Below are positions 1-64,000 of a DNA stretch of 64,000 nucleotides, piece after piece. A model generated the notes under the pieces. It was not told the DNA's origin and made no database searches. It saw nothing but the letters and a program-made list of their open reading frames with translations. Source of the DNA: Ignavibacteriales bacterium (GTDB lineage: Bacteria; Bacteroidota; Ignavibacteria; UBA10030); NCBI GenBank assembly GCA_026390575.1, contig JAPLFR010000007.1, positions 186,001 to 250,000 on the forward strand, given 5' to 3'. The first letter of the stretch is position 1; every line of letters starts with the position of its first letter. The position numbers were made by a program, and so were the translations under genes.

Positions 1-2
1 AT

Positions 3-971
3 TTGACCCCTACAAATAAATCGAACGGATTAACGGTTGATGCACAGGGAAGATTGCTCCTTGCTCAAGGACAAACGCGTACGGTTTCCCGTCAGGAAAT
101 AAATGGAACAATGACACTAATTGCGACCAAGTTCAGAGGTAAAACCTTCAATTCTCCGAACGACCTCGTTGTCCGGAACGCCGACGGATCAATATTTTTC
201 ACAGATCCGGATTATGATAATTCACTGGTGCAGAAATTCCGCGGAATATACAGGGTAAGTCCTTCAGGCGCCGTCCAATTAATCGATAGCTTATTTCAAA
301 AACCAAATGGAATTTGTTTTTCTCCGGACGAAAAGAAATTATACGTGGACGATTCACCATTGCGTCAAATATATGTATGGGATGTTGTAAATGATTCAAC
401 CTTCACAAATAAGCAGCTATTATTTACAACCGGCGGACCGTCTAACGTTGACGGAATGAAAACAGATGCGGAAGGAAATATCTACTGTACTGGAGATAAA
501 GGAATCTGGATTATTTCACCAAATGGAGAATATTTAGATAAGATATTAACACCGTCGGGAACCACTCCCACAAATTGCAACTGGGGAGATTCGGACATGA
601 AAACTCTTTACATCACAACCCAGCACGGGCTCCATCGAATTCGTTTGGCATCTACTAACGCTGTCAAAGGACAGGGTTCTTTGATTCCGCCTGCATTCGA
701 ATTATTTACGAATTATCCAAATCCGTTCAATCCGAGCACGACAATCAAATATAATTTGCCTAAAAATGCCAAAGTAAGAATTACTATCTTTGACCTGTTA
801 GGGCGTGAAGTAGAAAAACTAATGGATCAGGAACAAGACGCAGGTTACAGAACGATAACTTGGAATACGCAAATGTCGAGTGGAATGTATTTCTATCGTC
901 TTGAGGCAATATCGACCAACAATCCAAATACTCGGTTTGTCCAGGTCAAAAAGTTAATGCTGCTCAAATAG
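3..971 (+). CDS. Secreted SMP-30/gluconolactonase-like beta-propeller with C-terminal sorting domain (5'-truncated)
   Basis: The open frame runs off the left edge; the apparent first codon (TTG at 3) is probably internal. Residues about 1-220 read as an SMP-30/gluconolactonase/LRE-like propeller, with family motifs SPNDLVV and FFTDPDY near residues 50-72 and PNGICFSPDE near 100. Residues about 233-322 form a FlgD-like/T9SS-type sorting domain (NYPNPFNPST, then FDLLGREV and SGMYFYRL), typical of Ignavibacteria and relatives. Family knowledge suggests a lactonase-type hydrolase; the tail implies export to the cell surface. The substrate cannot be inferred. The sorting domain is the best taxonomic marker in the window. 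Confidence 0.85.
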   Translation: MTPTNKSNGLTVDAQGRLLLAQGQTRTVSRQEINGTMTLIATKFRGKTFNSPNDLVVRNADGSIFFTDPDYDNSLVQKFRGIYRVSPSGAVQLIDSLFQKPNGICFSPDEKKLYVDDSPLRQIYVWDVVNDSTFTNKQLLFTTGGPSNVDGMKTDAEGNIYCTGDKGIWIISPNGEYLDKILTPSGTTPTNCNWGDSDMKTLYITTQHGLHRIRLASTNAVKGQGSLIPPAFELFTNYPNPFNPSTTIKYNLPKNAKVRITIFDLLGREVEKLMDQEQDAGYRTITWNTQMSSGMYFYRLEAISTNNPNTRFVQVKKLMLLK

Positions 972-1297
972 TATCACCTGATACTAAGGTAGGCGATGAA
1001 AAATAAGATAAACACTCCTATGTGTCAAAATAGTGAAGGGTAACTGCACATAACAAGCAAAAAAGTTGGCGGTAAAAGCATCCGTTGAGAACTTCAATAA
1101 ATCAGATAGGCACAACCTGGCCAATGACTCCTGCTTCACATCCCTTCCTTGCTCTTCTGTGCATTTTCCGCTATCTTTTGAATAGTTCGAGGAGTAAAGA
1201 GTGGCTCTTCATCAAGCATACCACTTTTTACTCTTTGTTATTTATGTGATTTCCTATTTAGTGCCGTCCACACGACGGCAGATTTGACACGTACTTG
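972..1297. other. Intergenic region with two hairpins upstream of lepA
   Basis: No credible gene is present. An imperfect 13-bp stem pairs 1192-1204 with 1221-1233 and is followed by a T-rich stretch, so it could act as a weak terminator. A second stem, GCCGTC/GACGGC (1263-1268 with 1274-1279), sits about 18 nt before the lepA start. No clear Shine-Dalgarno sequence lies ahead of that start. Confidence 0.4.
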
Positions 1298-3097
1298 ATG
1301 GAACATCTTCGTAATTTTTGCATTATTGCACACATCGATCATGGTAAGTCAACACTTGCCGACCGTCTATTAGAATACACCGGCACCGTTGCCGCTCGTG
1401 ACATGTCGAAGCAAATGCTCGACGATATGGACCTCGAGCAAGAACGCGGCATCACTATCAAACTGCACGCTATTCAAATCAAATATCAATCCCGCGATAA
1501 GAAAAACTATACTCTTAATCTTATTGACACACCGGGCCATGTAGATTTCACGTATGAAGTCTCGCGTTCGCTTGCTGCATGCGAAGGGGCCATTCTTGTT
1601 GTGGATGCAACACAGGGCGTGGAAGCACAGACAATTTCCAATCTTTATCTCGCTATCGACGCAGGACTTGAAATAATTCCGTTCATCAACAAAATTGATT
1701 TGCCAAGCGCCAAAACGATGATAGATGTGGTGAAGAAACAGGTGATGGATCTCATTGGATGCAAGGCAGAAGAAATTTTAATGGGGAGCGCGAAATCCGG
1801 CATAGGAACAGAAGACGTTTTAGAAGCAATCGTCTCGCGCATCCCTGCACCGAAAGGTGATCCTGACGCACCGCTCAAAGCGTTGATCTTCGATTCTGTG
1901 TTTGATGAATACCGCGGAGCAGTTGCATACATTCGTGTGATGGAAGGAACTGTACGCGAAAAAGATAGAATTCGATTTTTTTCAAAGGGGCAGGAATTTC
2001 AAGCGGAAGATGTCGGCATTCTTGAAATGCAGCGCAAACGAGTCGGCTCACTTTCTGCAGGTGATGTTGGTTACATCATTGCAAATGTGAAAGACGTGCA
2101 TGACACAAAAGTCGGCGATACGATTACACTTGTGGACAATCCCGCATCCGAACCATTGCCCGGGTACAAAGAAGCCAAGCCGATGGTCTTCAGCGGACTC
2201 TATCCATCCAACAGCGACAACTTTGGCGAATTACGCGATGCACTTGATAAACTGAAGTTGAATGATGCCTCGCTCATCTTTGAACCTGAGAGCTCAGTTG
2301 CGCTCGGTTTCGGGTTTCGAGCCGGATTTCTCGGACTTCTTCACATGGAGATAATCCGTGAACGATTAGAGCGCGAATATGACCAGCAGCTCATCAACAC
2401 GGTGCCGAACGTTGAGTACCGCGTCACAAAAACAGACAAAGAGGTTCTCTTCATCGACAATCCTGCATTCATGCCTGATGCAGGTAAGATTGAAAAAGTA
2501 GAAGAACCGTTCGTCAAGGCACAAATTATCGCGCCGACCGAATACATCGGCAACATCATGAAGCTGTGCATGGACCGTCGCGGCATCCACCGCAATACTA
2601 CATATCTCAGCCCGGAACGTGCCGACATTCATTTTGAACTACCCTTATCGGAAATTATCTTCGATTTCTATGATAAACTTAAGTCGCTTTCGCGCGGGTA
2701 TGCCTCATTTGATTATGATTTCCTTGAATATCGCGAATCTGACCTTGTAAAATTGGACATTTTACTGAATGGCGAGCCGGTGGACGCACTGTCCACTATA
2801 GTCCACCGCGTGAAGTCGTATGACTGGGGCCGTAAACTTTGCACGAAACTTCGGGGGCTGATTCCACGTCAAATGTTTGAGGTGGCAATACAAGCTGCTA
2901 TCGGAAGTAAGATCATTGCACGCGAGACGATAAGCGCCATTCGGAAAAATGTGATCGCGAAGTGTTATGGCGGCGATATTTCGCGAAAACGAAAACTTCT
3001 GGAAAAACAAAAAGAAGGCAAAAAGCGGATGAAACGGGTAGGAAGTGTAGAAGTGCCGCAAGAAGCATTCCTTGCCATTTTATCAATGGATGAATAA
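1298..3097 (+). CDS. lepA: Elongation factor 4 (LepA/EF4)
   Basis: Ribosome-associated translational GTPase that back-translocates or remodels stalled elongation complexes. The 599-residue length is normal. The P-loop region AHIDHGKST is at about residue 11, RGITIK in switch I near 50, DTPGHVDF near 79, and NKID near 130. The LepA-specific C-terminal domain ends in the basic [18 protein letters not shown] region. ATG at 1298 is preferred over the in-frame TTG at 1295. The gene is followed, after 130 bp, by three signal peptidase genes on the same strand; lepA-lepB linkage is common in bacteria. Confidence 0.97.
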
Positions 3098-3227
3098 CGA
3101 GTAAATTCCAATATTCATTAGTTCAAATAACAAACAAATTCCAATGATTCAAATCTGTAAAAAGCATTTTGAATATTGAGATTTGATATTCAATAAATTC
3201 TTATAGAATAATTGCACAAGGACGAAT
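3098..3227. other. AT-rich spacer with hairpin between lepA and lepB1
   Basis: The spacer contains repeated AAATTCCAAT-like words and an 8-bp AT-rich stem, TTGAATAT (3169-3176) pairing with ATATTCAA (3186-3193). There is no T tract, so termination is unlikely. It probably serves as a read-through spacer. Confidence 0.35.
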
Positions 3228-4133
3228 ATGAACGACGACAAGAGACAGAAGAAAGAAGAGCTGCCAATTGCAGTAACATTCAAAGAAAAAACATTGGCGT
3301 TCCTCAAAGAAACCGGCATTGTCCTGGGTCTATTTCTTCTCATCAACAATTTTGTGATTGCATCTTTCCTCGTCCCGACCGGGTCAATGGAAAACGAAGT
3401 GCTCACCGGTGAATTGCTCTTCGTCAATAAATTTATCTACGGTGGAACATCGCCCCGGAATATTCCATTCACCAATGTGCGTTTGCCATGGTTTCGTATT
3501 CCATCCTTCAGAGATGTCAAACGCGGAGATGTGATTGTGTTCGTTTTCCCAGGGATGCGCGATGAAGTAGAATCACCGGACTTTACTTTCTATCTGAAAC
3601 GATGTGTTGGAGTTTCGGGCGACACAATTCAGATCCGCGACCGCGTCCTGTTTGTCAACGGGCAAATGCTTCCTTTGCCGCGCAATGTAAGATTTGATCG
3701 TGGGTGGTCGGTTTCGGCAGCTGAACCGGACGACCGCATTTTCCCAGCCGGCTCGGGCTGGAATGAAGATAACTTCGGTCCGCTTGTTGTGCCCACACAA
3801 GGAATGGTCATTCCATTGAGTGCACAAAACTATGCCGAGTGGCAAATCTTTATCAAACGGGAAGGACACGCTGTGGAATCTGTCGCAGGAACCGTGTTGG
3901 TGGACGGCAAGCCGGCTACATCGTACACAGTCCAGCGTGATTACCTTTTTGGAATGGGTGATCACCGCGACAATAGTCTTGACGGCCGGTACTGGGGTTT
4001 TATTCCAAAAGAAAATATTGTCGGTACACCGATGATCGTGTACTGGTCTTGGAACACCGATCTTCCACTCTACGATATTTTCGGAAGACTGGCTTCCGTG
4101 CGCTGGGGCCGCATTGGCTCCCTCATTAAATGA
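3228..4133 (+). CDS. lepB: Signal peptidase I, copy 1
   Basis: Membrane serine protease that removes signal peptides from exported preproteins; active site on the outer face of the inner membrane. A transmembrane helix lies at about residues 24-45. Ser53 (PTGSM) is the nucleophile and Lys124 (YLKRC) the general base; the GDHRDNSLDGRYWGF signature is near residue 243. At 301 residues it carries the long loop between the Lys box and the signature often seen in Bacteroidota. It is the first of three tandem paralogues and is closest to copy 2. Its signature has His where the usual motif is GDNRDNS. Confidence 0.95.
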   Translation: MNDDKRQKKEELPIAVTFKEKTLAFLKETGIVLGLFLLINNFVIASFLVPTGSMENEVLTGELLFVNKFIYGGTSPRNIPFTNVRLPWFRIPSFRDVKRGDVIVFVFPGMRDEVESPDFTFYLKRCVGVSGDTIQIRDRVLFVNGQMLPLPRNVRFDRGWSVSAAEPDDRIFPAGSGWNEDNFGPLVVPTQGMVIPLSAQNYAEWQIFIKREGHAVESVAGTVLVDGKPATSYTVQRDYLFGMGDHRDNSLDGRYWGFIPKENIVGTPMIVYWSWNTDLPLYDIFGRLASVRWGRIGSLIK

Positions 4134-4160
4134 TCTACAAGTATTCAACTCCTGACCTGA

Positions 4161-4175
4161 GGAGGAAAAACGACG
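4161..4175 (+). promoter_or_regulatory. Strong Shine-Dalgarno ahead of a putative ACG start (lepB copy 2)
   Basis: GGAGG at 4161-4165 lies 7 nt before ACG at 4173. An in-frame TGA at 4158-4160 sits just upstream. No ATG, GTG or TTG exists in this frame between that stop and the ATG at 4326, so the ribosome site points to ACG as the start. Confidence 0.65.
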
Positions 4176-5072
4176 AATTCTCAAAAGAATAAAATCGAAG
4201 AACCAAGACCGCTGACAGTAAAAGAGAAAGCACTTGCGCTTCTGAAAGAGTTTGGAATTGTATTTGGTCTCTTTCTTCTCATCAACAATTTTGTCGTAGC
4301 GTCGTTTCTTGTTCCTACCGGGTCAATGGAAAACGAAGTGTTGACAGGTGAGAGGTTGTTCGTAAACAAGTTTATATATGGCGGAACATCACCTCGCAAT
4401 ATTCCATTTACCAATATTCGTTTGCCATGGTTTCGTCTGCCGGTAATACAAGATGTGAAGCGCGGTGATGTGATCGTGTTCGTCTTCCCTGGCATGCGTG
4501 ATGAAGTACAACCCGAAGATTTTACATTCTACTTAAAACGATGTATTGGATTGCCGGGTGACACAATTCAAATTCGAAATCGTGTTGTATCCGTTAATAG
4601 ACAAATGCTCCCTTTGCCGCGCAATGTAAAATTTGATCGCGGTTGGTCGACTCCTTCACATGAACCGGATGAACATATTTTTTCTCTAGGTTCTGGATGG
4701 AACGAAGACAACTTTGGTCCGCTCGTAATACCTCAACATGGAATGACAATACCGTTGAATATGCAAAATATTTCTGCATGGCAAATCTTTATAAAGCGGG
4801 AAGGACATACAGTCGAGTCTATAGATGGAACCATTCTGGTTGACGGAAAACCCGTCACTTCATACACCGTCCAACGCGATTATCTTTTTGGAATGGGTGA
4901 TCACCGTGATAACAGTCTGGATGGCCGTTACTGGGGATTCATTCCTAAAGAAAATCTAGTTGGTGCACCGATAATTGTTTATTGGTCTTGGGACTGTAAC
5001 CTTCCGCTCTATGATATAATTGGAAGACTCGCTTCCGTACGCTGGGGCCGCATCGGTTCCCTCATTAAATGA
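4173..5072 (+). CDS. lepB: Signal peptidase I, copy 2, probable ACG start
   Basis: Close paralogue of copy 1: transmembrane helix at about residues 22-43, nucleophile Ser51, base Lys122, and the same GDHRDNSLDGRYWGF signature. The first ATG (4326) is the Met directly after the catalytic Ser. Starting there would remove the membrane anchor and the nucleophile, although the reading frame aligns with copy 1 well upstream. The frame is closed by TGA at 4158, and an ideal GGAGG lies 7 nt before ACG at 4173, giving 299 residues, close to copy 1's 301. Either ACG is a genuine weak start or a single T-to-C change or sequencing error destroyed ATG. The stop overlaps the start of copy 3. Confidence 0.85.
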   Translation, partial: TNSQKNKIEEPRPLTVKEKALALLKEFGIVFGLFLLINNFVVASFLVPTGSMENEVLTGERLFVNKFIYGGTSPRNIPFTNIRLPWFRLPVIQDVKRGDVIVFVFPGMRDEVQPEDFTFYLKRCIGLPGDTIQIRNRVVSVNRQMLPLPRNVKFDRGWSTPSHEPDEHIFSLGSGWNEDNFGPLVIPQHGMTIPLNMQNISAWQIFIKREGHTVESIDGTILVDGKPVTSYTVQRDYLFGMGDHRDNSLDGRYWGFIPKENLVGAPIIVYWSWDCNLPLYDIIGRLASVRWGRIGSLIK

Positions 5073-5995
5073 TGCCGGAACAATTACAGCACAACGAGGG
5101 TACGGAAAACACTGATTCTTCTCTGCACAAAGAGAAAAACCTTGCCTCAACGCTGAACGAGTACGGTAAAACTATTCTCATCACTCTGCTTGCGGCGCTG
5201 ATTTTGAAATTATTTGTAGTAGAGGCGTACCGCATTCCTTCTACATCGATGGAACATACGCTGCAAATTGGCGATTTTTTATTGGTAAACAAACTCGCAT
5301 ACGGTCTGCGCACACCGCGCCATATACCATTTACAGCGACCTCGCTCTCTCCTTTCACACTTCCCTTATTTCGGAGTGTACATCGCGGCGACGTAGTAGT
5401 GTTTGAATTTCCCGGCACTCAATACGAAGTGAAACCCATCGAAACGGTGAACTACATCAAACGATGTATTGGACTACCGGGCGATACTGTAGAAATTCGA
5501 TTTGGCAACGTGTTTGTTAATGGAATCGAGTCGAGCTTTCCTTCACATGGCAGAAGAACGATTCATCCAACCGATAATGCATTTCGACACAACGCAGAAA
5601 TGTTTCCGGATGGTTCGGCGTTTAGCGACGTTAATTATGGACCGGTTATCGTACCGAAACGAAATGATATTTTAACCATCGATCCTGCCACGTTTTCTCA
5701 ATGGCATATCTTGATAGAACGTGAAGGACATACTGTTCAATTCAGTGCCGATACAATTCTCATCGATGGCGCGGTCGCTTCCAGCTATCGCGTACAGAAG
5801 AACTACTACTTCACTCTTGGCGACAATCGCGATAACAGTATGGACAGCCGCTACTGGGGATTTGTGCCTGACGATCACTTAATTGGTGAAGCATTGTTTA
5901 TTTACTGGTCGTGGGATCCAGAGGTTCCGGTGTACAGTATCTCTGATAAATGTTCAACTATCCGGTGGGATAGGATTGGAACACTGATACGATAA
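5069..5995 (+). CDS. lepB: Signal peptidase I, copy 3
   Basis: Third tandem signal peptidase, translationally coupled to copy 2 by an ATGA overlap (a second ATG follows directly). Residues about 28-50 are the membrane anchor; Ser60 (STSM) is the nucleophile, Lys131 (YIKRC) the base, and GDNRDNSMDSRYWGF the canonical signature. At 308 residues it is clearly more divergent from copies 1 and 2 than they are from each other. This suggests an old duplication giving copy 3 and a recent one giving copies 1 and 2. Separate substrate preferences are plausible but not shown. Confidence 0.95.
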   Translation: MMPEQLQHNEGTENTDSSLHKEKNLASTLNEYGKTILITLLAALILKLFVVEAYRIPSTSMEHTLQIGDFLLVNKLAYGLRTPRHIPFTATSLSPFTLPLFRSVHRGDVVVFEFPGTQYEVKPIETVNYIKRCIGLPGDTVEIRFGNVFVNGIESSFPSHGRRTIHPTDNAFRHNAEMFPDGSAFSDVNYGPVIVPKRNDILTIDPATFSQWHILIEREGHTVQFSADTILIDGAVASSYRVQKNYYFTLGDNRDNSMDSRYWGFVPDDHLIGEALFIYWSWDPEVPVYSISDKCSTIRWDRIGTLIR

Positions 5996-6133
5996 TAAGT
6001 TAATTGTACGCAGTACGCATTCGATTAATCACTCGTTCTTGTTTTTTTAAAAGCGATACTAAAAGTACAGCAGCAATTATAGAAACACGTTCAATGAATC
6101 CACAAGCATAATTTTAAGACGATTGTATTCTCT

Positions 6134-6970
6134 TTATATCAACGTAAAATTAACGCCCAATGCAAGGGTTTGTTTCACCTGAGTACGCGCTTGGATCTTT
6201 GGATCGTTAATCAAAAAAACATTGATATTCATGGAGAGGTACTTGTTCACTTTTGCTGAAATCGTGTTGTCGCTGATGATCGTTGTTTGATTGAATTGTT
6301 TTACAGGAACGTACACCTCCAACTTCGAATTCAAGATTACATTTTCCATGACTGTCCATCCTACCTCAGTGACCGATTCTAGTCCTGCATCGACCTGCAC
6401 TTTCTTTCCGTCCGTATAAAATGTGGTATAGGTATTCGTTACGATCTCACGAAGACCAAGACCGAGCCGCGTTTTCACTTCCTTGACAGGCTGATACCCG
6501 AATCCCGCCGTTTGGATGAGATATGCCGGATCGAAGAAATTCGAAACGGGTGTTGCCGTGCCGAGCGCATCGTACATAACACCTTCTGTAAACTGGGTCT
6601 TCAAGGAGGCGGATGCAAATGGATTTACATAGGTTCCTATTTTATACGTCAACACACTTTCCAGAACAATCTTATCATCCGTTTTGCGGATTCCCAGCGA
6701 TCCGAGCCTTGCCTGTCCGTAACCGAATTTATACATATTCACCCATTCGACAACATCCTTCGTGTATGCCGATTTACCTTCGAGGAATAATGCATATGCA
6801 AGCGCGTTCTCTCCACCTTGCACCCAATTGGTGAAGGCTATCTGTGTGATATTTGCGCTGACAATCATCGTGTGTTTCCACGACGTGTCGGTAGATGCCG
6901 GTGAGATGAGCTTCGGGTCTTGTGCGCATGCGACACTTCCAGCAAACAATATAAATAACAGGGTTCTCAT
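6134..6970 (-). CDS. DUF3078-family outer-membrane-like protein
   Basis: A 278-residue protein with a signal peptide (about residues 1-16, cleaved after ACA) and a body of alternating polar/aromatic strands typical of beta-barrels. It matches the DUF3078 pattern: W-K near the mature N-terminus, then NWVQGGENALAY and repeated Y-x-G-x strands. The DUF3078 function is unknown; it is found mainly in Bacteroidota and relatives, probably in the outer membrane. The next gene upstream on this strand is mscL, 19 bp away, so they may share a transcript. Confidence 0.75.
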   Translation of the reverse strand: MRTLLFILFAGSVACAQDPKLISPASTDTSWKHTMIVSANITQIAFTNWVQGGENALAYALFLEGKSAYTKDVVEWVNMYKFGYGQARLGSLGIRKTDDKIVLESVLTYKIGTYVNPFASASLKTQFTEGVMYDALGTATPVSNFFDPAYLIQTAGFGYQPVKEVKTRLGLGLREIVTNTYTTFYTDGKKVQVDAGLESVTEVGWTVMENVILNSKLEVYVPVKQFNQTTIISDNTISAKVNKYLSMNINVFLINDPKIQARTQVKQTLALGVNFTLI

Positions 6971-6989
6971 AACATTCCTTCGATAATGA

Positions 6990-7412
6990 TTATTTTAAAA
7001 CTGATGTGCAATGTCCACAACGTTTTGCATTGATGGGGATGACCATCAAACATTCCGGACATTCTTTTGTTGTCGGGATTGCCGGCGCGATTTCCGGTTT
7101 CTTCACTAGCCGATTCATCGCCTGAATAATCATGAACATTGCGAAGGCAACAATTAGAAAGTCGATAAAAATATTGATAAACATTCCATATTTGATCACA
7201 ACAGCTGCATGGTCTGCGGCGGCTTCTTTGATCGTAATACCAAGACTGCTGAAATCCATGCCACCGACGAGCACACCAATCGGTGGCATCAAAACATCAC
7301 TGACGAGCGAACTAATGATCTTGCCAAATGCTGCACCGATGATAATACCGACTGCCATATCGACCACGTTGCCGCGCATTGCAAATGATTTAAATTCTTT
7401 GATGAGAGACAT
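6990..7412 (-). CDS. mscL: Large-conductance mechanosensitive channel with C-terminal Cys ribbon
   Basis: Homopentameric inner-membrane channel that releases solutes on hypo-osmotic shock. The N-terminal helix and TM1 carry the hallmark [22 protein letters not shown]2 is around residues 68-95. The last 25 residues replace the usual acidic coil with a CPEC-x11-CGHC pattern, a small zinc-ribbon-like tail seen in a subset of MscL proteins. Length 140. AGGAG precedes the start at 7422-7426. Confidence 0.95.
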
Positions 7413-7515
7413 AAAAAATCTCCTTATGTGGTTATTCCATGACCTATTCTTTTTTTCCTATGATCATCATTGAAATAATGATAGTTCGATAAAAATAGAT
7501 TCGCGACAAAACAAA

Positions 7516-7552
7516 AGATGCCCTCCACCTCTCTTAGAGGTAAAGAGCATCT
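7516..7552 (-). terminator. Intrinsic terminator after the OmpA-family gene
   Basis: AGATGC/GCATCT outer arms and an ACCTCT/AGAGGT inner stem pair across 7516-7552. Read on the minus strand, the stem is followed by TTTGTTTTG; read on plus it is followed by seven Ts, so it may work both ways. It begins 20 bp beyond the ompA-like stop. Confidence 0.75.
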
Positions 7553-7571
7553 CTTTTTTTAACGTTACTTA

Positions 7572-8834
7572 TTACTTTGTTCTAAAGAATTCGATACGTC
7601 GATTCTTCATTCGACCTTCTGCAGTTTTATTGCTCGCGACAGGATTTCTATCGCCGTATCCTTTTGCAGTGATACGTTTAGACGAAACCCCATTCTTCAC
7701 CAACCATGCCTTTACCGCTTCGGCCCTTGATTGAGATAATTGAAGATTCTTTTTTGCACTTCCAACGTTATCGGTAAACCCACGAATTTCTACTGCCAAT
7801 CCTGGATTGTCAGTTAGCGTTATCAGTGCACTAGAAAGAATCTGTTCCGACTCCGGCGAAATCACCGCTTTGCCTGATTGGAATACAACACCTTCCAATA
7901 TAATGGCCTTGCCAACTTCAGCTTTCAATGCTGCCGGCTTGGGCGGCTCAGGTTTCGGAACTACAACTTCTTTCTTTGGTACCGCTGCTAATCGCTCTGC
8001 TGCTGCTTTTGCTGCATTGACCGAATCCTGTATACGTTGTGCCTCGGCAGCTTCCCGCACACGCCGTGCCTCGGCAGCGGCAGCTTCCTGCACACGTTTT
8101 GCCTCAGCAGCGTTCGCTTCCTGTACTCGTTTTGCCTCGGCAGCGTTCGCTTCCTGAACACGTCGTGCCTCAGCAGCGGCTAACTCTTCGGCTCTTATAC
8201 GGCTTGCTTCCTTCTCTGCTGCCTTGTTATCAGGGCCAAAAATAGTATAACTTACTCCTGCAAAGAGTCCCCACCATGCATCATTTCCAGTCCCAATTTC
8301 AGAATTTGGCACCCATGTTGAAACAATTGTATTGGAGAATGCATAATTGAAACTTGTACTGACATCAAACATAAGCCAATCATTCACTGCATATTCTGCT
8401 CCAAGAGTAAACGGCATATATCCAACATAACCATTCTTTTCAACATTGGGATTTCGAAGTTTCACGTTTGCAAAGTAATATGAGACACCCAATCCAGCTC
8501 CGATATAGGGGTGCAATTGGTCTTCATAAAACGAGTACGGTGAATAGAGAGCTTTATATTCAACACCCCATAAATCAGATTGATAATACTGTCCTTTAAT
8601 ACCTGCATACATACCGGAAAGATCCCCATCAAAGTCACCTGAGATATTGTGCCGAAGGTAAAGTTTTCCCGAGGGTACTAGCGAATTGTCAGTCATCTTT
8701 GTTAATCCCTGCAAAGATCCAGCAGCAACACCAAGCCGAATCCCCCTATCCTTAAATTGCCCAAATCCCTGGGTTGATAATAGTGTTACCATAATCAATA
8801 CGACAACACCAATGAAGTAAATGTTTTTTTTCAT
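7572..8834 (-). CDS. OmpA-family protein: barrel, Ala/Glu-rich repeat linker, peptidoglycan-binding domain
   Basis: 420 residues. A signal peptide (about 1-25) is followed by an outer-membrane barrel domain to about residue 200. Next is a charged helical linker (about 205-285) built of 11-residue units of the type AAEAKRVQEAN. The C-terminal OmpA/MotB domain carries the peptidoglycan-binding pattern VEIRGFTDNVGSAKKNLQLS and RAEAVKAWL. It tethers the outer membrane to the cell wall. AAAGGAGG precedes the ATG. The linker is encoded by tandem 33-bp repeats and could vary in length between strains. Confidence 0.9.
   Translation of the reverse strand: MKKNIYFIGVVVLIMVTLLSTQGFGQFKDRGIRLGVAAGSLQGLTKMTDNSLVPSGKLYLRHNISGDFDGDLSGMYAGIKGQYYQSDLWGVEYKALYSPYSFYEDQLHPYIGAGLGVSYYFANVKLRNPNVEKNGYVGYMPFTLGAEYAVNDWLMFDVSTSFNYAFSNTIVSTWVPNSEIGTGNDAWWGLFAGVSYTIFGPDNKAAEKEASRIRAEELAAAEARRVQEANAAEAKRVQEANAAEAKRVQEAAAAEARRVREAAEAQRIQDSVNAAKAAAERLAAVPKKEVVVPKPEPPKPAALKAEVGKAIILEGVVFQSGKAVISPESEQILSSALITLTDNPGLAVEIRGFTDNVGSAKKNLQLSQSRAEAVKAWLVKNGVSSKRITAKGYGDRNPVASNKTAEGRMKNRRIEFFRTK
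8041..8188 (-). repeat. 33-bp tandem repeats inside the OmpA-like gene
   Basis: About four and a half copies: one 27-bp unit, three 33-bp units and a partial one, each starting GCCTCRGCAGC on the plus strand. They encode 11-residue units on the minus strand. An 11-residue period fits a right-handed coiled-coil or long helix. The near-identity of the units suggests recent slippage or unequal exchange. Confidence 0.9.
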
Positions 8835-9115
8835 TTATACAACCTCCTTTAATTAGTATGGTTCAATTGATAAATTGGTTGTTTTAATACATCGAATCTT
8901 CAATATTGACTGCTACAAATGGTGACAATAAATAACGTCTATTGAATTTCAACAATCAAAATTTTAAAGTTTGGAGGGGAACCATAATCGTTCAAATATG
9001 AATAAATAATAAATGATAAATCATGATGAGGAAATGTAAATAAAAGTAAATCTTGATGCAACAAAATAGATATCTTATTCGTGAGTTTTATTCTTCATTT
9101 TACCCTAAATTTAGA
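8835..9115. other. Intergenic region upstream of the OmpA-like gene
   Basis: AT-rich and without a credible gene. It holds a strong AAAGGAGG ribosome site (minus strand, about 8846-8853) for the downstream OmpA-like gene and presumably that gene's promoter, but no promoter element stands out. Confidence 0.5.
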
Positions 9116-9919
9116 CTAAACCATTTTTTTAAGTGCCTCAATCTCTTGCTCTGTTAATCCTTGCGGTGTATAGCCGGCCTCGCGGCAAAGGAAAAAGAGC
9201 TGGGCTGACTTATTCATCACATCTATCAAATCAAACGCCTCCTGCACATTTTTAGCGGTCGCGATACAGCCATGTTTTCCCCACAAAATAATCGAATGAT
9301 GTTGAAGTGATGCAACGGTTTTTTCTGCAAGTTGTTCTGTGCCCGGCAGAATGTACTGAACAAGTCCGATACCTTTGGAATTGGCAATCACAGCTTCCGG
9401 TTGTACACTATAAAGAATTTTGTTGAGACGCGATTCTTCGCAGAAGCCAGGAATCAATGTCAGAGCAATCAGTTCAGTGGGGTGCGTGTGAAGAACAGCT
9501 TTCTGTGTTCCTCCCTGCTTCTTCAGTAATTGATGAATTGCGAGATGAGTCGGCAATTCTGAAGTCGGAACAAGATGAGAATTGAAGACATCATCATGAA
9601 TAATGTGATAACCAGATCCTTCATTTGAGAATCGAATGATGCACACATTGTTGATTGGTTGATTTGCAACATCGCGCATGCGTGTGCCGGCACCGGTCAC
9701 CAGTAGAAACACCTGAGAAAGATCTGGATACGTATGCTCAAGGCGTTTGTATGGAAACTGATCCAGTTCACTCGTGCGGAGGTCAACTTCTCCCGTAATA
9801 TCGACAGAAATGTTGCCGCCGTTCTTTACCGCCCACCCGCGTTCCCAGAGAATACCGGAAACGAAAGCCGCGTCAGCAAGATGGTGTTGAGCGGTTGAAG
9901 TTAATTCAAGTGATTTCAT
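9116..9919 (-). CDS. rhaD: L-rhamnulose-1-phosphate aldolase (class II, zinc)
   Basis: Cleaves L-rhamnulose 1-phosphate to dihydroxyacetone phosphate and L-lactaldehyde in the cytoplasm. The 267-residue length is close to E. coli RhaD. Recognisable landmarks are NGGNISV (phosphate loop), VTGAGTRMRD, GSGYHI, VPTSELPTH with the catalytic Glu, the zinc ligands in HTHPTELIALT, and a third His in LWGKHG. It stands alone here, with no rhamnose kinase or isomerase nearby. An L-fuculose-type aldolase is less likely because of the length and the GYHI and PTSELP motifs. Confidence 0.85.
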   Translation of the reverse strand: MKSLELTSTAQHHLADAAFVSGILWERGWAVKNGGNISVDITGEVDLRTSELDQFPYKRLEHTYPDLSQVFLLVTGAGTRMRDVANQPINNVCIIRFSNEGSGYHIIHDDVFNSHLVPTSELPTHLAIHQLLKKQGGTQKAVLHTHPTELIALTLIPGFCEESRLNKILYSVQPEAVIANSKGIGLVQYILPGTEQLAEKTVASLQHHSIILWGKHGCIATAKNVQEAFDLIDVMNKSAQLFFLCREAGYTPQGLTEQEIEALKKMV

Positions 9920-10056
9920 AGTGTAAGTAATGACGAATGATCAATGAACTATGTGTGCCAAGAATGAGAGATGAATATTAATCATGTAAACCGACTATCG
10001 ATCGTTAACTATACACAAATTGAGTCTTCCTCTATGACACGTTACAATTACCAGAT

Positions 10057-10437
10057 CTATTTTTTACTTTCCAGTACAACCAGCGCAACCACAGTGGTGT
10101 CGGTGTGGGAAAGCGAGAGATGAACGGTGCATTGCTCCAGTGCTTTAGCAACTTCTCGCGACAGCAGAATGTGCGGTGCGCCGGACTGATCGTTGACGAC
10201 TTCAATATCCCGCCAATGAAACGCTCCGCTCCAGCCGGTGCGCATCGCTTTTGCCACTGCTTCCTTGGCGGCAAAACGTGCAGCAAAATGAATGTACGGT
10301 TTTTTGCGAGTCTTACAGTATGTCACTTCCATATCACTGTACACTTTATCAAGAAACGCTTTGCCCTGATTTTCGAGAACATCTCTCATCCGCTGTACGT
10401 CCACAACATCTACGCCGATGCCTTGAATTTTTCCCAT
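10057..10437 (-). CDS. acpS: Holo-[acyl-carrier-protein] synthase
   Basis: Transfers 4'-phosphopantetheine from CoA to the acyl carrier protein Ser, activating fatty-acid synthesis. The GIGVDVVDVQRM motif is at residues 6-17 and FAAKEAVAKAM near 55-65, with the Mg2+-binding Asp and Glu in place. 126 residues is normal. It starts 2 bp after the HAD gene stop (10440), so the two genes are almost certainly co-transcribed. Confidence 0.95.
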   Translation of the reverse strand: MGKIQGIGVDVVDVQRMRDVLENQGKAFLDKVYSDMEVTYCKTRKKPYIHFAARFAAKEAVAKAMRTGWSGAFHWRDIEVVNDQSGAPHILLSREVAKALEQCTVHLSLSHTDTTVVALVVLESKK

Positions 10438-10439
10438 GG

Positions 10440-11126
10440 CTACACTTTCTGATTTTGTTCTTTGACGATGTCTATCACTTGCGAAATATCGTCAATATCA
10501 TAGTTGGCATTCGAGACTTCCGTACCGAAGGTGTTGCCGTACCGCGCAAAGATCGTTTTCATTCCCACTTGAGCCGCACCCACCACATCACGCTCTGCCC
10601 AATCGCCCACCATCACTGCTTCGGAGGGCTGAATGTGAAGCATGTCTAAAATTTTCCTGAATGGCTCAGGATTCGGTTTACGCATGCCCGTATCTTCAAA
10701 TGTCACAACTGCATCAAAAAGATGATGGAAGTTGAGATAACAGAGCCGGAGCCATGCTTCTTTTGCCGGTGCATCGGAGACAACGCCAAGTTTGATATGC
10801 ATCTTGGAAAGTTCAATAAGTGTCATTGTGACATGCGGATACGGAACGAGTGCCGCTTCTCTTGCGCGCCGATAGGCAATAACGCCTGCGGAAAGAATTT
10901 TGTAATCGATTTTGCTGAATTCGCGATACATCAATTCATCAAAAACTTTCTGGAACTCCATTCCGCGTTCTTCGTAAATCTCATCTATTCCTTTGCGGAT
11001 TTCCTCATTAGAAAGCTTCAGCCCTGCATCGCGCATAGCATTGATGGCGGCGTCGATCGCCTGCCGCTTCATCAGCATAAAATCTACGAGAGTATTATCT
11101 AAATCGAAAATAACGGCTTTGATCAT
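10440..11126 (-). CDS. HAD-superfamily hydrolase, subfamily IA (TIGR02253-like)
   Basis: Cytosolic phosphatase of the haloacid dehalogenase fold. The nucleophile motif DLDNTLVD is at residues 8-15, motif II is VVSDAP, the motif III Lys is in MRKPNPEPF, and motif IV is GDWAERDVVGA. The ILSAGVIAY segment and overall layout resemble the TIGR02253 group. 228 residues. The physiological substrate cannot be read from sequence. It is directly upstream of acpS in one transcription unit. Confidence 0.88.
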   Translation of the reverse strand: MIKAVIFDLDNTLVDFMLMKRQAIDAAINAMRDAGLKLSNEEIRKGIDEIYEERGMEFQKVFDELMYREFSKIDYKILSAGVIAYRRAREAALVPYPHVTMTLIELSKMHIKLGVVSDAPAKEAWLRLCYLNFHHLFDAVVTFEDTGMRKPNPEPFRKILDMLHIQPSEAVMVGDWAERDVVGAAQVGMKTIFARYGNTFGTEVSNANYDIDDISQVIDIVKEQNQKV

Positions 11127-11130
11127 AGAG

Positions 11131-11175
11131 TTATCAGTTATCAGCGATCAGTTGTCAGTATTGAGGGAACCAAGA
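11131..11175. repeat. Degenerate ATCAGT-type short repeats
   Basis: Between the HAD gene and aroQ the sequence reiterates (T)TATCAG, GATCAG and TGTCAG words about every 7-9 bp. A similar stretch occurs at about 14557-14612. These are simple degenerate repeats of unknown role, and no gene is present. Confidence 0.6.
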
Positions 11176-11238
11176 TTTACGATTATCAGTTAAAATTTAC
11201 AACACATATTAACTGATCACTGACGGCTGAATACTTTC

Positions 11239-11664
11239 TTATTTCTGTTCTAAAATAAATTCCACCGCTAGTTCATAACCCCGAGCACCAAAACCGGCAA
11301 TGACGCCCTTGCACGCAGGTGCAATAACCGATTCGCGGCGGAATCCCTCCCGCCCATGGACGTTGCTCAAGTGTACTTCAATTACAGGTACTTTCAACGC
11401 TGCGACGGCATCGCGGATTGCATAAGAGTAATGCGTGAATGCTCCGGGATTGAGAACGACGCCGTCCGTAACGCCATCCAGTGCTTTATGGAGTGCATCA
11501 ATGAGAGGCCCTTCGCTGTTCGATTGGTAGAACTCCAATTTGACGTTAGGAAATTTTCCTTTCAGCCGGTTCTCGATATCCCACAGCGACATAGTACCAT
11601 AAATTTCAGGTTCACGTTTGCCAAGAATATCAAGATTGGGTCCATTAATAATGAGAATACGCAT
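11239..11664 (-). CDS. aroQ: 3-dehydroquinate dehydratase, type II
   Basis: Third step of the shikimate pathway, dehydrating 3-dehydroquinate; a dodecameric cytosolic enzyme. 141 residues from the ATG at 11664, which has AAGGAG 6 nt upstream (11671-11676); a longer in-frame ORF to 11715 adds a non-homologous leader. Motifs: INGPNLDILGKREPEIYG with the catalytic Tyr, FYQSNSEG, NPGAFTHYSYAIRDA, and EVHLSNVHGREGFR with the catalytic His. Along with the trp operon this indicates aromatic amino-acid prototrophy. Confidence 0.96.
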   Translation of the reverse strand: MRILIINGPNLDILGKREPEIYGTMSLWDIENRLKGKFPNVKLEFYQSNSEGPLIDALHKALDGVTDGVVLNPGAFTHYSYAIRDAVAALKVPVIEVHLSNVHGREGFRRESVIAPACKGVIAGFGARGYELAVEFILEQK

Positions 11665-11759
11665 TATAATCTCCTTGTCTAAATAGTTGGAGCGAAGTAA
11701 GCATCTGGAATTCAATAAATAGAATAAGGTATTGCAAGCAAAAAGTCAAAAGTTAAATA

Positions 11760-14201
11760 TCATGAAATAACACTTTTTACTTTGATAACGACAATCGTCA
11801 TATCGTCGTGCTGTTTGGTTTTACCAACAAATGACTTTATTTCAGCAAAAACACCCTCCATAATCTCAGATGCGGTACCTGATGCAAGTTGTTCTACCAT
11901 TGTTGAGAGCCGTTCTTCTCCAAACTGTGCTTTCTGAGCATTCATAGCTTCTGTAAGGCCATCAGTATAGAAGATGAAAAGGTCGCCGTGCTGATATTCG
12001 ATCGTCACCTCTTCGATCGATTGAGAGAATTTTAATCCTACATCAAGTCCAAGTGCGAGACCGGTAGGATTCACGATCTGTACATACGCGGCATGTGATT
12101 TTCGCATAATGACCGGATTGTGCCCTGCACGAGCAAGACTCAGCGTTTTCTTCATTGTATCAAACACACCATAAATCATACTGATAAAGATTCCGCGTTC
12201 AACATTTTCATAAAAAAGATGATTCACCTGAGTGAGAACTTTTGCCGGCGATTCTGACACATGCGCCAACGCACGCAGAAATCCTTTTGTTAATGTCATG
12301 AAAAATGCGGCCTGTGTTCCTTTTCCCGAGACATCCCCTATTGCAACGGCATGTTTGTTTTCCCCTATTTCTATGAAATCATAATAATCACCACCGACCT
12401 CCAGCGCCGGCACACAGCGTGAACAAATATCGAATTGCGGAATTGACGGATCGCATTTGGGCAGGAAACTCATTTGAACGTTTCGTGCAATTTCCAGTTC
12501 TTGTTGAAGCCGCTGCCGCTCAGTGATGTGTTTTGCAAATACCGGTGCAATCTCATCGAAATCATGGATAGTACTTTTTCGGAAACAGAGAATAAGAGAT
12601 GCAGCATACATGAGAGCACTGATAAGAACAATAAATAATCCACTCTCTGTGAATGAAGGATTACCGGCACAGAAAAGACCAGCTGTTTCCGGTATCACTG
12701 CAGAGACGATCAATGCAAGAAGAGCTGTCAATCCGTCATATTGATAGAATATCCACACGATGAATAATGCAACGATCGACTGGATCACCAGCGCAGCTGC
12801 AATCGGTTCCATGTGTTCAAGGCTGACCACCGTTAATGCAATGGTTGAAAGTGCCAAGAGAAGTGCTCTTGAAGGAATATATTTTCGCAGGAAAGAAATC
12901 AAGAAGAGCAATATGAATGCAAACATAAAGAATGAAATAAAAATTGCATGCGAGAGAATCAGCAACCATGGGGCACCTGCATCGAATGTGTGTATGGACG
13001 AATCATCCATGAGAGCGATTGAAACTGGAATTACTCTGTTTCCTGCCCACGTCAATAGTAAGAACAGAGCATAGAGACTTAGGCCAAATGATATTCCCCG
13101 CACAAAACTCCAGCCAATATTCGGGTGCAGCACGTGCCCTCGAGAGATCAGGTCGAACGGAATCATCTTTTCTCGCCATACTTCACGTGTCAGAGACTCG
13201 GCAATCGTCCATATCAATACAAGAGTACCACCGATGAATATCGGTACCAGCAACATCGGAATAATAATTTCCCACCAACTTTTGTTGTTTTGGACATTGA
13301 TGTACAATTGAATCCCAAAAGCGACAGCAACAATACTTCCCATCAAAAGCGCTTGCCGAAAACCTATTTCAAATGAACGAATCCGTTTTACTGCAATGAC
13401 CGCTATAAGAATTCCTCCGCCAATTATCAGGATGATAAAGATAATCCCATAAATTGAATCGGAATTTGACCACTTATATTTCTCCGGCACAGCAATATCC
13501 GGTTCGTATGATGTTATAATATTTCCCGAGACCTTCACTTTCACAGTTACGGGATCACCCAAAATCATCGATGGTGAACGCCACGTGTATTCATAATCAG
13601 TACGGTGCAACTGCTGAGTTACTTTTTCAGACACGGCCTGTGAAGTATCTACCATCAAAATTGGAGACGAATAGGTATGAAGAAATGCCACTGCGAATCG
13701 CTTCGCTTCCGGAGGTGAGAGACTGGGAAGCTGGAGTGTATCTAAAATATTTCTCGTGTACTCAAGCAATCTTCCCTTTGTATCAAATGTTAACGTAATA
13801 TCTCCACGAATAAGATTTTCTATTTTCTCCGCTTGTTCTTTTTTTGTTTTGTTTTCATTCCCAAGACTAAACTGAAAACTATTATCCTTGCGCCAGAGAA
13901 TTTTCCATTTATAGACCGGAAGACTATCCCTGATGAGAGAATTTGCTTCCGAAATCCCAACCATTTTTTGTGCTTGTCCCAACAACGGACGATTTGCTAT
14001 GAAAGAGACCTCAGGCCAAAAGCCATCATCCGCCAGCTTTAGGCTGTCCATCACGCTGCGCGTTCTTTCTAAAAGCGCGGAACGATCCAACGGAAGAGAA
14101 ATACCGCCATAAGGATGCGACAGGGGAAAGAGCGTGATGATAATGAATAACGCAAGAGGGATTAAAAGCAAGAACGGTAAAAGCTGTTTTGATTTTTCCA
14201 T
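11760..14201 (-). CDS. Membrane protein with C-terminal PP2C/SpoIIE phosphatase domain (RsbU-like)
   Basis: 813 residues. One N-terminal transmembrane helix (about 8-27) is followed by a roughly 220-residue extracytoplasmic region and then about ten hydrophobic segments (about 250-540). A short coiled coil (QRLQQELEIARNVQ) leads into a SpoIIE domain (about 575-810). GGDYYDF and IGDVSGKG supply metal-binding Asp residues, and DLFIFYTDGLTEA is present. Such proteins dephosphorylate anti-sigma-factor antagonists in partner-switching stress signalling. No anti-sigma or antagonist gene lies in the window. The large sensor-like membrane half is unusual for RsbU proteins. Confidence 0.88.
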   Translation of the reverse strand: MEKSKQLLPFLLLIPLALFIIITLFPLSHPYGGISLPLDRSALLERTRSVMDSLKLADDGFWPEVSFIANRPLLGQAQKMVGISEANSLIRDSLPVYKWKILWRKDNSFQFSLGNENKTKKEQAEKIENLIRGDITLTFDTKGRLLEYTRNILDTLQLPSLSPPEAKRFAVAFLHTYSSPILMVDTSQAVSEKVTQQLHRTDYEYTWRSPSMILGDPVTVKVKVSGNIITSYEPDIAVPEKYKWSNSDSIYGIIFIILIIGGGILIAVIAVKRIRSFEIGFRQALLMGSIVAVAFGIQLYINVQNNKSWWEIIIPMLLVPIFIGGTLVLIWTIAESLTREVWREKMIPFDLISRGHVLHPNIGWSFVRGISFGLSLYALFLLLTWAGNRVIPVSIALMDDSSIHTFDAGAPWLLILSHAIFISFFMFAFILLFLISFLRKYIPSRALLLALSTIALTVVSLEHMEPIAAALVIQSIVALFIVWIFYQYDGLTALLALIVSAVIPETAGLFCAGNPSFTESGLFIVLISALMYAASLILCFRKSTIHDFDEIAPVFAKHITERQRLQQELEIARNVQMSFLPKCDPSIPQFDICSRCVPALEVGGDYYDFIEIGENKHAVAIGDVSGKGTQAAFFMTLTKGFLRALAHVSESPAKVLTQVNHLFYENVERGIFISMIYGVFDTMKKTLSLARAGHNPVIMRKSHAAYVQIVNPTGLALGLDVGLKFSQSIEEVTIEYQHGDLFIFYTDGLTEAMNAQKAQFGEERLSTMVEQLASGTASEIMEGVFAEIKSFVGKTKQHDDMTIVVIKVKSVIS

Positions 14202-14252
14202 TGGGCAAATTTCTTTAATAACTTAAACACATCGTTGAACAACAGATCGTAA

Positions 14253-14519
14253 TCAAGACTTCGCAGCACGTGCGAGTTCGTCTTCGATATATTCCCGAAT
14301 GGCCGGCTTTAAATACATTTCATCGATGCCAACTTCCGCTAATCCCTGTGCTAACACGGGTGCACGCCGCGCCGGCGCTAACCGCTTATTAATAACGATA
14401 AGCCGTTCTGTTTTGAGGACGCAATATCCGCCATCGAAGTCGCCTTTTTCATATCGAATGGCAATGCCGCAATTGGATGCGAGCTGTTCAAGTTCATGTA
14501 AAATTTGTTCGTGTGTCAT
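14253..14519 (-). CDS. Small conserved hypothetical protein (88 aa)
   Basis: 88 residues, soluble, mixed helix/strand, with no signal peptide. The YEKGDFDGGYCVLKTERLIVINKRL segment (split here: YEKGDFDGGYC, then LIVINKRL) looks like two beta strands, followed by an acidic helical C-terminus. I do not recognise a characterised family. The ATG, codon usage and spacing (51 bp upstream of the SpoIIE gene) support a real gene, possibly co-transcribed with it. Confidence 0.7.
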   Translation of the reverse strand: MTHEQILHELEQLASNCGIAIRYEKGDFDGGYCVLKTERLIVINKRLAPARRAPVLAQGLAEVGIDEMYLKPAIREYIEDELARAAKS

Positions 14520-14556
14520 ACTTTGTTATCTACGGTGATTGAGTTCGATTTGTTAC

Positions 14557-14612
14557 TTGTTCAGTTGTCAGTATACAGTGGTCAGCACCCAGTTTTCAGT
14601 AATCAGGAATCA
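14557..14612. repeat. Second block of degenerate TCAGT short repeats
   Basis: Repeated CAGTTGTCAGT, CAGTGGTCAGC and TTTTCAGTAATCAG words, similar in kind to the stretch at 11131-11175. It lies in the spacer between the small hypothetical gene and the PAP2 gene. Confidence 0.55.
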
Positions 14613-14633
14613 GTTACATCCATTTTTTCATTT

Positions 14634-15563
14634 TCAATTTAATCTTTTTAATTGATATTCCCACCAGGCTTGAATCTTCTTGCCGCTCCATATCGTGAAC
14701 AAGAAAAACATTGCGCCACCTATAAGATCAACGACATAATGATAACGCAAATAAATTGTTCCAACAATAAGCAATCCGGCAAGGACCGTCATAATCCATC
14801 TCGTCCTGAGGCGGTAGTGATGGCCAAGATAGACGACAATCAGCGTAAGTTGTGTATGCCCGCTTGGAAATACATCACGCTGAACAAATTGTATCACGTT
14901 GGGAAGTGTTGAGGAAATCGATTCGCCTGCATTGATGAAATTGCGTATCGGTGTCGTAAGAAATAAACCCGGTAATTCCTGGTCAAGCAAATAATAATTA
15001 TGCAATGTAAAGCGTGGACCGACAGCCGGTAACAGAAAATATCCCAAATAAGAAAGATAAAATCCATACACGACGAGAAACGCGGCATGATCAAATTCAT
15101 CAATCGTGGAACGACGATAGAGTTCTATGCCAAGCATGAGAAACAGTATGTAATAGGAAAAATATGCAACTTGAAATATCTCTGTTAACACCGGATGCGC
15201 GAACTGTGCCGCCCACTGAGTAGGATTGACTCCGAAGAACCAGTGATCGATTGAAATAAAGAGCCAATCATAATCCACGGGATGAATTGGCTGTACCATT
15301 AAATAAATTTCTTTGAAAACAAATAAGACAAACGCATAACTGTAAAAACGATGGAGGCCGATCAGGAGTTTCGTTTTATTTGTCTCTGCTAAATATGCCA
15401 ACAAAAAGATGACAGCAATAACGACAAGGTCGATGACTATGATCTCCAGCCATGCTGACACGCGACCAAGGAAGATCAGATTCAATCCAATCAGAAAAAG
15501 CATGAAGACGATGGAGACAAAATCAACCGGGGCAAGATAGGATAGTAACTTCTTCATAGTCAT
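14634..15563 (-). CDS. PAP2-superfamily membrane phosphatase
   Basis: 309 residues with about six to eight transmembrane helices. The acid-phosphatase signature is present late in the protein: FPSGHTQL (motif 2) and YLRYHYVVDLIGG (motif 3, catalytic His). The long N-terminal membrane portion resembles Aur1/Ipt1-type inositolphosphotransferase-like PAP2 proteins, so it may act on a polyprenyl or phospholipid phosphate at the outer face of the inner membrane. The substrate is unknown. ATG at 15563 or 15557 is preferred over the TTG at 15575. Confidence 0.82.
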   Translation of the reverse strand: MTMKKLLSYLAPVDFVSIVFMLFLIGLNLIFLGRVSAWLEIIVIDLVVIAVIFLLAYLAETNKTKLLIGLHRFYSYAFVLFVFKEIYLMVQPIHPVDYDWLFISIDHWFFGVNPTQWAAQFAHPVLTEIFQVAYFSYYILFLMLGIELYRRSTIDEFDHAAFLVVYGFYLSYLGYFLLPAVGPRFTLHNYYLLDQELPGLFLTTPIRNFINAGESISSTLPNVIQFVQRDVFPSGHTQLTLIVVYLGHHYRLRTRWIMTVLAGLLIVGTIYLRYHYVVDLIGGAMFFLFTIWSGKKIQAWWEYQLKRLN

Positions 15564-15663
15564 AATGAAATTCAAATTTCCAATATCTCGATCCTCACTA
15601 AGAGAAACGGATATTCACATTTCCTACGGACGTTCACTTTCATCTTCTTTTATTAGTACGATT

Positions 15664-18243
15664 TCATTTACTATAACTATCTATTAAACTCATAACTTTC
15701 AACGATCGTGCAAATTCGTCATATTGTAGCTTTGTTTTTACTGTTATCGTCCGCGGGACTGCTGGGATCAAATCAAAATAGTTGTCACTAAAGAATCCGT
15801 TACTGTCACTGCAGGAAAGATAAACATTTTTAGCTAATGTCTTCGTGGTCAATTCTATCAAAAATCCAGAATTTATCTTTCTGATATTCTTCACAAATTT
15901 TGGATGTTTGAGAGCCAGATTTTTTGGAGATGTAAAATAAGAAGTATTTTCTGCAAGCAGTGAATCTCCCTTTTTCAGACGACAAACAAATATTAGCCTC
16001 GATGTATCGAGATTGGATACAAGCTGTGACCTAGAAAGAACCGCAGCTCGTACTGCCTGGTTTGGTTTCACAAGCAATGGTATGGATTGTTGAGACACAA
16101 CATTGCCGTCAAAATTCATAACAGTCATATCGAGAACGGCATCAACAGTATCTATTTTGTCCGACACAATATGAACTTGGACGTCTTTTTCAGAGAGGAC
16201 CAGTGAAAGAAGAATAGGGGCATAGGAATTCTTCGCAGTGTAATGCAGTGCTTTCCATCGGCCGTAATAATCGATGCTCGACCAAGAAGCCACCGGCCAG
16301 CAATCGTCTAATTGCCAATAGAGACTTCCCATGCAATACGGCATCGCACGGCGGTGTGCTTCCATTGCTACCTTGACACCTTCTGCCTGTAAAACTTGAC
16401 TCACATACACAAAGGATTTAAAATCTTTTGGTGTGTGGTACCATCTGTCCATATACACTTGAATCAACCGATTCCCGTATTCTTTATCGCGCCGTTCATC
16501 AGCCATGCAGCGTTGATGAGACAGTATGACCCTCGAATGGAGTTTTCTCTCTCCTGGTTTTGCATAGTGAGCAATCGTGGATAATTCCGGATACGATTGA
16601 AATCCATATTCACTTACGAATCGGGCGAGTGTCGAGGCATACATTTCGAAAGGCTCCTTTCCATGCCATACTCCCCAATAATGAATATCTCCTTCATTTG
16701 CCGCTATGTCTTTAAATCCTGCAGCTGGACTGGTAGGATGATAGTATCGGGTTGAATCTGCTTCATGTATTGCAGAGGGAATCACTTCATAATATAATTT
16801 CTTTTCTTGTTGCTCGTAGGTGTGTTGTATCGCAGTATCATATTTCTCCTTCCAGCCCCATTGCCTCCATGCAATTATGTTTTCATTGTTGCCGCAGTAC
16901 ATTGCCAAACATGCATGGTTGCGGATTCGAATTATGTTGTCGATAACTTCCTGCCGAACATTCTCGAAAAACTCATGGTCACCAGGGTACATAGCACATG
17001 CAAAAATCATTTCTTGCCAAATAAGAATTCCGTACCGATCGCACAACTCATAGAACTGATCATCTTCATAAATTCCGCCCCCCCAGACGCGAAGCATGTT
17101 CATGTTCGCTTCCGCTGCTGAGCTGACGATATGTTCACATCGTTCTTTTGTGATCCTGTTTTGAAAATTATCCTGGGGAATATAGTTCGCTCCCTTCATA
17201 AACACAGGAATACCATTGAGACGAACCATCATACTTGTCCCTATCGAATCTTTTTCACGGACAACTTCGAGAGATCTAATACCAATTTTTGTCGAATAAT
17301 TATCCTGAATGCCAGAATCATTCTTTACACTGAGTTGATAGCCATAAAGCTTATGTGCGCCTAATCCATTTGTCCACCAGAGCTGCGGATTAGGATAATG
17401 GCTGTTAAGCGTTACCTTATTGATCCCTGGCTTGAGATTGAGCAACTCCGTTGCCATATTCAGGCTGTCAAGAAAAATAGAAGCGGATACCGCTTGTTCC
17501 TTTGTAGAAACAATATTGATTGTAGAAATAATATCGGCACCGGTTGATGAGACATTCTGTTGTTGGACATGAACATCCTGTATCTTGAACTTACTCCATG
17601 CTTCTACATACACCGGACGCCAAATACCGCAGGTGATCAAACGCGGGCCCCAATCCCATCCGTAATGGAATTGAGCTTTCCGGGAATACATAGCAATCTT
17701 GACATCTGCCTGATCATTATTATCACAAGCCTGCAGTTCAAAAGGAGCTACTTTGTATTTCGGCAGGTTTTCATCAAAAACATTCTTAAATTGAACAACT
17801 ATATGATTTCCATGTTCGTTGAATAATTTTCGGCAGTCGATCCGCCATGTTCGGAACATATTGTTCGCTTTCAGAATTAGCGAATCATTCAGTGTTACAT
17901 CCGCGTAAGTGTCCAATCCTTCGAAAACAAGCTCAATGAATTCTTTTTTTAAAATCTCTGCCGGTACATCGAATGATGTTTCATAGATCCAATTCTTCTC
18001 ACCAATCCATTGCAACGACTGCTCGTTTGTTCCAACAAATGGATCTGGTATCAAATTATTCCTCATAAGATCTGTATGAACACAACCCGGGACTTCTGCA
18101 GGATACCATTGTCCGGTATTCTCCTGCTTAAATTTCCAATGATCCTGAATTTCAAATTTCATTTTCTGATCAACGTTCGCAGAAAACAAATTTTGAAAAG
18201 TAAGTATAGACGCAAAGCAAGCACAAACCATGGAGTATTTCAT
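15664..18243 (-). CDS. Beta-mannosidase, glycoside hydrolase family 2
   Basis: 859 residues from the ATG at 18243; a 13-residue longer in-frame start exists at 18282. An N-terminal signal peptide (about 1-22) points to periplasmic or surface location. Layout is GH2 sugar-binding, immunoglobulin-like and TIM-barrel domains. The acid/base Glu is in CGNNEN near residue 453 and the nucleophile in FVSEYGFQ near 545, close in spacing to the pair in Bacteroides beta-mannosidase. PGCVHTDL near the N-terminus is typical of the family. It removes terminal beta-mannose from oligosaccharides or glycoproteins. It follows the ROK kinase and a broken sugar transporter. Confidence 0.9.
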   Translation of the reverse strand: MKYSMVCACFASILTFQNLFSANVDQKMKFEIQDHWKFKQENTGQWYPAEVPGCVHTDLMRNNLIPDPFVGTNEQSLQWIGEKNWIYETSFDVPAEILKKEFIELVFEGLDTYADVTLNDSLILKANNMFRTWRIDCRKLFNEHGNHIVVQFKNVFDENLPKYKVAPFELQACDNNDQADVKIAMYSRKAQFHYGWDWGPRLITCGIWRPVYVEAWSKFKIQDVHVQQQNVSSTGADIISTINIVSTKEQAVSASIFLDSLNMATELLNLKPGINKVTLNSHYPNPQLWWTNGLGAHKLYGYQLSVKNDSGIQDNYSTKIGIRSLEVVREKDSIGTSMMVRLNGIPVFMKGANYIPQDNFQNRITKERCEHIVSSAAEANMNMLRVWGGGIYEDDQFYELCDRYGILIWQEMIFACAMYPGDHEFFENVRQEVIDNIIRIRNHACLAMYCGNNENIIAWRQWGWKEKYDTAIQHTYEQQEKKLYYEVIPSAIHEADSTRYYHPTSPAAGFKDIAANEGDIHYWGVWHGKEPFEMYASTLARFVSEYGFQSYPELSTIAHYAKPGERKLHSRVILSHQRCMADERRDKEYGNRLIQVYMDRWYHTPKDFKSFVYVSQVLQAEGVKVAMEAHRRAMPYCMGSLYWQLDDCWPVASWSSIDYYGRWKALHYTAKNSYAPILLSLVLSEKDVQVHIVSDKIDTVDAVLDMTVMNFDGNVVSQQSIPLLVKPNQAVRAAVLSRSQLVSNLDTSRLIFVCRLKKGDSLLAENTSYFTSPKNLALKHPKFVKNIRKINSGFLIELTTKTLAKNVYLSCSDSNGFFSDNYFDLIPAVPRTITVKTKLQYDEFARSLKVMSLIDSYSK

Positions 18244-18317
18244 CGTATGCGACTTTCTTTCATGCGTTCCTGGATATTTCATATAAAACTTTTTCTAATT
18301 CACAGATTAAAGTTGAA

Positions 18318-19283
18318 TTATACTTTCAGTAATTCTTTCCATATAAGTGCAGCAGCTCCTAGAATCGCAGAATTTCCTTTCGGCAAACCCGATCGCAATA
18401 ATCGTACTTTATTCTTAAAAATGCCGAGAAGATATTCTTCCATATATTTCTTTGTCGGCACAAAAATAAAATCCCCCGCTGCAGCCAATCCTCCGAAAAG
18501 AATAATTGCTTCCGGACTTGTATAGGCAACCGAATCTGCAAGTTTCAATCCAAGATATCGACCTGTCATTTCAAATGCTTCCAAAGCGAGTTTATCTCCA
18601 TGCTGTGCTGCTTCATAAATGCGTTTTGAAGTGAGCTTGTCGAGACTGATTTCTCGAAGTTCACTTGGGGATGATGACTCATGAAGAAGTTCCTCAACCG
18701 TCCGGCAAATTCCGCTTGCCGATGCGTACGTCTCCAAGCATCCGCGCCGTCCGCAGCCGCACAAACGTCCATTCGGATCGACAATTGTATGACCGATCTC
18801 TCCTGCAAAGCCATCATGTCCGTAAATGAGTTCTCCATTTGCTACAATACCGCTGCCAAGTCCGGTTCCCAGCGTAATCACAATGAAATCTTTCATTCCT
18901 TTTGCCGCTCCGAACAATTGTTCTCCCAGAGCAGCGGCATTCGCATCATTCGTCAACACAACGGGGATGGAATACCAGCGCTTCAGTGTCGCGACAACAT
19001 CGACATACTTCCAGCTTAAATTCGGCGGCTGTTCAATAGTACCCTTATAATAATTACCATTAGGAGCACCCAAGCCGATGCCAACAAGTTTCAGTTGATC
19101 TTTTTTTGGCGCAAAGAGTTTCTCTGCTTCGTTATGAAGCCGTTCAAAGAATTCGTCTGACGGCCGAAGTGCTTCTGTCGACATCTCCCCTTCAGCGAGA
19201 AGATTTCCGGTCTTATCGACATAACCAAATTTCGTGTTGGTGCCTCCGATATCAACGCCAAGTACTACTTCTTTTTGATTCAT
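18318..19283 (-). CDS. ROK-family sugar kinase (glucokinase-like)
   Basis: 321 residues. The phosphate loop GVDIGGTNTKFGYV is at residues 9-22, the catalytic Asp in LTNDANAAALGE, and the zinc-binding ROK signature CGCGRRGCLE near 173-182. It phosphorylates a hexose, most likely glucose or mannose given the adjacent beta-mannosidase. The ATG overlaps the preserved stop of the broken transporter (ATGA at 19280-19283), showing that the two were once translationally coupled. Confidence 0.9.
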   Translation of the reverse strand: MNQKEVVLGVDIGGTNTKFGYVDKTGNLLAEGEMSTEALRPSDEFFERLHNEAEKLFAPKKDQLKLVGIGLGAPNGNYYKGTIEQPPNLSWKYVDVVATLKRWYSIPVVLTNDANAAALGEQLFGAAKGMKDFIVITLGTGLGSGIVANGELIYGHDGFAGEIGHTIVDPNGRLCGCGRRGCLETYASASGICRTVEELLHESSSPSELREISLDKLTSKRIYEAAQHGDKLALEAFEMTGRYLGLKLADSVAYTSPEAIILFGGLAAAGDFIFVPTKKYMEEYLLGIFKNKVRLLRSGLPKGNSAILGAAALIWKELLKV

Positions 19284-19674
19284 GCCTCTCCTTTTTTATA
19301 TGCGGGAATATGTCCCTTCATTCCATAGAACGTCAGGTAGAGATAACAAATAATCGGTATAAAGATGCATGATAAAATCCGGCACAAGCAGCGGCAGAGA
19401 TCAGAAGACCAAGGATAATACCGTTCTTATATCCCATTTTGCTCATGGGATCTCCCCAGAGTACCGAAATTATGAAATAAACGACCGAACCGATAAAATA
19501 TGCGCCGAAAAATGTGAACTGGACATACATCGACTGGTAGCGGTTAAGCTCGAACATTTTTTTAAGGAACGGAATCAGAATATCGTTGAGTACCATGATA
19601 AATCCCCACATAAAAAAAAGGGATGTAAGAACTACTAACGCAGTTGTATATTTTGGATTTTTTTCGTCCATCAT
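19280..19674 (-). pseudogene. FucP-like MFS sugar transporter, middle deleted
   Basis: The first about 97 codons encode a normal N-terminus of a FucP/glucose-galactose-type MFS symporter (TALVVLTSLFFMWGF, then LNDILIPFLKK). After AAACAGFYH the frame runs 12 more codons into a TGA. In another frame the same DNA encodes a typical FucP-family C-terminus, IFIPIICYLYLTFYG then MKGHIPAYKKGEA, whose TGA overlaps the ROK start codon. About 300 codons of a usual roughly 420-residue protein are therefore missing, with an out-of-frame join near 19365-19375. Either a real deletion or an assembly join could explain this. Confidence 0.85.
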
Positions 19675-19714
19675 TCACCTTTCGAACTTCTTCACCGCTT
19701 AAATCGGATAGGGA

Positions 19715-20506
19715 TCATTGTTCACTGTGATGGTTGATTGCAGAAAGATTTCGTGATAGGAAAATGAATTCTTCCACGCTCAAATCTTCCGGTCTCCTCG
19801 TCAAATCAACTTGAATTTGTTTTAACACTGCATCATCGTATCCCATCGACTTCAATCCGTTCCGCAGCGTCTTTCGTCGCTGACCAAATGTAGAACGCAC
19901 GATCGATCGAAAAAGCATTTCATCACAATCCGGTAATTGTTCCTTGAATTTAAAACAGACGACGGCAGAATCCACTTCCGGCTTTGGGAAAAAACAATTC
20001 CGCGAAACCTTGAAGAGCATTTCACATTCGGTGTAGAATTGGGTGAAGATTGAAAGTATTCCATATTCCTTGTTCTTCGGCGGAGCAATAAGGCGCCTCG
20101 CCACTTCAAATTGCACCATCAATGTCGCATCGGCAACTGCCATCCGTGCATCGAACAGCCAGAAGAGAATTTCACTCGTAAGATAATATGGAATATTGCC
20201 AACAACACGCACTTTTTTCCCGTTGTGTTGTGCCAGTTCGGCAAGATTGAGTTCGAGAACATCGCGGTGTATCAGTTCCAATTTCTCGCCAAATCGTTCC
20301 TGAAGAAGCCGAACTGCCCTCTCGTCCACTTCGATACCGACAAGTTTCACCGGCTTTTCACACAAATGCTTTGTCAGCGCACCTTGACCGGAACCGATTT
20401 CTACAACAACATCGCCGGTCCGAAGGTCAAGGCTTTCTACAATTTTGTGCAGGATGTTTTCATCCCGCAGAAAGTTTTGACCCAGAGCTTTGAGTGGTTT
20501 CAGCAC
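19715..20506 (-). CDS. rsmA: 16S rRNA dimethyladenosine transferase (KsgA)
   Basis: Dimethylates the two adjacent adenosines in the 3' hairpin loop of 16S rRNA during small-subunit maturation. 263 residues. KALGQNFLRDENIL at the N-terminus, SAM-binding VVEIGSGQGALTKHL near 35-49, and the catalytic NIPYYLTS motif near 113-120. The start at 20506 matches family N-termini. Confidence 0.96.
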   Translation of the reverse strand: MLKPLKALGQNFLRDENILHKIVESLDLRTGDVVVEIGSGQGALTKHLCEKPVKLVGIEVDERAVRLLQERFGEKLELIHRDVLELNLAELAQHNGKKVRVVGNIPYYLTSEILFWLFDARMAVADATLMVQFEVARRLIAPPKNKEYGILSIFTQFYTECEMLFKVSRNCFFPKPEVDSAVVCFKFKEQLPDCDEMLFRSIVRSTFGQRRKTLRNGLKSMGYDDAVLKQIQVDLTRRPEDLSVEEFIFLSRNLSAINHHSEQ

Positions 20507-20609
20507 AATAATTTCCGAATGAATGACCGTGTTAATATAACGAATGCGATGAGGGAAATCCAGAAGATATAGTTATTCGTATGACTCTGTGAATAGTACG
20601 AATATTGTA

Positions 20610-21089
20610 TCAATCAAAAAATTCTTTTCGGTCTGCAGAAATTGCTTTTGCATACAATTGCAGTGAACGGTGATCAATAATTCGTGTTTCTAACTCGTAT
20701 CCATTCACCTTGTTATATACCAATGCTTCTGAAAGCAGGCTCTCCTTAAAGAATCTTGATCGCGTTTTCCAAATCTTCCCTGCGACATACAATATAGTCC
20801 CTGTTTGACGCCGCTCATATTTTTTAATCAAACCACGCCGCATCAGTCCGGGTAATGTATCTACAGAAAAATGCTGCGCAATTCTGTCCTCGTCCCTGCT
20901 AAAGTCTTTCGTCCATTGTGCCGGAAGCACGAGGGCAGAATGGCGATGATTGGTAGTTCTTTGTATGTTGGAGTCGGGTTGATTTGTCCAAATAAAGACA
21001 ATATAGATCAATCCCAAACCGATTATCAGTTTTATGAGGTTTCCACAAAAACGCGGATAGAAGAAACTCTTTTTATTTTCTGGATTCAT
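20610..21089 (-). CDS. Hypothetical membrane-anchored protein (159 aa)
   Basis: One transmembrane helix at about residues 17-35 after a basic N-terminus, then a soluble, charged region rich in Arg, Lys and Phe (residues about 45-159). No family recognised. Codon use looks ordinary and no other frame is better. It lies between GH88 and rsmA on the same strand with spacers of about 100 bp on each side. Confidence 0.55.
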   Translation of the reverse strand: MNPENKKSFFYPRFCGNLIKLIIGLGLIYIVFIWTNQPDSNIQRTTNHRHSALVLPAQWTKDFSRDEDRIAQHFSVDTLPGLMRRGLIKKYERRQTGTILYVAGKIWKTRSRFFKESLLSEALVYNKVNGYELETRIIDHRSLQLYAKAISADRKEFFD

Positions 21090-21190
21090 AATTTTGAACA
21101 GTCAACATGCGAAGCGCGTTCATTGTTGAGGTCCATTAGGTATATTGGACGTTCAAACTGTAAAAAGGTTCGCACAGCAGGAGCCGATTT

Positions 21191-22417
21191 TTACAAACCT
21201 TTTAACTTCTTCATTCTCATAAGAGCTTCGACATAATAATAATCGGCGTATATCAGCGGCACGTCCACTTCAGTCTTATTAGGCATATGCCCAACATTAT
21301 GTCGAAGAATAAAATTTCCTTGAGTACCTATTGCATTACGATATTCAGATGAGCTCAGGGTTCGAATTTGAGTTTCAGCGACCGAAAGATATTCTCCAGA
21401 TAATTTCGTTTCAACATACCGGCTCAGATCTATAAGTGCAGAACAAATAATGGATCCTGCCGAAGCATCGCGAAGGCAATCAGGAATATTGGGTGCATCG
21501 AAATCCCAATACGGAATTTTATCTTCGGGTAATCGCGGATGGTGAATAATAAAATCAGCAATGTGCTTTGCTTGTTCAAGGTATGCCGTGTCTTTCGTAA
21601 AACGATACATCATGGTAAAACCGTATAATCCCCATGCCTGACCGCGGGCCCAGGCAGAATAATTACTATATCCTTGTGCAGTTTCTTTAAGTTCAGGAAA
21701 TCCTGTAATAGTATCATAGCTTACGACGTGGTAACAGCTATAGTCGGAGCGGTAATGATTTTTCATAGTAACATTGGCATGCGATATTGCCGCATCTGAG
21801 AACGCCGGATATTGAAATTCTTGTGCAGCCCACATAAGCATTTCCAGGTTCATCATATTATCTATAATAACAGGATATTGCCATTGCTTATTCCATTCGG
21901 CATAATCCCATGAACGTATGCATCCAATAGATGGATGAAAGCGAGTGATGAGCGAATGTGACGCTGTCTGAATAATTTTTCTATAGGTTGAATCATGCGT
22001 GATCCTAAAGCCATTGCCAAAACTGCAAAATATTATAAAACCCACGTCGTGATTATTCGTGGTGAATTGCTGATCTTCCTCCCGACGAGTGTATTCCTGC
22101 GCCCATTTCTTTATTTCTTCTCTGCCGGAATATTCATACAAGTACCATAATACACCTGGGAAGAAGCCGCTTGTCCACCAGTCTGAACGACAGGTCTGTA
22201 AATTTTCGGATTTATCCGCCGTCTTGGGTAATAAGCCTGGTTGGTTTTGAAGGGAATGCGCCATACGCGAACTCTGTTGCACAGAAAAATCAAGGGCTTC
22301 TTGTACTACCTGCTTCAGAGGTTTTTGTATATCACGTTGAGCAATGAGTCCTGCTGGAAACAGAATAACAACAACACTCAAGATTGGAAATAATAAATGT
22401 CTTCTATATTCATTCAT
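21191..22417 (-). CDS. Glycoside hydrolase family 88 unsaturated glucuronyl hydrolase
   Basis: 408 residues from the ATG at 22417 (a TTG-started extension to 22447 is not needed). A signal peptide covers about residues 1-27. Family features are DWWTSGFFPG, NNHDVGF with one catalytic Asp, IIDNMMNLEML with the second, and ARGQAWGLYG. It hydrolyses the 4,5-unsaturated uronic acid left by polysaccharide lyases, such as ulvan or glycosaminoglycan fragments, in the periplasm. It lies 10 bp downstream of the remnant of a BNR_4-type protein, consistent with a former polysaccharide utilisation operon. Confidence 0.9.
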   Translation of the reverse strand: MNEYRRHLLFPILSVVVILFPAGLIAQRDIQKPLKQVVQEALDFSVQQSSRMAHSLQNQPGLLPKTADKSENLQTCRSDWWTSGFFPGVLWYLYEYSGREEIKKWAQEYTRREEDQQFTTNNHDVGFIIFCSFGNGFRITHDSTYRKIIQTASHSLITRFHPSIGCIRSWDYAEWNKQWQYPVIIDNMMNLEMLMWAAQEFQYPAFSDAAISHANVTMKNHYRSDYSCYHVVSYDTITGFPELKETAQGYSNYSAWARGQAWGLYGFTMMYRFTKDTAYLEQAKHIADFIIHHPRLPEDKIPYWDFDAPNIPDCLRDASAGSIICSALIDLSRYVETKLSGEYLSVAETQIRTLSSSEYRNAIGTQGNFILRHNVGHMPNKTEVDVPLIYADYYYVEALMRMKKLKGL

Positions 22418-22427
22418 CTTATTATGC

Positions 22428-22694
22428 TTAATATTCAACAAGTTCAAGCAATGTATTGGGTGGTTTTATATTCTGTTCTTGATCTCGATTGGGTGCGAGT
22501 GTTTCCCACCGGAGCAAATATCGGCCACACTTCGGATCTTTGCAGGAATCAAAAATTTATGCACTGCCATTCCGGGACAATGAGAATTGCTGCTGTCCAA
22601 TTTCACCGGATAAACTTACGCTCAAGGTAAGAAGGCAAATAAAAAGTGTGGTGATTCGTCCGCCAAGTTTCAAAAAATGAGATACTTTATTCAT
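22428..22694 (-). pseudogene. BNR_4-type secreted protein reduced to signal peptide and C-terminus
   Basis: From ATG at 22694 the frame reads a 45-residue piece that starts with a clear signal peptide (LKLGGRITTLFICLLTLSVS) and stops at TAA (22557-22559). The same frame then continues with CGRYLLRWETLAPNRDQ and LLELVEY, ending at 22428. RWETL-PNRD near the end is characteristic of BNR_4 repeat proteins and related ulvan-lyase-like propellers. The whole propeller body is absent, so only the two ends of the gene remain. Function is presumably lost. The family assignment rests on a short segment. Confidence 0.6.
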
Positions 22695-22946
22695 CAGTAC
22701 ATGCATCATAGTTGAGCGAGAAAAGCTCGTAAGATCTTAGGTGTTGATCGTTTCTTCACCCGCTAATGTACAAACGAAGTGAACGAAAAGCTATATCAAG
22801 AATAAAAGAGTTGAAAAATGCAAAATTGCTCAAAGAATATACTTTACGTTGATTGGTACAACGAAGACCTTTTGTATAATTGAAATTCAAACAAGAAGTT
22901 TTTATTATATCAGTAATAAATTCATTTTACTAAATATGAGAATACT
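22695..22946. other. Intergenic region between divergent genes
   Basis: No gene seen. A small CGAG-AAAA-GCTCG-like hairpin lies at about 22714-22730. The region must hold promoters for the divergent AlkD-like gene and the GH88 unit, but none is clear. Confidence 0.4.
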
Positions 22947-23669
22947 TTGAACTCCCAAACCAATTCAATCCTTACCACACTTTACTCCAACGCCAATCCC
23001 AAGAATGTCGAAGGTATGGCAAGATATGGCATTAAAAGTTCCCGTAATGTACTTGGTGTTTCCTCAAAACTTCTTTTCTCACTTGCTAACACCATTGGTA
23101 CCAATCAAGAGCTTGCACTCGAGCTCTGGCAAACCGGAATCTATGATGCACGAATTCTTGGCGCCCTCATTGCTGATCCAAAGCAGATAAAGAGAAGCAC
23201 AATGAATGCATGGGTGAAAGATTTTGACAACTGGGCAATTTGCGACGGTGTCTGCATGCATTGTTTCCGCGACACACCGTATGCGCAAGAACTTGCTTTG
23301 AAATGGGTAAAACAAAAACAGGAGTTTGTCCGGCGCGCCGGATTTACATTGATAGCGACGCTGTGCGTCAACGACAAAAAAGCGGATGATGCGGTATTTC
23401 TTCAATATCTTCCGCTTATTAAAAAATACGCTACAGACGAACGTACCTATGTGAAGAAAGCTGTCAACTGGGCGCTTCGTCAGATTGGAAAACGCAGTCT
23501 GAACCTCAATCCACATGCTATCAAGACTGCAGAAGAAATTCATAGGATGAATTCTTCTTCTGCGAAGTGGATCGCATCGGATGCACTGCGTGAATTACGC
23601 AGTCCCGCCGTACAGAAACGGTTGAAGAAATGGGCGGAACGATCAAAGAAAAATCAAAGGACGACCTGA
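22947..23669 (+). CDS. DNA alkylation repair protein, AlkD-like HEAT-repeat glycosylase
   Basis: 240 residues, all-alpha HEAT-like repeats. EGMARYGI near residue 22 and WVKDFDNWAICDGVC near 88-102 match the AlkC/AlkD family (PF08713), which excises positively charged alkylated bases. Two more helical repeats follow with YVKKAVNWALRQIGKR. TTG at 22947 is used because it preserves the normal N-terminus; the first ATG would remove part of the first repeat. It stands alone on the plus strand. Confidence 0.85.
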   Translation: MNSQTNSILTTLYSNANPKNVEGMARYGIKSSRNVLGVSSKLLFSLANTIGTNQELALELWQTGIYDARILGALIADPKQIKRSTMNAWVKDFDNWAICDGVCMHCFRDTPYAQELALKWVKQKQEFVRRAGFTLIATLCVNDKKADDAVFLQYLPLIKKYATDERTYVKKAVNWALRQIGKRSLNLNPHAIKTAEEIHRMNSSSAKWIASDALRELRSPAVQKRLKKWAERSKKNQRTT

Positions 23670-23715
23670 ATCTGCTAAACCATATGAATTCAAGTCTTGA
23701 GATCGCCATTTATTT

Positions 23716-24528
23716 TTAAATATTATAGCCGATACCTTTAAAAAACGTGTAACAAAAAACACCATCTGATTGAGTTGTCCTATATAAATCTTGAACTCCC
23801 TTATCAAATGATGGCGCATCCATTATTGAATTCTTAACAGCTTTCTCTTTCACCCCTTCAATCATAGAAGTAAAAGTATTCTTTGTGAATCCTTCCACAA
23901 AATCAGGTTTGCTTGAGTCTACATAGACCATTCTTGGAGATACTTTGCATTTCTTAAACCCTGAACTGACGAGCAAAGGATACAGCTGTCTGCCGATGAG
24001 TGCATTACCGCCATTCTCTGACTGCAATGTCACCTGAGCATTAATCGCGGCTTGTGCGTATTGGCTGTAAGGATAAAAGAAAGTCGAACCATGATCTCCT
24101 TCAATAAGAGTAATAGTTCCTCCCTTTTTTAAAACCTTTTTGAGAATGACTAATGCATCCTGAGGATTCGGAAGATGTTCAAGAACAAAACAAACAAAAA
24201 TATGGTCAAACGATTCTTCTTGAAATTTCAAATCAAAAATATTTGCGATCTGAAACTCTACATTACGGATATTAAGCGATTTGATAAGAGAATCTGCCTT
24301 CTGTAGCGACTCGTCTGAAATATCAATGGATATAAATTTTGAATCCGGATTCTTTGGAGCAATGATCTTGGTTTGCGCTCCAACTCCACAGCCAGCTTCA
24401 AGAATCGTTGAACCTTTTGGAAATATTGAATCGTAATGAAGAAGTTCACTTAAACAATTAGCTTGATCTTCTAATCTCACAGATTCTCGTTCGTTATACC
24501 CATGCACATAATGATGTTTCATATTCAA
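23716..24528 (-). CDS. Class I SAM-dependent methyltransferase
   Basis: 270 residues. Motif I is ILEAGCGVGAQT near residues 41-52; the acidic end of strand 2 is SIDISDES; motif IV is FDHIFVCFVLEHLPNP, as in the UbiE/methyltransferase-11 group. The substrate is unknown. It begins 19 bp beyond trpA, so it is probably the last gene of the trp transcript, although no biosynthetic role is obvious. Confidence 0.85.
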   Translation of the reverse strand: MNMKHHYVHGYNERESVRLEDQANCLSELLHYDSIFPKGSTILEAGCGVGAQTKIIAPKNPDSKFISIDISDESLQKADSLIKSLNIRNVEFQIANIFDLKFQEESFDHIFVCFVLEHLPNPQDALVILKKVLKKGGTITLIEGDHGSTFFYPYSQYAQAAINAQVTLQSENGGNALIGRQLYPLLVSSGFKKCKVSPRMVYVDSSKPDFVEGFTKNTFTSMIEGVKEKAVKNSIMDAPSFDKGVQDLYRTTQSDGVFCYTFFKGIGYNI

Positions 24529-24547
24529 CGATCTTCTTCAATTTAAA

Positions 24548-25324
24548 TTATAATGCCTTTTTGAGTTGTCGCACCCAATGACCGATTTTCCGTGGTGAAT
24601 CTCCCCGTGCAATCCTTTGAACAAGCGCACTCCCAATAATGACACCGTCTGCATATTGAGCTATGCGATGTGCATCTGCTGGAGTTTTGATACCAAACCC
24701 AACCAGCACTGGATTTTTCTTTGCTGATTTTTTTACATTACCGATATACCTGCTGCTTATCGAGTTTCCGGCAGAGCCAGTGACACCGGTTGTTGACACG
24801 CAGTAAAGGAATCCTTCTGACGCGCGGTCGATCATCGCAATTCTCTCGGGTGGCGTTGTCGGGGTCACAAGAATAATATTTGCAAGACCTGAACTCACAC
24901 AAATTGATTTGTATCTTTTTGATTCTTCAAGAGGCAATTCTGGAAGAATCACGCCATCTACCCCGGCTTTGGCCGCTGCACGAAAAAACCTCTCTGCACC
25001 GTACGTAAGAATTGGATTCAGATAACCCATCAACACCAAAGGAATTTCCGAAGACCGACGGATTGTTTTTACATACGAAAGAATTTTATCCAATGTCGTT
25101 CCTTGTTGCAAAGCAACATGGGAACTGTGTTGAATTACCGGTCCCTCTGCAAGAGGATCTGAAAACGGCATCCCCAGCTCGATGATGTCGGCTCCGCCTT
25201 TTTCAATTTCTGATACTAAGGGAAGAGTAGCATCAAGAGTCGGAAATCCCGCTGTCAAAAAGCATACGAGCGCTTTTTCTTTTCGTGCTGAGAGTGCTTG
25301 GAGCTTTGTTGTGATACGATTCAT
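24548..25324 (-). CDS. trpA: Tryptophan synthase alpha chain
   Basis: Cleaves indole-3-glycerol phosphate to indole and glyceraldehyde 3-phosphate; the indole tunnels to TrpB. 258 residues. Catalytic Glu in [19 protein letters not shown], second acid in [14 protein letters not shown], and phosphate-binding GFGIKTP and GVIIGSA. The start overlaps the trpB stop by 4 bp (ATGA), indicating coupled translation. Confidence 0.97.
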
Positions 25325-26538
25325 TTTATTTTACCTCCGATCGACAGCGCAGTCGAGTACATTGCCATATCCTTGTCGCCGCGGCCTGAAAGATTGACCA
25401 CAACAATATCCTTTTTTGATGTTGCAGGCATAAGTTTATTCAGATAGGCGAATGCATGCGCCGATTCGAGCGCGGGAATAATTCCCTCCAATCGCGTCAG
25501 AAGATGCGCGGCACTCAGTGCTTGTTTATCGGTAATGGATACATATGTAACTCTGCCAAGGTCTTTCAGCGCGCTATGCTCCGGGCCAACGCCGGGATAA
25601 TCAAGTCCGGCAGAAATGGAGTGCGCTAATTCTACTTGTCCATTCTTATCCTGCAGTAAATAACTGAACGAACCGTGCAATACGCCTGGTGTTCCTTTTG
25701 TCAGTGTTGCTGCATGTTTTTTCGTATGCAATCCGCATCCGGCAGCCTCCACGCCAATCATGCGAACATGATCCTGAATAAACGGAAAAAACAAACCCAT
25801 AGCATTACTGCCGCCTCCAACACAGGCAAGAAGAATGGAAGGAACCCTGCCCTCGCGACCAAGAATTTGTTTCCGCGTTTCTTCACCAATGATCGATTGA
25901 AAATCACGTACCATCATTGGATACGGATGCGGGCCTACGACCGAGCCGATAATATAAAACGTACTGTCAACATTGGTTACCCAATCACGGATGGCTTCGC
26001 TTGTTGCATCCTTTAATGTGCGACTTCCTGTTGTAACCGAAACAACTTTCGCGCCCAACATTTTCATCCGATGCACATTTAATTCCTGCCTCTGAATATC
26101 TTCTTCACCCATATATACAACACACGGCAATCCCATTTTTGCCGCAACTGTTGCTGTTGCAACGCCGTGCTGCCCCGCGCCCGTTTCTGCAATGATACGT
26201 TTCTTGCCTGCGCGTTTCGCCAATAAAATCTGACCTATCGTGTTATTGATTTTATGTGCACCTGTATGGCAGAGATCTTCGCGCTTTAAATAGATTTTCC
26301 CGCGCCTATAATGTTCTGTCAATCGATTTGCAAACGTCAATGGTGTTGGACGCCCTGCGTACGTGTGCAGCATCGTCGTAAATTCTTTTTTAAATTTCGG
26401 GTCGCGTTTTGCTTCTCGATAAAGTTCTTCAAGTTCGAACAATGCGTGCATGAGTGTCTCTGGTACAAATCTGCCGCCGTAGCTGCCAAAATATCCGCGC
26501 TTATCTGGATAGTCGTATAAGTGTTTTGTTGATTTCAT
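25321..26538 (-). CDS. trpB: Tryptophan synthase beta chain
   Basis: PLP enzyme condensing indole with serine. 405 residues from the ATG at 26538, which has AAGGAATCGG just upstream; the ORF extends to 26574 but adds a non-family leader. PLP Lys in [11 protein letters not shown], glycine-rich phosphate loop [10 protein letters not shown], and GRGDKD near the C-terminus. A 281-bp spacer with four hairpins separates it from trpF, the only large gap in the operon. Confidence 0.97.
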
Positions 26539-26819
26539 TTTTCCGATTCCTTGTTTTGTATCATTCTTCATCACCGCCAGTTACTTTCGGACAGTATAAT
26601 ATCCTTTTTTATTGTGGAACTCCTAACGGAATTCTCTGTCGCGTGTTACTGTTTTCCACAAACCTTGAATCCCTCGCGGGATTCTTTTCTCGTTTTGCTC
26701 GTTCGACAATTGTTCAACTCCATTAGGAATTGTTTGTTTTTACATATTTGTCGGTAATCTGAAATGAACTCCATAGGAGTTCAACCGATATTCTGGTAAA
26801 AAATAAATAGTCACAGATA
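26539..26819 (-). other. trpF-trpB intercistronic spacer
   Basis: All other junctions from trpE to trpA overlap by 4 bp, but trpF and trpB are separated by about 280 bp with no coding content. The spacer is mostly occupied by the four-palindrome array at 26617-26782. A separate internal promoter for trpBA could also lie here but is not evident. Confidence 0.6.
26617..26782. repeat. Array of four short palindromes at about 50-bp spacing
   Basis: Four hairpin-forming units share the plan GAAyyCC-N3/4-GGrrTTC: 26617-26634 (one mismatch), 26667-26684 (perfect 7-bp arms), 26715-26732 (CAACTCC/GGAATTG) and 26766-26782 (perfect GAACTCC-ATA-GGAGTTC). Their starts are 50, 48 and 51 bp apart, suggesting a degenerate tandem repeat of about 50 bp. 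Similar GAACTCC...GGAGTTC units with neighbouring ACATATT-type words are, as far as I recall, dispersed in Bacteroidota genomes. As part of the trp transcript they would form a row of stem-loops. Confidence 0.8.
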
Positions 26820-27437
26820 TCAAACACTTTCTATTTGATTGAGTTTTTCAAACAGCAACTTCAGTTTAGATCTACTTTTTTTTTCTGGACTTTCTTCAAC
26901 TCCACTGTTCACATCCACAGCATACGGCCGCACTTTCTGTGCTGCTTCAATTATATTTTCCGGTGTCAAACCACCGGCAAGAATAATGCGCCCATACTCC
27001 TTTGCTTTTATGGCTATTTCCCAATCAAAAGTCTGACCTGTACCGCCGAGCTTGCCGGATATCTTCGTATCTAAAAGGTACGCTGATCCTTTATATCGGC
27101 GAAGGATTTCCGGATTAAAGCTGGAATCAACACGAAATGATTTATACACAGGTACCGGAAAATTGGCAAGCTGTTTTGGCGATTCATTTCCATGAAGTTG
27201 AACGCAATTGATTCCTGTTTGTTCAATTACTCCAATAATTTCTTCTTGTGGTACATCAACAAAAACTCCAATCGGCACAACAAATGGCGGCAGTGCCCGA
27301 ATGATTTTTCGAGCGGCACTCGGAGCAATATAGCGCGGACTTGATTTAACGAAAATGAATCCCAGTGCGTCAGCGCCAAGTTCTGCCGCATAGAGCGCAT
27401 CATCAATATTCGTAATACCGCAAATTTTTACTTTCAC
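26820..27437 (-). CDS. trpF: Phosphoribosylanthranilate isomerase
   Basis: Amadori rearrangement of phosphoribosylanthranilate to CdRP. 205 residues. Catalytic Cys in VKICGITN at the N-terminus and catalytic Asp in AVDVNSGVE near the C-terminus; GADALGFIF and ILAGGLTPEN are standard TIM-barrel phosphate and core motifs. Overlaps trpC by 4 bp. Confidence 0.96.
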   Translation of the reverse strand: MKVKICGITNIDDALYAAELGADALGFIFVKSSPRYIAPSAARKIIRALPPFVVPIGVFVDVPQEEIIGVIEQTGINCVQLHGNESPKQLANFPVPVYKSFRVDSSFNPEILRRYKGSAYLLDTKISGKLGGTGQTFDWEIAIKAKEYGRIILAGGLTPENIIEAAQKVRPYAVDVNSGVEESPEKKSRSKLKLLFEKLNQIESV

Positions 27438-28228
27438 TTGCTTATATCCTTTGAGGTTATCAGCAGTGCACGCAATGCCTCCCCAGGATTGTGTGCACGC
27501 ATGAAGCTTTCGCCAACAAGGACCGCGCGAATGCCGTGCGCGGCCAGCTGCTCGATCTCTTTTCTATTTGTAATTCCGCTTTCGCTGACGATAATGATTT
27601 CTTTGGGAATTCGAGAAGCTACCCGAATGGTTGTCGATATATCTACTGCGAAGTTTGATAGGTTTCGATTATTGACCCCAATCATTCTTGCCGGAATAAA
27701 ATTAAGAATATTGAGTTCGCGTATCGTATGTACTTCTACGAGACATTCAAGTCCAAGTGATGCCGCTTCATGAAACAAATCGCGCATTCGCTCTGGTTTC
27801 AACGCTGCCGCTATCAAGAGTACGGCATCAGCGCCAAACGCTTTTGCTTCTGCAAGCTGGTACGAATCTATAATAAAATCTTTTCGCAGAATCGGTATTG
27901 GCACAGATGAACGCATGTCTGCGATAAAACGGATGTCTCCTTGAAAATATTTTTTATCCGTTAACACCGAAAGCGCACTGGCACCGCCGTCAACATATGC
28001 ACGTGCTATCTCCAACGGATGAAAATCTTCCCGGATGACTTGCTTTGACGGTGATGCTTTCTTAATCTCCGCTATGACAACAGTATCTTTTCCACTTAAG
28101 GCTTTTTGCAATGAGTAACAATTCCGTGCAAAACCCGACATGTCTTTCAGCTGCTCGAGCGGCATTGCTTTTTTCGCAAGCGCAACTTCCTGCCGCTTAT
28201 GTTCAAGAATTTCTTCGAGGATGTTCAT
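27434..28228 (-). CDS. trpC: Indole-3-glycerol-phosphate synthase
   Basis: Ring closure of CdRP to indole-3-glycerol phosphate. 264 residues. IAEIKKASPSK near residue 52 carries the catalytic Lys; LRKDFIID, EVHT, GVNNRNLSNF and VSESGI follow in family order. Separate from trpF, unlike the E. coli fusion. Four-bp overlaps on both sides (trpD, trpF). Confidence 0.97.
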   Translation of the reverse strand: MNILEEILEHKRQEVALAKKAMPLEQLKDMSGFARNCYSLQKALSGKDTVVIAEIKKASPSKQVIREDFHPLEIARAYVDGGASALSVLTDKKYFQGDIRFIADMRSSVPIPILRKDFIIDSYQLAEAKAFGADAVLLIAAALKPERMRDLFHEAASLGLECLVEVHTIRELNILNFIPARMIGVNNRNLSNFAVDISTTIRVASRIPKEIIIVSESGITNRKEIEQLAAHGIRAVLVGESFMRAHNPGEALRALLITSKDISK

Positions 28229-29238
28229 GGCTGGTCGGTATATTGAATAAGTTTTTTCAATTTCTCCAATGCTTTGCCGGAATTAATTGACTCTTCGGCT
28301 TTCTGCTTTCCTTCAAGGATGGTATTCGCTTTTCCTGAAACATAAATTCCAAGCGCCGCATTCGCAACAACTACATCACGCGCAGAACTCTTCCCGCCTT
28401 GCAACACCTTCATCGCGATGGCCGCATTCGCATTCTTGTCACCGCCGTGTAGACCATCAAGTGTCAGCTTTGAAAAACCAAAATCCTCCGGCTGTAAATG
28501 ATATTCACGCAATTGTTCATTCTTATTTACTTCATAGACTTTTGTTCCACTGGAGAGCGTTACTTCATCCATGCCGTCATTGCTGTGGACAACGCATGCT
28601 TTTTCAGCACCAAGCTTTTGGAGCGCACCAGCAAGTATAGGAGCAACTTGCGGATTGTAGACTCCTACGAGCTGACGTTTTACACCGGCCGGATTTGTCA
28701 ACGGACCGATAATATTGAAAAAACTCCGCACTCCTAATTCTGAACGCGGCTTTGCAGCGTATTTCATCGCCGGATGATGCAGCGGTGCAAATAAGAATCC
28801 GATGCCGATGCGGTTAATGCATGCCTGCACCGTTTCAGCCGAGCTCTGGACATTCACACCCAGCGCCGTGAGCACATCCGCACTGCCGCATTGACTTGAG
28901 ACAGAGCGATTGCCATGCTTTGCAACCGTGACGCCGGCCCCCGCCGCAACAAACGATGCAACAGTCGAAATGTTAAATGTGCCCAAACCATCGCCGCCGG
29001 TGCCGCACATATCAATTGCATCCGGATCTTCTATGGAAATCTTGACAGCATGTTCGCGCATCGTACGGGCAAAGCCTACAAGCTCATCCACCGTTTCGCC
29101 TTTTGCACGCAGAGCAATCATGAGGCCGGCAATTTGGGAATCGGTTGCCTGCCCGGTCATGATAGTATCCAGCGCGTTTGACGCTTCTGTTACTGTCAGG
29201 TGTTCGCCCGACAAACATTTTTCAATGTGTGTTTTCAT
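28225..29238 (-). CDS. trpD: Anthranilate phosphoribosyltransferase
   Basis: Adds phosphoribosyl to anthranilate. 337 residues. PRPP-binding CGTGGDGLGTFNIST near residue 81, KHGNRSVSSQCGSADVLTALG near 109, and the anthranilate-contact region FLFAPLHHPAMKY. Not fused to trpG. Overlaps trpG and trpC by 4 bp each. Confidence 0.97.
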   Translation of the reverse strand: MKTHIEKCLSGEHLTVTEASNALDTIMTGQATDSQIAGLMIALRAKGETVDELVGFARTMREHAVKISIEDPDAIDMCGTGGDGLGTFNISTVASFVAAGAGVTVAKHGNRSVSSQCGSADVLTALGVNVQSSAETVQACINRIGIGFLFAPLHHPAMKYAAKPRSELGVRSFFNIIGPLTNPAGVKRQLVGVYNPQVAPILAGALQKLGAEKACVVHSNDGMDEVTLSSGTKVYEVNKNEQLREYHLQPEDFGFSKLTLDGLHGGDKNANAAIAMKVLQGGKSSARDVVVANAALGIYVSGKANTILEGKQKAEESINSGKALEKLKKLIQYTDQP

Positions 29239-29810
29239 AGGATTTTATAAACCTCCAGCCAGTTATTAAGAATAATTTCACCATCCTGCGTAAGAACTGA
29301 TTCAGGATGAAATTGAATTCCTTCGATAGGATACTTCCGGTGTGTCACACCCATAATTATACCGTCGTATGTGCGGGCGGATATTTTGAGGTCATCAGGA
29401 AATTGTTGCGGTGAAATGATAAGCGAGTGGTAACGCCCTACAAGTAATGGATTTGCCACCGATTTGAGAATGGTCTCACCGGAATGCGTTACCGTTGAAG
29501 TTCTTCCGTGCATAAGCGAAGGTGCGTGCGTAATTTGCGCACCAAAAGCAAGACCAATTGCCTGGTGCCCGAGACACACGCCAAGGATTGGAATTGTTGA
29601 CCCGAAACGTTGAATCACTTCTACTGTTATGCCGGCATTTTCCGGCTTACCGGGACCCGGCGACAGGATGATACCGCGCGGCGCAAGACGTGCTATCTCA
29701 TCGGCAGCAAGCTCATTGTTACGCTTCACAAGAATATCCTTCGTCTTCTTGCCGATTGCCTGCACAAGATTGTACGTGAACGAATCATAATTATCGATCA
29801 CCAGAATCAT
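29235..29810 (-). CDS. trpG: Anthranilate synthase glutamine amidotransferase subunit
   Basis: Supplies ammonia to TrpE. 191 residues, class I glutamine amidotransferase: SPGPGKPENAG, nucleophile Cys in LGVCLGHQAIG, and the His/Glu pair in IQFHPESVLT. It could double as PabA in folate synthesis, since no separate copy is seen in this window. Coupled to trpE by a 4-bp overlap. Confidence 0.96.
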   Translation of the reverse strand: MILVIDNYDSFTYNLVQAIGKKTKDILVKRNNELAADEIARLAPRGIILSPGPGKPENAGITVEVIQRFGSTIPILGVCLGHQAIGLAFGAQITHAPSLMHGRTSTVTHSGETILKSVANPLLVGRYHSLIISPQQFPDDLKISARTYDGIIMGVTHRKYPIEGIQFHPESVLTQDGEIILNNWLEVYKIL

Positions 29811-31312
29811 TGCTGTTCTCCAGAATATCCATTACCACTGTGAATTTTCATGAGACCGTTCGATGCAACGGCGAGCGCATCGAGTAACGCTTGCGCTTTA
29901 TTCACAGTTTCTTTGTACTCAAGTTCCGGAACTGAATCCGCAACGATGCCCGCGCCTGCTTGAATGGTCAGCATGCCGTTCGCCGCAACAATTGTTCTGA
30001 TCGCAATGCACGTATCGAGTGCACCGTCAAAACCAAGGTAGCCGACCGCGCCAGCGTAAATCCCGCGCCGCACCGGTTCTAATTCATTGATAATTTCCAT
30101 TGCGCGGACTTTCGGAGCGCCAGAGACAGTACCGGCAGGAAAACAAGCCCGCAGTGCATCGATACTATTTGCATCCGCTTTGAGTTTTCCCTGCACTTCA
30201 GAAACCAGATGCATTACATGCGAAAACCGTTTCAGGCGTTTGAAGAAGGGAACGTGCACTGTGCCGTATTCACTCACACGTCCGATATCGTTGCGTCCCA
30301 AATCAACCAGCATCACATGTTCCGCCGCTTCCTTTTCATCGCGCAGCAATTCTTCCTCTAAAAGCTTGTCTTCTTGCACAGTTTTGCCGCGCTTGCGCGT
30401 ACCTGCAATCGGCATTACAGAAACAGTGCAATCCTGCACACGTACTAAAACTTCCGGCGAGGATCCGATAAGCTTTACAGATCCGTAATCGAGGTAAAAA
30501 AGATATGGGGATGGATTGATAATGCGCAGGGCACGATAAACAGGAAATGGATCGCCCGTGAACGGAACTTGCACTCGGCGCGAGAGAACAACTTGAAAGA
30601 TGTCGCCTTCGTGGATATAGTCCTTTGCGCGCCTGACCGACGAACAATACGCCTCGCGATCGGTGCCCTGTTGAACAGAAGCCAAATCACACTGAAAATT
30701 ATTCTCCAGTTCAGGCGGTTTGCCGAGCTGTGTAAGAATAGCCGTCAGCGTTTTTGCTCCATCATTGTACTGATCGTTCAGTGGGAGATTCTTTTCTACA
30801 AGAATATTATGTGTCACTGTTAAAAGCTGCTGGAGGTGATCAAACTTTACAACAGATTGAAACAGGCCAAACATTGCATCCGGTACATCATCCTTTGCGG
30901 TTGGATGCAAAGGAATATTTTCGATTTCCTGAACGCGGTCATAGCCGAAGTAACCAAGAAATCCGCCGGTAAATCCTTGCTGTTCATGCGCTACTGTACT
31001 TTGGTATCGGCGAGAAAACTCGTCCAGCACATCCAGGATTTTTCCACGGCGCTGTTCTTTTTTCACGCCGGATTCAATTTCAACGATATCACCTTTTGCT
31101 TTAATAATCAGAATCGGATCTGTTCCGACAAACGAAAACCGTCCGATTCGTTCGTCAGGTTCGACGCTCTCAAGAAGAAATGAATTTGAAGTCTTCGATC
31201 GAAGCGTCAGATAAATCGACACCGGTGTATGTAAATCGGCAAGCATCGTTTCCACAAGAGGAACGACCGAATGCGTTTGTGCAAGCTCTTTAAATTCTTC
31301 TTTTGTCATCAT
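29807..31312 (-). CDS. trpE: Anthranilate synthase component I
   Basis: Converts chorismate and ammonia to anthranilate, the committed step. 501 residues (two adjacent ATGs, 31312 and 31309). The feedback-inhibition motif LLES near residue 46 is where tryptophan normally binds. The chorismate-binding domain has GDIFQVVLSRR, GSSPEVLVR, IAGTRKRG, DLGRNDIGRV, FPAGTVSGAPK and YAGAVGYLG. First structural gene of the operon, directly behind a leader peptide and terminator. Confidence 0.97.
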   Translation of the reverse strand: MMTKEEFKELAQTHSVVPLVETMLADLHTPVSIYLTLRSKTSNSFLLESVEPDERIGRFSFVGTDPILIIKAKGDIVEIESGVKKEQRRGKILDVLDEFSRRYQSTVAHEQQGFTGGFLGYFGYDRVQEIENIPLHPTAKDDVPDAMFGLFQSVVKFDHLQQLLTVTHNILVEKNLPLNDQYNDGAKTLTAILTQLGKPPELENNFQCDLASVQQGTDREAYCSSVRRAKDYIHEGDIFQVVLSRRVQVPFTGDPFPVYRALRIINPSPYLFYLDYGSVKLIGSSPEVLVRVQDCTVSVMPIAGTRKRGKTVQEDKLLEEELLRDEKEAAEHVMLVDLGRNDIGRVSEYGTVHVPFFKRLKRFSHVMHLVSEVQGKLKADANSIDALRACFPAGTVSGAPKVRAMEIINELEPVRRGIYAGAVGYLGFDGALDTCIAIRTIVAANGMLTIQAGAGIVADSVPELEYKETVNKAQALLDALAVASNGLMKIHSGNGYSGEQQ

Positions 31313-31330
31313 GGTGAACGTCCATATAAT

Positions 31331-31363
31331 AAAAAACCCTTCCAGGGTGATCCGGGAAGGGTT
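31331..31363 (-). terminator. trp attenuator terminator
   Basis: On the minus strand AACCCTTCC (31355-31363) pairs with GGAAGGGTT (31335-31343) around an 11-nt loop, and is followed by a run of six Ts (including the last two stem bases). The hairpin ends about 19 nt before the trpE start and 29 nt after the leader-peptide stop, the expected position for a Trp-tRNA-controlled attenuator. Confidence 0.88.
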
Positions 31364-31391
31364 AAGAATACAATCTGCGTATGCTTATAAA

Positions 31392-31487
31392 TTAACTATC
31401 CGTTTTCATACCTGTTCGTTTGGATACACTGCTGCGCCACCACCAACGGTTATTTGAAGAGACGATATGATTAACGGATTGTGACAT
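31392..31487 (-). CDS. trpL: trp operon leader peptide (31 aa, three consecutive Trp)
   Basis: ATG at 31487 opens a 31-codon ORF ending TAA at 31392. Codons 15-17 are TGG TGG TGG (residues NNRWWWRSS), in a stretch where chance Trp triplets are very rare. It lies between a good promoter and the intrinsic terminator ahead of trpE. In classical attenuation, ribosomes stalled at Trp codons allow an antiterminator to form. The 5' UTR would be very short (about 7 nt) and the ribosome site weak. ATCCGT near the start of the leader can pair with ACGGAT near its end, a candidate early hairpin; the antiterminator pairing itself was not resolved by eye. Confidence 0.85.
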   Translation of the reverse strand: MSQSVNHIVSSNNRWWWRSSVSKRTGMKTDS

Positions 31488-31500
31488 ACTTTACACAAGT

Positions 31501-31529
31501 AATATACATGATCGGTGGAAATAAGTCAA
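31501..31529 (-). promoter_or_regulatory. Promoter of the trp operon
   Basis: On the minus strand TTGACT (31524-31529) and TATATT (31501-31506) are separated by exactly 17 bp. Transcription would begin near 31494, just ahead of the leader-peptide ATG at 31487. It sits between the RAYT gene stop and trpL, so trp need not depend on read-through from the transposase. Confidence 0.7.
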
Positions 31530-31566
31530 GAGGCCTATAAGAAAATATTTGAAATAATAGCATCCA

Positions 31567-32106
31567 TTACCACTGTGGAATATTATCCGGATCATCTCTC
31601 TTGATTGCCCATTGGAGAACGTTATTGTGGATGTAATCCCTGATCTTGTTTAATTCCTTGTCGTTGCGGATAACGCGGTCGTAAAACCGCTTCTGCCAAA
31701 CGGGGAAAGATGATGTATGTCGCATTTCATTAATTCTTTTTGTCGCCGACGATTTGAATCCAGCAATGATAGAACCCAAGGATCGAGGTTTCCTCTGTAG
31801 GGACGCACAGCTGTGCGTCCCTACGTTTGGAATTGGCAATTCATTTTTAATCACGATGATACCGTGTATATGATTGGGCATTATTACAAAGACATCCAAT
31901 TCAATTCCGGGGCGTATGAATGGCGTTCTTAACCATTCTTCTTGCACAATTTTCCCAATCTCATTTAATCGCATTTTTCCATCCACAATTTCACCCAATA
32001 CACATTCGTGGTCATGTGTACAGATGGTGATAAAATATTCTCCTGGTTGGGAATAATCGTATTCCTTCAAACGAATAGATTTTCGGTGATAGTGGTTTGT
32101 AGTCAT
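31567..32106 (-). CDS. REP-associated tyrosine transposase (Y1/HUH family)
   Basis: 179-residue single-domain nuclease of the TnpA-REP type, thought to cut and mobilise REP palindromes. The HUH pair is in MPNHIHGII near residue 77 and the catalytic Tyr in WQKRFYDRVIRN near 142. No IS ends or second ORF are visible. Part of the coding sequence (NVGTHSCASLQRK) is itself a perfect 28-bp palindrome, so the gene seems to have absorbed one of its own repeats in frame, between the HUH motif and the Tyr helix. Confidence 0.88.
   Translation of the reverse strand: MTTNHYHRKSIRLKEYDYSQPGEYFITICTHDHECVLGEIVDGKMRLNEIGKIVQEEWLRTPFIRPGIELDVFVIMPNHIHGIIVIKNELPIPNVGTHSCASLQRKPRSLGSIIAGFKSSATKRINEMRHTSSFPVWQKRFYDRVIRNDKELNKIRDYIHNNVLQWAIKRDDPDNIPQW
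31797..31824. repeat. Perfect 28-bp palindrome inside the RAYT gene
   Basis: GTAGGGACGCACAG followed directly by its exact reverse complement CTGTGCGTCCCTAC. It is of the REP type expected to be bound by this transposase family, and lies in frame within the gene. Confidence 0.92.
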
Positions 32107-32271
32107 AGGGGGTAGTTGATACTGAACTCTAAGAAAAATGTATTGGTTTTATAGTGGGAAAGCAACCTCCCCCATTTATTCCATCTTTGTCTTTCAGCGA
32201 AACAGTAGTACATTGATAGTGCTACTCAATATTATAACGAAATATCATTATTTGAAATTTTTGACTCTCGC

Positions 32272-33339
32272 ATGAAGCTTGAACTATTTGGCTGGAATGA
32301 TTTTTTTGAGACGCGGTTTGCTCAGTACTCTTCTCAAGGTCTGCTGCCCGGCCGCGTTACGATTCAACACAAAGACCGCTATATACTGTTCACCGAACAA
32401 GGTGAAGTAAGCGGAAAAGTGAGTGGCAAGTTTCGTTTTGAAGTCTCCGGTCTCCAGGATTTTCCTGCTGTCGGTGATTGGGTGGTCTTTGAAATCGATT
32501 CCGGCGATCAATCTGCCGTTATTCACCATGTGCTGGAACGCAGAAACAAGTTTTCGCGCAAGGTCTCCGGCGATCGTCCTGACGAACAGGTCATTGCTGC
32601 CAATATCGACATCGCATTTCTTGTCATGGGTTTAGACGGAGATTACAATATACGCCGGATGGAACGTTATCTTACCGTGGCATGGGAAAGCGGTGTCCGA
32701 CCAATAATTGTATTGAACAAATCCGATGTGTGTCCGGTTCTAGAAGAGTGTACACAAGAAGTACTCTCAATTGCTCATGGCATTGATATTATCGTTATGA
32801 CCGCGCGCCAATCAGAACAACTTGCACCACTCCGTTCATTGTTAACACCAGGAACAACAGGTGTTTTACTCGGTTCTTCCGGAGTAGGAAAATCTACTAT
32901 TACAAACGCACTTCTTGGTAAAGAATATCTGAAAGTGAATGAAGTTCGAGAGAATGACAGCCGCGGACGCCACACAACGCCGCATCGCGAATTACTCATT
33001 CTTTCCAATGGTGGAATTATTATCGATACTCCCGGACTTCGAGAACTTCAGCTTTGGAGAGGCGACGAGGGAATGCAAGAGAGTTTCGATGACATTGAAG
33101 AACTTGCATTAAACTGCCGGTTCCGCGATTGTCGACATGAAGCTGAACCACACTGCGCAGTGAAAAAAGCGATGGAAGACGGCGTACTTGATTCGGGTCG
33201 TTTTGAAAATTATCTCAAACTGCAGCGAGAGATTCAATATCTCGCATTAAAACAAGAGATGGGCGCTCAACGGCTTGAAAAAGAGCGCTGGAAGAATATT
33301 TCAAAACTAGCAAAAAAGCTGTCTTCGAAACCACGATAA
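32272..33339 (+). CDS. rsgA: Ribosome small-subunit GTPase RsgA (YjeQ)
   Basis: Late 30S maturation factor with circularly permuted GTPase. 355 residues: OB fold (about 25-95), G4 LNKSD near 143 preceding G1 LGSSGVGKST near 201 and G3 DTPGLRE, then the zinc-finger region CRFRDCRHEAEPHC near 282-295. Followed 14 bp later by the SDR gene, so probably a two-gene unit. Confidence 0.96.
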   Translation: MKLELFGWNDFFETRFAQYSSQGLLPGRVTIQHKDRYILFTEQGEVSGKVSGKFRFEVSGLQDFPAVGDWVVFEIDSGDQSAVIHHVLERRNKFSRKVSGDRPDEQVIAANIDIAFLVMGLDGDYNIRRMERYLTVAWESGVRPIIVLNKSDVCPVLEECTQEVLSIAHGIDIIVMTARQSEQLAPLRSLLTPGTTGVLLGSSGVGKSTITNALLGKEYLKVNEVRENDSRGRHTTPHRELLILSNGGIIIDTPGLRELQLWRGDEGMQESFDDIEELALNCRFRDCRHEAEPHCAVKKAMEDGVLDSGRFENYLKLQREIQYLALKQEMGAQRLEKERWKNISKLAKKLSSKPR

Positions 33340-33353
33340 AGGATTGAGAGAAT

Positions 33354-34028
33354 ATGGAACCGAAATCGGCATTACTCTTAGGTGCAAGTGGACTCGTTGG
33401 CGAACATTGCTTGCTGTATTTATTAGAAGAGCCGTCGTACACAAAAGTGACGGTACTCGTTCGGAAACCGCTCGCCATCGTCCACGAAAAGCTTGTTCAG
33501 CATGTAGTTGACTTCAGCGCATTGGAGATTCTAGGCGAATGCCTTTCCGTAGACGATGTGTATTGTTGCTTGGGTACGACAATCAAGAAAGCAGGGACGC
33601 AGGATGCATTCCGAAAGGTCGATTTCGATTATCCGGTCAAGATTGCAGCACTCTCACAGCATTGCGGTGCGAACCAATTCCTCCTTGTCTCGTCTCTCGG
33701 AGCGGATCCGCATTCCCGCATTTTCTACAATCGTGTTAAAGGAGAAGTGGAAGAAGCGATTCAGAAAATTTCTTTCACAGCTTTCCATGTGTTTCGTCCA
33801 TCGCTCTTGTTGGGAGAACGAAAAGAACATCGAGCCGGTGAAAAAGTTGGCGCTGCCGGAATGACGGCGCTCAAGCACGTGATGATAGGACCTTTGAGGA
33901 AATATCGAGCCATACAAGCAAGCGATGTCGCAAAGGCAATGGTGCGTGTAGCACAAATGAATCTGACCGGTGTGAATATTTTTGAATCCCAGCGCATTCA
34001 GGAAATTGCAGATGAAAAAGTTGGGTAG
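33354..34028 (+). CDS. NAD(P)-binding SDR of the HTATIP2/CC3 type
   Basis: 224 residues, atypical short-chain dehydrogenase. Nucleotide-binding LLGASGLVGEH at residues 8-18, family-specific CCLGTTIKKAG near 73, FLLVSSLGAD with the Ser, and YNRVKGEVE as the Tyr-x3-Lys. The substrate is unknown. The stop codon overlaps the left end of a palindromic repeat element at 34025, as if the element inserted right behind the gene. Confidence 0.85.
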   Translation: MEPKSALLLGASGLVGEHCLLYLLEEPSYTKVTVLVRKPLAIVHEKLVQHVVDFSALEILGECLSVDDVYCCLGTTIKKAGTQDAFRKVDFDYPVKIAALSQHCGANQFLLVSSLGADPHSRIFYNRVKGEVEEAIQKISFTAFHVFRPSLLLGERKEHRAGEKVGAAGMTALKHVMIGPLRKYRAIQASDVAKAMVRVAQMNLTGVNIFESQRIQEIADEKVG

Positions 34029-34120
34029 AGTCCAGCTCGTAGCTGGACGAAAAGAAAAATGGTAACACTCTGCGAGTGTTACATTCTTAGACCTCCGGCT
34101 GACTGTGAGTCGGACTCTAC
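34025..34120. repeat. Compound palindromic element with terminal inverted repeats
   Basis: GTAGAGTCC (34025-34033) and GGACTCTAC (34112-34120) are perfect inverted ends. Inside are two more hairpins: GTCCAGCT-CGT-AGCTGGAC (34030-34048) and GTAACACTC-TGC-GAGTGTTAC (34062-34082). The whole 96 bp can fold as a branched structure, like a MITE or BIME-type mobile repeat. No coding capacity. Confidence 0.85.
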
Positions 34121-34168
34121 GATACTGCCGCAATCAATACATCGGAAGAAAATTCATTTCGCTGTTAA

Positions 34169-34245
34169 TTCCATTCGATCCGAGTGGAAAGGAATGATTG
34201 AGGTATATCAAAAATAGGGACGTTCCCCGCCAAACAAACGGCGGG
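34169..34245. repeat. Two further hairpins downstream of the compound element
   Basis: TTCCATTC-gatcc-GAGTGGAA (34169-34189, one G-T pair) and CCCGCC-N8-GGCGGG (34226-34245). With the element at 34025-34120 they make a palindrome-dense spacer of about 220 bp between the SDR gene and the copper efflux genes. The CCCGCC stem could serve as a weak terminator. Confidence 0.55.
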
Positions 34246-34342
34246 TAAAAATTGAACATCCCTGCAAAACTGATTAAAATCGGTAAACTTAAGCATGTCT
34301 TGTCTTGGTTGGAACGGAATCGTATCTTTATTCGTTTATATA

Positions 34343-34759
34343 ATGGCGATGATAAATTCAAAACTCCATATAACCGTACGGATTATCCTTCTGGTTGCAG
34401 TTGTCTTGTTTTCCTCAGGGTTTACGACCATTGTCAAATATTGCTCAATGAGTCAATCTTCTGAGTGCTGCTGCGAATCGGATCATTCCGATAATAGTGC
34501 GACACAGAAAAATGAACCTTCTGTCAGTGTCCAGAACTCTTCGTGCCTAACGGTAAAAGTGATTGGTGGTTTGAATGACATCAAAGCAACAGCCGCTTCT
34601 GAAACTTCAGCAAAATTACTGATAGTTGAAGCTATTCCTTCAAGTTTTGAAACAATCCCTTTACTACTTCCGACTCAGTCTCTTTCTCTTATTTATACAG
34701 ATGATATCGCTCCACCTAATGAAGACATCTGCATTCGTATAAGTTCTCTATTGATCTAA
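34343..34759 (+). CDS. HYC_CC_PP-like small exported protein of the copper module
   Basis: 138 residues from ATG 34343 (another in-frame ATG at 34349). A hydrophobic N-terminal segment (about 8-30) acts as signal or anchor, directly followed by KYCSM and a CCC cluster. The C-terminus has APPNED. This YC/CC/PP arrangement resembles the HYC_CC_PP family that accompanies metal-efflux genes in Bacteroidota; a metal-chaperone role is only inferred. It lies about 90 bp upstream of cusA on the same strand and is likely the first gene of the operon. Confidence 0.65.
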   Translation: MAMINSKLHITVRIILLVAVVLFSSGFTTIVKYCSMSQSSECCCESDHSDNSATQKNEPSVSVQNSSCLTVKVIGGLNDIKATAASETSAKLLIVEAIPSSFETIPLLLPTQSLSLIYTDDIAPPNEDICIRISSLLI

Positions 34760-34849
34760 ACCATTCCTTAGCAAGTGTGTTGTTTAGTTTTTAAACAATG
34801 ATACAGTGCTGTTGTGTGCTGTTGAAAACATTTATGCTTTGGAGAATTT

Positions 34850-37800
34850 ATGATCGAGAGAATTATTGACTGGAGCGCGAAAAACCGCTTCATCGTTATC
34901 CTACTCTACATCCTTATCACCGGTTTCGGTATTTATTGCGTCATCAATCTGCCGGTTGATGCAATTCCTGATTTATCGGAAAATCAGGTTATTGTTTTCA
35001 CCGAATGGATGGGGCGTTCCCCGGAAATTGTCGAACAACAAGTTACCTATCCCATATCATCTGCATTGCAGGGATTACCTGAAGTAAAAGCAGTCCGTGC
35101 ATCCTCGATGTTTGGAATGTCATTCGTCTTTGTGATCTTCAACGACAATACCGACCTCTATTTTGCACGCAATCGAGTTATCGAAAAACTCGCTTTGGTT
35201 CGTTCGGAACTTCCGCCGAATGTCACACCTATCCTTGGTCCTGATGGGACAGGAGTAGGGCATGTCTTCTGGTATACTGTTGAGGGAAAGAACTATGACC
35301 TTGCCACACTTCGCTCTATTCAAGATTGGTATCTGCGAAACAAACTCGTTTCCATTGAAGGTGTTGCAGAGATTGCAAGCATCGGCGGTTTTGTCAAACA
35401 GTATCAGGTCGATATAGATCCAAATAAATTACGCGCATATAACGTAACCATCGGAGAACTTGCCGGTGCAATTCAGCGCAACAACAATGAAGTGGGCGGG
35501 AAACTTCTTGAAATCAGCAACGCGGAATATTTTGTTCGCGGTCAGGGATATATTACCTCCACCGAAGATGTGGAAAACGTTTTTGTCAAGCAAGGTCCGA
35601 ATGGTATTCCCATCCTGGTGAAACATGTAGCCACCGTGCAGTTTGGCGGGGATATACGCCGTGGATTATTAGAAAAGAACGGCGAAGGAGAAGTGGTTGG
35701 TGGCATCGTCGTCATGCGAAGCGGTGCCAATGCGCGTGATGTGATAGAAAGAGTTAAGCAGCGCATTGAAGAAATCAAACCGGGACTTCCTCCGGGTGTT
35801 GAAGTTGTGCCATCCTATGATCGTTCTCTATTGATAGATGCGGCGATCGGTACGTTGAGCCGCGCTCTTATCGAGGCAAGCATTATCGTTGCGATTGTCG
35901 TGACGATCTTTCTTCTCCACTTCCGGTCTATCGTTCGCATTCTGATCGAGCTGCCGATTTCTGTTTTGCTTGCATTCATTTTGATGTATGTCTTTGGTAT
36001 CACCTCAAACATCATGTCCTTAGGAGGTATTGTCCTGGCGATTGGAGTGATAGTTGATTCTTCCATTGTGCTGGTGGAAAATGCCTACCGCAATATAGCC
36101 AATGCACTGGCAAAGAAAGGGCATCTCACCAATGAAGAATATCGTGACATCTCCATCATATCTGCAAAACAAGTTGGCAGGGCAATCTTCTTCTCGGAAC
36201 TGATCATTCTTGTCGGATTCCTTCCTGTGTTTTTGCTGACAGGTCAGGAAGGGAAACTTTTTCACCCACTTGCATATACAAAATCATTTGTGATGATCTC
36301 ATCGGCGATGGTGGTCATCACACTTATCCCTGTGCTTATGACAATGTTGATGAGAGGAAATTTCCGCCCGGAATCGGCAAATCCTGTCACAGGATTCTTC
36401 ATTCGATTGTATCGGCCTGTCATACATTGGGTCTTAAAACATCGTAAGGCAACAATCGCCATCAACGTTCTTGCACTTCTTATCACTGTTCCTATGATGA
36501 TGCATATCGGTTCTGAATTCATGCCTCCGTTGGATGAAGGATCCATCCTCTATATGCCTGTGACATTACCAAATGCGTCGGTTACAGAAGTTGCCCGAAT
36601 TATGGCTTTACAGGATAAAATAATTCGCAGTGTGCCCGAAGTGCATCACGTCCTTGGGAAAGCTGGACGAGCTGAAACCGCAACGGACAATGCACCAATC
36701 AGTATGGTCGAAACAATCATTATGCTCAAGCCGAAAGATCAATGGCGTCCTGGGATAACAAAGAGGGATATTGTTCAGGAATTGGACGCAAAGCTCCAAA
36801 TTCCCGGCGTCCGTAATGGATGGACACAGCCCATCATCAACCGTATCAATATGCTTTCAACAGGCGTTCGCACAGATATTGGTTTTAAAATATTTGGCGA
36901 CAATCTCGACACGCTTGAACATTATGCCATCAAAGCGGAACAAATTCTAAAGGGCGTGCCAGGTGCTGCCGACATCGTTGCCGAGAGAATCGGAAACGGT
37001 TACTATGTTGATATCGTGCCCAAGAAAGCGATGCTCTCCCGCTACGGATTAAACATCGGCGACCTGCAGGATATTATTGAAGTGGCTATTGGCGGACAAA
37101 ACCTGGGTGTTGTTCTCGAAGGCAGAATGCGGTTCCCGATTCGTTTACGGTTTGAACGTGAATATCGTGACAACGTCGAAGAATTAAACCGTCTCTTTAT
37201 TCCTGTTAGAACAGGCGGTGCGGTGTCAACTGCAATAAGCGCTTCGCCCACAATTGGACAGAGTGGAGCATCACCAACATCATCGGGCATGTCTGGAATG
37301 GGTTCAGCACAATCTCCACAATCCCAGGTTTCAGTTCAACAGTCTTCATTTGCTTCATCGTCTTTATTGAATTTGCAGTCTGCAGATGAGCTCACTTATG
37401 TCCCGCTGTCGGAATTAGCAGATTTAAAAATCATTACCGGTCCGCCTATGATCAGCAGCGAGAACGGGCAGCTTCGCGCCATTGTGTATATGAATGTACG
37501 CGGCAGGGATATGGGCGGAACAATGGAAGATGCAAAGAAAGTAATCAGTGAAAATCTAAAACTTCCTTCCGGCTATTCTTACACGTGGAGCGGGCAATAC
37601 GAGCACAAAGTCCGTGCTCAAAAGACGCTTGAATACATTATGCCGATTGTCTTTCTCATTATTTTTGTTTTGCTCTATTTTACCTTCAAAGATTATGTGG
37701 AAGCGTTTGTTGTTATGCTCTCGGTTCCTTTTGCACTCATCGGCGGCGTTTATATGATCTTCATTCTTGATTATAATTTTTCTGTTGCCGTATGGGTAGG

Positions 37801-38209
37801 ATTCATTGCACTCTATGGTATAGCGGTAGAGACAGGTGTTGTCATGGTTGTATATTTGCACGAAGCACTGGATAAAAAGATACGAGCTCATAAAAATGGT
37901 GAGCGCGGCCCATTAACATCGCAGGATATTTATGAAGCTACAGTTGAAGGTGCGGTTTTACGATTGCGGCCAAAGATCATGACTGTCGTGACGAGTATGA
38001 TGGGATTGATTCCAGTGATGTGGGCAACCGGTGCCGGTGCAGATATGATGAAACCTCTTACTGCGCCTATGATCGGCGGGCTCTTTACTTCTGCGGTCCA
38101 CGTTCTTGTTGTCACGCCAGTGTTGTTTGTGATTATGAAAGAACATGCTTTAAAAAAAGGAACACTTGAAATGTCCAAGATGGCAGAGTTTATAAAGGAA
38201 GGAGAATAA
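34850..38209 (+). CDS. cusA: CusA-type Cu(I)/Ag(I) efflux RND transporter
   Basis: Inner-membrane proton-driven trimeric pump (HME-RND), 1119 residues and 12 TM helices in the usual 1+5, 1+5 arrangement. N-terminal LPVDAIPDLSENQV and GPDGTGVGHVF are CusA/CzcA hallmarks; TM4 has AIGVIVDSSIVLVEN. The three methionines that bind Cu(I)/Ag(I) in E. coli CusA (Met573, 623, 672) are conserved in LYMPVTLP, ISMVETII and RINMLSTG, so monovalent metal is the likely substrate. A Ser/Gly/Gln-rich insert of about 60 residues (about 788-846) interrupts the second periplasmic domain. Four adjacent genes supply channel, adaptor and metal-binding proteins. Confidence 0.93.
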   Translation: MIERIIDWSAKNRFIVILLYILITGFGIYCVINLPVDAIPDLSENQVIVFTEWMGRSPEIVEQQVTYPISSALQGLPEVKAVRASSMFGMSFVFVIFNDNTDLYFARNRVIEKLALVRSELPPNVTPILGPDGTGVGHVFWYTVEGKNYDLATLRSIQDWYLRNKLVSIEGVAEIASIGGFVKQYQVDIDPNKLRAYNVTIGELAGAIQRNNNEVGGKLLEISNAEYFVRGQGYITSTEDVENVFVKQGPNGIPILVKHVATVQFGGDIRRGLLEKNGEGEVVGGIVVMRSGANARDVIERVKQRIEEIKPGLPPGVEVVPSYDRSLLIDAAIGTLSRALIEASIIVAIVVTIFLLHFRSIVRILIELPISVLLAFILMYVFGITSNIMSLGGIVLAIGVIVDSSIVLVENAYRNIANALAKKGHLTNEEYRDISIISAKQVGRAIFFSELIILVGFLPVFLLTGQEGKLFHPLAYTKSFVMISSAMVVITLIPVLMTMLMRGNFRPESANPVTGFFIRLYRPVIHWVLKHRKATIAINVLALLITVPMMMHIGSEFMPPLDEGSILYMPVTLPNASVTEVARIMALQDKIIRSVPEVHHVLGKAGRAETATDNAPISMVETIIMLKPKDQWRPGITKRDIVQELDAKLQIPGVRNGWTQPIINRINMLSTGVRTDIGFKIFGDNLDTLEHYAIKAEQILKGVPGAADIVAERIGNGYYVDIVPKKAMLSRYGLNIGDLQDIIEVAIGGQNLGVVLEGRMRFPIRLRFEREYRDNVEELNRLFIPVRTGGAVSTAISASPTIGQSGASPTSSGMSGMGSAQSPQSQVSVQQSSFASSSLLNLQSADELTYVPLSELADLKIITGPPMISSENGQLRAIVYMNVRGRDMGGTMEDAKKVISENLKLPSGYSYTWSGQYEHKVRAQKTLEYIMPIVFLIIFVLLYFTFKDYVEAFVVMLSVPFALIGGVYMIFILDYNFSVAVWVGFIALYGIAVETGVVMVVYLHEALDKKIRAHKNGERGPLTSQDIYEATVEGAVLRLRPKIMTVVTSMMGLIPVMWATGAGADMMKPLTAPMIGGLFTSAVHVLVVTPVLFVIMKEHALKKGTLEMSKMAEFIKEGE

Positions 38210-38211
38210 TT

Positions 38212-39522
38212 ATGAAAAAAACAGCAGTGCTGCTCACATTCTCTTTTCTTCTATCACAAGCAATCGCGCAACCGGTTGATTCTCTCATACAGGAAGCATA
38301 TAAGAATAATCCACAGCTCAAGTCGTTTGAATACAAGATTCAGGCGACTGGATTCCGCGCTTCTTCAGCCAGCGCTTGGCCGGCACCGACACTCGGGATA
38401 GAGTTTAGTCAAATTCCTTCCAACAGTACGAATATCCTCAACGATGCCATATCCAACAATTTATCCATTTCACAAATGTTTATGCTGGGTGGAAAACTTT
38501 CGGCAATGTCTGAAATGGAAAAAAGAAAAGGCAGGGTGTTGGAACAAAACCTTGGCTCATTTCAAGTGCAGCTGCGTGCGAAAATAAAAATGAATTATTA
38601 CCAGCTATGGCTTCTCGACAGGCAAATCGAGGTTCAGCAACGGACATTATCATTGTTAAACGAACTTGTTCAGAATATGCAATCACACGTGATGATAAAT
38701 CGCATGCGTCAGGCTGATCTCTTTACGATACAGGCAGAAGTTGCCTCCGAGAAATCGAATTTAAGCGAGATGAAGTCAAAGCGTGCAAACGTGCAAAATG
38801 TAGTTAATTCTCTGTTGGGTCGAAATGATTTTACCCAGGCGATAAGAACGGACAGCATCCTTGCACATAGCTCGGTCGTGTTGTCAGAGTTTCATCTGTC
38901 TGAACAAGTAAAACAAGCTAATCCTTCCCTCATTGCGATGGATCGAATGAAGGAAATGAATGAAGCTGAAATTACTTCTGCGAACAGAGAACTTTTCCCT
39001 GATGTTATGCTGCAGGCGATGGTCATGCGAATGCCCAATGGTATGATTCTCACCGGCGGCCCGCGTTCGATGGAAATGATCCAGCAAAGCGTAGCCGGCA
39101 TGGCAATGCAAAAAACCGATTGGATGTACAGTGTTATGGCATCGATAACACTTCCATTCGCTCCCTGGGCGTCGGAGCGCTCGACAGCGAAAGCAGACGA
39201 AATGCGCTCTACAAACCTGAGCATTGAGGCAGAGAAGAACGCCATGCAGCGGGAAATGATAGCATCACTCCGTTCAGCGTTGAACAGGTACACTACAGCT
39301 GATTCGCTTGCGCGTCAGTATCAGAGTGAAATTCTTCCACTCACACATCAGTCGGCAGAGGCACAGACAGTTGCATATCAAACGGGGCAGGTGCCAATTA
39401 CTACTGTTCTCGATTCGCGCCGCTTGGAGCTGATGAAACAAGACGATTACATTATGGTATTAATGGATCGCCAGATGGCACTCGTTGAAATAGAAATGAT
39501 GGTCGGAGCACCACTTCAATAA
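38212..39522 (+). CDS. TolC-family outer-membrane channel (CusC-like)
   Basis: 436 residues; signal peptide about 1-19 (cleaved after AIA). Two long helical hairpin repeats, each with alternating charged heptads, fit the TolC/OEP fold. It begins 2 bp after the cusA stop, so it forms the exit duct of the same tripartite pump. A methionine-rich stretch (MVMRMPNGMILTGGPRSMEM, about residues 270-290) may contact Cu/Ag; that role is inference. Confidence 0.88.
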   Translation: MKKTAVLLTFSFLLSQAIAQPVDSLIQEAYKNNPQLKSFEYKIQATGFRASSASAWPAPTLGIEFSQIPSNSTNILNDAISNNLSISQMFMLGGKLSAMSEMEKRKGRVLEQNLGSFQVQLRAKIKMNYYQLWLLDRQIEVQQRTLSLLNELVQNMQSHVMINRMRQADLFTIQAEVASEKSNLSEMKSKRANVQNVVNSLLGRNDFTQAIRTDSILAHSSVVLSEFHLSEQVKQANPSLIAMDRMKEMNEAEITSANRELFPDVMLQAMVMRMPNGMILTGGPRSMEMIQQSVAGMAMQKTDWMYSVMASITLPFAPWASERSTAKADEMRSTNLSIEAEKNAMQREMIASLRSALNRYTTADSLARQYQSEILPLTHQSAEAQTVAYQTGQVPITTVLDSRRLELMKQDDYIMVLMDRQMALVEIEMMVGAPLQ

Positions 39523-39551
39523 ATTCACAATTATTATTAAGGAATAGAAAT

Positions 39552-39947
39552 ATGAAAACGTTCATTGCAATTATCACAGCGCTTATTATTCTGAGTTTTT
39601 CAGCATTGAGTCAGGAAATGAAATCCCACAAACTCCCTATGGATTCAACGAAGGTAGAAAAGCTGAAATCACATAAGATACAGCAACAAAAGGATGTGGC
39701 AAAGGTTGACACATACACATGTCCGATGCATCCTGAAGTTATTGCTCATAAACCGGGAAAATGTCCAAAATGCGGAATGACGCTTGTTAAAGTAGACGCT
39801 AAAAAAGTGAAAGAAAAGGTAAAGAAAGCCATTGATATAAAAGCGGAAGTTTATACATGCCCCATGCACTCAGAAGTGAAGTCCGATACGCCGGGCAAAT
39901 GTCCAAAGTGCAAAATGAATTTAGTCAAAGAAAAAGAAGATAAATAA
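39552..39947 (+). CDS. Exported protein with two heavy-metal-binding domains
   Basis: 131 residues; signal peptide about 1-20. Two copies of the HMBD (PF19335-type) pattern YTCPMH-x-EV...PGKCPKCxM, at residues about 56-84 and 102-128, are separated by a Lys-rich linker. Such domains bind Cu/Ag through Cys, Met and His. It probably acts as a periplasmic metal buffer or chaperone for the neighbouring pump; the adaptor downstream carries a third copy. Confidence 0.85.
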   Translation: MKTFIAIITALIILSFSALSQEMKSHKLPMDSTKVEKLKSHKIQQQKDVAKVDTYTCPMHPEVIAHKPGKCPKCGMTLVKVDAKKVKEKVKKAIDIKAEVYTCPMHSEVKSDTPGKCPKCKMNLVKEKEDK

Positions 39948-40003
39948 GAATTGTAGTGGTGCAATTCAACCGAACTTTGTAAATATAAATTAAGGTATGA
40001 GAA

Positions 40004-41275
40004 ATGAAAACACTATTGATATCCCTCTTAGTGATAACTGCAATGATGCTGTCATCGTGCAGTAAATCATCTTCATCACACAACGGACAGGCCGACTCTA
40101 CAACGGCACAAACCGGAGATTATTACACCTGCACGATGCATCCACAAGTGCATCTGGACAAACCCGGTGTCTGTCCTATTTGCGGAATGGAACTTGTGAA
40201 AGCGAGCAACAGCAGAAAGATGGAAAGCGATGGAGCAGTAGCAATGGTTCCTCTGAATGATCGGGATCAACTTCTCGCAAATGTTTCAACGGTAAAAGTC
40301 GGATATGAAGATGTTGAACATTCCGTCCGTGCCTTCGGCACTCTTGAAATTGCTGAGCCTAATAAAACAGTTATCAGCGCCCGCTTTAATGGACGCATCG
40401 AAAAACTGCATGTCGATGCAGTTGGCGTCAAGGTCAGACAAGGCGATCCGTTATTCGAGATTTACAGTCCCGACATTATCCAGGCAGAAAATGAATACCT
40501 GCAAGCAATCAAAACCGGTTCTTCTGAACAACAGAGTATTGTGTCGGATCCAAAATCTAAATTACTGTTATTGGGCTTGACTGGGCAGCAGATTCATGAA
40601 CTTGAATCCGCCAATACTGTACCACTTGTCACGATGTATTATTCTCCTGCAAACGGCATAGTCATCGATAAAAAAATCGTCACAGGAGTTTATGTGTCGG
40701 AAGGATCAACTCTCTACGAAATATCCGACATTTCGACATTATGGAATATTGCCGAAGTGTATGAATCGGATGCTGGATACATTCGCGTCGGTGAAAAGGC
40801 AAACCTTTCAATTGCGACATACCCAAATGAAATGTTTACCGGTACAGTATCGTTGATCTATCCGGTCGTAAATCCTCAAACACGGACAGTAAAAGTTCGA
40901 GTGCTGGTGAACAACTCAAACGGGAAACTGAAGCCGAATATGTATACCGAAACATTGTTTACTCGAAAGAAAGGAAAGTCACTTACTGTCCCCGTTGGAG
41001 CGGTGCTCGTTACAGGAAAACGCAATCTTGTTTATGTCAAGACCGAACACGAAAACCATTTCGAAGCCAGGGAGGTTGGAATTGGATCACGGTTCAATGA
41101 TAAATATGAAATCACTTGGGGACTTACAGAAGGAGAAGTTGTCGTAAGCGAGGGTGGTTATTTAATCGATTCTGAAAGCCAACTGAAGTCAGGAACTGGC
41201 GCCACTCATCAACACGGAGGTACAGCTGCTCCTGAGACGAAAACAAAAGAAATGCCAGCAAATATGCCAATGTAG
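40004..41275 (+). CDS. cusB: CusB-type periplasmic adaptor lipoprotein with N-terminal HMBD
   Basis: 423 residues. Lipobox LSSC near residue 19 predicts membrane anchoring. An HMBD follows (YYTCTMHPQV...PGVCPICGMELVK, about 42-68). Then come the membrane-fusion-protein domains: barrel-sandwich, a short alpha hairpin (IIQAENEYLQA), beta-barrel and membrane-proximal domains to about 395. The tail is His/Met-bearing. It links CusA to the outer-membrane channel and delivers metal. Confidence 0.9.
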   Translation: MKTLLISLLVITAMMLSSCSKSSSSHNGQADSTTAQTGDYYTCTMHPQVHLDKPGVCPICGMELVKASNSRKMESDGAVAMVPLNDRDQLLANVSTVKVGYEDVEHSVRAFGTLEIAEPNKTVISARFNGRIEKLHVDAVGVKVRQGDPLFEIYSPDIIQAENEYLQAIKTGSSEQQSIVSDPKSKLLLLGLTGQQIHELESANTVPLVTMYYSPANGIVIDKKIVTGVYVSEGSTLYEISDISTLWNIAEVYESDAGYIRVGEKANLSIATYPNEMFTGTVSLIYPVVNPQTRTVKVRVLVNNSNGKLKPNMYTETLFTRKKGKSLTVPVGAVLVTGKRNLVYVKTEHENHFEAREVGIGSRFNDKYEITWGLTEGEVVVSEGGYLIDSESQLKSGTGATHQHGGTAAPETKTKEMPANMPM

Positions 41276-41348
41276 CACAAACATTCGACCAACGCAGGAA
41301 CGTCAACATAAGAACAGATGTTCATATGAATAGTACAGAGAGGAAATA

Positions 41349-41918
41349 ATGAGTAAAAATATTAAAACAATTCTCTTTTCGATCCTTGGTGTTCTTCTCA
41401 TTGAGATCATCGCAGTGATAGTAGGTGCCTACTCCGGTATTCCCGATGTAGCTGCAACGAAGCCCGAAGGAAAAATCATGGGCTGGTTCATGAACACAAC
41501 CAAGGATCATTCCATCGGTGCGCGCGCTCAACATATTTCAGTTCCTCCTCTCGATAGCTCCGCACTTGTTGCGAAAGGATTTGAACATTACAATGAAATG
41601 TGCGTTACCTGCCATGGCGCGCCGGGCATAAGATCGGATGAACTTGCAAAAGGACTTAATCCCCCTCCTCCCAATCTCGCGTTTTCAACAAGGGATATGG
41701 AACCTTCCGAGATGTTTTTGGTCGTCAAAGATGGGATTACGATGACTGGCATGCCCGGATTTGGATCTACTCACAGCGATTCGGAAGTATGGGCAATAGT
41801 GGCATTTCTCAAACGTCTTCAGACAATGCAACCAGAAGAATATACTGCATTCCAAAAATCGCAACACCATGGAACGATGGAAGAGACTAAAGAACATAAC
41901 CACCCAAAAGAACACTAA
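41349..41918 (+). CDS. Membrane-anchored c-type cytochrome
   Basis: 189 residues. One N-terminal TM helix (about 6-27) anchors a periplasmic cytochrome c domain with a single haem site CVTCH near residue 81 and a distal Met in TGMPGFG near 137. The C-terminal tail is His-rich. Same strand, 73 bp after cusB, so probably the last gene of the copper operon. A link between haem redox chemistry and copper handling is plausible, but this may simply be a neighbour. Confidence 0.85.
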   Translation: MSKNIKTILFSILGVLLIEIIAVIVGAYSGIPDVAATKPEGKIMGWFMNTTKDHSIGARAQHISVPPLDSSALVAKGFEHYNEMCVTCHGAPGIRSDELAKGLNPPPPNLAFSTRDMEPSEMFLVVKDGITMTGMPGFGSTHSDSEVWAIVAFLKRLQTMQPEEYTAFQKSQHHGTMEETKEHNHPKEH

Positions 41919-41952
41919 GAGAATCATACTCATTTAAGAGATGCCTCTTGCG

Positions 41953-42459
41953 TTAAAGTTCGATTGTCTCGGGATCTTTTTCTGAATGCACCACTTTCCA
42001 CTCTTGTTCCAATGGATCGAAATCTGAAATTTTGTTGAGCGGCATACGCAAGTACTTGCCGAAACCGGTTGCAGCAACTTCGCCGTTCGGCAAAAGTAGT
42101 TCGCCGGTACCTTCAAATGTGCGGCTCGTCTCAATGGTAATGCGGCCGACAACGCGGAGTTCTTCGTTCAACGGAATTTGTTTTTTGAATCTCGTGGTGA
42201 ACTCAACTGTGACTCCCCAAACCTCTTCTTTTGACTTTATCATTATCGCGCGGCCAATAGTTTCGTCAAGGACTGCTGTGGTGATTCCGCCGTGCAGCCT
42301 GCCCGGATAACTCTGGTGCTCATTTGAAGGTTTAAAAATGCATACCAGTTCGTTGTTCTCTAATTCAAAAAATTCTCCCTTGAGCCCGAATGAATTTTTC
42401 AAGCCGCAGAGAAAGCACATTTTGCTGTTTTGCTGTTTTCCTGTAACGCGATGTTTCAT
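41953..42459 (-). CDS. PaaI/HotDog-fold thioesterase
   Basis: 168 residues from ATG at 42459. A longer in-frame ORF to 42621 runs through palindromic repeats and the tail of the broken hydrolase, and is not genuine. KMCFLCGLKNSFGL at the N-terminus and YPGRLHGGITTAVLDETIGRA are characteristic of the 4HBT/PaaI group that hydrolyses acyl-CoA esters. Specificity unknown. It converges on the copper operon. Confidence 0.85.
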   Translation of the reverse strand: MKHRVTGKQQNSKMCFLCGLKNSFGLKGEFFELENNELVCIFKPSNEHQSYPGRLHGGITTAVLDETIGRAIMIKSKEEVWGVTVEFTTRFKKQIPLNEELRVVGRITIETSRTFEGTGELLLPNGEVAATGFGKYLRMPLNKISDFDPLEQEWKVVHSEKDPETIEL

Positions 42460-42474
42460 ATGAATTTTATTTTC

Positions 42475-42529
42475 TGCGCCGGAGGCGCAATAGCCCGCTA
42501 TGCAGTCTGGCGGATCCGCCGTTGGCGGA
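42475..42529. repeat. GC-rich palindrome cluster
   Basis: TGCGCC-gga-GGCGCA (42475-42489), GGCGGATCCGCC (42509-42520, perfect) and TCCGCC-gtt-GGCGGA (42515-42529). The last two share an arm and are mutually exclusive folds. Next to them at about 42530-42570 are TGATTTGGTGATT-type short repeats. REP-like intergenic DNA between the thioesterase and the broken hydrolase. Confidence 0.75.
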
Positions 42530-42580
42530 GATTTAGTGATTTGATAATTTGGTGATTGAGTGATCTCATAAAGAAGAAAT

Positions 42581-43589
42581 TTATTTCCCGCAGATGTGAT
42601 CCAGCCATTGGAAGACTTCATCCTGCATCTCTCGATTGAAGGTATGCCCGGTGTTCCAAAATTTTGTCACAAGCTTATCACCAGCATTTTGTGAATCCCA
42701 TATTGTATGTAGCTTCGCATATCCTTCCTTCACACTTGCCTCCGGGGACTACTAATCCCATACGGGTAGCGAACCAGCAAATCGATACACTTCCTGCAAT
42801 CCGTTCCGAGAGCGCCGTAACCTGCCATGCACGGAATGAGCCCATAGAAAATCCTAACGCGATTACTTTTGTGGAATCCACTTGAGGTCGCGTTGAAAGG
42901 AAGTCGGCTGCATTCATATCTTCCCATGTAATCAAACCGGCGTATGACATTCCCATGTTCAATAAATTGGATGCAATCGCTTGCTGGCCTTCGTATCCGC
43001 TGCCGCCGCGATCCGACCAATTAAGTGCATCAGTAGCAAAACAAACATATCCTCGCTTTGCAAGTTCATCGCCGACAAATCTGCCGCCATAGTTTTTATC
43101 CACCCACTCGCGCGCTGATTGCATGCGTCTCAAACTATCCGCAAATGGTTCAACCATCTTTTCTTTACCGATGTCGAACTTTGCACCATGATCATGCAAA
43201 AGCAGGACGGCGGGGAACGGCCCCTTCCCTTTTGGTACAAGAAGATATCCGAGCACACGGCTATCAGCAGTGATATTGAGAACTATTTTACGTGCGATAT
43301 AACTACACCGGTCTTGTTCTGCAATCACGATCGGGTAATATGGAATGGACGGCGGCCGATTGAATAAGCATTCCCTCACCTTGGAACGCGCAGTTGTGCG
43401 CAATGAATTAAAATCACTGAAATTTCCCGATAACCACGAGAGCGGATAATTCAATCGTTCTTGAACAATATTGTAGAAAGAAGGAAGATTATCATGAATG
43501 ACATTGGTTTGATATGTTGAGTTTTCTCCATCTTGGGAATATGTATACCGTAAAAAAAGAACAAGCATTAATATGAGTAACTTTTTCAT
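42581..43589 (-). pseudogene. Dienelactone-hydrolase-like alpha/beta hydrolase with internal deletion
   Basis: Signal peptide (about 1-18) and a normal hydrolase fold up to the nucleophile elbow GFSMGSFRAW and SICWFATRMGLVVPGG. The frame then reads nonsense to a TGA at 42678. Another frame across the same DNA encodes the family's C-terminus: SPEASVKEGYAKLHTIWDSQ, then GHTFNREMQDEVFQWLD, ending at TAA 42581. Compared with relatives, roughly 45-50 residues carrying the catalytic Asp are missing, and the join near 42740 is out of frame. The catalytic Ser and the His remain in different frames, so the product is almost certainly inactive. Confidence 0.82.
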
Positions 43590-43637
43590 TCTGGATAAAC
43601 TCGATATTGCTTAATGGAATGTTGACCTGTTTGAAAA

Positions 43638-44237
43638 TTATTTTAATTGACGTTTCGCAAATTCAGGAAAATATTTACTCTCGCAATCCGGACACAATCC
43701 ATGTGTGAAATTTACATCAACAATATGTTTATGAATATATCCTTCTATTTGGTGCCACCGGTTATCATCGGAACGAATTTTCTTGCAGTTTGCACAAATA
43801 GGGAGAAGGCTTCCAATTTCCATCAACTCGCGGATATCTTCTAAGATGAGCAATGTCAACGATCTATTGTCATATATGAAAGGCGATGTTGTTACGAGAA
43901 ACGGCGTTTCAATAACGTTCTCGCCTATTTTGCGTTCCATGATGGTTTTCTTACGATAGACCTTATTCCCTCTACTCGCTTCGCTGACGGAATTCCGCAC
44001 CACACACGTTTTGCAATGCGGACCATATCCGCATCCTTCCTCAACGTCTTTGGAATGAATACAATGAAGCACTTCGCCACCTCGCTGTTGTAACATTTCT
44101 TCGTTTCCCATCAGACGAAGGGCAGCAGAATTCCAGAACAAAATACGAACATCATCATCCACTACCATTGTCGGGAACGGAATAGCGTTGAATGTGTTCA
44201 TGAGAAAAACGTCGTTTTCAAGCAAGTGCTGGGGCAT
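43638..44237 (-). CDS. PAS-domain protein with four-cysteine motif and C-terminal Cys-rich tail
   Basis: 199 residues from ATG 44237 (ORF extends to 44273). A PAS fold (about 12-120) includes VVDDDVRILFWNSAA and, after LHC, a C-x9-C-x5-C-x2-C motif (HC...GC...HC..C). The C-terminal 50 residues carry ICANCKKIRSDD and HGLCPDCESKYFPEF, a two-CxxC tail often appended to bacterial PAS/GAF sensors. There is no kinase or DNA-binding domain, so it may modulate a partner. The same Cys motif occurs in the histidine kinase at 51769. Confidence 0.78.
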   Translation of the reverse strand: MPQHLLENDVFLMNTFNAIPFPTMVVDDDVRILFWNSAALRLMGNEEMLQQRGGEVLHCIHSKDVEEGCGYGPHCKTCVVRNSVSEASRGNKVYRKKTIMERKIGENVIETPFLVTTSPFIYDNRSLTLLILEDIRELMEIGSLLPICANCKKIRSDDNRWHQIEGYIHKHIVDVNFTHGLCPDCESKYFPEFAKRQLK

Positions 44238-44363
44238 AGTATTTCTATTTTTTATATAAGGTAGCAGGAGCATTTTCTAAACGCAAGTTGGTTTTTGCAT
44301 CTTTTTTTTCTACACTTCTTAAACAACATTGTATCGATTTTACTTCCTGGAGGGTCGAATTCC

Positions 44364-45455
44364 ATGAATAACTCCACTCTATTGCGATTTTTCTTTAAGA
44401 CGTTTGTTCTTCTTTTTTTGGTTTCTCTTCAGCTATGGGCTCAAGAAGGACGATCCGTCGATTCTATCACGAAACAGATAGAGAAGAAGTTTGAAGCACT
44501 CGATCATCGTCTCGATCAATTAGAAAAAGCTGTAGACGATGTGCAATGGTATAACAAAGTCGGCGATGTTGCCAGCATCGATAAAGTCTTCATCGTTGGG
44601 CCGCCTCCGGCAAAAGCAAAAGACTCGACTGCAAGAGGGGCATGGAACCCGGTTAAGTTTTGGGCATATGTTTTCATTCCACAAAAATTAGACCGGAATA
44701 AAAAATATCCCATGCTGGTTTTACCGCACGGCGGTGTGCATGCCGATTTTACAACGTACCATACCCACATCATCCGCGAGATGATGGCGCAGGGTTATAT
44801 AGTCGTAGCACCGGAATACCGCGGCAGTACAGGGTACGGGAAGGATTTCTACGAACGGATCGACTACGGCGGACGCGAAGTCGAAGATAATCATGCGGCG
44901 CGTGATTGGATGGTAGAGAACTACAGATGTGTCGACAGCACTCGTATTGGCGCCATCGGATGGAGCCATGGAGGCTTTATTACATTACTGGATATCTTTG
45001 AACATCCGAATGATTATCGGGTCGCGTTTGCCGGTGTACCGGTCAGTGACCTTGTCATGCGGCTGGGATACTATGACGACGATTATCGGAAAGAGTTTTA
45101 TGCCAAATACCATATTGGAAAAACCGTGAGCGAAGATTCTGCAGAATACCTGAGACGCTCCCCGGTGACCCACGTGAGCAAGTTAAAAACACCATTGTTA
45201 ATCCACACGAACACCAACGATGACGATGTGCACGTTGAAGAAGTAAAGCATCTCATCGAGGAACTGAAAACGGCAGGAAAGAAGTTTGACTTTGAGATTT
45301 TCCAGGAAGCCCCCGGCGGACACAGCTTTGACCGCATCGACACGAAACTGGCAAAGCAGACACGGATGAAGATTTATAAGTTTCTCGCTCACTATCTGAA
45401 TCCACCGCACCAATTTAAGACGTTGGCGGACTTAGAAAAGGCCGGGTATAAATAG
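44364..45455 (+). CDS. Secreted prolyl-oligopeptidase-family (S9) alpha/beta hydrolase
   Basis: 363 residues from ATG 44364 (GGAGG 10 nt upstream; the ORF extends to 44295). A signal peptide (about 1-26) and a short coiled-coil (KQIEKKFEALDHRLDQLEK) precede the catalytic domain. Triad: Ser in GWSHGGF, Asp in NTNDDDVH, His in GGHSFDR. Lacks the propeller of full-length S9 peptidases. It could be a peptidase or a carboxylesterase. Confidence 0.85.
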   Translation: MNNSTLLRFFFKTFVLLFLVSLQLWAQEGRSVDSITKQIEKKFEALDHRLDQLEKAVDDVQWYNKVGDVASIDKVFIVGPPPAKAKDSTARGAWNPVKFWAYVFIPQKLDRNKKYPMLVLPHGGVHADFTTYHTHIIREMMAQGYIVVAPEYRGSTGYGKDFYERIDYGGREVEDNHAARDWMVENYRCVDSTRIGAIGWSHGGFITLLDIFEHPNDYRVAFAGVPVSDLVMRLGYYDDDYRKEFYAKYHIGKTVSEDSAEYLRRSPVTHVSKLKTPLLIHTNTNDDDVHVEEVKHLIEELKTAGKKFDFEIFQEAPGGHSFDRIDTKLAKQTRMKIYKFLAHYLNPPHQFKTLADLEKAGYK

Positions 45456-45495
45456 AGCACGAGTTAAATAATTTTGGGAGATGTACAATTCTACT

Positions 45496-45525
45496 TTTGT
45501 TATCCCTAAAAAATCAGTACTTTAG
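45496..45525 (+). promoter_or_regulatory. Bacteroidota-like promoter ahead of FKBP gene
   Basis: TTTG (45496-45499) and TACTTTAG (45518-45525), 18 bp apart, resemble the TTTG/TAnnTTTG elements of Bacteroidota. A terminator-like hairpin follows directly, so the promoter either reads through it or the match is coincidental. Confidence 0.4.
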
Positions 45526-45533
45526 ATATGGTC

Positions 45534-45556
45534 AAACGCAGGTTCGTCCTGCGTTT
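45534..45556 (+). terminator. Intrinsic terminator-like hairpin
   Basis: AAACGCAGG-ttcgt-CCTGCGTTT followed by TTGTTT. It is located 79 bp after the S9 hydrolase stop and 32 bp before the FKBP start, most simply the end of the hydrolase transcript. Confidence 0.7.
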
Positions 45557-45587
45557 TTGTTTATCACTTAACTTAAAAGGACAATTC

Positions 45588-46277
45588 ATGAAAAAACTTA
45601 TCGCAGTCGTTCTTATGCTGTCATTATTCGGGGGGGTAGTTCTTACGCAGAATAAAACAACACCCAAAACGCAGAAAGAGAAAGTGAGTTACAGCATTGG
45701 TATCAATATTGGCAAAAACATGAAAGCGCAGGGAATAGAGGTCGATCAGGGATTGCTCATACAAGGAATAAAGGATGGACTTAATAACGCAAAAACGGCA
45801 ATGAGTGATAAAGATATGGAAACGACAATGAACGCATTCCAGAAAGAAATGATGACCAAGATGCAAGCCAAGCAAAAATCAGATGGTGATAAAAATAAAA
45901 AAGAAGGCGAAGCATTTCTTGCGGCAAACAAGAAAAAAGACGGCGTGATAACATTGCCCAGCGGATTACAATACAAGATTTTAAAAACAGGCAATGGTGC
46001 AAAACCTACTGCAAGCCAGACGGTAAAATGTCATTACCGAGGAACCCTTATAGATGGAACAGAGTTCGACAGTTCGTATAAACGCGGTGAACCGGCAGAA
46101 TTTCCAGTCGGACAAGTTATTAAAGGATGGGTAGAAGCTTTACAACTGATGCCCGTGGGATCAAAATGGCAGCTATTCATTCCCTCTGACCTCGGATACG
46201 GCGCAAATGGACAGGGACAAATAATCGGCCCCTATGCTGTGCTCATTTTTGATATCGAACTACTCTCTATTAAATAA
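45588..46277 (+). CDS. FKBP-type peptidyl-prolyl cis-trans isomerase, exported
   Basis: 229 residues from ATG 45588 (AAAGGA upstream; ORF extends to 45528). Signal peptide about 1-20, N-terminal helical dimerisation domain (about 25-115, Lys/Gln-rich), and C-terminal FKBP domain with YRGTLIDGTEFDSSY, GWVEALQLMPVGSKW and IPSDLGYG. Resembles Mip/FkpA periplasmic foldases. Confidence 0.93.
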   Translation: MKKLIAVVLMLSLFGGVVLTQNKTTPKTQKEKVSYSIGINIGKNMKAQGIEVDQGLLIQGIKDGLNNAKTAMSDKDMETTMNAFQKEMMTKMQAKQKSDGDKNKKEGEAFLAANKKKDGVITLPSGLQYKILKTGNGAKPTASQTVKCHYRGTLIDGTEFDSSYKRGEPAEFPVGQVIKGWVEALQLMPVGSKWQLFIPSDLGYGANGQGQIIGPYAVLIFDIELLSIK

Positions 46278-46288
46278 TAGATGACCTC

Positions 46289-46319
46289 TCTGCGACGCGC
46301 TTTCGAAGTGCGTCGCAGA
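46289..46319 (+). other. Strong hairpin abutting the dedA start
   Basis: TCTGCGACGC (46289-46298) pairs perfectly with GCGTCGCAGA (46310-46319). No T tract follows. The last stem base is the A of the ATG at 46319, so the structure could occlude initiation there. The next in-frame ATG is at 46334. Confidence 0.7.
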
Positions 46320-47005
46320 TGATTACCGAAATCATGGAACTCCTTCAACAACTTATTCAATTTGTTCTGCACATTGACACGCATTTGCAAGGTCTTTGCA
46401 CCATGTATGGCGTATGGATTTATGGAATTCTCTTCCTCGTCATTTTTTGCGAGACTGGTCTCGTCGTGACTCCTTTTTTGCCGGGTGATTCACTCTTGTT
46501 TGCCATCGGTTCATTGGCAGCAATCGGCGCAATGCGCGTGGAACTTATCATTCCCTTGCTCATGGCAGCTGCACTCACGGGAGATAATACAAATTACTGG
46601 ATTGGACGAAAAGTTGGACCAAAAGTATTCAGCCAGGAAACGTCGCGCTTTTTTAACAAAGAGTATTTGGACCGCACGAACCGTTTCTATGACAACCACG
46701 GGAAAATAACAGTGGTACTAGCACGATTTCTTCCAATCATTCGAACATTTGCACCCTTTGTTGCTGGCATCGGGCGGATGACATACCGTACATTTCTCCT
46801 TTTCAGTATCATAGGCGCATTGTTGTGGGTAACCCTTTTTGTGCTGATGGGATATTTCTTTGGGACCATTCCGTTTATTAAACAACATTTCTCTCTCGTT
46901 ATTCTTGCACTTGTGTTAATTCCCGGAATGCCGGCGCTCATAGAATTCATCCGTCATATTATAGAGCGAAGGAAACAACGTTCGACTGCAGATATTGACA
47001 AGTGA
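46319..47005 (+). CDS. DedA/SNARE-associated family membrane protein
   Basis: 228 residues, about five TM helices. ETGLVVTPFLPGDSLLF near residue 42 and ARFLPIIRTFAPFVAGIGRM near 136 are DedA signatures, with the conserved acidic and Arg residues. DedA proteins are undecaprenyl-phosphate or phospholipid translocases related to VTT proteins. The start may be at 46319 or 46334 because the first ATG abuts a strong hairpin. Confidence 0.93.
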   Translation: MITEIMELLQQLIQFVLHIDTHLQGLCTMYGVWIYGILFLVIFCETGLVVTPFLPGDSLLFAIGSLAAIGAMRVELIIPLLMAAALTGDNTNYWIGRKVGPKVFSQETSRFFNKEYLDRTNRFYDNHGKITVVLARFLPIIRTFAPFVAGIGRMTYRTFLLFSIIGALLWVTLFVLMGYFFGTIPFIKQHFSLVILALVLIPGMPALIEFIRHIIERRKQRSTADIDK

Positions 47006-47030
47006 GGTTCAAATAACGGATATTTTGAAA

Positions 47031-47066
47031 GGAATCGCCTTGCTCATTGCAAGGCGATTCCTTTTT
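47031..47066 (+). terminator. Intrinsic terminator after dedA
   Basis: GGAATCGCCTTGC (47031-47043) pairs perfectly with GCAAGGCGATTCC (47049-47061) around a 5-nt loop and is followed by TTTTT. It lies 25 bp after the dedA stop. Confidence 0.93.
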
Positions 47067-47093
47067 CTATGATGTTAGAACTTGATTCATACA

Positions 47094-47692
47094 TGCATTT
47101 GCGGCATCTTTGTTCCAGATTTTCTTATTCTGTACATTCTTGTTGGTGAGATTTATGAGAGATGTTATGCACAGAACGGATTTTTACGGACTTGGAAGTT
47201 TAACCGATATGGGGTACACTTGCGCGGAACATTGTTCTCTGATGGTTCAGTCGGATACTCACTGATGGTAGGAAACGGCAACGCTCAGATACCAGAAAAT
47301 AACAAGTATAAAAATTCTATGCTGTGGTGAACGGCAGTCCAATCATAATATTCATATAGAAATTTATGTTAACTATGAACCAGCGGTACAGGATAAAGAT
47401 CACACCGCATGGAAAGCATTTCTTTCCTATCAAAAACCATCACGTATAAATGGTGCAGAAATTCTTGAACAGCTGCAAAAGAAACAAGACACGCTTGTTA
47501 CCGATCATGCTCCATGTGGCATCTCTCTGTTCTCCTGGTACCGCTTATCCGATTATGGGAAAGTGTACGGGCGGATTGACTATTAAGATGCCGAACATTT
47601 GGATCAACACCTTCATGAATATTAACTCTGTCGGAAAGACAAAGAAGGCAGACGTCGTTCCACGCATCACGTTCTTTTTTCCATTCAATTAA
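47094..47692 (+). pseudogene. Decayed outer-membrane porin-like gene with several frameshifts
   Basis: No intact ORF, but consecutive frames give one barrel protein: FYGLGSLTDMG, then VHLRGTLFSDGSVGYSLMVG in a second frame, then HIEIYVNYEPAVQDKD, WKAFLSYQ, GAEILEQLQKKQDTL and LFSWYRLSDYGKVYGRIDY in a third. An in-frame TAA follows, then DAEHLDQHLHEY and another stop. The C-terminus MPNIWINTFMN...VVPRITFFFPFN is in another frame, ending at 47692. At least three frameshifts and one nonsense codon; the N-terminal part is not found. The left edge is uncertain. Confidence 0.78.
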
Positions 47693-47725
47693 AATTCTTC
47701 GAAAGAGTTAAGACGGAATATTTCT

Positions 47726-48187
47726 ATGAACATCATTACCCGACATGCTGCAGCTTCTGATGCCGTTGCCATTGCTGACTTCAATGCGTTCATGGCGAAG
47801 GAAACCGAGAATCTTGAGTTGGATCGCGAACGTCTGCGAAAAGGCACGGAAGCTTTGATTGCAGATTCATCGAAAGGCATGTATTATCTCGCGGAAGTCG
47901 ACGACAAGGTTGTTGGGCAGTTGATGATTACATACGAGTGGAGTGACTGGCGCAACGCTACGTTTTGGTGGATTCAAAGTGTGTATGTTCATCCGGAATA
48001 TCGTAACCTGGGAATTTTCCGGTCCCTCTACCGATGCGTTGAATCAATTGCTCGAAAACGCGGCGATATCTGCGGTCTGCGTCTTTACGTTGACCAATCG
48101 AACAAACGCGCTCAACAAACGTACGAGGCGCTCGGCATGAAACGCTCGCATTACCACATGATGGAGGTGGATATCGCATTGAAATAG
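47726..48187 (+). CDS. GNAT-family N-acetyltransferase
   Basis: 153 residues, cytosolic. Conserved acetyl-CoA elements: VVGQLMITYEW (strand 4), VYVHPEYRNLGIFRSLYRC (motif A) and LYVDQSNKRAQQTYEALGMK (motif B). The substrate is unknown. It has 33 bp between it and the porin remnant. Confidence 0.88.
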   Translation: MNIITRHAAASDAVAIADFNAFMAKETENLELDRERLRKGTEALIADSSKGMYYLAEVDDKVVGQLMITYEWSDWRNATFWWIQSVYVHPEYRNLGIFRSLYRCVESIARKRGDICGLRLYVDQSNKRAQQTYEALGMKRSHYHMMEVDIALK

Positions 48188-48363
48188 GTACCAGTCAAAA
48201 TTCCTTGTTGACAATTCATCGGTTTTTCAAAATTCCGCGTTATTTCTGCTTGCCTGAATAATCCATCCATCATCATAAATCTGTGGAACCTTACTTATAG
48301 AAACAGGTGTTAGACTTTCAAAGGTTTACCAAATATTAGAAATATACTACAAGGAGAATCAAC

Positions 48364-49014
48364 ATGAAGATTGGCATTCTGGGAACTGGAATGGTCGGCA
48401 GTACCATTGGAACAAAGCTTATTCAACTCGGACATGATGTAAAAATGGGATCGCGTATAGCGACGAATGAGAAGGCCGCTGCTTGGGTACAAAACAATGG
48501 AAATCATGCATCCCAAGGAGCCTTCGCCGATGCCGCCGCGTTTGGTGAGATGGTGTTTAATTGTACGCACGGTGTTGCTTCTCTCAAGGCGTTGAATCTT
48601 GCTAGTGCACATAATCTCAAAAATAAAATTCTCGTGGATATTGCCAACGCTCTTGATTTCTCCAACGGCATGCCGCCATCGCTCGCCATTTGTAATACCG
48701 ATTCACTCGGCGAGCAAATACAACGTGCATTTCCCGATGTAAAAGTCGTAAAGACCCTAAACACGATGAATTGCAGTCTCATGGTAAATCCTAAGAGTAT
48801 AGCCAATGGAGATCATGATATTTTCATCAGTGGAAACGATGCCGGCGCAAAAACAAAAGTCATAGAGATTCTCAGAGATTGGTTTGGCTGGAAATCTGTT
48901 ATTGATCTTGGCGATATTACCACAGCACGGGCAACAGAGATGCTGCTTCCAATTTGGGTAACGTTGATGGGGAAATATCAAAGTCCTAACTTTAACTTCA
49001 AGATTATCAAGTAA
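48364..49014 (+). CDS. NADP-binding reductase of the F420-dependent NADP reductase type
   Basis: 216 residues. Rossmann start KIGILGTGMVGSTIG at residues 2-16, then KMGSR, VFNCTHGVASL and VVKTLNTMNCSLMVNP. The fold matches the NPNO/F420-oxidoreductase group; many members in non-F420 organisms reduce other substrates. AAGGAG lies 7 nt before the ATG. The 3' end overlaps the convergent Gfo/Idh gene by 8 bp. Confidence 0.85.
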   Translation: MKIGILGTGMVGSTIGTKLIQLGHDVKMGSRIATNEKAAAWVQNNGNHASQGAFADAAAFGEMVFNCTHGVASLKALNLASAHNLKNKILVDIANALDFSNGMPPSLAICNTDSLGEQIQRAFPDVKVVKTLNTMNCSLMVNPKSIANGDHDIFISGNDAGAKTKVIEILRDWFGWKSVIDLGDITTARATEMLLPIWVTLMGKYQSPNFNFKIIK

Positions 49015-50014
49015 AGAAGATTGCATTAAGAGAAGTATACAAGGGAAATTCTTTATGCCACCACGATAGTCTTGTGTTGAGTGCTGCTTTTTTGGCGGCA
49101 TTAATAATTCGAATGACATGTAAAGCTTCTTCGGGTTTCACTCCCAATTCTTTTCTATGAGCAATGCTTTCAAAGATGTTGTCATAGAACGCACTGTAAT
49201 TCCCAGGTACTGTTTTGTACTTCTCTCTGAACTGGTTTTTATCTTTTTCTAGATGTAACAATCCCCACTGCTCTTTTGGTTCTTCTCCCCAATGAGGATC
49301 GTTCGGATTCTTCCCTTGTTTTAATGCTTCTTCCTGCGGATCAAGTCCCCATTTTAAAAATGAACCGTGTGTTCCATGGAGAATGTACCGCGGTCCTGGT
49401 TCTCGCACTAAAAGGCTTGCTTTCAAATTGACATTCACTTCTGGATAATGTAACCGGATATCGTACCAATCATTAACCTCTCCGCCTGTCCTCATAATCT
49501 TAAGGTGTGCCGTCACCGATTCAGGCATTCCGAAGATTACGATTGCCTGATCGATCATGTGCGTACCAAGATTGAAGATGACACCTGTCCCCGCCGCAGA
49601 TTGTTCTTTCCATGAATCCGATTGAATAAAATTCCTGTAACGATCAAAGTGCGCCTCATATTCGATAAGTCTCCCAAGCATCTGGCCCTTTTCAATGCGT
49701 TGAACGGTTTGCGTGAATGGTTTTTCGACTATAACATGTTTGCCGGCCTCGAGGCATTTTTGAGCGTACTCAAAATGCGTTTGGTCTGGAGTATTCACAA
49801 TTATCAATTCAACTTCGTTGTCTTGCAGTAATTCTTCAAAGGAACGTGAGGCGATGACATCGGGATAGTACTTTTGCGCTTCGTTCTTGGATCGTTCTAT
49901 AATTCGTTTGATTCTAAAATTCTTGTGATGGGTGAGCAATGGTGCATGAAATATTTTTCCAGACATTCCAAAAGATGTGATTCCAACAATGATCGAGCGT
50001 TCCAAGGTGTACAA
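49007..50014 (-). CDS. Gfo/Idh/MocA-family oxidoreductase
   Basis: 335 residues. Nucleotide-binding start VGITSFGMSGKIFHAP near residue 10, VEKPFTQTV near 96 with the catalytic Lys, and a C-terminal beta-sheet domain with NLGTHMIDQAIVIFG. Such enzymes oxidise or reduce sugars and inositols with NAD(P). The start is a TTG at 50014, since no ATG exists before the Rossmann motif. Confidence 0.87.
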   Translation of the reverse strand: MYTLERSIIVGITSFGMSGKIFHAPLLTHHKNFRIKRIIERSKNEAQKYYPDVIASRSFEELLQDNEVELIIVNTPDQTHFEYAQKCLEAGKHVIVEKPFTQTVQRIEKGQMLGRLIEYEAHFDRYRNFIQSDSWKEQSAAGTGVIFNLGTHMIDQAIVIFGMPESVTAHLKIMRTGGEVNDWYDIRLHYPEVNVNLKASLLVREPGPRYILHGTHGSFLKWGLDPQEEALKQGKNPNDPHWGEEPKEQWGLLHLEKDKNQFREKYKTVPGNYSAFYDNIFESIAHRKELGVKPEEALHVIRIINAAKKAALNTRLSWWHKEFPLYTSLNAIFFT

Positions 50015-50224
50015 CTTGCGCTTAGAAATAGATTGATTAATATTTACACAGTAGCAACATAGCCATATTTAATAAAAATGAAATATACCCTCGTCAAAAT
50101 ATTCAAGATTGATAATGTGAATATATTATTTTGGTGAAGAAGAATATCAAACAAAGGCTGTTCCATGAATTCTCAACTGACGATGAATACAACCATAGAT
50201 TGGGTATTCTAGAACGACCATAGG

Positions 50225-50256
50225 TTTGACATGCTTCCCCTTTCCCCGTATCTTTA
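50225..50256 (+). promoter_or_regulatory. Bacteroidota-like promoter for the DUF5700-like gene
   Basis: TTTG (50225-50228), 20 bp, TATCTTTA (50249-50256), close to the TTTG-N19-21-TAnnTTTG consensus. About 34 bp upstream of the gene start at 50290. Confidence 0.55.
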
Positions 50257-50289
50257 TATATACAAGTCGATTATTATGGATCTCATGAT

Positions 50290-51414
50290 ATGCACTATGC
50301 AAAGCGCAGCGTCTTCTTTATTACATATTTTGGACTGATATTCATTCTACCATTCACCCTATGTTCACAGACAAATCCAAACTTCGATTTCTCGCTCGGT
50401 GTTGATTACAGCGCCGCCGAGCAAATGTTAGATTATTTCGACCACCTTACTGGAAACACAAAGCATGTTGCAGAGCTTCGCGGCAATCAGCTCGCCGCAG
50501 CAACAAGCGTTATGCTCGCGCGCACAGAAAAAGCCGACGATGATTTCCGCCAGCAGCTTGAACTGGCACGGAATAATGCAAGATTTGAAAGTGATGTGTA
50601 TGGTTTTTTACCTGCGAAGAATCATATCCAGGAACTTCGAAAACTTCTTCTCGAAGTCAAGCACAGGCAGCTAGATCGCCGTATTGTCGCCACGATCGCC
50701 GCGTTCTTTCCTGAACAAGCAAAAATCTCTACTCGATTTTCCGTGTATTTCGTTGTGATAGGAAACGAACGTGCCGCCGCGTTTATGAGGCACGTCGTTT
50801 GGAATTATGATGTTCCGACTTTTGTTGGTGAAGATGAAGGTGAACCTATCATCGTCGTCAATCTGGCCCGTATCATTGAAGGGCCGACCAACGTTGAAGC
50901 TCAATTTATTGAAGTATTGAGCACGACAGCGCATGAATGTTTTCATGCCGCATTCTCAGTTTTAAAAAAATCTTTGCCCGAATCTGTCAAAGCACGTAAC
51001 GTCGCTGAACTATTATTGGAGGTCGTGCAAAACGAAGGCGTTGCGTACTATCTTTCCCAGCAAACTCATATTGGAGATGGAACTCTCTCCCGGCGATGGT
51101 TTGACGGCACCGCACAAGCCGTAGAAGCGCTGAACAGCGTCCTCTTGGAAATGTCTTCGCCGAATTTAACTCGCTCCCGGGCACAGGAATTGATGATGAA
51201 TGCCAATCTCTCCGGTTCCTTCGAAAGCAATTACGGTGCCACTGCCGGTATGCGCATGGCGTACGAAATCGACAAACGCTTCGGCAGGCCGGCTCTGACA
51301 GCAACTTTAATGGGTGGAAGCCGCTCATTTATTTCAACATATATGCAAGCATGTCTTCGCGATGGAACTCTCCCGAAGATCGATAAACAAGTATTGTTTT
51401 TATTACGCCAATAA
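50290..51414 (+). CDS. Putative exported zinc metallopeptidase (DUF5700-like)
   Basis: 374 residues; signal peptide about 1-26 (ends LCSQ). HECFH in TTAHECFHAAF near residue 217 is a zincin HExxH motif. A Glu further on in VVQNEGVAYYLSQ could be the third ligand, as in gluzincins. The arrangement resembles the DUF5700 family of putative zinc peptidases. No biochemical function is known to me. It has its own Bacteroidota-like promoter. Confidence 0.65.
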   Translation: MHYAKRSVFFITYFGLIFILPFTLCSQTNPNFDFSLGVDYSAAEQMLDYFDHLTGNTKHVAELRGNQLAAATSVMLARTEKADDDFRQQLELARNNARFESDVYGFLPAKNHIQELRKLLLEVKHRQLDRRIVATIAAFFPEQAKISTRFSVYFVVIGNERAAAFMRHVVWNYDVPTFVGEDEGEPIIVVNLARIIEGPTNVEAQFIEVLSTTAHECFHAAFSVLKKSLPESVKARNVAELLLEVVQNEGVAYYLSQQTHIGDGTLSRRWFDGTAQAVEALNSVLLEMSSPNLTRSRAQELMMNANLSGSFESNYGATAGMRMAYEIDKRFGRPALTATLMGGSRSFISTYMQACLRDGTLPKIDKQVLFLLRQ

Positions 51415-51768
51415 AAAACGCCAGGTTTCGATAATTTCATAAAGTGTCTTCCATTAAGCATGTCCATCAGGAAACAGCTATTTACTGTTCTTCCTCTCTC
51501 CTGCAGTTTATGCGCGAAAATAGTTATCATGGTTTTTTAAAAAATGATGTTCTAAAATATATATTTGTGTTCATGTAATTGCACTCCTACGGTAGGTTAA
51601 ATCCTATAGAAGAATCAGAGATATACTGATTTCGTTGTGTATCACTATTATGCAAATTGTTCATGCATGAAGGTCGCTGGCAATTGTTACTCGATATTTT
51701 AGTGTTTTAGATAAAAAAGAGATAAGAAATAGCTTATACATGATGAGTATGGTCAAGGGAAAATAATT
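51415..51768. other. Intergenic region, nothing recognised
   Basis: 354 bp, AT-rich. No ORF with family resemblance and no strong terminator. It presumably carries the promoter of the kinase gene downstream. Confidence 0.4.
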
Positions 51769-52926
51769 ATGAGTACCACTTCATTACCGACTCAATATGC
51801 CCCTGCAGAACGAGCAGCCGATGATGTTCTCGACCGACAAATTGATTATTTCAAAAGCATTCCGTTGCAATGCGAAGTGCTGAATGCTGTACCGGGCATT
51901 GTCGTTATGCTGAATGGAAATCGGCAGATTGTCTTTGCAAATTTCGCGCTGAACAATTTAGTAGAGTCGCACAATGATAATTCTCCTCTGGGGAAACGAC
52001 CAGGCGAGGTATTGCATTGTATGCATGCCTTAGAGAGTGAAGGCGGCTGCGGCACAACGGAATTCTGTCGTACGTGCGGTGCAGTACGGGCCATTCTGAC
52101 AAGTCAGAAAGGTAATGCGAACGTGCAGGAATGTTTGATTACACGAATCGGCGATTTAAATCCGCTGGAACTAAGCATCTCGGCAACACCTTTTTCATTC
52201 CATGAGGAGCTGTTTACTATTTTTACTGTCACAGATATCAGCCACGAAAAACGTCGTCGTGCACTTGAACGTATTTTCTTCCATGATGTTTTAAATACCG
52301 CAAGCGGATTGAGCGTGAACTTGGAAATGTTTGAAGAGGCAAGCCCGGAAGAAGAGGAAGAGTTTAAAAGCACAATGGGAATTCTCACACGCAAGCTTAT
52401 CGATGAGATTAAGGCACAACGCGAACTTGCCGCTGCGGAAATTAATGAAATAATCGTGACACCGACAACAATTGATTCGCTCAATTTTATACAAGAGTAT
52501 TGTGAGATTTACCGACATCTCACCGTTTCAGAAAACCTGAAAATTCAAATCGATTCAAATGCTGCGCGAGTTTTATTCACATCCGATGCAACATTACTGG
52601 GACGTGTATTGGGAAACATGATTAAAAACGCGCTGGAAGCATCTCAACAAGAGAAGACTGTTAGTGTCGGATGTATTCAACAAACCGGGCACGTAGAGTT
52701 TTGGGTACATAATTCAACATTTATGCCGCGGAATGTACAATTACAAATATTCCAGCGTTCTTTTTCCACGAAAGGCTCGAACCGCGGACTCGGCACCTAC
52801 AGCATGAAATTATTAGGCGAGCGATTTCTTCATGGCAAAGTTGACTTCTCGACATCACCGGAAGAAGGAACGACATTCCGATTGATAGTACCGTTCGAGC
52901 TTCATGCTGATAAGATTGCTGCATAG
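51769..52926 (+). CDS. PAS-domain sensor histidine kinase with four-cysteine motif
   Basis: 385 residues, no TM helix, so cytosolic. PAS domain (about 30-155) with ALNNL then LHC and the motif C-x9-C-x5-C-x2-C, identical in spacing to the protein at 43638. The H-box is FFHDVLNTASG near residue 167, the N-box NMIKNALEAS, and the G-box NRGLGTYSMK; ATPase domain about 260-380. The Cys cluster suggests Fe-S, zinc or redox sensing (inference). No cognate response regulator is adjacent. Confidence 0.85.
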   Translation: MSTTSLPTQYAPAERAADDVLDRQIDYFKSIPLQCEVLNAVPGIVVMLNGNRQIVFANFALNNLVESHNDNSPLGKRPGEVLHCMHALESEGGCGTTEFCRTCGAVRAILTSQKGNANVQECLITRIGDLNPLELSISATPFSFHEELFTIFTVTDISHEKRRRALERIFFHDVLNTASGLSVNLEMFEEASPEEEEEFKSTMGILTRKLIDEIKAQRELAAAEINEIIVTPTTIDSLNFIQEYCEIYRHLTVSENLKIQIDSNAARVLFTSDATLLGRVLGNMIKNALEASQQEKTVSVGCIQQTGHVEFWVHNSTFMPRNVQLQIFQRSFSTKGSNRGLGTYSMKLLGERFLHGKVDFSTSPEEGTTFRLIVPFELHADKIAA

Positions 52927-52954
52927 AGAATCTCTACAACGTGACTTACTTCTC

Positions 52955-55270
52955 TCATACTTGTTTGCGAAGCAACAACACCGTTAGCACAGCAGAGAGC
53001 AGCAAGAGAGATAGAAAGACGGCTACCTCTTCAATTCCTAACACAGGCAGCAGCACGGAACATGTCGTTAATGCGCCGATGGACGAGCCGAACACATCAA
53101 ACGCGTACATACTTCCTACATTTGACGAACGGTGAAGATATAATCGATTCGCAATCCCAAAAAGCATTCCGATCAATCCTCCGCTCACTATCGTAACGAA
53201 GAGTGTGATAGGAATGAGTTGTACAAGCAATAAGAAGTCCAATAGTTTTGGCAAGAAAAGTACAACACTCATGAGTGTTATCAGCACCGCGAGCAAGAGG
53301 GCCTTCTGGTTATATTGCCTGCTCGCCCGCGAAGCAATCTGTGTACCTAATGCCAAACCAAGCATGTTTGCAGCGATCATAGCACCAACCATCTCATAGA
53401 TTGAGCCGAATGCTTCCTGAAAGTTTAACAAGAAAAGAAGATTCAGTGCCATACCGGTCATTCCACAGATCGTCGTGATTGCAGCAAGTGCGGTTTGTTT
53501 TTGTTTCTCCGGTTGTCTCCATCGTAAAAGAAAGAGCAGCAGCAAGAGTCCAGAACCAGCACCGCCGGCAGCATAAATCCAATAACGCGTCATGGATGTA
53601 AGGAACCGGTTGCTTCCATGCAGAAATTTATTCCAAAGTAAGAGATCATAATAATATGTCACAGGATTGTCGTCGGTGTTCATTCGTACATTCTTTGCGG
53701 ATTCCAAGGTGTTTGTAATAAAATTTATTCTGTCCGGCGGCATCAATTCAGCAAACATATATTTGGAAAAGTATTCGGCAGAAATTCCAGCGGCGGTATA
53801 ACGGTGCGCAAGAGAATCCGGCTGCGAAATTAACGGCGTACTGCTGGTCGTTCCCATGAGCACTGCATGTGTTCCAGGAACAATCAATGAGTTCGTGAAC
53901 ACATGGTTAAATGTTTGGTAAAGAGAAGCGTTCAAGTTTTTTAATTCATCCGCAAGATATTCAGTTGATGATGGAAATGAAAAAGCGAAAATACCGTTCC
54001 CATTGAGTGATTGATAACAGAGCTGAAAGAATTCCACTGTATAGAATCGATTTAAGCTTGCCGTCGATGGTTCACCAACATTCATTAAAATAACATCGAA
54101 GGAATGCTGTTTGCGGCGCAGCAGTTCTCGTCCATCCACATTCATGAAGTGCACTCGCGAATCGTGCAGTGCTTGTTGATCTTGAATATTCATGACCGGT
54201 TCGACGAACGGAAGAAGAGCGGGATCGATCTCAACATATTGCACCTCATGAACCGAATAGCGTAAGACTTCCTTCAACACTCCATTGAATCCTCCGCCCA
54301 GAACAAGCACACGCTTTGCATCGGAATGATGAATCATGACTGGATGGGTAAAGAGTTCGGCATCGTACGCATTAGGAATGTTATATGCGGGTCTACCGTC
54401 GGCAAAGACGGTAGACTGGTTATCCAGGTACAATAGAGAGAGATTTTGATATTTCGTGTCAATAGAACGGACAAATGTTAGCTTACTGTTTATGAACGAC
54501 CACTGATATGAATTAATTGTATTTTCCAGCGAACGAATAGGCCGGGCTACAACAACGAATACGATGATGATGACGGCTAAGGAAAGCATTATGAACCATT
54601 TTTTTGGAGAGACCATAATCCAAAACACTTCGCCCCAGGCAATGACAACAATAAGAAAGACAATTTGCAGCGTCGAAAACAGTACCGCAAAAACGAAAGA
54701 AAACAATAATCCGCCAACAACACTTCCGAATGATTCAAGCACATACGCTTTGTTCACACCAAGCCAGAGTTCATCGTTTTCTGAAGTCAATGACTTTGCG
54801 CCAAGCGTGAAAAGCATTCCCCATAAAAAACATCCGATACTAAGAACAACAAATGAAAATCCAAACAGATCAAGCATTGAAAGAAATTCACCGGTAGTTG
54901 TGGGGAGAAATACACGAACAAATTTTACCGCGAGAATTTGCACAAACGTTACGAGCGGCGTTACAGCAATACCAACGAGAAAGAGGCGGGAGACATTTCG
55001 GTTGTGATTGACTACAAAATTTCCGAATGCACTCCCGAGACCGATCCACACCAACCAGCACGCGAAGATGATTCCGATGCTTAATTCGTTGCCATAGAAG
55101 CTGACAAGGAATTCCCGGACGAGAAGAATCTGCGAGAGGATAGAACTGAAGCCTATATAAAAAAGGGATAGTTGTTTTGAGCGTGAAAAATTTGAATCTG
55201 TTTTAGAGAACAAAAGCCCGCTGAGTAATTTACTCCCGGGCTTTCGATTCATTTCGCGAAACAATGTCAT
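52955..55270 (-). CDS. Membrane-embedded spermidine-synthase-like protein
   Basis: 771 residues in three parts: about seven TM helices (1-250), a soluble Rossmann domain of spermidine-synthase type (about 255-520), and a second TM block (about 545-765). The SAM-like motif is VLVLGGGFNGVLKE and the acidic end of strand 2 is VEIDPAL. Where aminopropyltransferases have a catalytic Asp (the D-x-T-D-P region), this protein reads LMNVGEPSTA, so true spermidine synthesis is doubtful. Its stop to start gap with ilvE is 2 bp, suggesting one transcript. Confidence 0.82.
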   Translation of the reverse strand: MTLFREMNRKPGSKLLSGLLFSKTDSNFSRSKQLSLFYIGFSSILSQILLVREFLVSFYGNELSIGIIFACWLVWIGLGSAFGNFVVNHNRNVSRLFLVGIAVTPLVTFVQILAVKFVRVFLPTTTGEFLSMLDLFGFSFVVLSIGCFLWGMLFTLGAKSLTSENDELWLGVNKAYVLESFGSVVGGLLFSFVFAVLFSTLQIVFLIVVIAWGEVFWIMVSPKKWFIMLSLAVIIIVFVVVARPIRSLENTINSYQWSFINSKLTFVRSIDTKYQNLSLLYLDNQSTVFADGRPAYNIPNAYDAELFTHPVMIHHSDAKRVLVLGGGFNGVLKEVLRYSVHEVQYVEIDPALLPFVEPVMNIQDQQALHDSRVHFMNVDGRELLRRKQHSFDVILMNVGEPSTASLNRFYTVEFFQLCYQSLNGNGIFAFSFPSSTEYLADELKNLNASLYQTFNHVFTNSLIVPGTHAVLMGTTSSTPLISQPDSLAHRYTAAGISAEYFSKYMFAELMPPDRINFITNTLESAKNVRMNTDDNPVTYYYDLLLWNKFLHGSNRFLTSMTRYWIYAAGGAGSGLLLLLFLLRWRQPEKQKQTALAAITTICGMTGMALNLLFLLNFQEAFGSIYEMVGAMIAANMLGLALGTQIASRASRQYNQKALLLAVLITLMSVVLFLPKLLDFLLLVQLIPITLFVTIVSGGLIGMLFGIANRLYLHRSSNVGSMYAFDVFGSSIGALTTCSVLLPVLGIEEVAVFLSLLLLSAVLTVLLLRKQV

Positions 55271-55272
55271 TG

Positions 55273-56199
55273 CTACTTTTTATATACAGGCAAGCACCAA
55301 TTGCGGTACTTTGCCGTTCTGCCAAACACAACATCAAAAAATAGATCGCGTAATTTAAGCGTAAGTGGTCCCATCTTTCCATCAGCAATGAGACGATGAT
55401 CGATTTTTGTGATAGAAACTAATTGAACGCCGGTCCCGCCAAAAAAGAGTTCATCCGCAAGAAACAATTCCGTCCGGTCGATGGAACGTTCCTGCACCTG
55501 CATTCCCAATTCGTCTTGTATCAACTGAATGAACGTCCGGCGCACAATACCTTCTAAAATATTTTCCGTCACCGGCGGTGTTATGAAAACGCCGTTCTTC
55601 ACCATGAAAATGTTTTCTGCAGAACCTTCGGACACGTGGCCATTCTGGCTCAGCACAATCGCTTCGTCAAATCCGGAAAGCTGTGCATCGGTTTTGGAGA
55701 GTGCGGAATTAACGTACGCACCAACTATTTTACCCCGCGCAGGAATCATATTATCCTCCACACGCCACCAGGAAGAAATCGTCACGTGCGCGCCCTCTTC
55801 TTGCTCTATATATTTCCCGAAGGGAACCGCCGCAATTGCCATGCGTGGTGTTAAGTTGTGCAAACGAACGCCGATAAGCTCATCGCCATAGAATGCCAGT
55901 GGGCGAATATAAACATTCTCACGGAAATTTTGTTTTCGGATTAATTCAAGCGTTGCTTCTGTCAAACTTTCTTTTGTGTACGGAAGCTCCATACGCAGCA
56001 GTTTGCTGGAATCGAGAAACCGCTTGTAATGATCGAGCGGCCGGAACACAAACATCTGTTTCTCCTCTTCATTCCAGTAGCCGCGGATGCCGCCGAATAT
56101 TCCAGTACCGTAATTCAATCCATGCGTTAATACTCCAACTTTCGCATCTTTGTATGGAACTATCTTGCCGTCAAAATAAACTAATTCGGGTGTTGCCAT
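55273..56199 (-). CDS. ilvE: Branched-chain amino-acid aminotransferase
   Basis: Class IV PLP aminotransferase, final step of Leu, Ile and Val synthesis. 308 residues. YFDGKIVPYKDAKVGVLTHGLNYG at the N-terminus (split: YFDGKIVPYKDAKVGV, LTHGLNYG), PLP Lys in NSALSKTDA near 162, and GHVSEGSAENIFMV. FFGGTGVQLVSITKID supports the BCAT subgroup. Directly upstream of the spermidine-synthase-like gene. Confidence 0.93.
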   Translation of the reverse strand: MATPELVYFDGKIVPYKDAKVGVLTHGLNYGTGIFGGIRGYWNEEEKQMFVFRPLDHYKRFLDSSKLLRMELPYTKESLTEATLELIRKQNFRENVYIRPLAFYGDELIGVRLHNLTPRMAIAAVPFGKYIEQEEGAHVTISSWWRVEDNMIPARGKIVGAYVNSALSKTDAQLSGFDEAIVLSQNGHVSEGSAENIFMVKNGVFITPPVTENILEGIVRRTFIQLIQDELGMQVQERSIDRTELFLADELFFGGTGVQLVSITKIDHRLIADGKMGPLTLKLRDLFFDVVFGRTAKYRNWCLPVYKK

Positions 56200-56323
56200 T
56201 TACAAATCCTTTCTTCAAAGTAATATGAACCGCTAAGAACGCCAAGGTAGCCAAGAGAATAACCTGTTTATTCCTTTGCAACTTTGGGATTTTGACATAC
56301 ATAAAAGATAGAAAAAAACTTGA

Positions 56324-57469
56324 TTAACGCCAGACGCCGGGGATTTTTTCTCCGCAGAACCCGCACTTCCCTTTTACTACATGATTTGCAAGAATGGTGT
56401 ATGCGCTTCGTTCGACAATGATCTTCTTGCACCTGTAACAGCAGGTGTTTTCTGCCCAATGGCCGGCAACGTTCCCTAAATAAATATATTGTATCCCAGA
56501 TTTTGATGCAACAGTGTACGCTTTTTCGAGCGTTGTGGTAGGCGTGGATGGCAGTTGACTAAGTTTGTAAAGCGGCGTGAATCGGCTGAAGTGCAGCGGC
56601 GCATCAGATAAACCGTTGGTACACAGCCACTCGCACATTCGTTTGATGGTATCGAAATTATCTGTCCATGTTGGAATAACAAGATTCGTAATCTCTAACC
56701 AAACGCCTTCTTCGCGCAGTACTTTTAACGTTCTGAGCACCGGTGCAAGTTTACCAGAGCTGAGTTTTTTATAAATTTCCTCATCGAATATTTTCAGATC
56801 GATATTTGCCGCATCAAGCACATTGCACAGTTGCCGCAAAGGTTTTTCGTTGATGTACCCATTCGACTTTAACAGGTTGCAAATCTTTTTACTGCGTGCC
56901 AGCTTTGCTGTATCGTATGCGTATTCGTAGAATGTTGTCGGTTCGGAATAGGTGTATGCGATAGATTCAGAACCGGAATTCATGCACGCTTTGATAACTT
57001 CTTCTGGCATCAAGTCAATATTGTCGGATTCTTTCGGACTCACTTGCGAGATTTGCCAGTTCTGACAATTGAGACATCGGAAGTTGCATCCTGCGGCGGC
57101 GATGGAGAAGGCGCGTGTCGCTGGCAGAAAATGGAAGAATGGTTTTTTCTCGATTGGATCGATATGGACAGCGCATGGATTACCATAAGCAATGGTATAC
57201 ATTTTCCCGTTGCTCGCAACACGACTTCTGCAAAAACCAACATCGCCGTCGTTCAGCAACAAACAGCCTTGGGGACATTTTTCGCACTGCAATCCATCGG
57301 CTGTCTTTCTATAAAAGAACGCCTCCTTACTCCACTTTCCTAAATCGATGCTCGATGGAAGCGAAAACCAATTTGTATTGTATGCACCGAGAGCAAGTCC
57401 ACCGGTACAGAAAGCGCACCGGCGGAGAAACTCGCGCTTGGTAATACTATTTTGTTTTGTTGATTCCAC
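56324..57469 (-). CDS. amrS: AmmeMemoRadiSam system radical SAM enzyme
   Basis: About 381 residues from a GTG at 57469 (an in-frame TTG at 57508 is the alternative). N-terminal TKREFLRRCAFCTGGLALGA looks like a Tat-type leader with Lys-Arg in place of Arg-Arg. CEKCPQGCLL follows, then the [4Fe-4S] motif CNFRCLNC near residue 132. The tail has CCYRCKK and CGFCGEK zinc-like pairs. Family gene neighbours, Memo and AMMECR1, occur as one fused gene at 58170 on the same strand, with an IS200-like gene between them. The reaction is not established to my knowledge. Confidence 0.87.
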   Translation of the reverse strand: MESTKQNSITKREFLRRCAFCTGGLALGAYNTNWFSLPSSIDLGKWSKEAFFYRKTADGLQCEKCPQGCLLLNDGDVGFCRSRVASNGKMYTIAYGNPCAVHIDPIEKKPFFHFLPATRAFSIAAAGCNFRCLNCQNWQISQVSPKESDNIDLMPEEVIKACMNSGSESIAYTYSEPTTFYEYAYDTAKLARSKKICNLLKSNGYINEKPLRQLCNVLDAANIDLKIFDEEIYKKLSSGKLAPVLRTLKVLREEGVWLEITNLVIPTWTDNFDTIKRMCEWLCTNGLSDAPLHFSRFTPLYKLSQLPSTPTTTLEKAYTVASKSGIQYIYLGNVAGHWAENTCCYRCKKIIVERSAYTILANHVVKGKCGFCGEKIPGVWR

Positions 57470-57534
57470 CAATACTACTCGGTTCAAAATGTGCTCTCTA
57501 CCTAACAAAGAATCATTTTCTAAAGAATACGGAA

Positions 57535-57990
57535 TTACTCGTGTTGTTTTTTCATCTCATCCTTATTGTATCCATATTTCATCAACAAATCTGCAACTTC
57601 TTCGATATATGATTTCTTCCGATGATGTTCATCTTGATTGTTAATATAGGATCTCACGGCTTCTACATGAGATGGGCTTATAGAGAAAGCTCCGAATCCA
57701 CGCTGCCAACTAAACTTCGGTTTAATGAAGTTTTCTGAGTTTATCCAATGCGACGATTCTCCCTTGAGAAGTTTTGCAACATCGTCAATGTTCTGATCGC
57801 TCCTCATGGAAATAAAAACATGTATATGTTCTTTCTGAACTCCTATTGTGTCGATGGATATTCTTTTTGTCTGTGCATACTCAAGGATATGCCGATGAAC
57901 ATTGGGACGTACTTGATTGTCAAGAAAGGGATCGCGATTTTTCGTTGACCACACAAAATGCACATAGACTTTGACATAGGAATGGAGCAT
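57535..57990 (-). CDS. IS200/IS605-type single-domain HUH transposase
   Basis: 151 residues from ATG 57990 (AGGGGGG upstream; the ORF extends to 58080 through a palindrome). HUH pair in KEHIHVFIS near residue 63 and Tyr in AVRSYINNQDEHH near 122; VHFVWSTKNR at the N-terminus is typical. No TnpB partner. It sits between amrS and the amrB-amrA fusion, apparently interrupting the locus, with a perfect 30-bp palindrome just upstream. Confidence 0.87.
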   Translation of the reverse strand: MLHSYVKVYVHFVWSTKNRDPFLDNQVRPNVHRHILEYAQTKRISIDTIGVQKEHIHVFISMRSDQNIDDVAKLLKGESSHWINSENFIKPKFSWQRGFGAFSISPSHVEAVRSYINNQDEHHRKKSYIEEVADLLMKYGYNKDEMKKQHE

Positions 57991-58038
57991 GATCCCCCCT
58001 GAAATCATTGAAATGGTTTTCTTATTGTTCATTGATGC

Positions 58039-58068
58039 CATAGCACCACGATTAATCGTGGTGCTATG
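58039..58068. repeat. Perfect 30-bp palindrome upstream of the HUH transposase
   Basis: CATAGCACCACGATT followed directly by its reverse complement AATCGTGGTGCTATG. It is unrelated to the 28-bp palindrome at 31797, so each transposase has a private repeat type. It lies 49 bp upstream of the transposase ATG at 57990, a REP-like position. Confidence 0.92.
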
Positions 58069-58169
58069 AATATTTGACATTTGCTAATAAACCGATTTAT
58101 CGGTTTTTCCCTCCACATATTTTATTTTTCTTCCATTAACTCATACAATTAATTATTCGCAATTTGCTA

Positions 58170-59669
58170 CTACTTCTCCTCTCCAAACACTAATGCTTCG
58201 TACACGAATAACTCAGCATCCTTCCAGCCATTCCAGCCGATACCTGCTTTGTCCTGAGCACAGTGACCCAGGAATTCTTCTTTTGTCCAGCCGGTTTCTG
58301 CTGCCACCTGCGGCAGGAATGTTCCGGAGCGGTAGCCTTTTCGAATATAAATACCGTGTTTGCCAAGTTCAAATTCATCGATAGAATCGATGCGCCGCAT
58401 CGGTGTGAGCACGGAAATTTCTATTTCAAGTTCAGGAATTTCGTTTAATTCAACAGGCGAAAATCGAGAATCTTGTGTTGACGATGCGATTGCCATCTCC
58501 TGCACAACTTGATAAAGCGGCTCGCTTGCATCGAAGCGTCCAATGCATCCGCGCAAATTGCCATACTTTTTCAAGGTTACAAACGCTCCGCAGTTTGTTT
58601 TTAATATTGGTGAAAGATTCTTCTCGTCCATTTCAGGTTTCGTGTTATTCTTCACATATTGCGTAACTGTGCTACGTGCAATCGTCAGCAGATCTTTCTT
58701 GTCTTTATCAGTAAGTTTAAATTCCGATCGTCCCTTCTTCTCTTTTATCGAAATAGCAATTGCATTGTAGCCAACGACACGATTCTTTTCGCCGTATTCC
58801 GCATCACCGGAGTTTTTATATTGGACATGAGTAAAGGCAACATCCGCATTTCCTTCCGTCATGTAAAGCAATGTCAACACACTCGTCCAACCGCAAAGGC
58901 AGGTTGCGAGATTGGAAATACCTTTCTGTTCGTAACTCGCCATTGAGCGAACGAGGTTTTCTGGTGAATTTGCGAGAATTGCATCGGCTGTTGCTTTATC
59001 GATCTTCTTTGCATCACTGTATGATGGATAGTGCGAGAAGTCGGTGCTGATGACAAAAAGGTTCTTCGCATTCAAGTATGGCCGCAATGCATCGGCAATA
59101 TGACGGCAGGTTTCCGGCGATTGCGTTCCAAGAACAATTGGAACGATCTTAAATTCCTTCTTCAATCGATATTGAAGAAAAGGAAGCTGTACTTCCAAAC
59201 TGTGCTCGCGGGCATGTGCATCCGTTCGATTGGAGAAAATACTGTAGTTCTTGATAAGCTGATCGGCAAGTTCGGTGTTCACTTTCACCGTGCCAAGCGG
59301 CGTTATAAAATCGCCCTGCGAGTAAATCGACGCACCTTCAAAAGCGATGTGGTGGCTCGAACCGAGGACGAAGATATTTTCGTATTTTTTCGCCGTATCA
59401 ATCTGGTTAAACGCCGATGCTGCAATTTCTCCGGAGAAAACATATCCCGCGTGGGGAGAAATAATGGCAATAACATTGTGAATATCTTTTGATGGGACAG
59501 CATTGGTAAAGAGCTGCTTCAGTGCTGCAGTGAGTTCTTCCTGCTTGGCTGGGTAGAACGATCCTGCAACAGCGGGCTGTCGGTCGAATTTATTTTCTTG
59601 CGATTGGCAATCGGCGCATAAAAACAGGAGGCAAAAAGCAAGGATTGTAATAGTCTTTGTCTTAAGCAT
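58170..59669 (-). CDS. amrB-amrA fusion: AmmeMemoRadiSam protein B (Memo) fused to protein A (AMMECR1), exported
   Basis: 499 residues. An N-terminal signal peptide (about 1-22, with LCADCQSQ) is followed by a Memo-type dioxygenase-like domain (about 30-300: VAGSFYPA, SPHAGYVFSGEIA, LGSSHH, STDFSHY, with His/Asp/Cys metal ligands). An AMMECR1 domain follows (about 310-495: GAFVTLKKYGNLRGCIG, SRFSPVELNEIPELEIEISV). The two components are separate genes in many organisms. The signal peptide, together with the Tat-like leader of the radical SAM partner, suggests the whole system works outside the cytoplasm (inference). Confidence 0.88.
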   Translation of the reverse strand: MLKTKTITILAFCLLFLCADCQSQENKFDRQPAVAGSFYPAKQEELTAALKQLFTNAVPSKDIHNVIAIISPHAGYVFSGEIAASAFNQIDTAKKYENIFVLGSSHHIAFEGASIYSQGDFITPLGTVKVNTELADQLIKNYSIFSNRTDAHAREHSLEVQLPFLQYRLKKEFKIVPIVLGTQSPETCRHIADALRPYLNAKNLFVISTDFSHYPSYSDAKKIDKATADAILANSPENLVRSMASYEQKGISNLATCLCGWTSVLTLLYMTEGNADVAFTHVQYKNSGDAEYGEKNRVVGYNAIAISIKEKKGRSEFKLTDKDKKDLLTIARSTVTQYVKNNTKPEMDEKNLSPILKTNCGAFVTLKKYGNLRGCIGRFDASEPLYQVVQEMAIASSTQDSRFSPVELNEIPELEIEISVLTPMRRIDSIDEFELGKHGIYIRKGYRSGTFLPQVAAETGWTKEEFLGHCAQDKAGIGWNGWKDAELFVYEALVFGEEK

Positions 59670-59797
59670 AAGGCGAGCCGTACATTGTTCGGTAGAAACT
59701 TAACGAGAAGAAGGAAGAGTTGCAAGTTGAGTCTGCTGATCGACAGAAGTTGCCCCGTACATAAGAAATTATGCTGTGATCTATTTCCGCCTCTCTC

Positions 59798-60664
59798 TTA
59801 GTAAGATGAAGATGTCAATTTAGCTAATTGAACGGAGAGCCATAATTCCATCTGTTTCGTTTTTTCACTGTTACCGAACCGACCGCCTTGATTTCCACCA
59901 CCCCGAGGTCTTCTACCACCAAGACTGCTTTCTTCTCCAGAATTTTCTTCGCCCATTTGTTCACCGCGTTCATGTCCGCCTCCCATGCGCATGCCGCCTT
60001 TACTTTGCTCTGCTTTGAAATCACCTGTTTCGAATTCAATTCCAATACGGCGACCCGAAATTGGCTCGATTGCAAACGGATGTTCAGAAGTTTTCGTTAA
60101 TGGGACACGCAATTCATATACTAATGTCTCTCGTGTGCGGCCGAGTTTTACACGAATACCCGGTGCTTCCAGCGGTGAGAACCGTTGAATATCTTCCTTC
60201 CGTGGACCAATAATTTCCAATTCAGGAAATGCTTGGTCAAGAAACGAGGGAAATCTTTCTTCATTGGTGTCCGGAGAAAATCCGGCATGTGCTTCGTGCT
60301 GGCTCATCGGATATTTAATGCCAAACGTCTGATTCTTTCCATCTTCCCTATCAAACCAAACCGTCAAGCCCTGTCTCATAATTTGCATTTGCGTGGACCG
60401 ATTTTGGGTTTTCAGAAAAATGTAGACGTGTTTATCATCGTTACGCACACCATAGACCATGTCGGATTCCTTGTCGTAATATAATCCGCGCTGCCACTCG
60501 GAATCACTGCCGTCAAAATTCATCTCGCCCTGCTGCCAATCACTGGTAAGTTTAAGACCGCCGCTGCATCCAGTCAGCAGCATCAACAGCATCGGCATCG
60601 TCGATAGTAATAATGATGATAAATATTGGCACATCCGTCGTTTCGATATTAGTATTTCCATCAT
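59798..60664 (-). CDS. Hypothetical lipoprotein with DOMON/CBM9-like region and Gly-rich tail
   Basis: 288 residues. Lipobox LLTGC near residue 33 predicts a lipoprotein. The body (about 40-215) has DGSDSEWQRG, YGVRNDDKHVYIFLKTQ and ELRVPLTK, resembling the CBM9-like/DOMON beta-sandwiches that bind sugars or haem. Residues about 220-270 are Gly/Arg/Glu-rich, low complexity (GGMRMGGGHERGEQ). Function unknown; ends about 130 bp upstream of the amrB-amrA gene. Confidence 0.65.
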   Translation of the reverse strand: MMEILISKRRMCQYLSSLLLSTMPMLLMLLTGCSGGLKLTSDWQQGEMNFDGSDSEWQRGLYYDKESDMVYGVRNDDKHVYIFLKTQNRSTQMQIMRQGLTVWFDREDGKNQTFGIKYPMSQHEAHAGFSPDTNEERFPSFLDQAFPELEIIGPRKEDIQRFSPLEAPGIRVKLGRTRETLVYELRVPLTKTSEHPFAIEPISGRRIGIEFETGDFKAEQSKGGMRMGGGHERGEQMGEENSGEESSLGGRRPRGGGNQGGRFGNSEKTKQMELWLSVQLAKLTSSSY

Positions 60665-61016
60665 TCTTCCATTTGTTCGGATAGTTATTATTTATCGATA
60701 AATTATATACATTTGACGAAAGAATAATACATTAGTTTCATAAATGAAATAATCCACTCAAAGACGTCAGTATGAAATATTTTTTAGAAGATCTCTTTCT
60801 CCCTCATTCATTTCTCATCAATCAAAGGGAATAGAACATACCGGATTTTGACATATTATTCTTCCTTTGTTGAAGAATTTTCATTGCGATGTAAGTAACA
60901 AAAACCAAGCAATGAGTGTCATGCGAATTGAGATATCGGAAAAAATTGTTACCTTAGACTAATAAAACGGAGATGAATGAAGCAGACTTAACAATAGTTT
61001 TCTTCAGCATACATAC
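60665..61016. other. Intergenic region between divergent genes
   Basis: 352 bp, AT-rich, with no gene. A Bacteroidota-like promoter candidate, TTG (60928-60930), 19 bp, TACCTTAG (60950-60957), faces the aldolase gene. The promoter for the lipoprotein gene must also lie here. Confidence 0.45.
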
Positions 61017-62156
61017 ATGACCATCAATGAATTACCAACGCCGGCATTACTGCTCGATTATGATATTCTCGATCAGAACCTCAAGCGCATGCAAAACCGT
61101 GCAAGTGAAATGAAAGTTGCATTGCGCCCCCACATGAAAACGCACAAATGCATTAAAATTGCCAAACAGCAATTGGCCCTCGGTGCCCAAGGAATCACTG
61201 TTTCAACATTTTACGAAGCAGAACAATTTGCCGCAAACGGATTCTCTGACATCACGTGGGCACTCCCGTTTCCTTTTTCGTATACCGAAAAAGCCATCGA
61301 ACTTTCATCCAAAATTACATTGCGCGTCGTTGTCGACAGTCTCGATGCAATCTCACACCTGGAGCATGTCTTTGCACAGCATAGCGGCAGACTGCATGTC
61401 TGGTTGAAAGTCGATTGCGGCGGCCATCGGGTTGGTGTCAATCCGTACTCGCAAACAGCAGAACAACTCGCTCAGGCGCTTGCGGATTCCCGCTCAATGT
61501 TCTTCGACGGTATACTTGCGCACGCGGGACATTCGTATCAGGCGAATTCAAAAGATGAAATCATAAAGATTGCTGAAGAAGAGCGGTCGGTGATGGTGCG
61601 TTTTGCCGAGCGTTTGCAAAAGAACGGCATCAAGGTTCCATGCATCAGCGTTGGATCAACGCCGACGATGACACTTGCAAAATCGCTGGAAGGTGTAAAC
61701 GAAATACGACCCGGCAACTATGTTTTCAATGATTATACGCAGGCACAGCTCGGGGTTTGTACGGTCGGCGAGTGTGCACTCTCCGTGCTGGCGAGTGTCA
61801 TATCGCATCAACCATCTGCGCAATTCTTTGTTACTGATGCCGGAGCGCTTGCGCTGTCAAAGGACCTTGGTGCGACCCATCTTCGAAACGACATGGGGAT
61901 GGGTGCAATTTTTGAAGATTATGACCGCAAGCGATTATTTGCACATATCGATTTACAATTACAGACTCTCTCTCAGGAACATGGAAAAATTGTCGCCGAA
62001 CAGATAGACCACATCAAAGGACGATTCAACGTCGGTGATAAAATCAGAATCCTGGAACACCATGCATGTCTCACTGCAGCAAACTTTGACTACTACTATG
62101 TCACCAGGGGTAACGAAGTCGTCGATCGATGGAAAATCTTACGTGGAAGAACCTAA
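61017..62156 (+). CDS. D-threonine aldolase / D-serine dehydratase-like PLP enzyme
   Basis: 379 residues, alanine-racemase-type TIM barrel plus beta domain. PLP Lys in RPHMKTHK near residue 43; ISVGSTPTM for phosphate; metal-binding HHACLTA near 346 in the C-terminal domain (the His-x-Cys region of D-serine dehydratase and D-threonine aldolase). It cleaves D-beta-hydroxy amino acids to glycine and an aldehyde, or deaminates D-serine; which one is not decided here. Probably co-transcribed with the SDR 44 bp downstream. Confidence 0.85.
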   Translation: MTINELPTPALLLDYDILDQNLKRMQNRASEMKVALRPHMKTHKCIKIAKQQLALGAQGITVSTFYEAEQFAANGFSDITWALPFPFSYTEKAIELSSKITLRVVVDSLDAISHLEHVFAQHSGRLHVWLKVDCGGHRVGVNPYSQTAEQLAQALADSRSMFFDGILAHAGHSYQANSKDEIIKIAEEERSVMVRFAERLQKNGIKVPCISVGSTPTMTLAKSLEGVNEIRPGNYVFNDYTQAQLGVCTVGECALSVLASVISHQPSAQFFVTDAGALALSKDLGATHLRNDMGMGAIFEDYDRKRLFAHIDLQLQTLSQEHGKIVAEQIDHIKGRFNVGDKIRILEHHACLTAANFDYYYVTRGNEVVDRWKILRGRT

Positions 62157-62200
62157 TTGCCCAATATCACCTAACATCTAAAATCTAACATTCTCCCAGC

Positions 62201-62974
62201 ATGAAAAACCTTACAGATTCTATTGTTTTCATCACCGGCGCCAGCAGCGGCATCGGACGTTCCTGTGCGCGTGCATTTGCCGAAGCCGGTGCAAAACTTA
62301 TTCTCGCCGCCCGCCGAAAAAATCGACTGGAAAAACTTGCGACAGAGTTAAATAAACAATTTAGTACTGAAACATTTATTGATGAATTAGATGTGCGTAA
62401 CAAACGCGCTGTAACAAAGTTTTATAAAAAACTTCCTGTCGAGTGGCAGAATATAGATATTCTTGTCAACAATGCCGGACTAAGCCGCGGACTGAATAAA
62501 CTATATGAAGGAAATTTTGAAGACTGGGAGGAAATGATCGACACGAATGTGAAGGGACTGCTCTATGTGAGCCGCACAGTACTCCCAGGAATGGTAGAGC
62601 GCAAGAAAGGTACAGTCATTAATATCGGTTCCATTGCTGGTCATGATGTTTATCCCGGCGGAAATGTGTACTGCGCCTCCAAGCATGCCGTTGATGCACT
62701 GACAAAAGGGATGCGGATGGATTTAGTTGATACACAAATTCGCGTTTGCACTATTGATCCGGGATTGGTAGAAACAGAATTCAGTGAAGTGCGCTTCCAT
62801 GGCGACAAGGAACGCGCAAAAAAAACATACCAGAATATGACGCCGCTGACGCCCGACGATATTGCAGACGCGGTGTTGTACGCTGCGACACGCCCACCGC
62901 ATGTGCAAATTGCCGAGGTGATTATTATGCCGACCGCGCAAGCTTCGACAACGCTTGTGCACCGCACGCAGTAA
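62201..62974 (+). CDS. SDR-family oxidoreductase, YdfG-like (3-hydroxy/serine dehydrogenase type)
   Basis: 257 residues. Cofactor motif FITGASSGIGRSCARAFAEAG near residue 10 (TGASSGIG core), NNAGLSRG, catalytic Ser in NIGSIAGHDVYPGGNVY, and Tyr-x3-Lys in YCASKHAVDALT. GLVETEFSEVRFHGD matches the YdfG/serine dehydrogenase group that oxidises L-allo-threonine, serine and 3-hydroxy acids with NADP+. Pairing with a beta-hydroxy-amino-acid aldolase suggests shared substrates (inference). Confidence 0.88.
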   Translation: MKNLTDSIVFITGASSGIGRSCARAFAEAGAKLILAARRKNRLEKLATELNKQFSTETFIDELDVRNKRAVTKFYKKLPVEWQNIDILVNNAGLSRGLNKLYEGNFEDWEEMIDTNVKGLLYVSRTVLPGMVERKKGTVINIGSIAGHDVYPGGNVYCASKHAVDALTKGMRMDLVDTQIRVCTIDPGLVETEFSEVRFHGDKERAKKTYQNMTPLTPDDIADAVLYAATRPPHVQIAEVIIMPTAQASTTLVHRTQ

Positions 62975-63030
62975 TATTCTTGGAATCTGGATACATAGAA
63001 TAGCCGCTCAGTTCGCGTAACTGTAACATC

Positions 63031-63049
63031 CCTGCCTGCGGCAGGCAGG
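63031..63049. repeat. Short GC palindrome CCTGCCTGC-G-GCAGGCAGG
   Basis: 9-bp arms around one base, in the spacer between the SDR gene and the convergent response regulator. It could be a small REP-type repeat or part of a bidirectional termination region; there is no T tract. Confidence 0.75.
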
Positions 63050-63077
63050 CGATCGGTGATCGGATTTTACAATGTGC

Positions 63078-63707
63078 CTATTCTACAATTTTATGTTTAT
63101 AAGCATATTTCACAAGATCGATATTTGATCTTGCATGAAGTTTCAGCAGTACACGCTTACGGTACGAGTTGATTGTATTAATAGAAACCTTATACTCTCC
63201 GGCAATTTCTTTGGAACTTTTTCCTTCTGCCAGGCCTCGTAAAACTTCGAACTCTCTATCGGATAAATTATGATGTTTTGCCTTATCTATGCTTTCATCG
63301 ATAATATCGGGAAGTTCCTGTTGGACTTCCGGGCTGAAATATTTCATACCCCGTGCGACCATTCGTACCGCTTTGATTAACTCTTCACCCGGCTCGGATT
63401 TTGTTAAGTATCCTGATGCTCCCGCTTGTACTATCCTGCGCGCATACTGCGACACAGGAACCATGCTCAAGACCAATACCGGCACTTTCGATTCAATGAT
63501 TCTAATCGTTCTAAGAATTTCAAGACCGCCTTTTCCTGGAAGATTGACATCGAGAATAATTATATCCCATTTATTGTTTTTTATTTGCTCCATGGCTTCA
63601 TCGTAGTTCCCAGCTCGTGCAAGTTTTGTAATATCAAAATTGTCGGTCAAAATGTGAACAATCCCTTCGCGTGTAAATTCATGATCATCGACAATAAGCG
63701 CTCTCAT
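63078..63707 (-). CDS. NarL/FixJ-family response regulator
   Basis: 209 residues from ATG 63707 (GGAGG upstream; the ORF extends to 63788 inside the kinase gene). Receiver domain: VDDHEF, phospho-acceptor Asp in IIILDVNLPGKGG near residue 54, and Lys in YLTKSEPGEEL. LuxR-type HTH about 145-205 with LSDREFEVLRGLAEGKSSKEIA. Start overlaps the kinase stop (ATGA), so the pair is translationally coupled. Confidence 0.93.
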   Translation of the reverse strand: MRALIVDDHEFTREGIVHILTDNFDITKLARAGNYDEAMEQIKNNKWDIIILDVNLPGKGGLEILRTIRIIESKVPVLVLSMVPVSQYARRIVQAGASGYLTKSEPGEELIKAVRMVARGMKYFSPEVQQELPDIIDESIDKAKHHNLSDREFEVLRGLAEGKSSKEIAGEYKVSINTINSYRKRVLLKLHARSNIDLVKYAYKHKIVE

Positions 63708-64000
63708 AGAGAATGACCCCCCTCCTTTTCCACCATTGCCGCCTTTGATTGACTTCCATCGTGAATCTGAACGCTCAACACAACGCATGTACCTTTCCCG
63801 GGATTGCTTGTGAATGCAATTTTACCTCCCAACATCCGGGCGCGTTCCTGCATGCTCAAAATTCCCAATGACTCAGGATGAACAATCATCGCCTGGTCAA
63901 TGCCCTTACCGTTGTCTGTAATTGCCACTCGAAGTTCACCGTTATTCAAGTGCATTGCAACTTCAGCGCGTGTTGCTTCTGAATGACGGGCTATATTGGT
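63704..64000 (-). CDS. Histidine kinase of NarX/DesK type, C-terminal part only
   Basis: The gene enters from the right edge; only the ATPase domain is in the window. NIARHSEATRAEV (N-box, at 63960-64000), ITDNGKGID and GILSMQERARMLGG (G-box) identify a HisKA_3-type kinase that partners NarL-type regulators such as the next gene. Met at 63955 is internal, not the start. Confidence 0.9.
   Translation of the reverse strand, partial: TNIARHSEATRAEVAMHLNNGELRVAITDNGKGIDQAMIVHPESLGILSMQERARMLGGKIAFTSNPGKGTCVVLSVQIHDGSQSKAAMVEKEGGHSL

Follow-up and report, generated by a model that had tools for sequence, protein, structure and literature searches.

The 64,000-nucleotide stretch of DNA analysed here (the window) carries, at positions 31529-31331 of the minus strand and upstream of the trpEGDCFBA operon, a block that is best explained as a ribosome-mediated transcription attenuator of that operon, and in all probability is one. 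Read along the minus strand, the elements follow one another in the order -35, 17 nt, -10, 13 nt, a short open reading frame, 28 nt, a hairpin with six T residues, 18 nt and trpE. The parts are as follows.

31529-31501, minus strand: promoter, with -35 TTGACT at 31529-31524, a 17-nt spacer and -10 TATATT at 31506-31501
31487-31392, minus strand: predicted trpL leader peptide ORF, MSQSVNHIVSSNNRWWWRSSVSKRTGMKTDS as translated from the sequence, 31 sense codons plus stop
31363-31331, minus strand: intrinsic terminator (segments 3:4), AACCCTTCC at 31363-31355 and GGAAGGGTT at 31343-31335, T6 at 31336-31331

Promoter, 31-codon frame with three TGG codons and terminator ahead of trpE are all in the sequence as the original prediction described them. 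Its 9-bp GC-rich hairpin does have a 9-bp stem, but the description as GC-rich does not hold, five of the nine pairs being G-C with two further G-C pairs closer to the loop. The three consecutive TGG codons of trpL occupy 31445-31437, and trpL is the sole ORF of 60 codons or fewer with WWW in the window, where shuffled windows average 0.15. Between the -10 element and the trpL ATG (31487) there are 13 nt, and the terminator ends 18 nt before the trpE ATG (31312). Transcription is predicted to begin near 31494, so that the trpL 5' UTR would be about 5-8 nt if the start falls 6-8 nt past the -10 element. Upstream of the block, with its end 38 nt from the trp -35, is a transposase-like ORF of the IS200/REP-associated type (31567-32106, minus strand, weak PF01797 match). 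Downstream, the leader is followed by a complete operon, identified by Pfam matches, in the order trpE, G, D, C, F, B, A.

29807-31312, minus strand: trpE, anthranilate synthase component I, 501 aa (PF00425 3e-94, PF04715 2.8e-36)
29235-29810, minus strand: trpG (PF00117 6e-52)
28225-29238, minus strand: trpD (PF00591 4e-92)
27434-28228, minus strand: trpC (PF00218 1e-86)
26820-27437, minus strand: trpF (PF00697 2e-44)
25321-26574, minus strand: trpB (PF00291 4e-43), whose listed GTG start is possibly too far upstream
24548-25324, minus strand: trpA (PF00290 6e-83)

When 391 genomes of the class were searched at the DNA level, the block turned up in five further species of the genus at 81-97% identity; in two of these relatives (L031 and L033) the stretch matches public MAGs named Ignavibacteriae. 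Within the genus alignment the conserved island runs from the -35 to the terminator, with the sequence further upstream unalignable and that downstream changing fast. CTTGAC and the -10 element are kept at 17-nt spacing in all six species. Among the six distinct sequences trpL is always 96 nt long, free of stops and frameshifts, with 18 variable codons. The W codons, whose conservation in relatives had been singled out by the original prediction, are invariant in the six species, and the most distant of them (L116) has gained a fourth (WWWW). Also invariant are the final codons and stop of trpL (ACG GAT AGT TAA) and the terminator with all of its pairs, synonymous sites included, which fits a constraint acting on the RNA. 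Inverted-repeat REP-like elements (GGAGAGGG..) lie between attenuator and trpE in L033/L115 and in L116, and none was found in the 64-kb window.

The trpE upstream regions of 163 genomes of the phylum contain a short WW/WxW ORF in 114 cases and WWW in 84; for the opposite strand the counts are 10 and 0. Because these genomes are a sample chosen mainly for TrpE similarity, the fractions are not phylum-wide rates. Between leader and trpE a terminator score of at least 22 is reached at 109 of the 113 scored leaders, in none of 565 shuffles, and at one of 50 leaderless loci (those with no trpL). The reading as ribosome-mediated trp attenuation is thus supported by invariant W codons in six species and by leader and terminator that recur, W codons included, in the phylum; the arrangement is common there and not isolated, which weakens its standing as the notable case that had been proposed. 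Trp-run ORFs before trpE (FWRWWWR, NWWWEK, NNWWWW) also occur in L037, L039, L058 and L084, records named Poribacteria, Neomarinimicrobiota, a deltaproteobacterium and Smithella. These comparisons bear on whether the arrangement could have come about by chance, with an unrelated upstream transcript ending at the terminator and the ORF left untranslated. The transposase-like ORF just upstream on the same strand could supply such a transcript. It is, however, absent from the corresponding place in the relatives, where the flanks differ and the block is kept, and with the phylum-wide recurrence this makes a chance origin barely conceivable.

Folding of the leader RNA yields two alternatives, whose helices are listed here.

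31448-31434 (CGUUGGUGGUGGCGC, W codons) with 31429-31417, minus strand: segments 1:2, terminator-permissive fold (RNAfold/RNAalifold)
31489-31484 (includes the trpL AUG) with 31384-31379, minus strand: outer helix 1, terminator-permissive fold (RNAfold/RNAalifold)
31482-31464 with 31412-31395, minus strand: outer helix 2, terminator-permissive fold (RNAfold/RNAalifold)
31429-31410 (segment 2) with 31362-31347 (segment 3 and loop), minus strand: putative antiterminator of the starved-state fold, enclosing a local hairpin at 31387-31363

In the minimum-energy fold (RNAfold) the W-codon segment is paired, the outer helices close around it and the terminator is formed. The leader is clearly more stable than dinucleotide shuffles only with the terminator included (z -2.85, compared with z 0.0 without segment 4). 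Over the six species 92% of the cells of segments 1:2 are paired, with covariation that is not clear. Outer helix 2 is partly broken in L116, in which AACUAUC:GAUAGUU could pair in a shifted register. The helix that holds the trpL AUG pairs in all six species, with one change from U-G to U-A, and initiation could for that reason itself be a switch. This would suit a leader that acts mainly as a constitutive or translation-coupled terminator, in which translation of trpL and not tryptophan decides and the W run is incidental. Such a reading is quite improbable given that W runs are present in all six species and that WWW is found 84 times in the phylum against none on the other strand; the W codons are the shared element, since the leaders otherwise differ in sequence.

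The pairing that could compete with the terminator had not been resolvable by eye in the original prediction; with alternative folds computed, 31429-31410 pairing with 31362-31347 emerges as the candidate. To model the starved state, a ribosome was placed at the first W codon, the RNA it covers and all RNA 5' of it were removed, and segment 4 was taken as not yet made. Under this calculation a ribosome at the W codons gives segment 3 a probability of 0.57 of being paired upstream; the value is 0.03 for a ribosome at the stop codon and 0.05 for ribosome-free RNA. The E. coli K-12 trp leader, treated identically as a control, gives 0.62 at the W codons and 0.00 at the stop. Tested against shuffles as single leaders, neither is significant (p 0.12-0.18 here, p 0.22 for E. 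coli trp). In the genus alignment 97.3% of antiterminator cells are paired, a value that falls to 26-45% when the arms are slid by 1-3 columns. Two pairs have changed on both sides, both in L116, a covariation score reached by 13 of 500 shuffles. The alignment of these six close species thereby gives the predicted antiterminator modest support. When RNA 5' of the stalled ribosome is allowed to pair as well, the ribosome ends up enclosed by the outer helices, the antiterminator is prevented and upstream pairing of segment 3 is 0.05; the model therefore requires something, such as a second ribosome, to hinder pairing of this 5' part. With the trpL AUG 42 nt ahead of the first W codon, there is enough space for a second ribosome behind a stalled one.

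An antiterminator formed by the stop-codon region GGAUAGUUAA with UUAACCCUUCC was also considered and set aside; both are invariant in the six species, so covariation cannot test the pairing. Within the host class the complementarity between stop-codon region and terminator arm is not above that of shuffles (z 0.06), which suggests an antiterminator that is nearer the W codons or weaker there. Outside the class, complementarity between the leader end and the terminator 5' arm is strong and in many cases obvious, with a mean z of -1.6 and up to 11 perfect pairs.

Taken as an attenuator, the block may work as follows. RNA polymerase would begin near 31494, and a ribosome would load on the almost leaderless trpL. 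With ample charged tRNA-Trp the ribosome would clear the three Trp codons, segment 2 would pair with segment 1 or be covered by the ribosome, the terminator at 31363-31331 would form and most transcripts would stop before trpE. Under tryptophan shortage the ribosome would stall at the W codons and mask segment 1, leaving 31429-31410 to pair with the terminator 5' arm and loop at 31362-31347, and readthrough would follow. A second ribosome behind the stalled one would presumably hold the 5' part open. In a transcript carrying no ribosome, the 5' part including the AUG would pair with 31384-31379, and the terminator would form too.

Regulation by a protein or by another RNA device (a TrpR-type repressor, TRAP or a T-box), with the hairpin as its target, is highly improbable. 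The genome does encode a TrpR-family protein (PF01371, 95 aa; G000:C16:540829-541196, L160), and TATCAG-RTAAAGTATG sites near it resemble TAAAGTATG before trpL. The gene, the only one of its family there, stands directly before hisG and hisD, both named from their sequence, however; a perfect palindrome ACTTTATC-AG-GATAAAGT precedes hisG, and two related sites lie at the start of the TrpR-family gene. It therefore looks like a his regulator, and probably is one judging from this gene order and these sites. The trp site retains one half of the motif only: what the trp leader shares with the his sites is the half-site TAAAGTATG (half-site-like TAAAGT), which is conserved in the genus. A search for TAAAGTATG as a common operator, allowing at most 3 mismatches genome-wide, returned 229 places compared with 148 for the reversed control, with nothing decisive beyond the his sites. 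A repressor could add to attenuation, as in E. coli; such an addition is possible but unneeded. The T-box model RF00230 has no match in the whole genome or the window, and a (G/U)AG repeat array of the kind bound by TRAP is not visible in the leader by eye. The Rfam Trp_leader model RF00513 likewise gives no match, either at the gathering score or at E values up to 5.

The near-leaderless start of trpL, considered unusual in the original prediction, recurs across the phylum. Counted from where the best -10 element ends, the leader ATG is 13 nt away in this genome and mostly 5-13 nt away in its order and class, which points to transcription starting at or a few nt from the AUG as the usual case here. 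In family f2 (L136, L137, L182, L183, L002) only 2-8 nt separate the -10 from the trpL ATG, and there transcription may begin right at that ATG, unless translation in fact starts from a later one. A short 5' UTR is possible for the TrpR-family gene at the his locus as well. A leaderless-type start of trpL has been reported in Sinorhizobium meliloti (PMC7298713) and a leaderless one in Streptomyces lividans (PMC8079986). Passages in PMC3155529 and PMC6847099 describe Bacteroidetes in general as being without Shine-Dalgarno sequences.

Distribution of the leader within the phylum follows one TrpE lineage, in which it stands ahead of most trpE genes. A rapidly built TrpE tree of 81 rows with SH-aLRT support only, from which 22 rows, all of other classes, were left out, requires 7 changes for the leader compared with 26.6 for shuffled labels, and one lineage of 24 rows is entirely without a leader. 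Most other genera of the host family carry the leader-free TrpE lineage; the host genus carries the leader lineage. Family f1 (G489, G539 and G630 versus G549) has two TrpE lineages, even within one genus, and the attenuator is found with only one of them, which suggests replacement of trp genes. There is about an even chance that trp leader-peptide attenuation goes far back in Bacteroidota/Ignavibacteriota and has been inherited widely there, carried along with one TrpE lineage and typically with an (almost) leaderless trpL, and that in this genus completion of the leader also folds the start codon away. A typically (almost) leaderless trpL would fit a phylum in which Shine-Dalgarno sequences are little used.

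Some attenuators in Bacteroidetes/Chlorobi are said to have been predicted by Vitreschak et al. in 2004, and a comparative survey by Lopatovskaya et al. in 2010 reportedly lists some amino-acid attenuators in the same group. The phyla with known leader-peptide systems given by Naville and Gautheret in 2010 (PMC2965389) do not include this one. A literature search to which most subscription papers were out of reach turned up nothing on trp leaders in this phylum. The arrangement is more widespread than the literature found describes. Textbook gene control by translation would thereby be extended to a further phylum, where it is indicated to be common and not an exception, and attenuation becomes testable in culturable relatives with the same arrangement. 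The near-leaderless leader ORFs could also be handy natural reporters of how Bacteroidota ribosomes start, because these bacteria rarely use Shine-Dalgarno signals.

As judged from its sequence, the block has the features of ribosome-mediated trp attenuation, a kind already known from E. coli. The trp attenuator of E. coli (trpL, RF00513) likewise has a leader peptide with Trp codons, a terminator before trpE and an alternative antiterminator, the last being a predicted one here, and it behaves in silico in the same way with the ribosome stalled and at the stop codon. It differs in having two W codons, compared with three here; the present peptide is longer, the 5' UTR would be about 7 nt, the stop codon lies downstream of segment 2 and a local hairpin sits inside the predicted antiterminator. 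The trpL-trpE(G) system of S. meliloti (PMC7298713) is also a leader-peptide attenuator of trpE, from another phylum and with a 14-aa peptide, whose transcript starts at the AUG, whereas about 5-8 nt would precede the AUG here. TrpL1 of S. lividans (MFAHSTRNWWWTAHPAAH; PMC8079986) shares a WWW peptide before trpE and a Rho-independent terminator and has a leaderless transcript; in that actinobacterium trpE is monocistronic and the peptide is 18 aa long.
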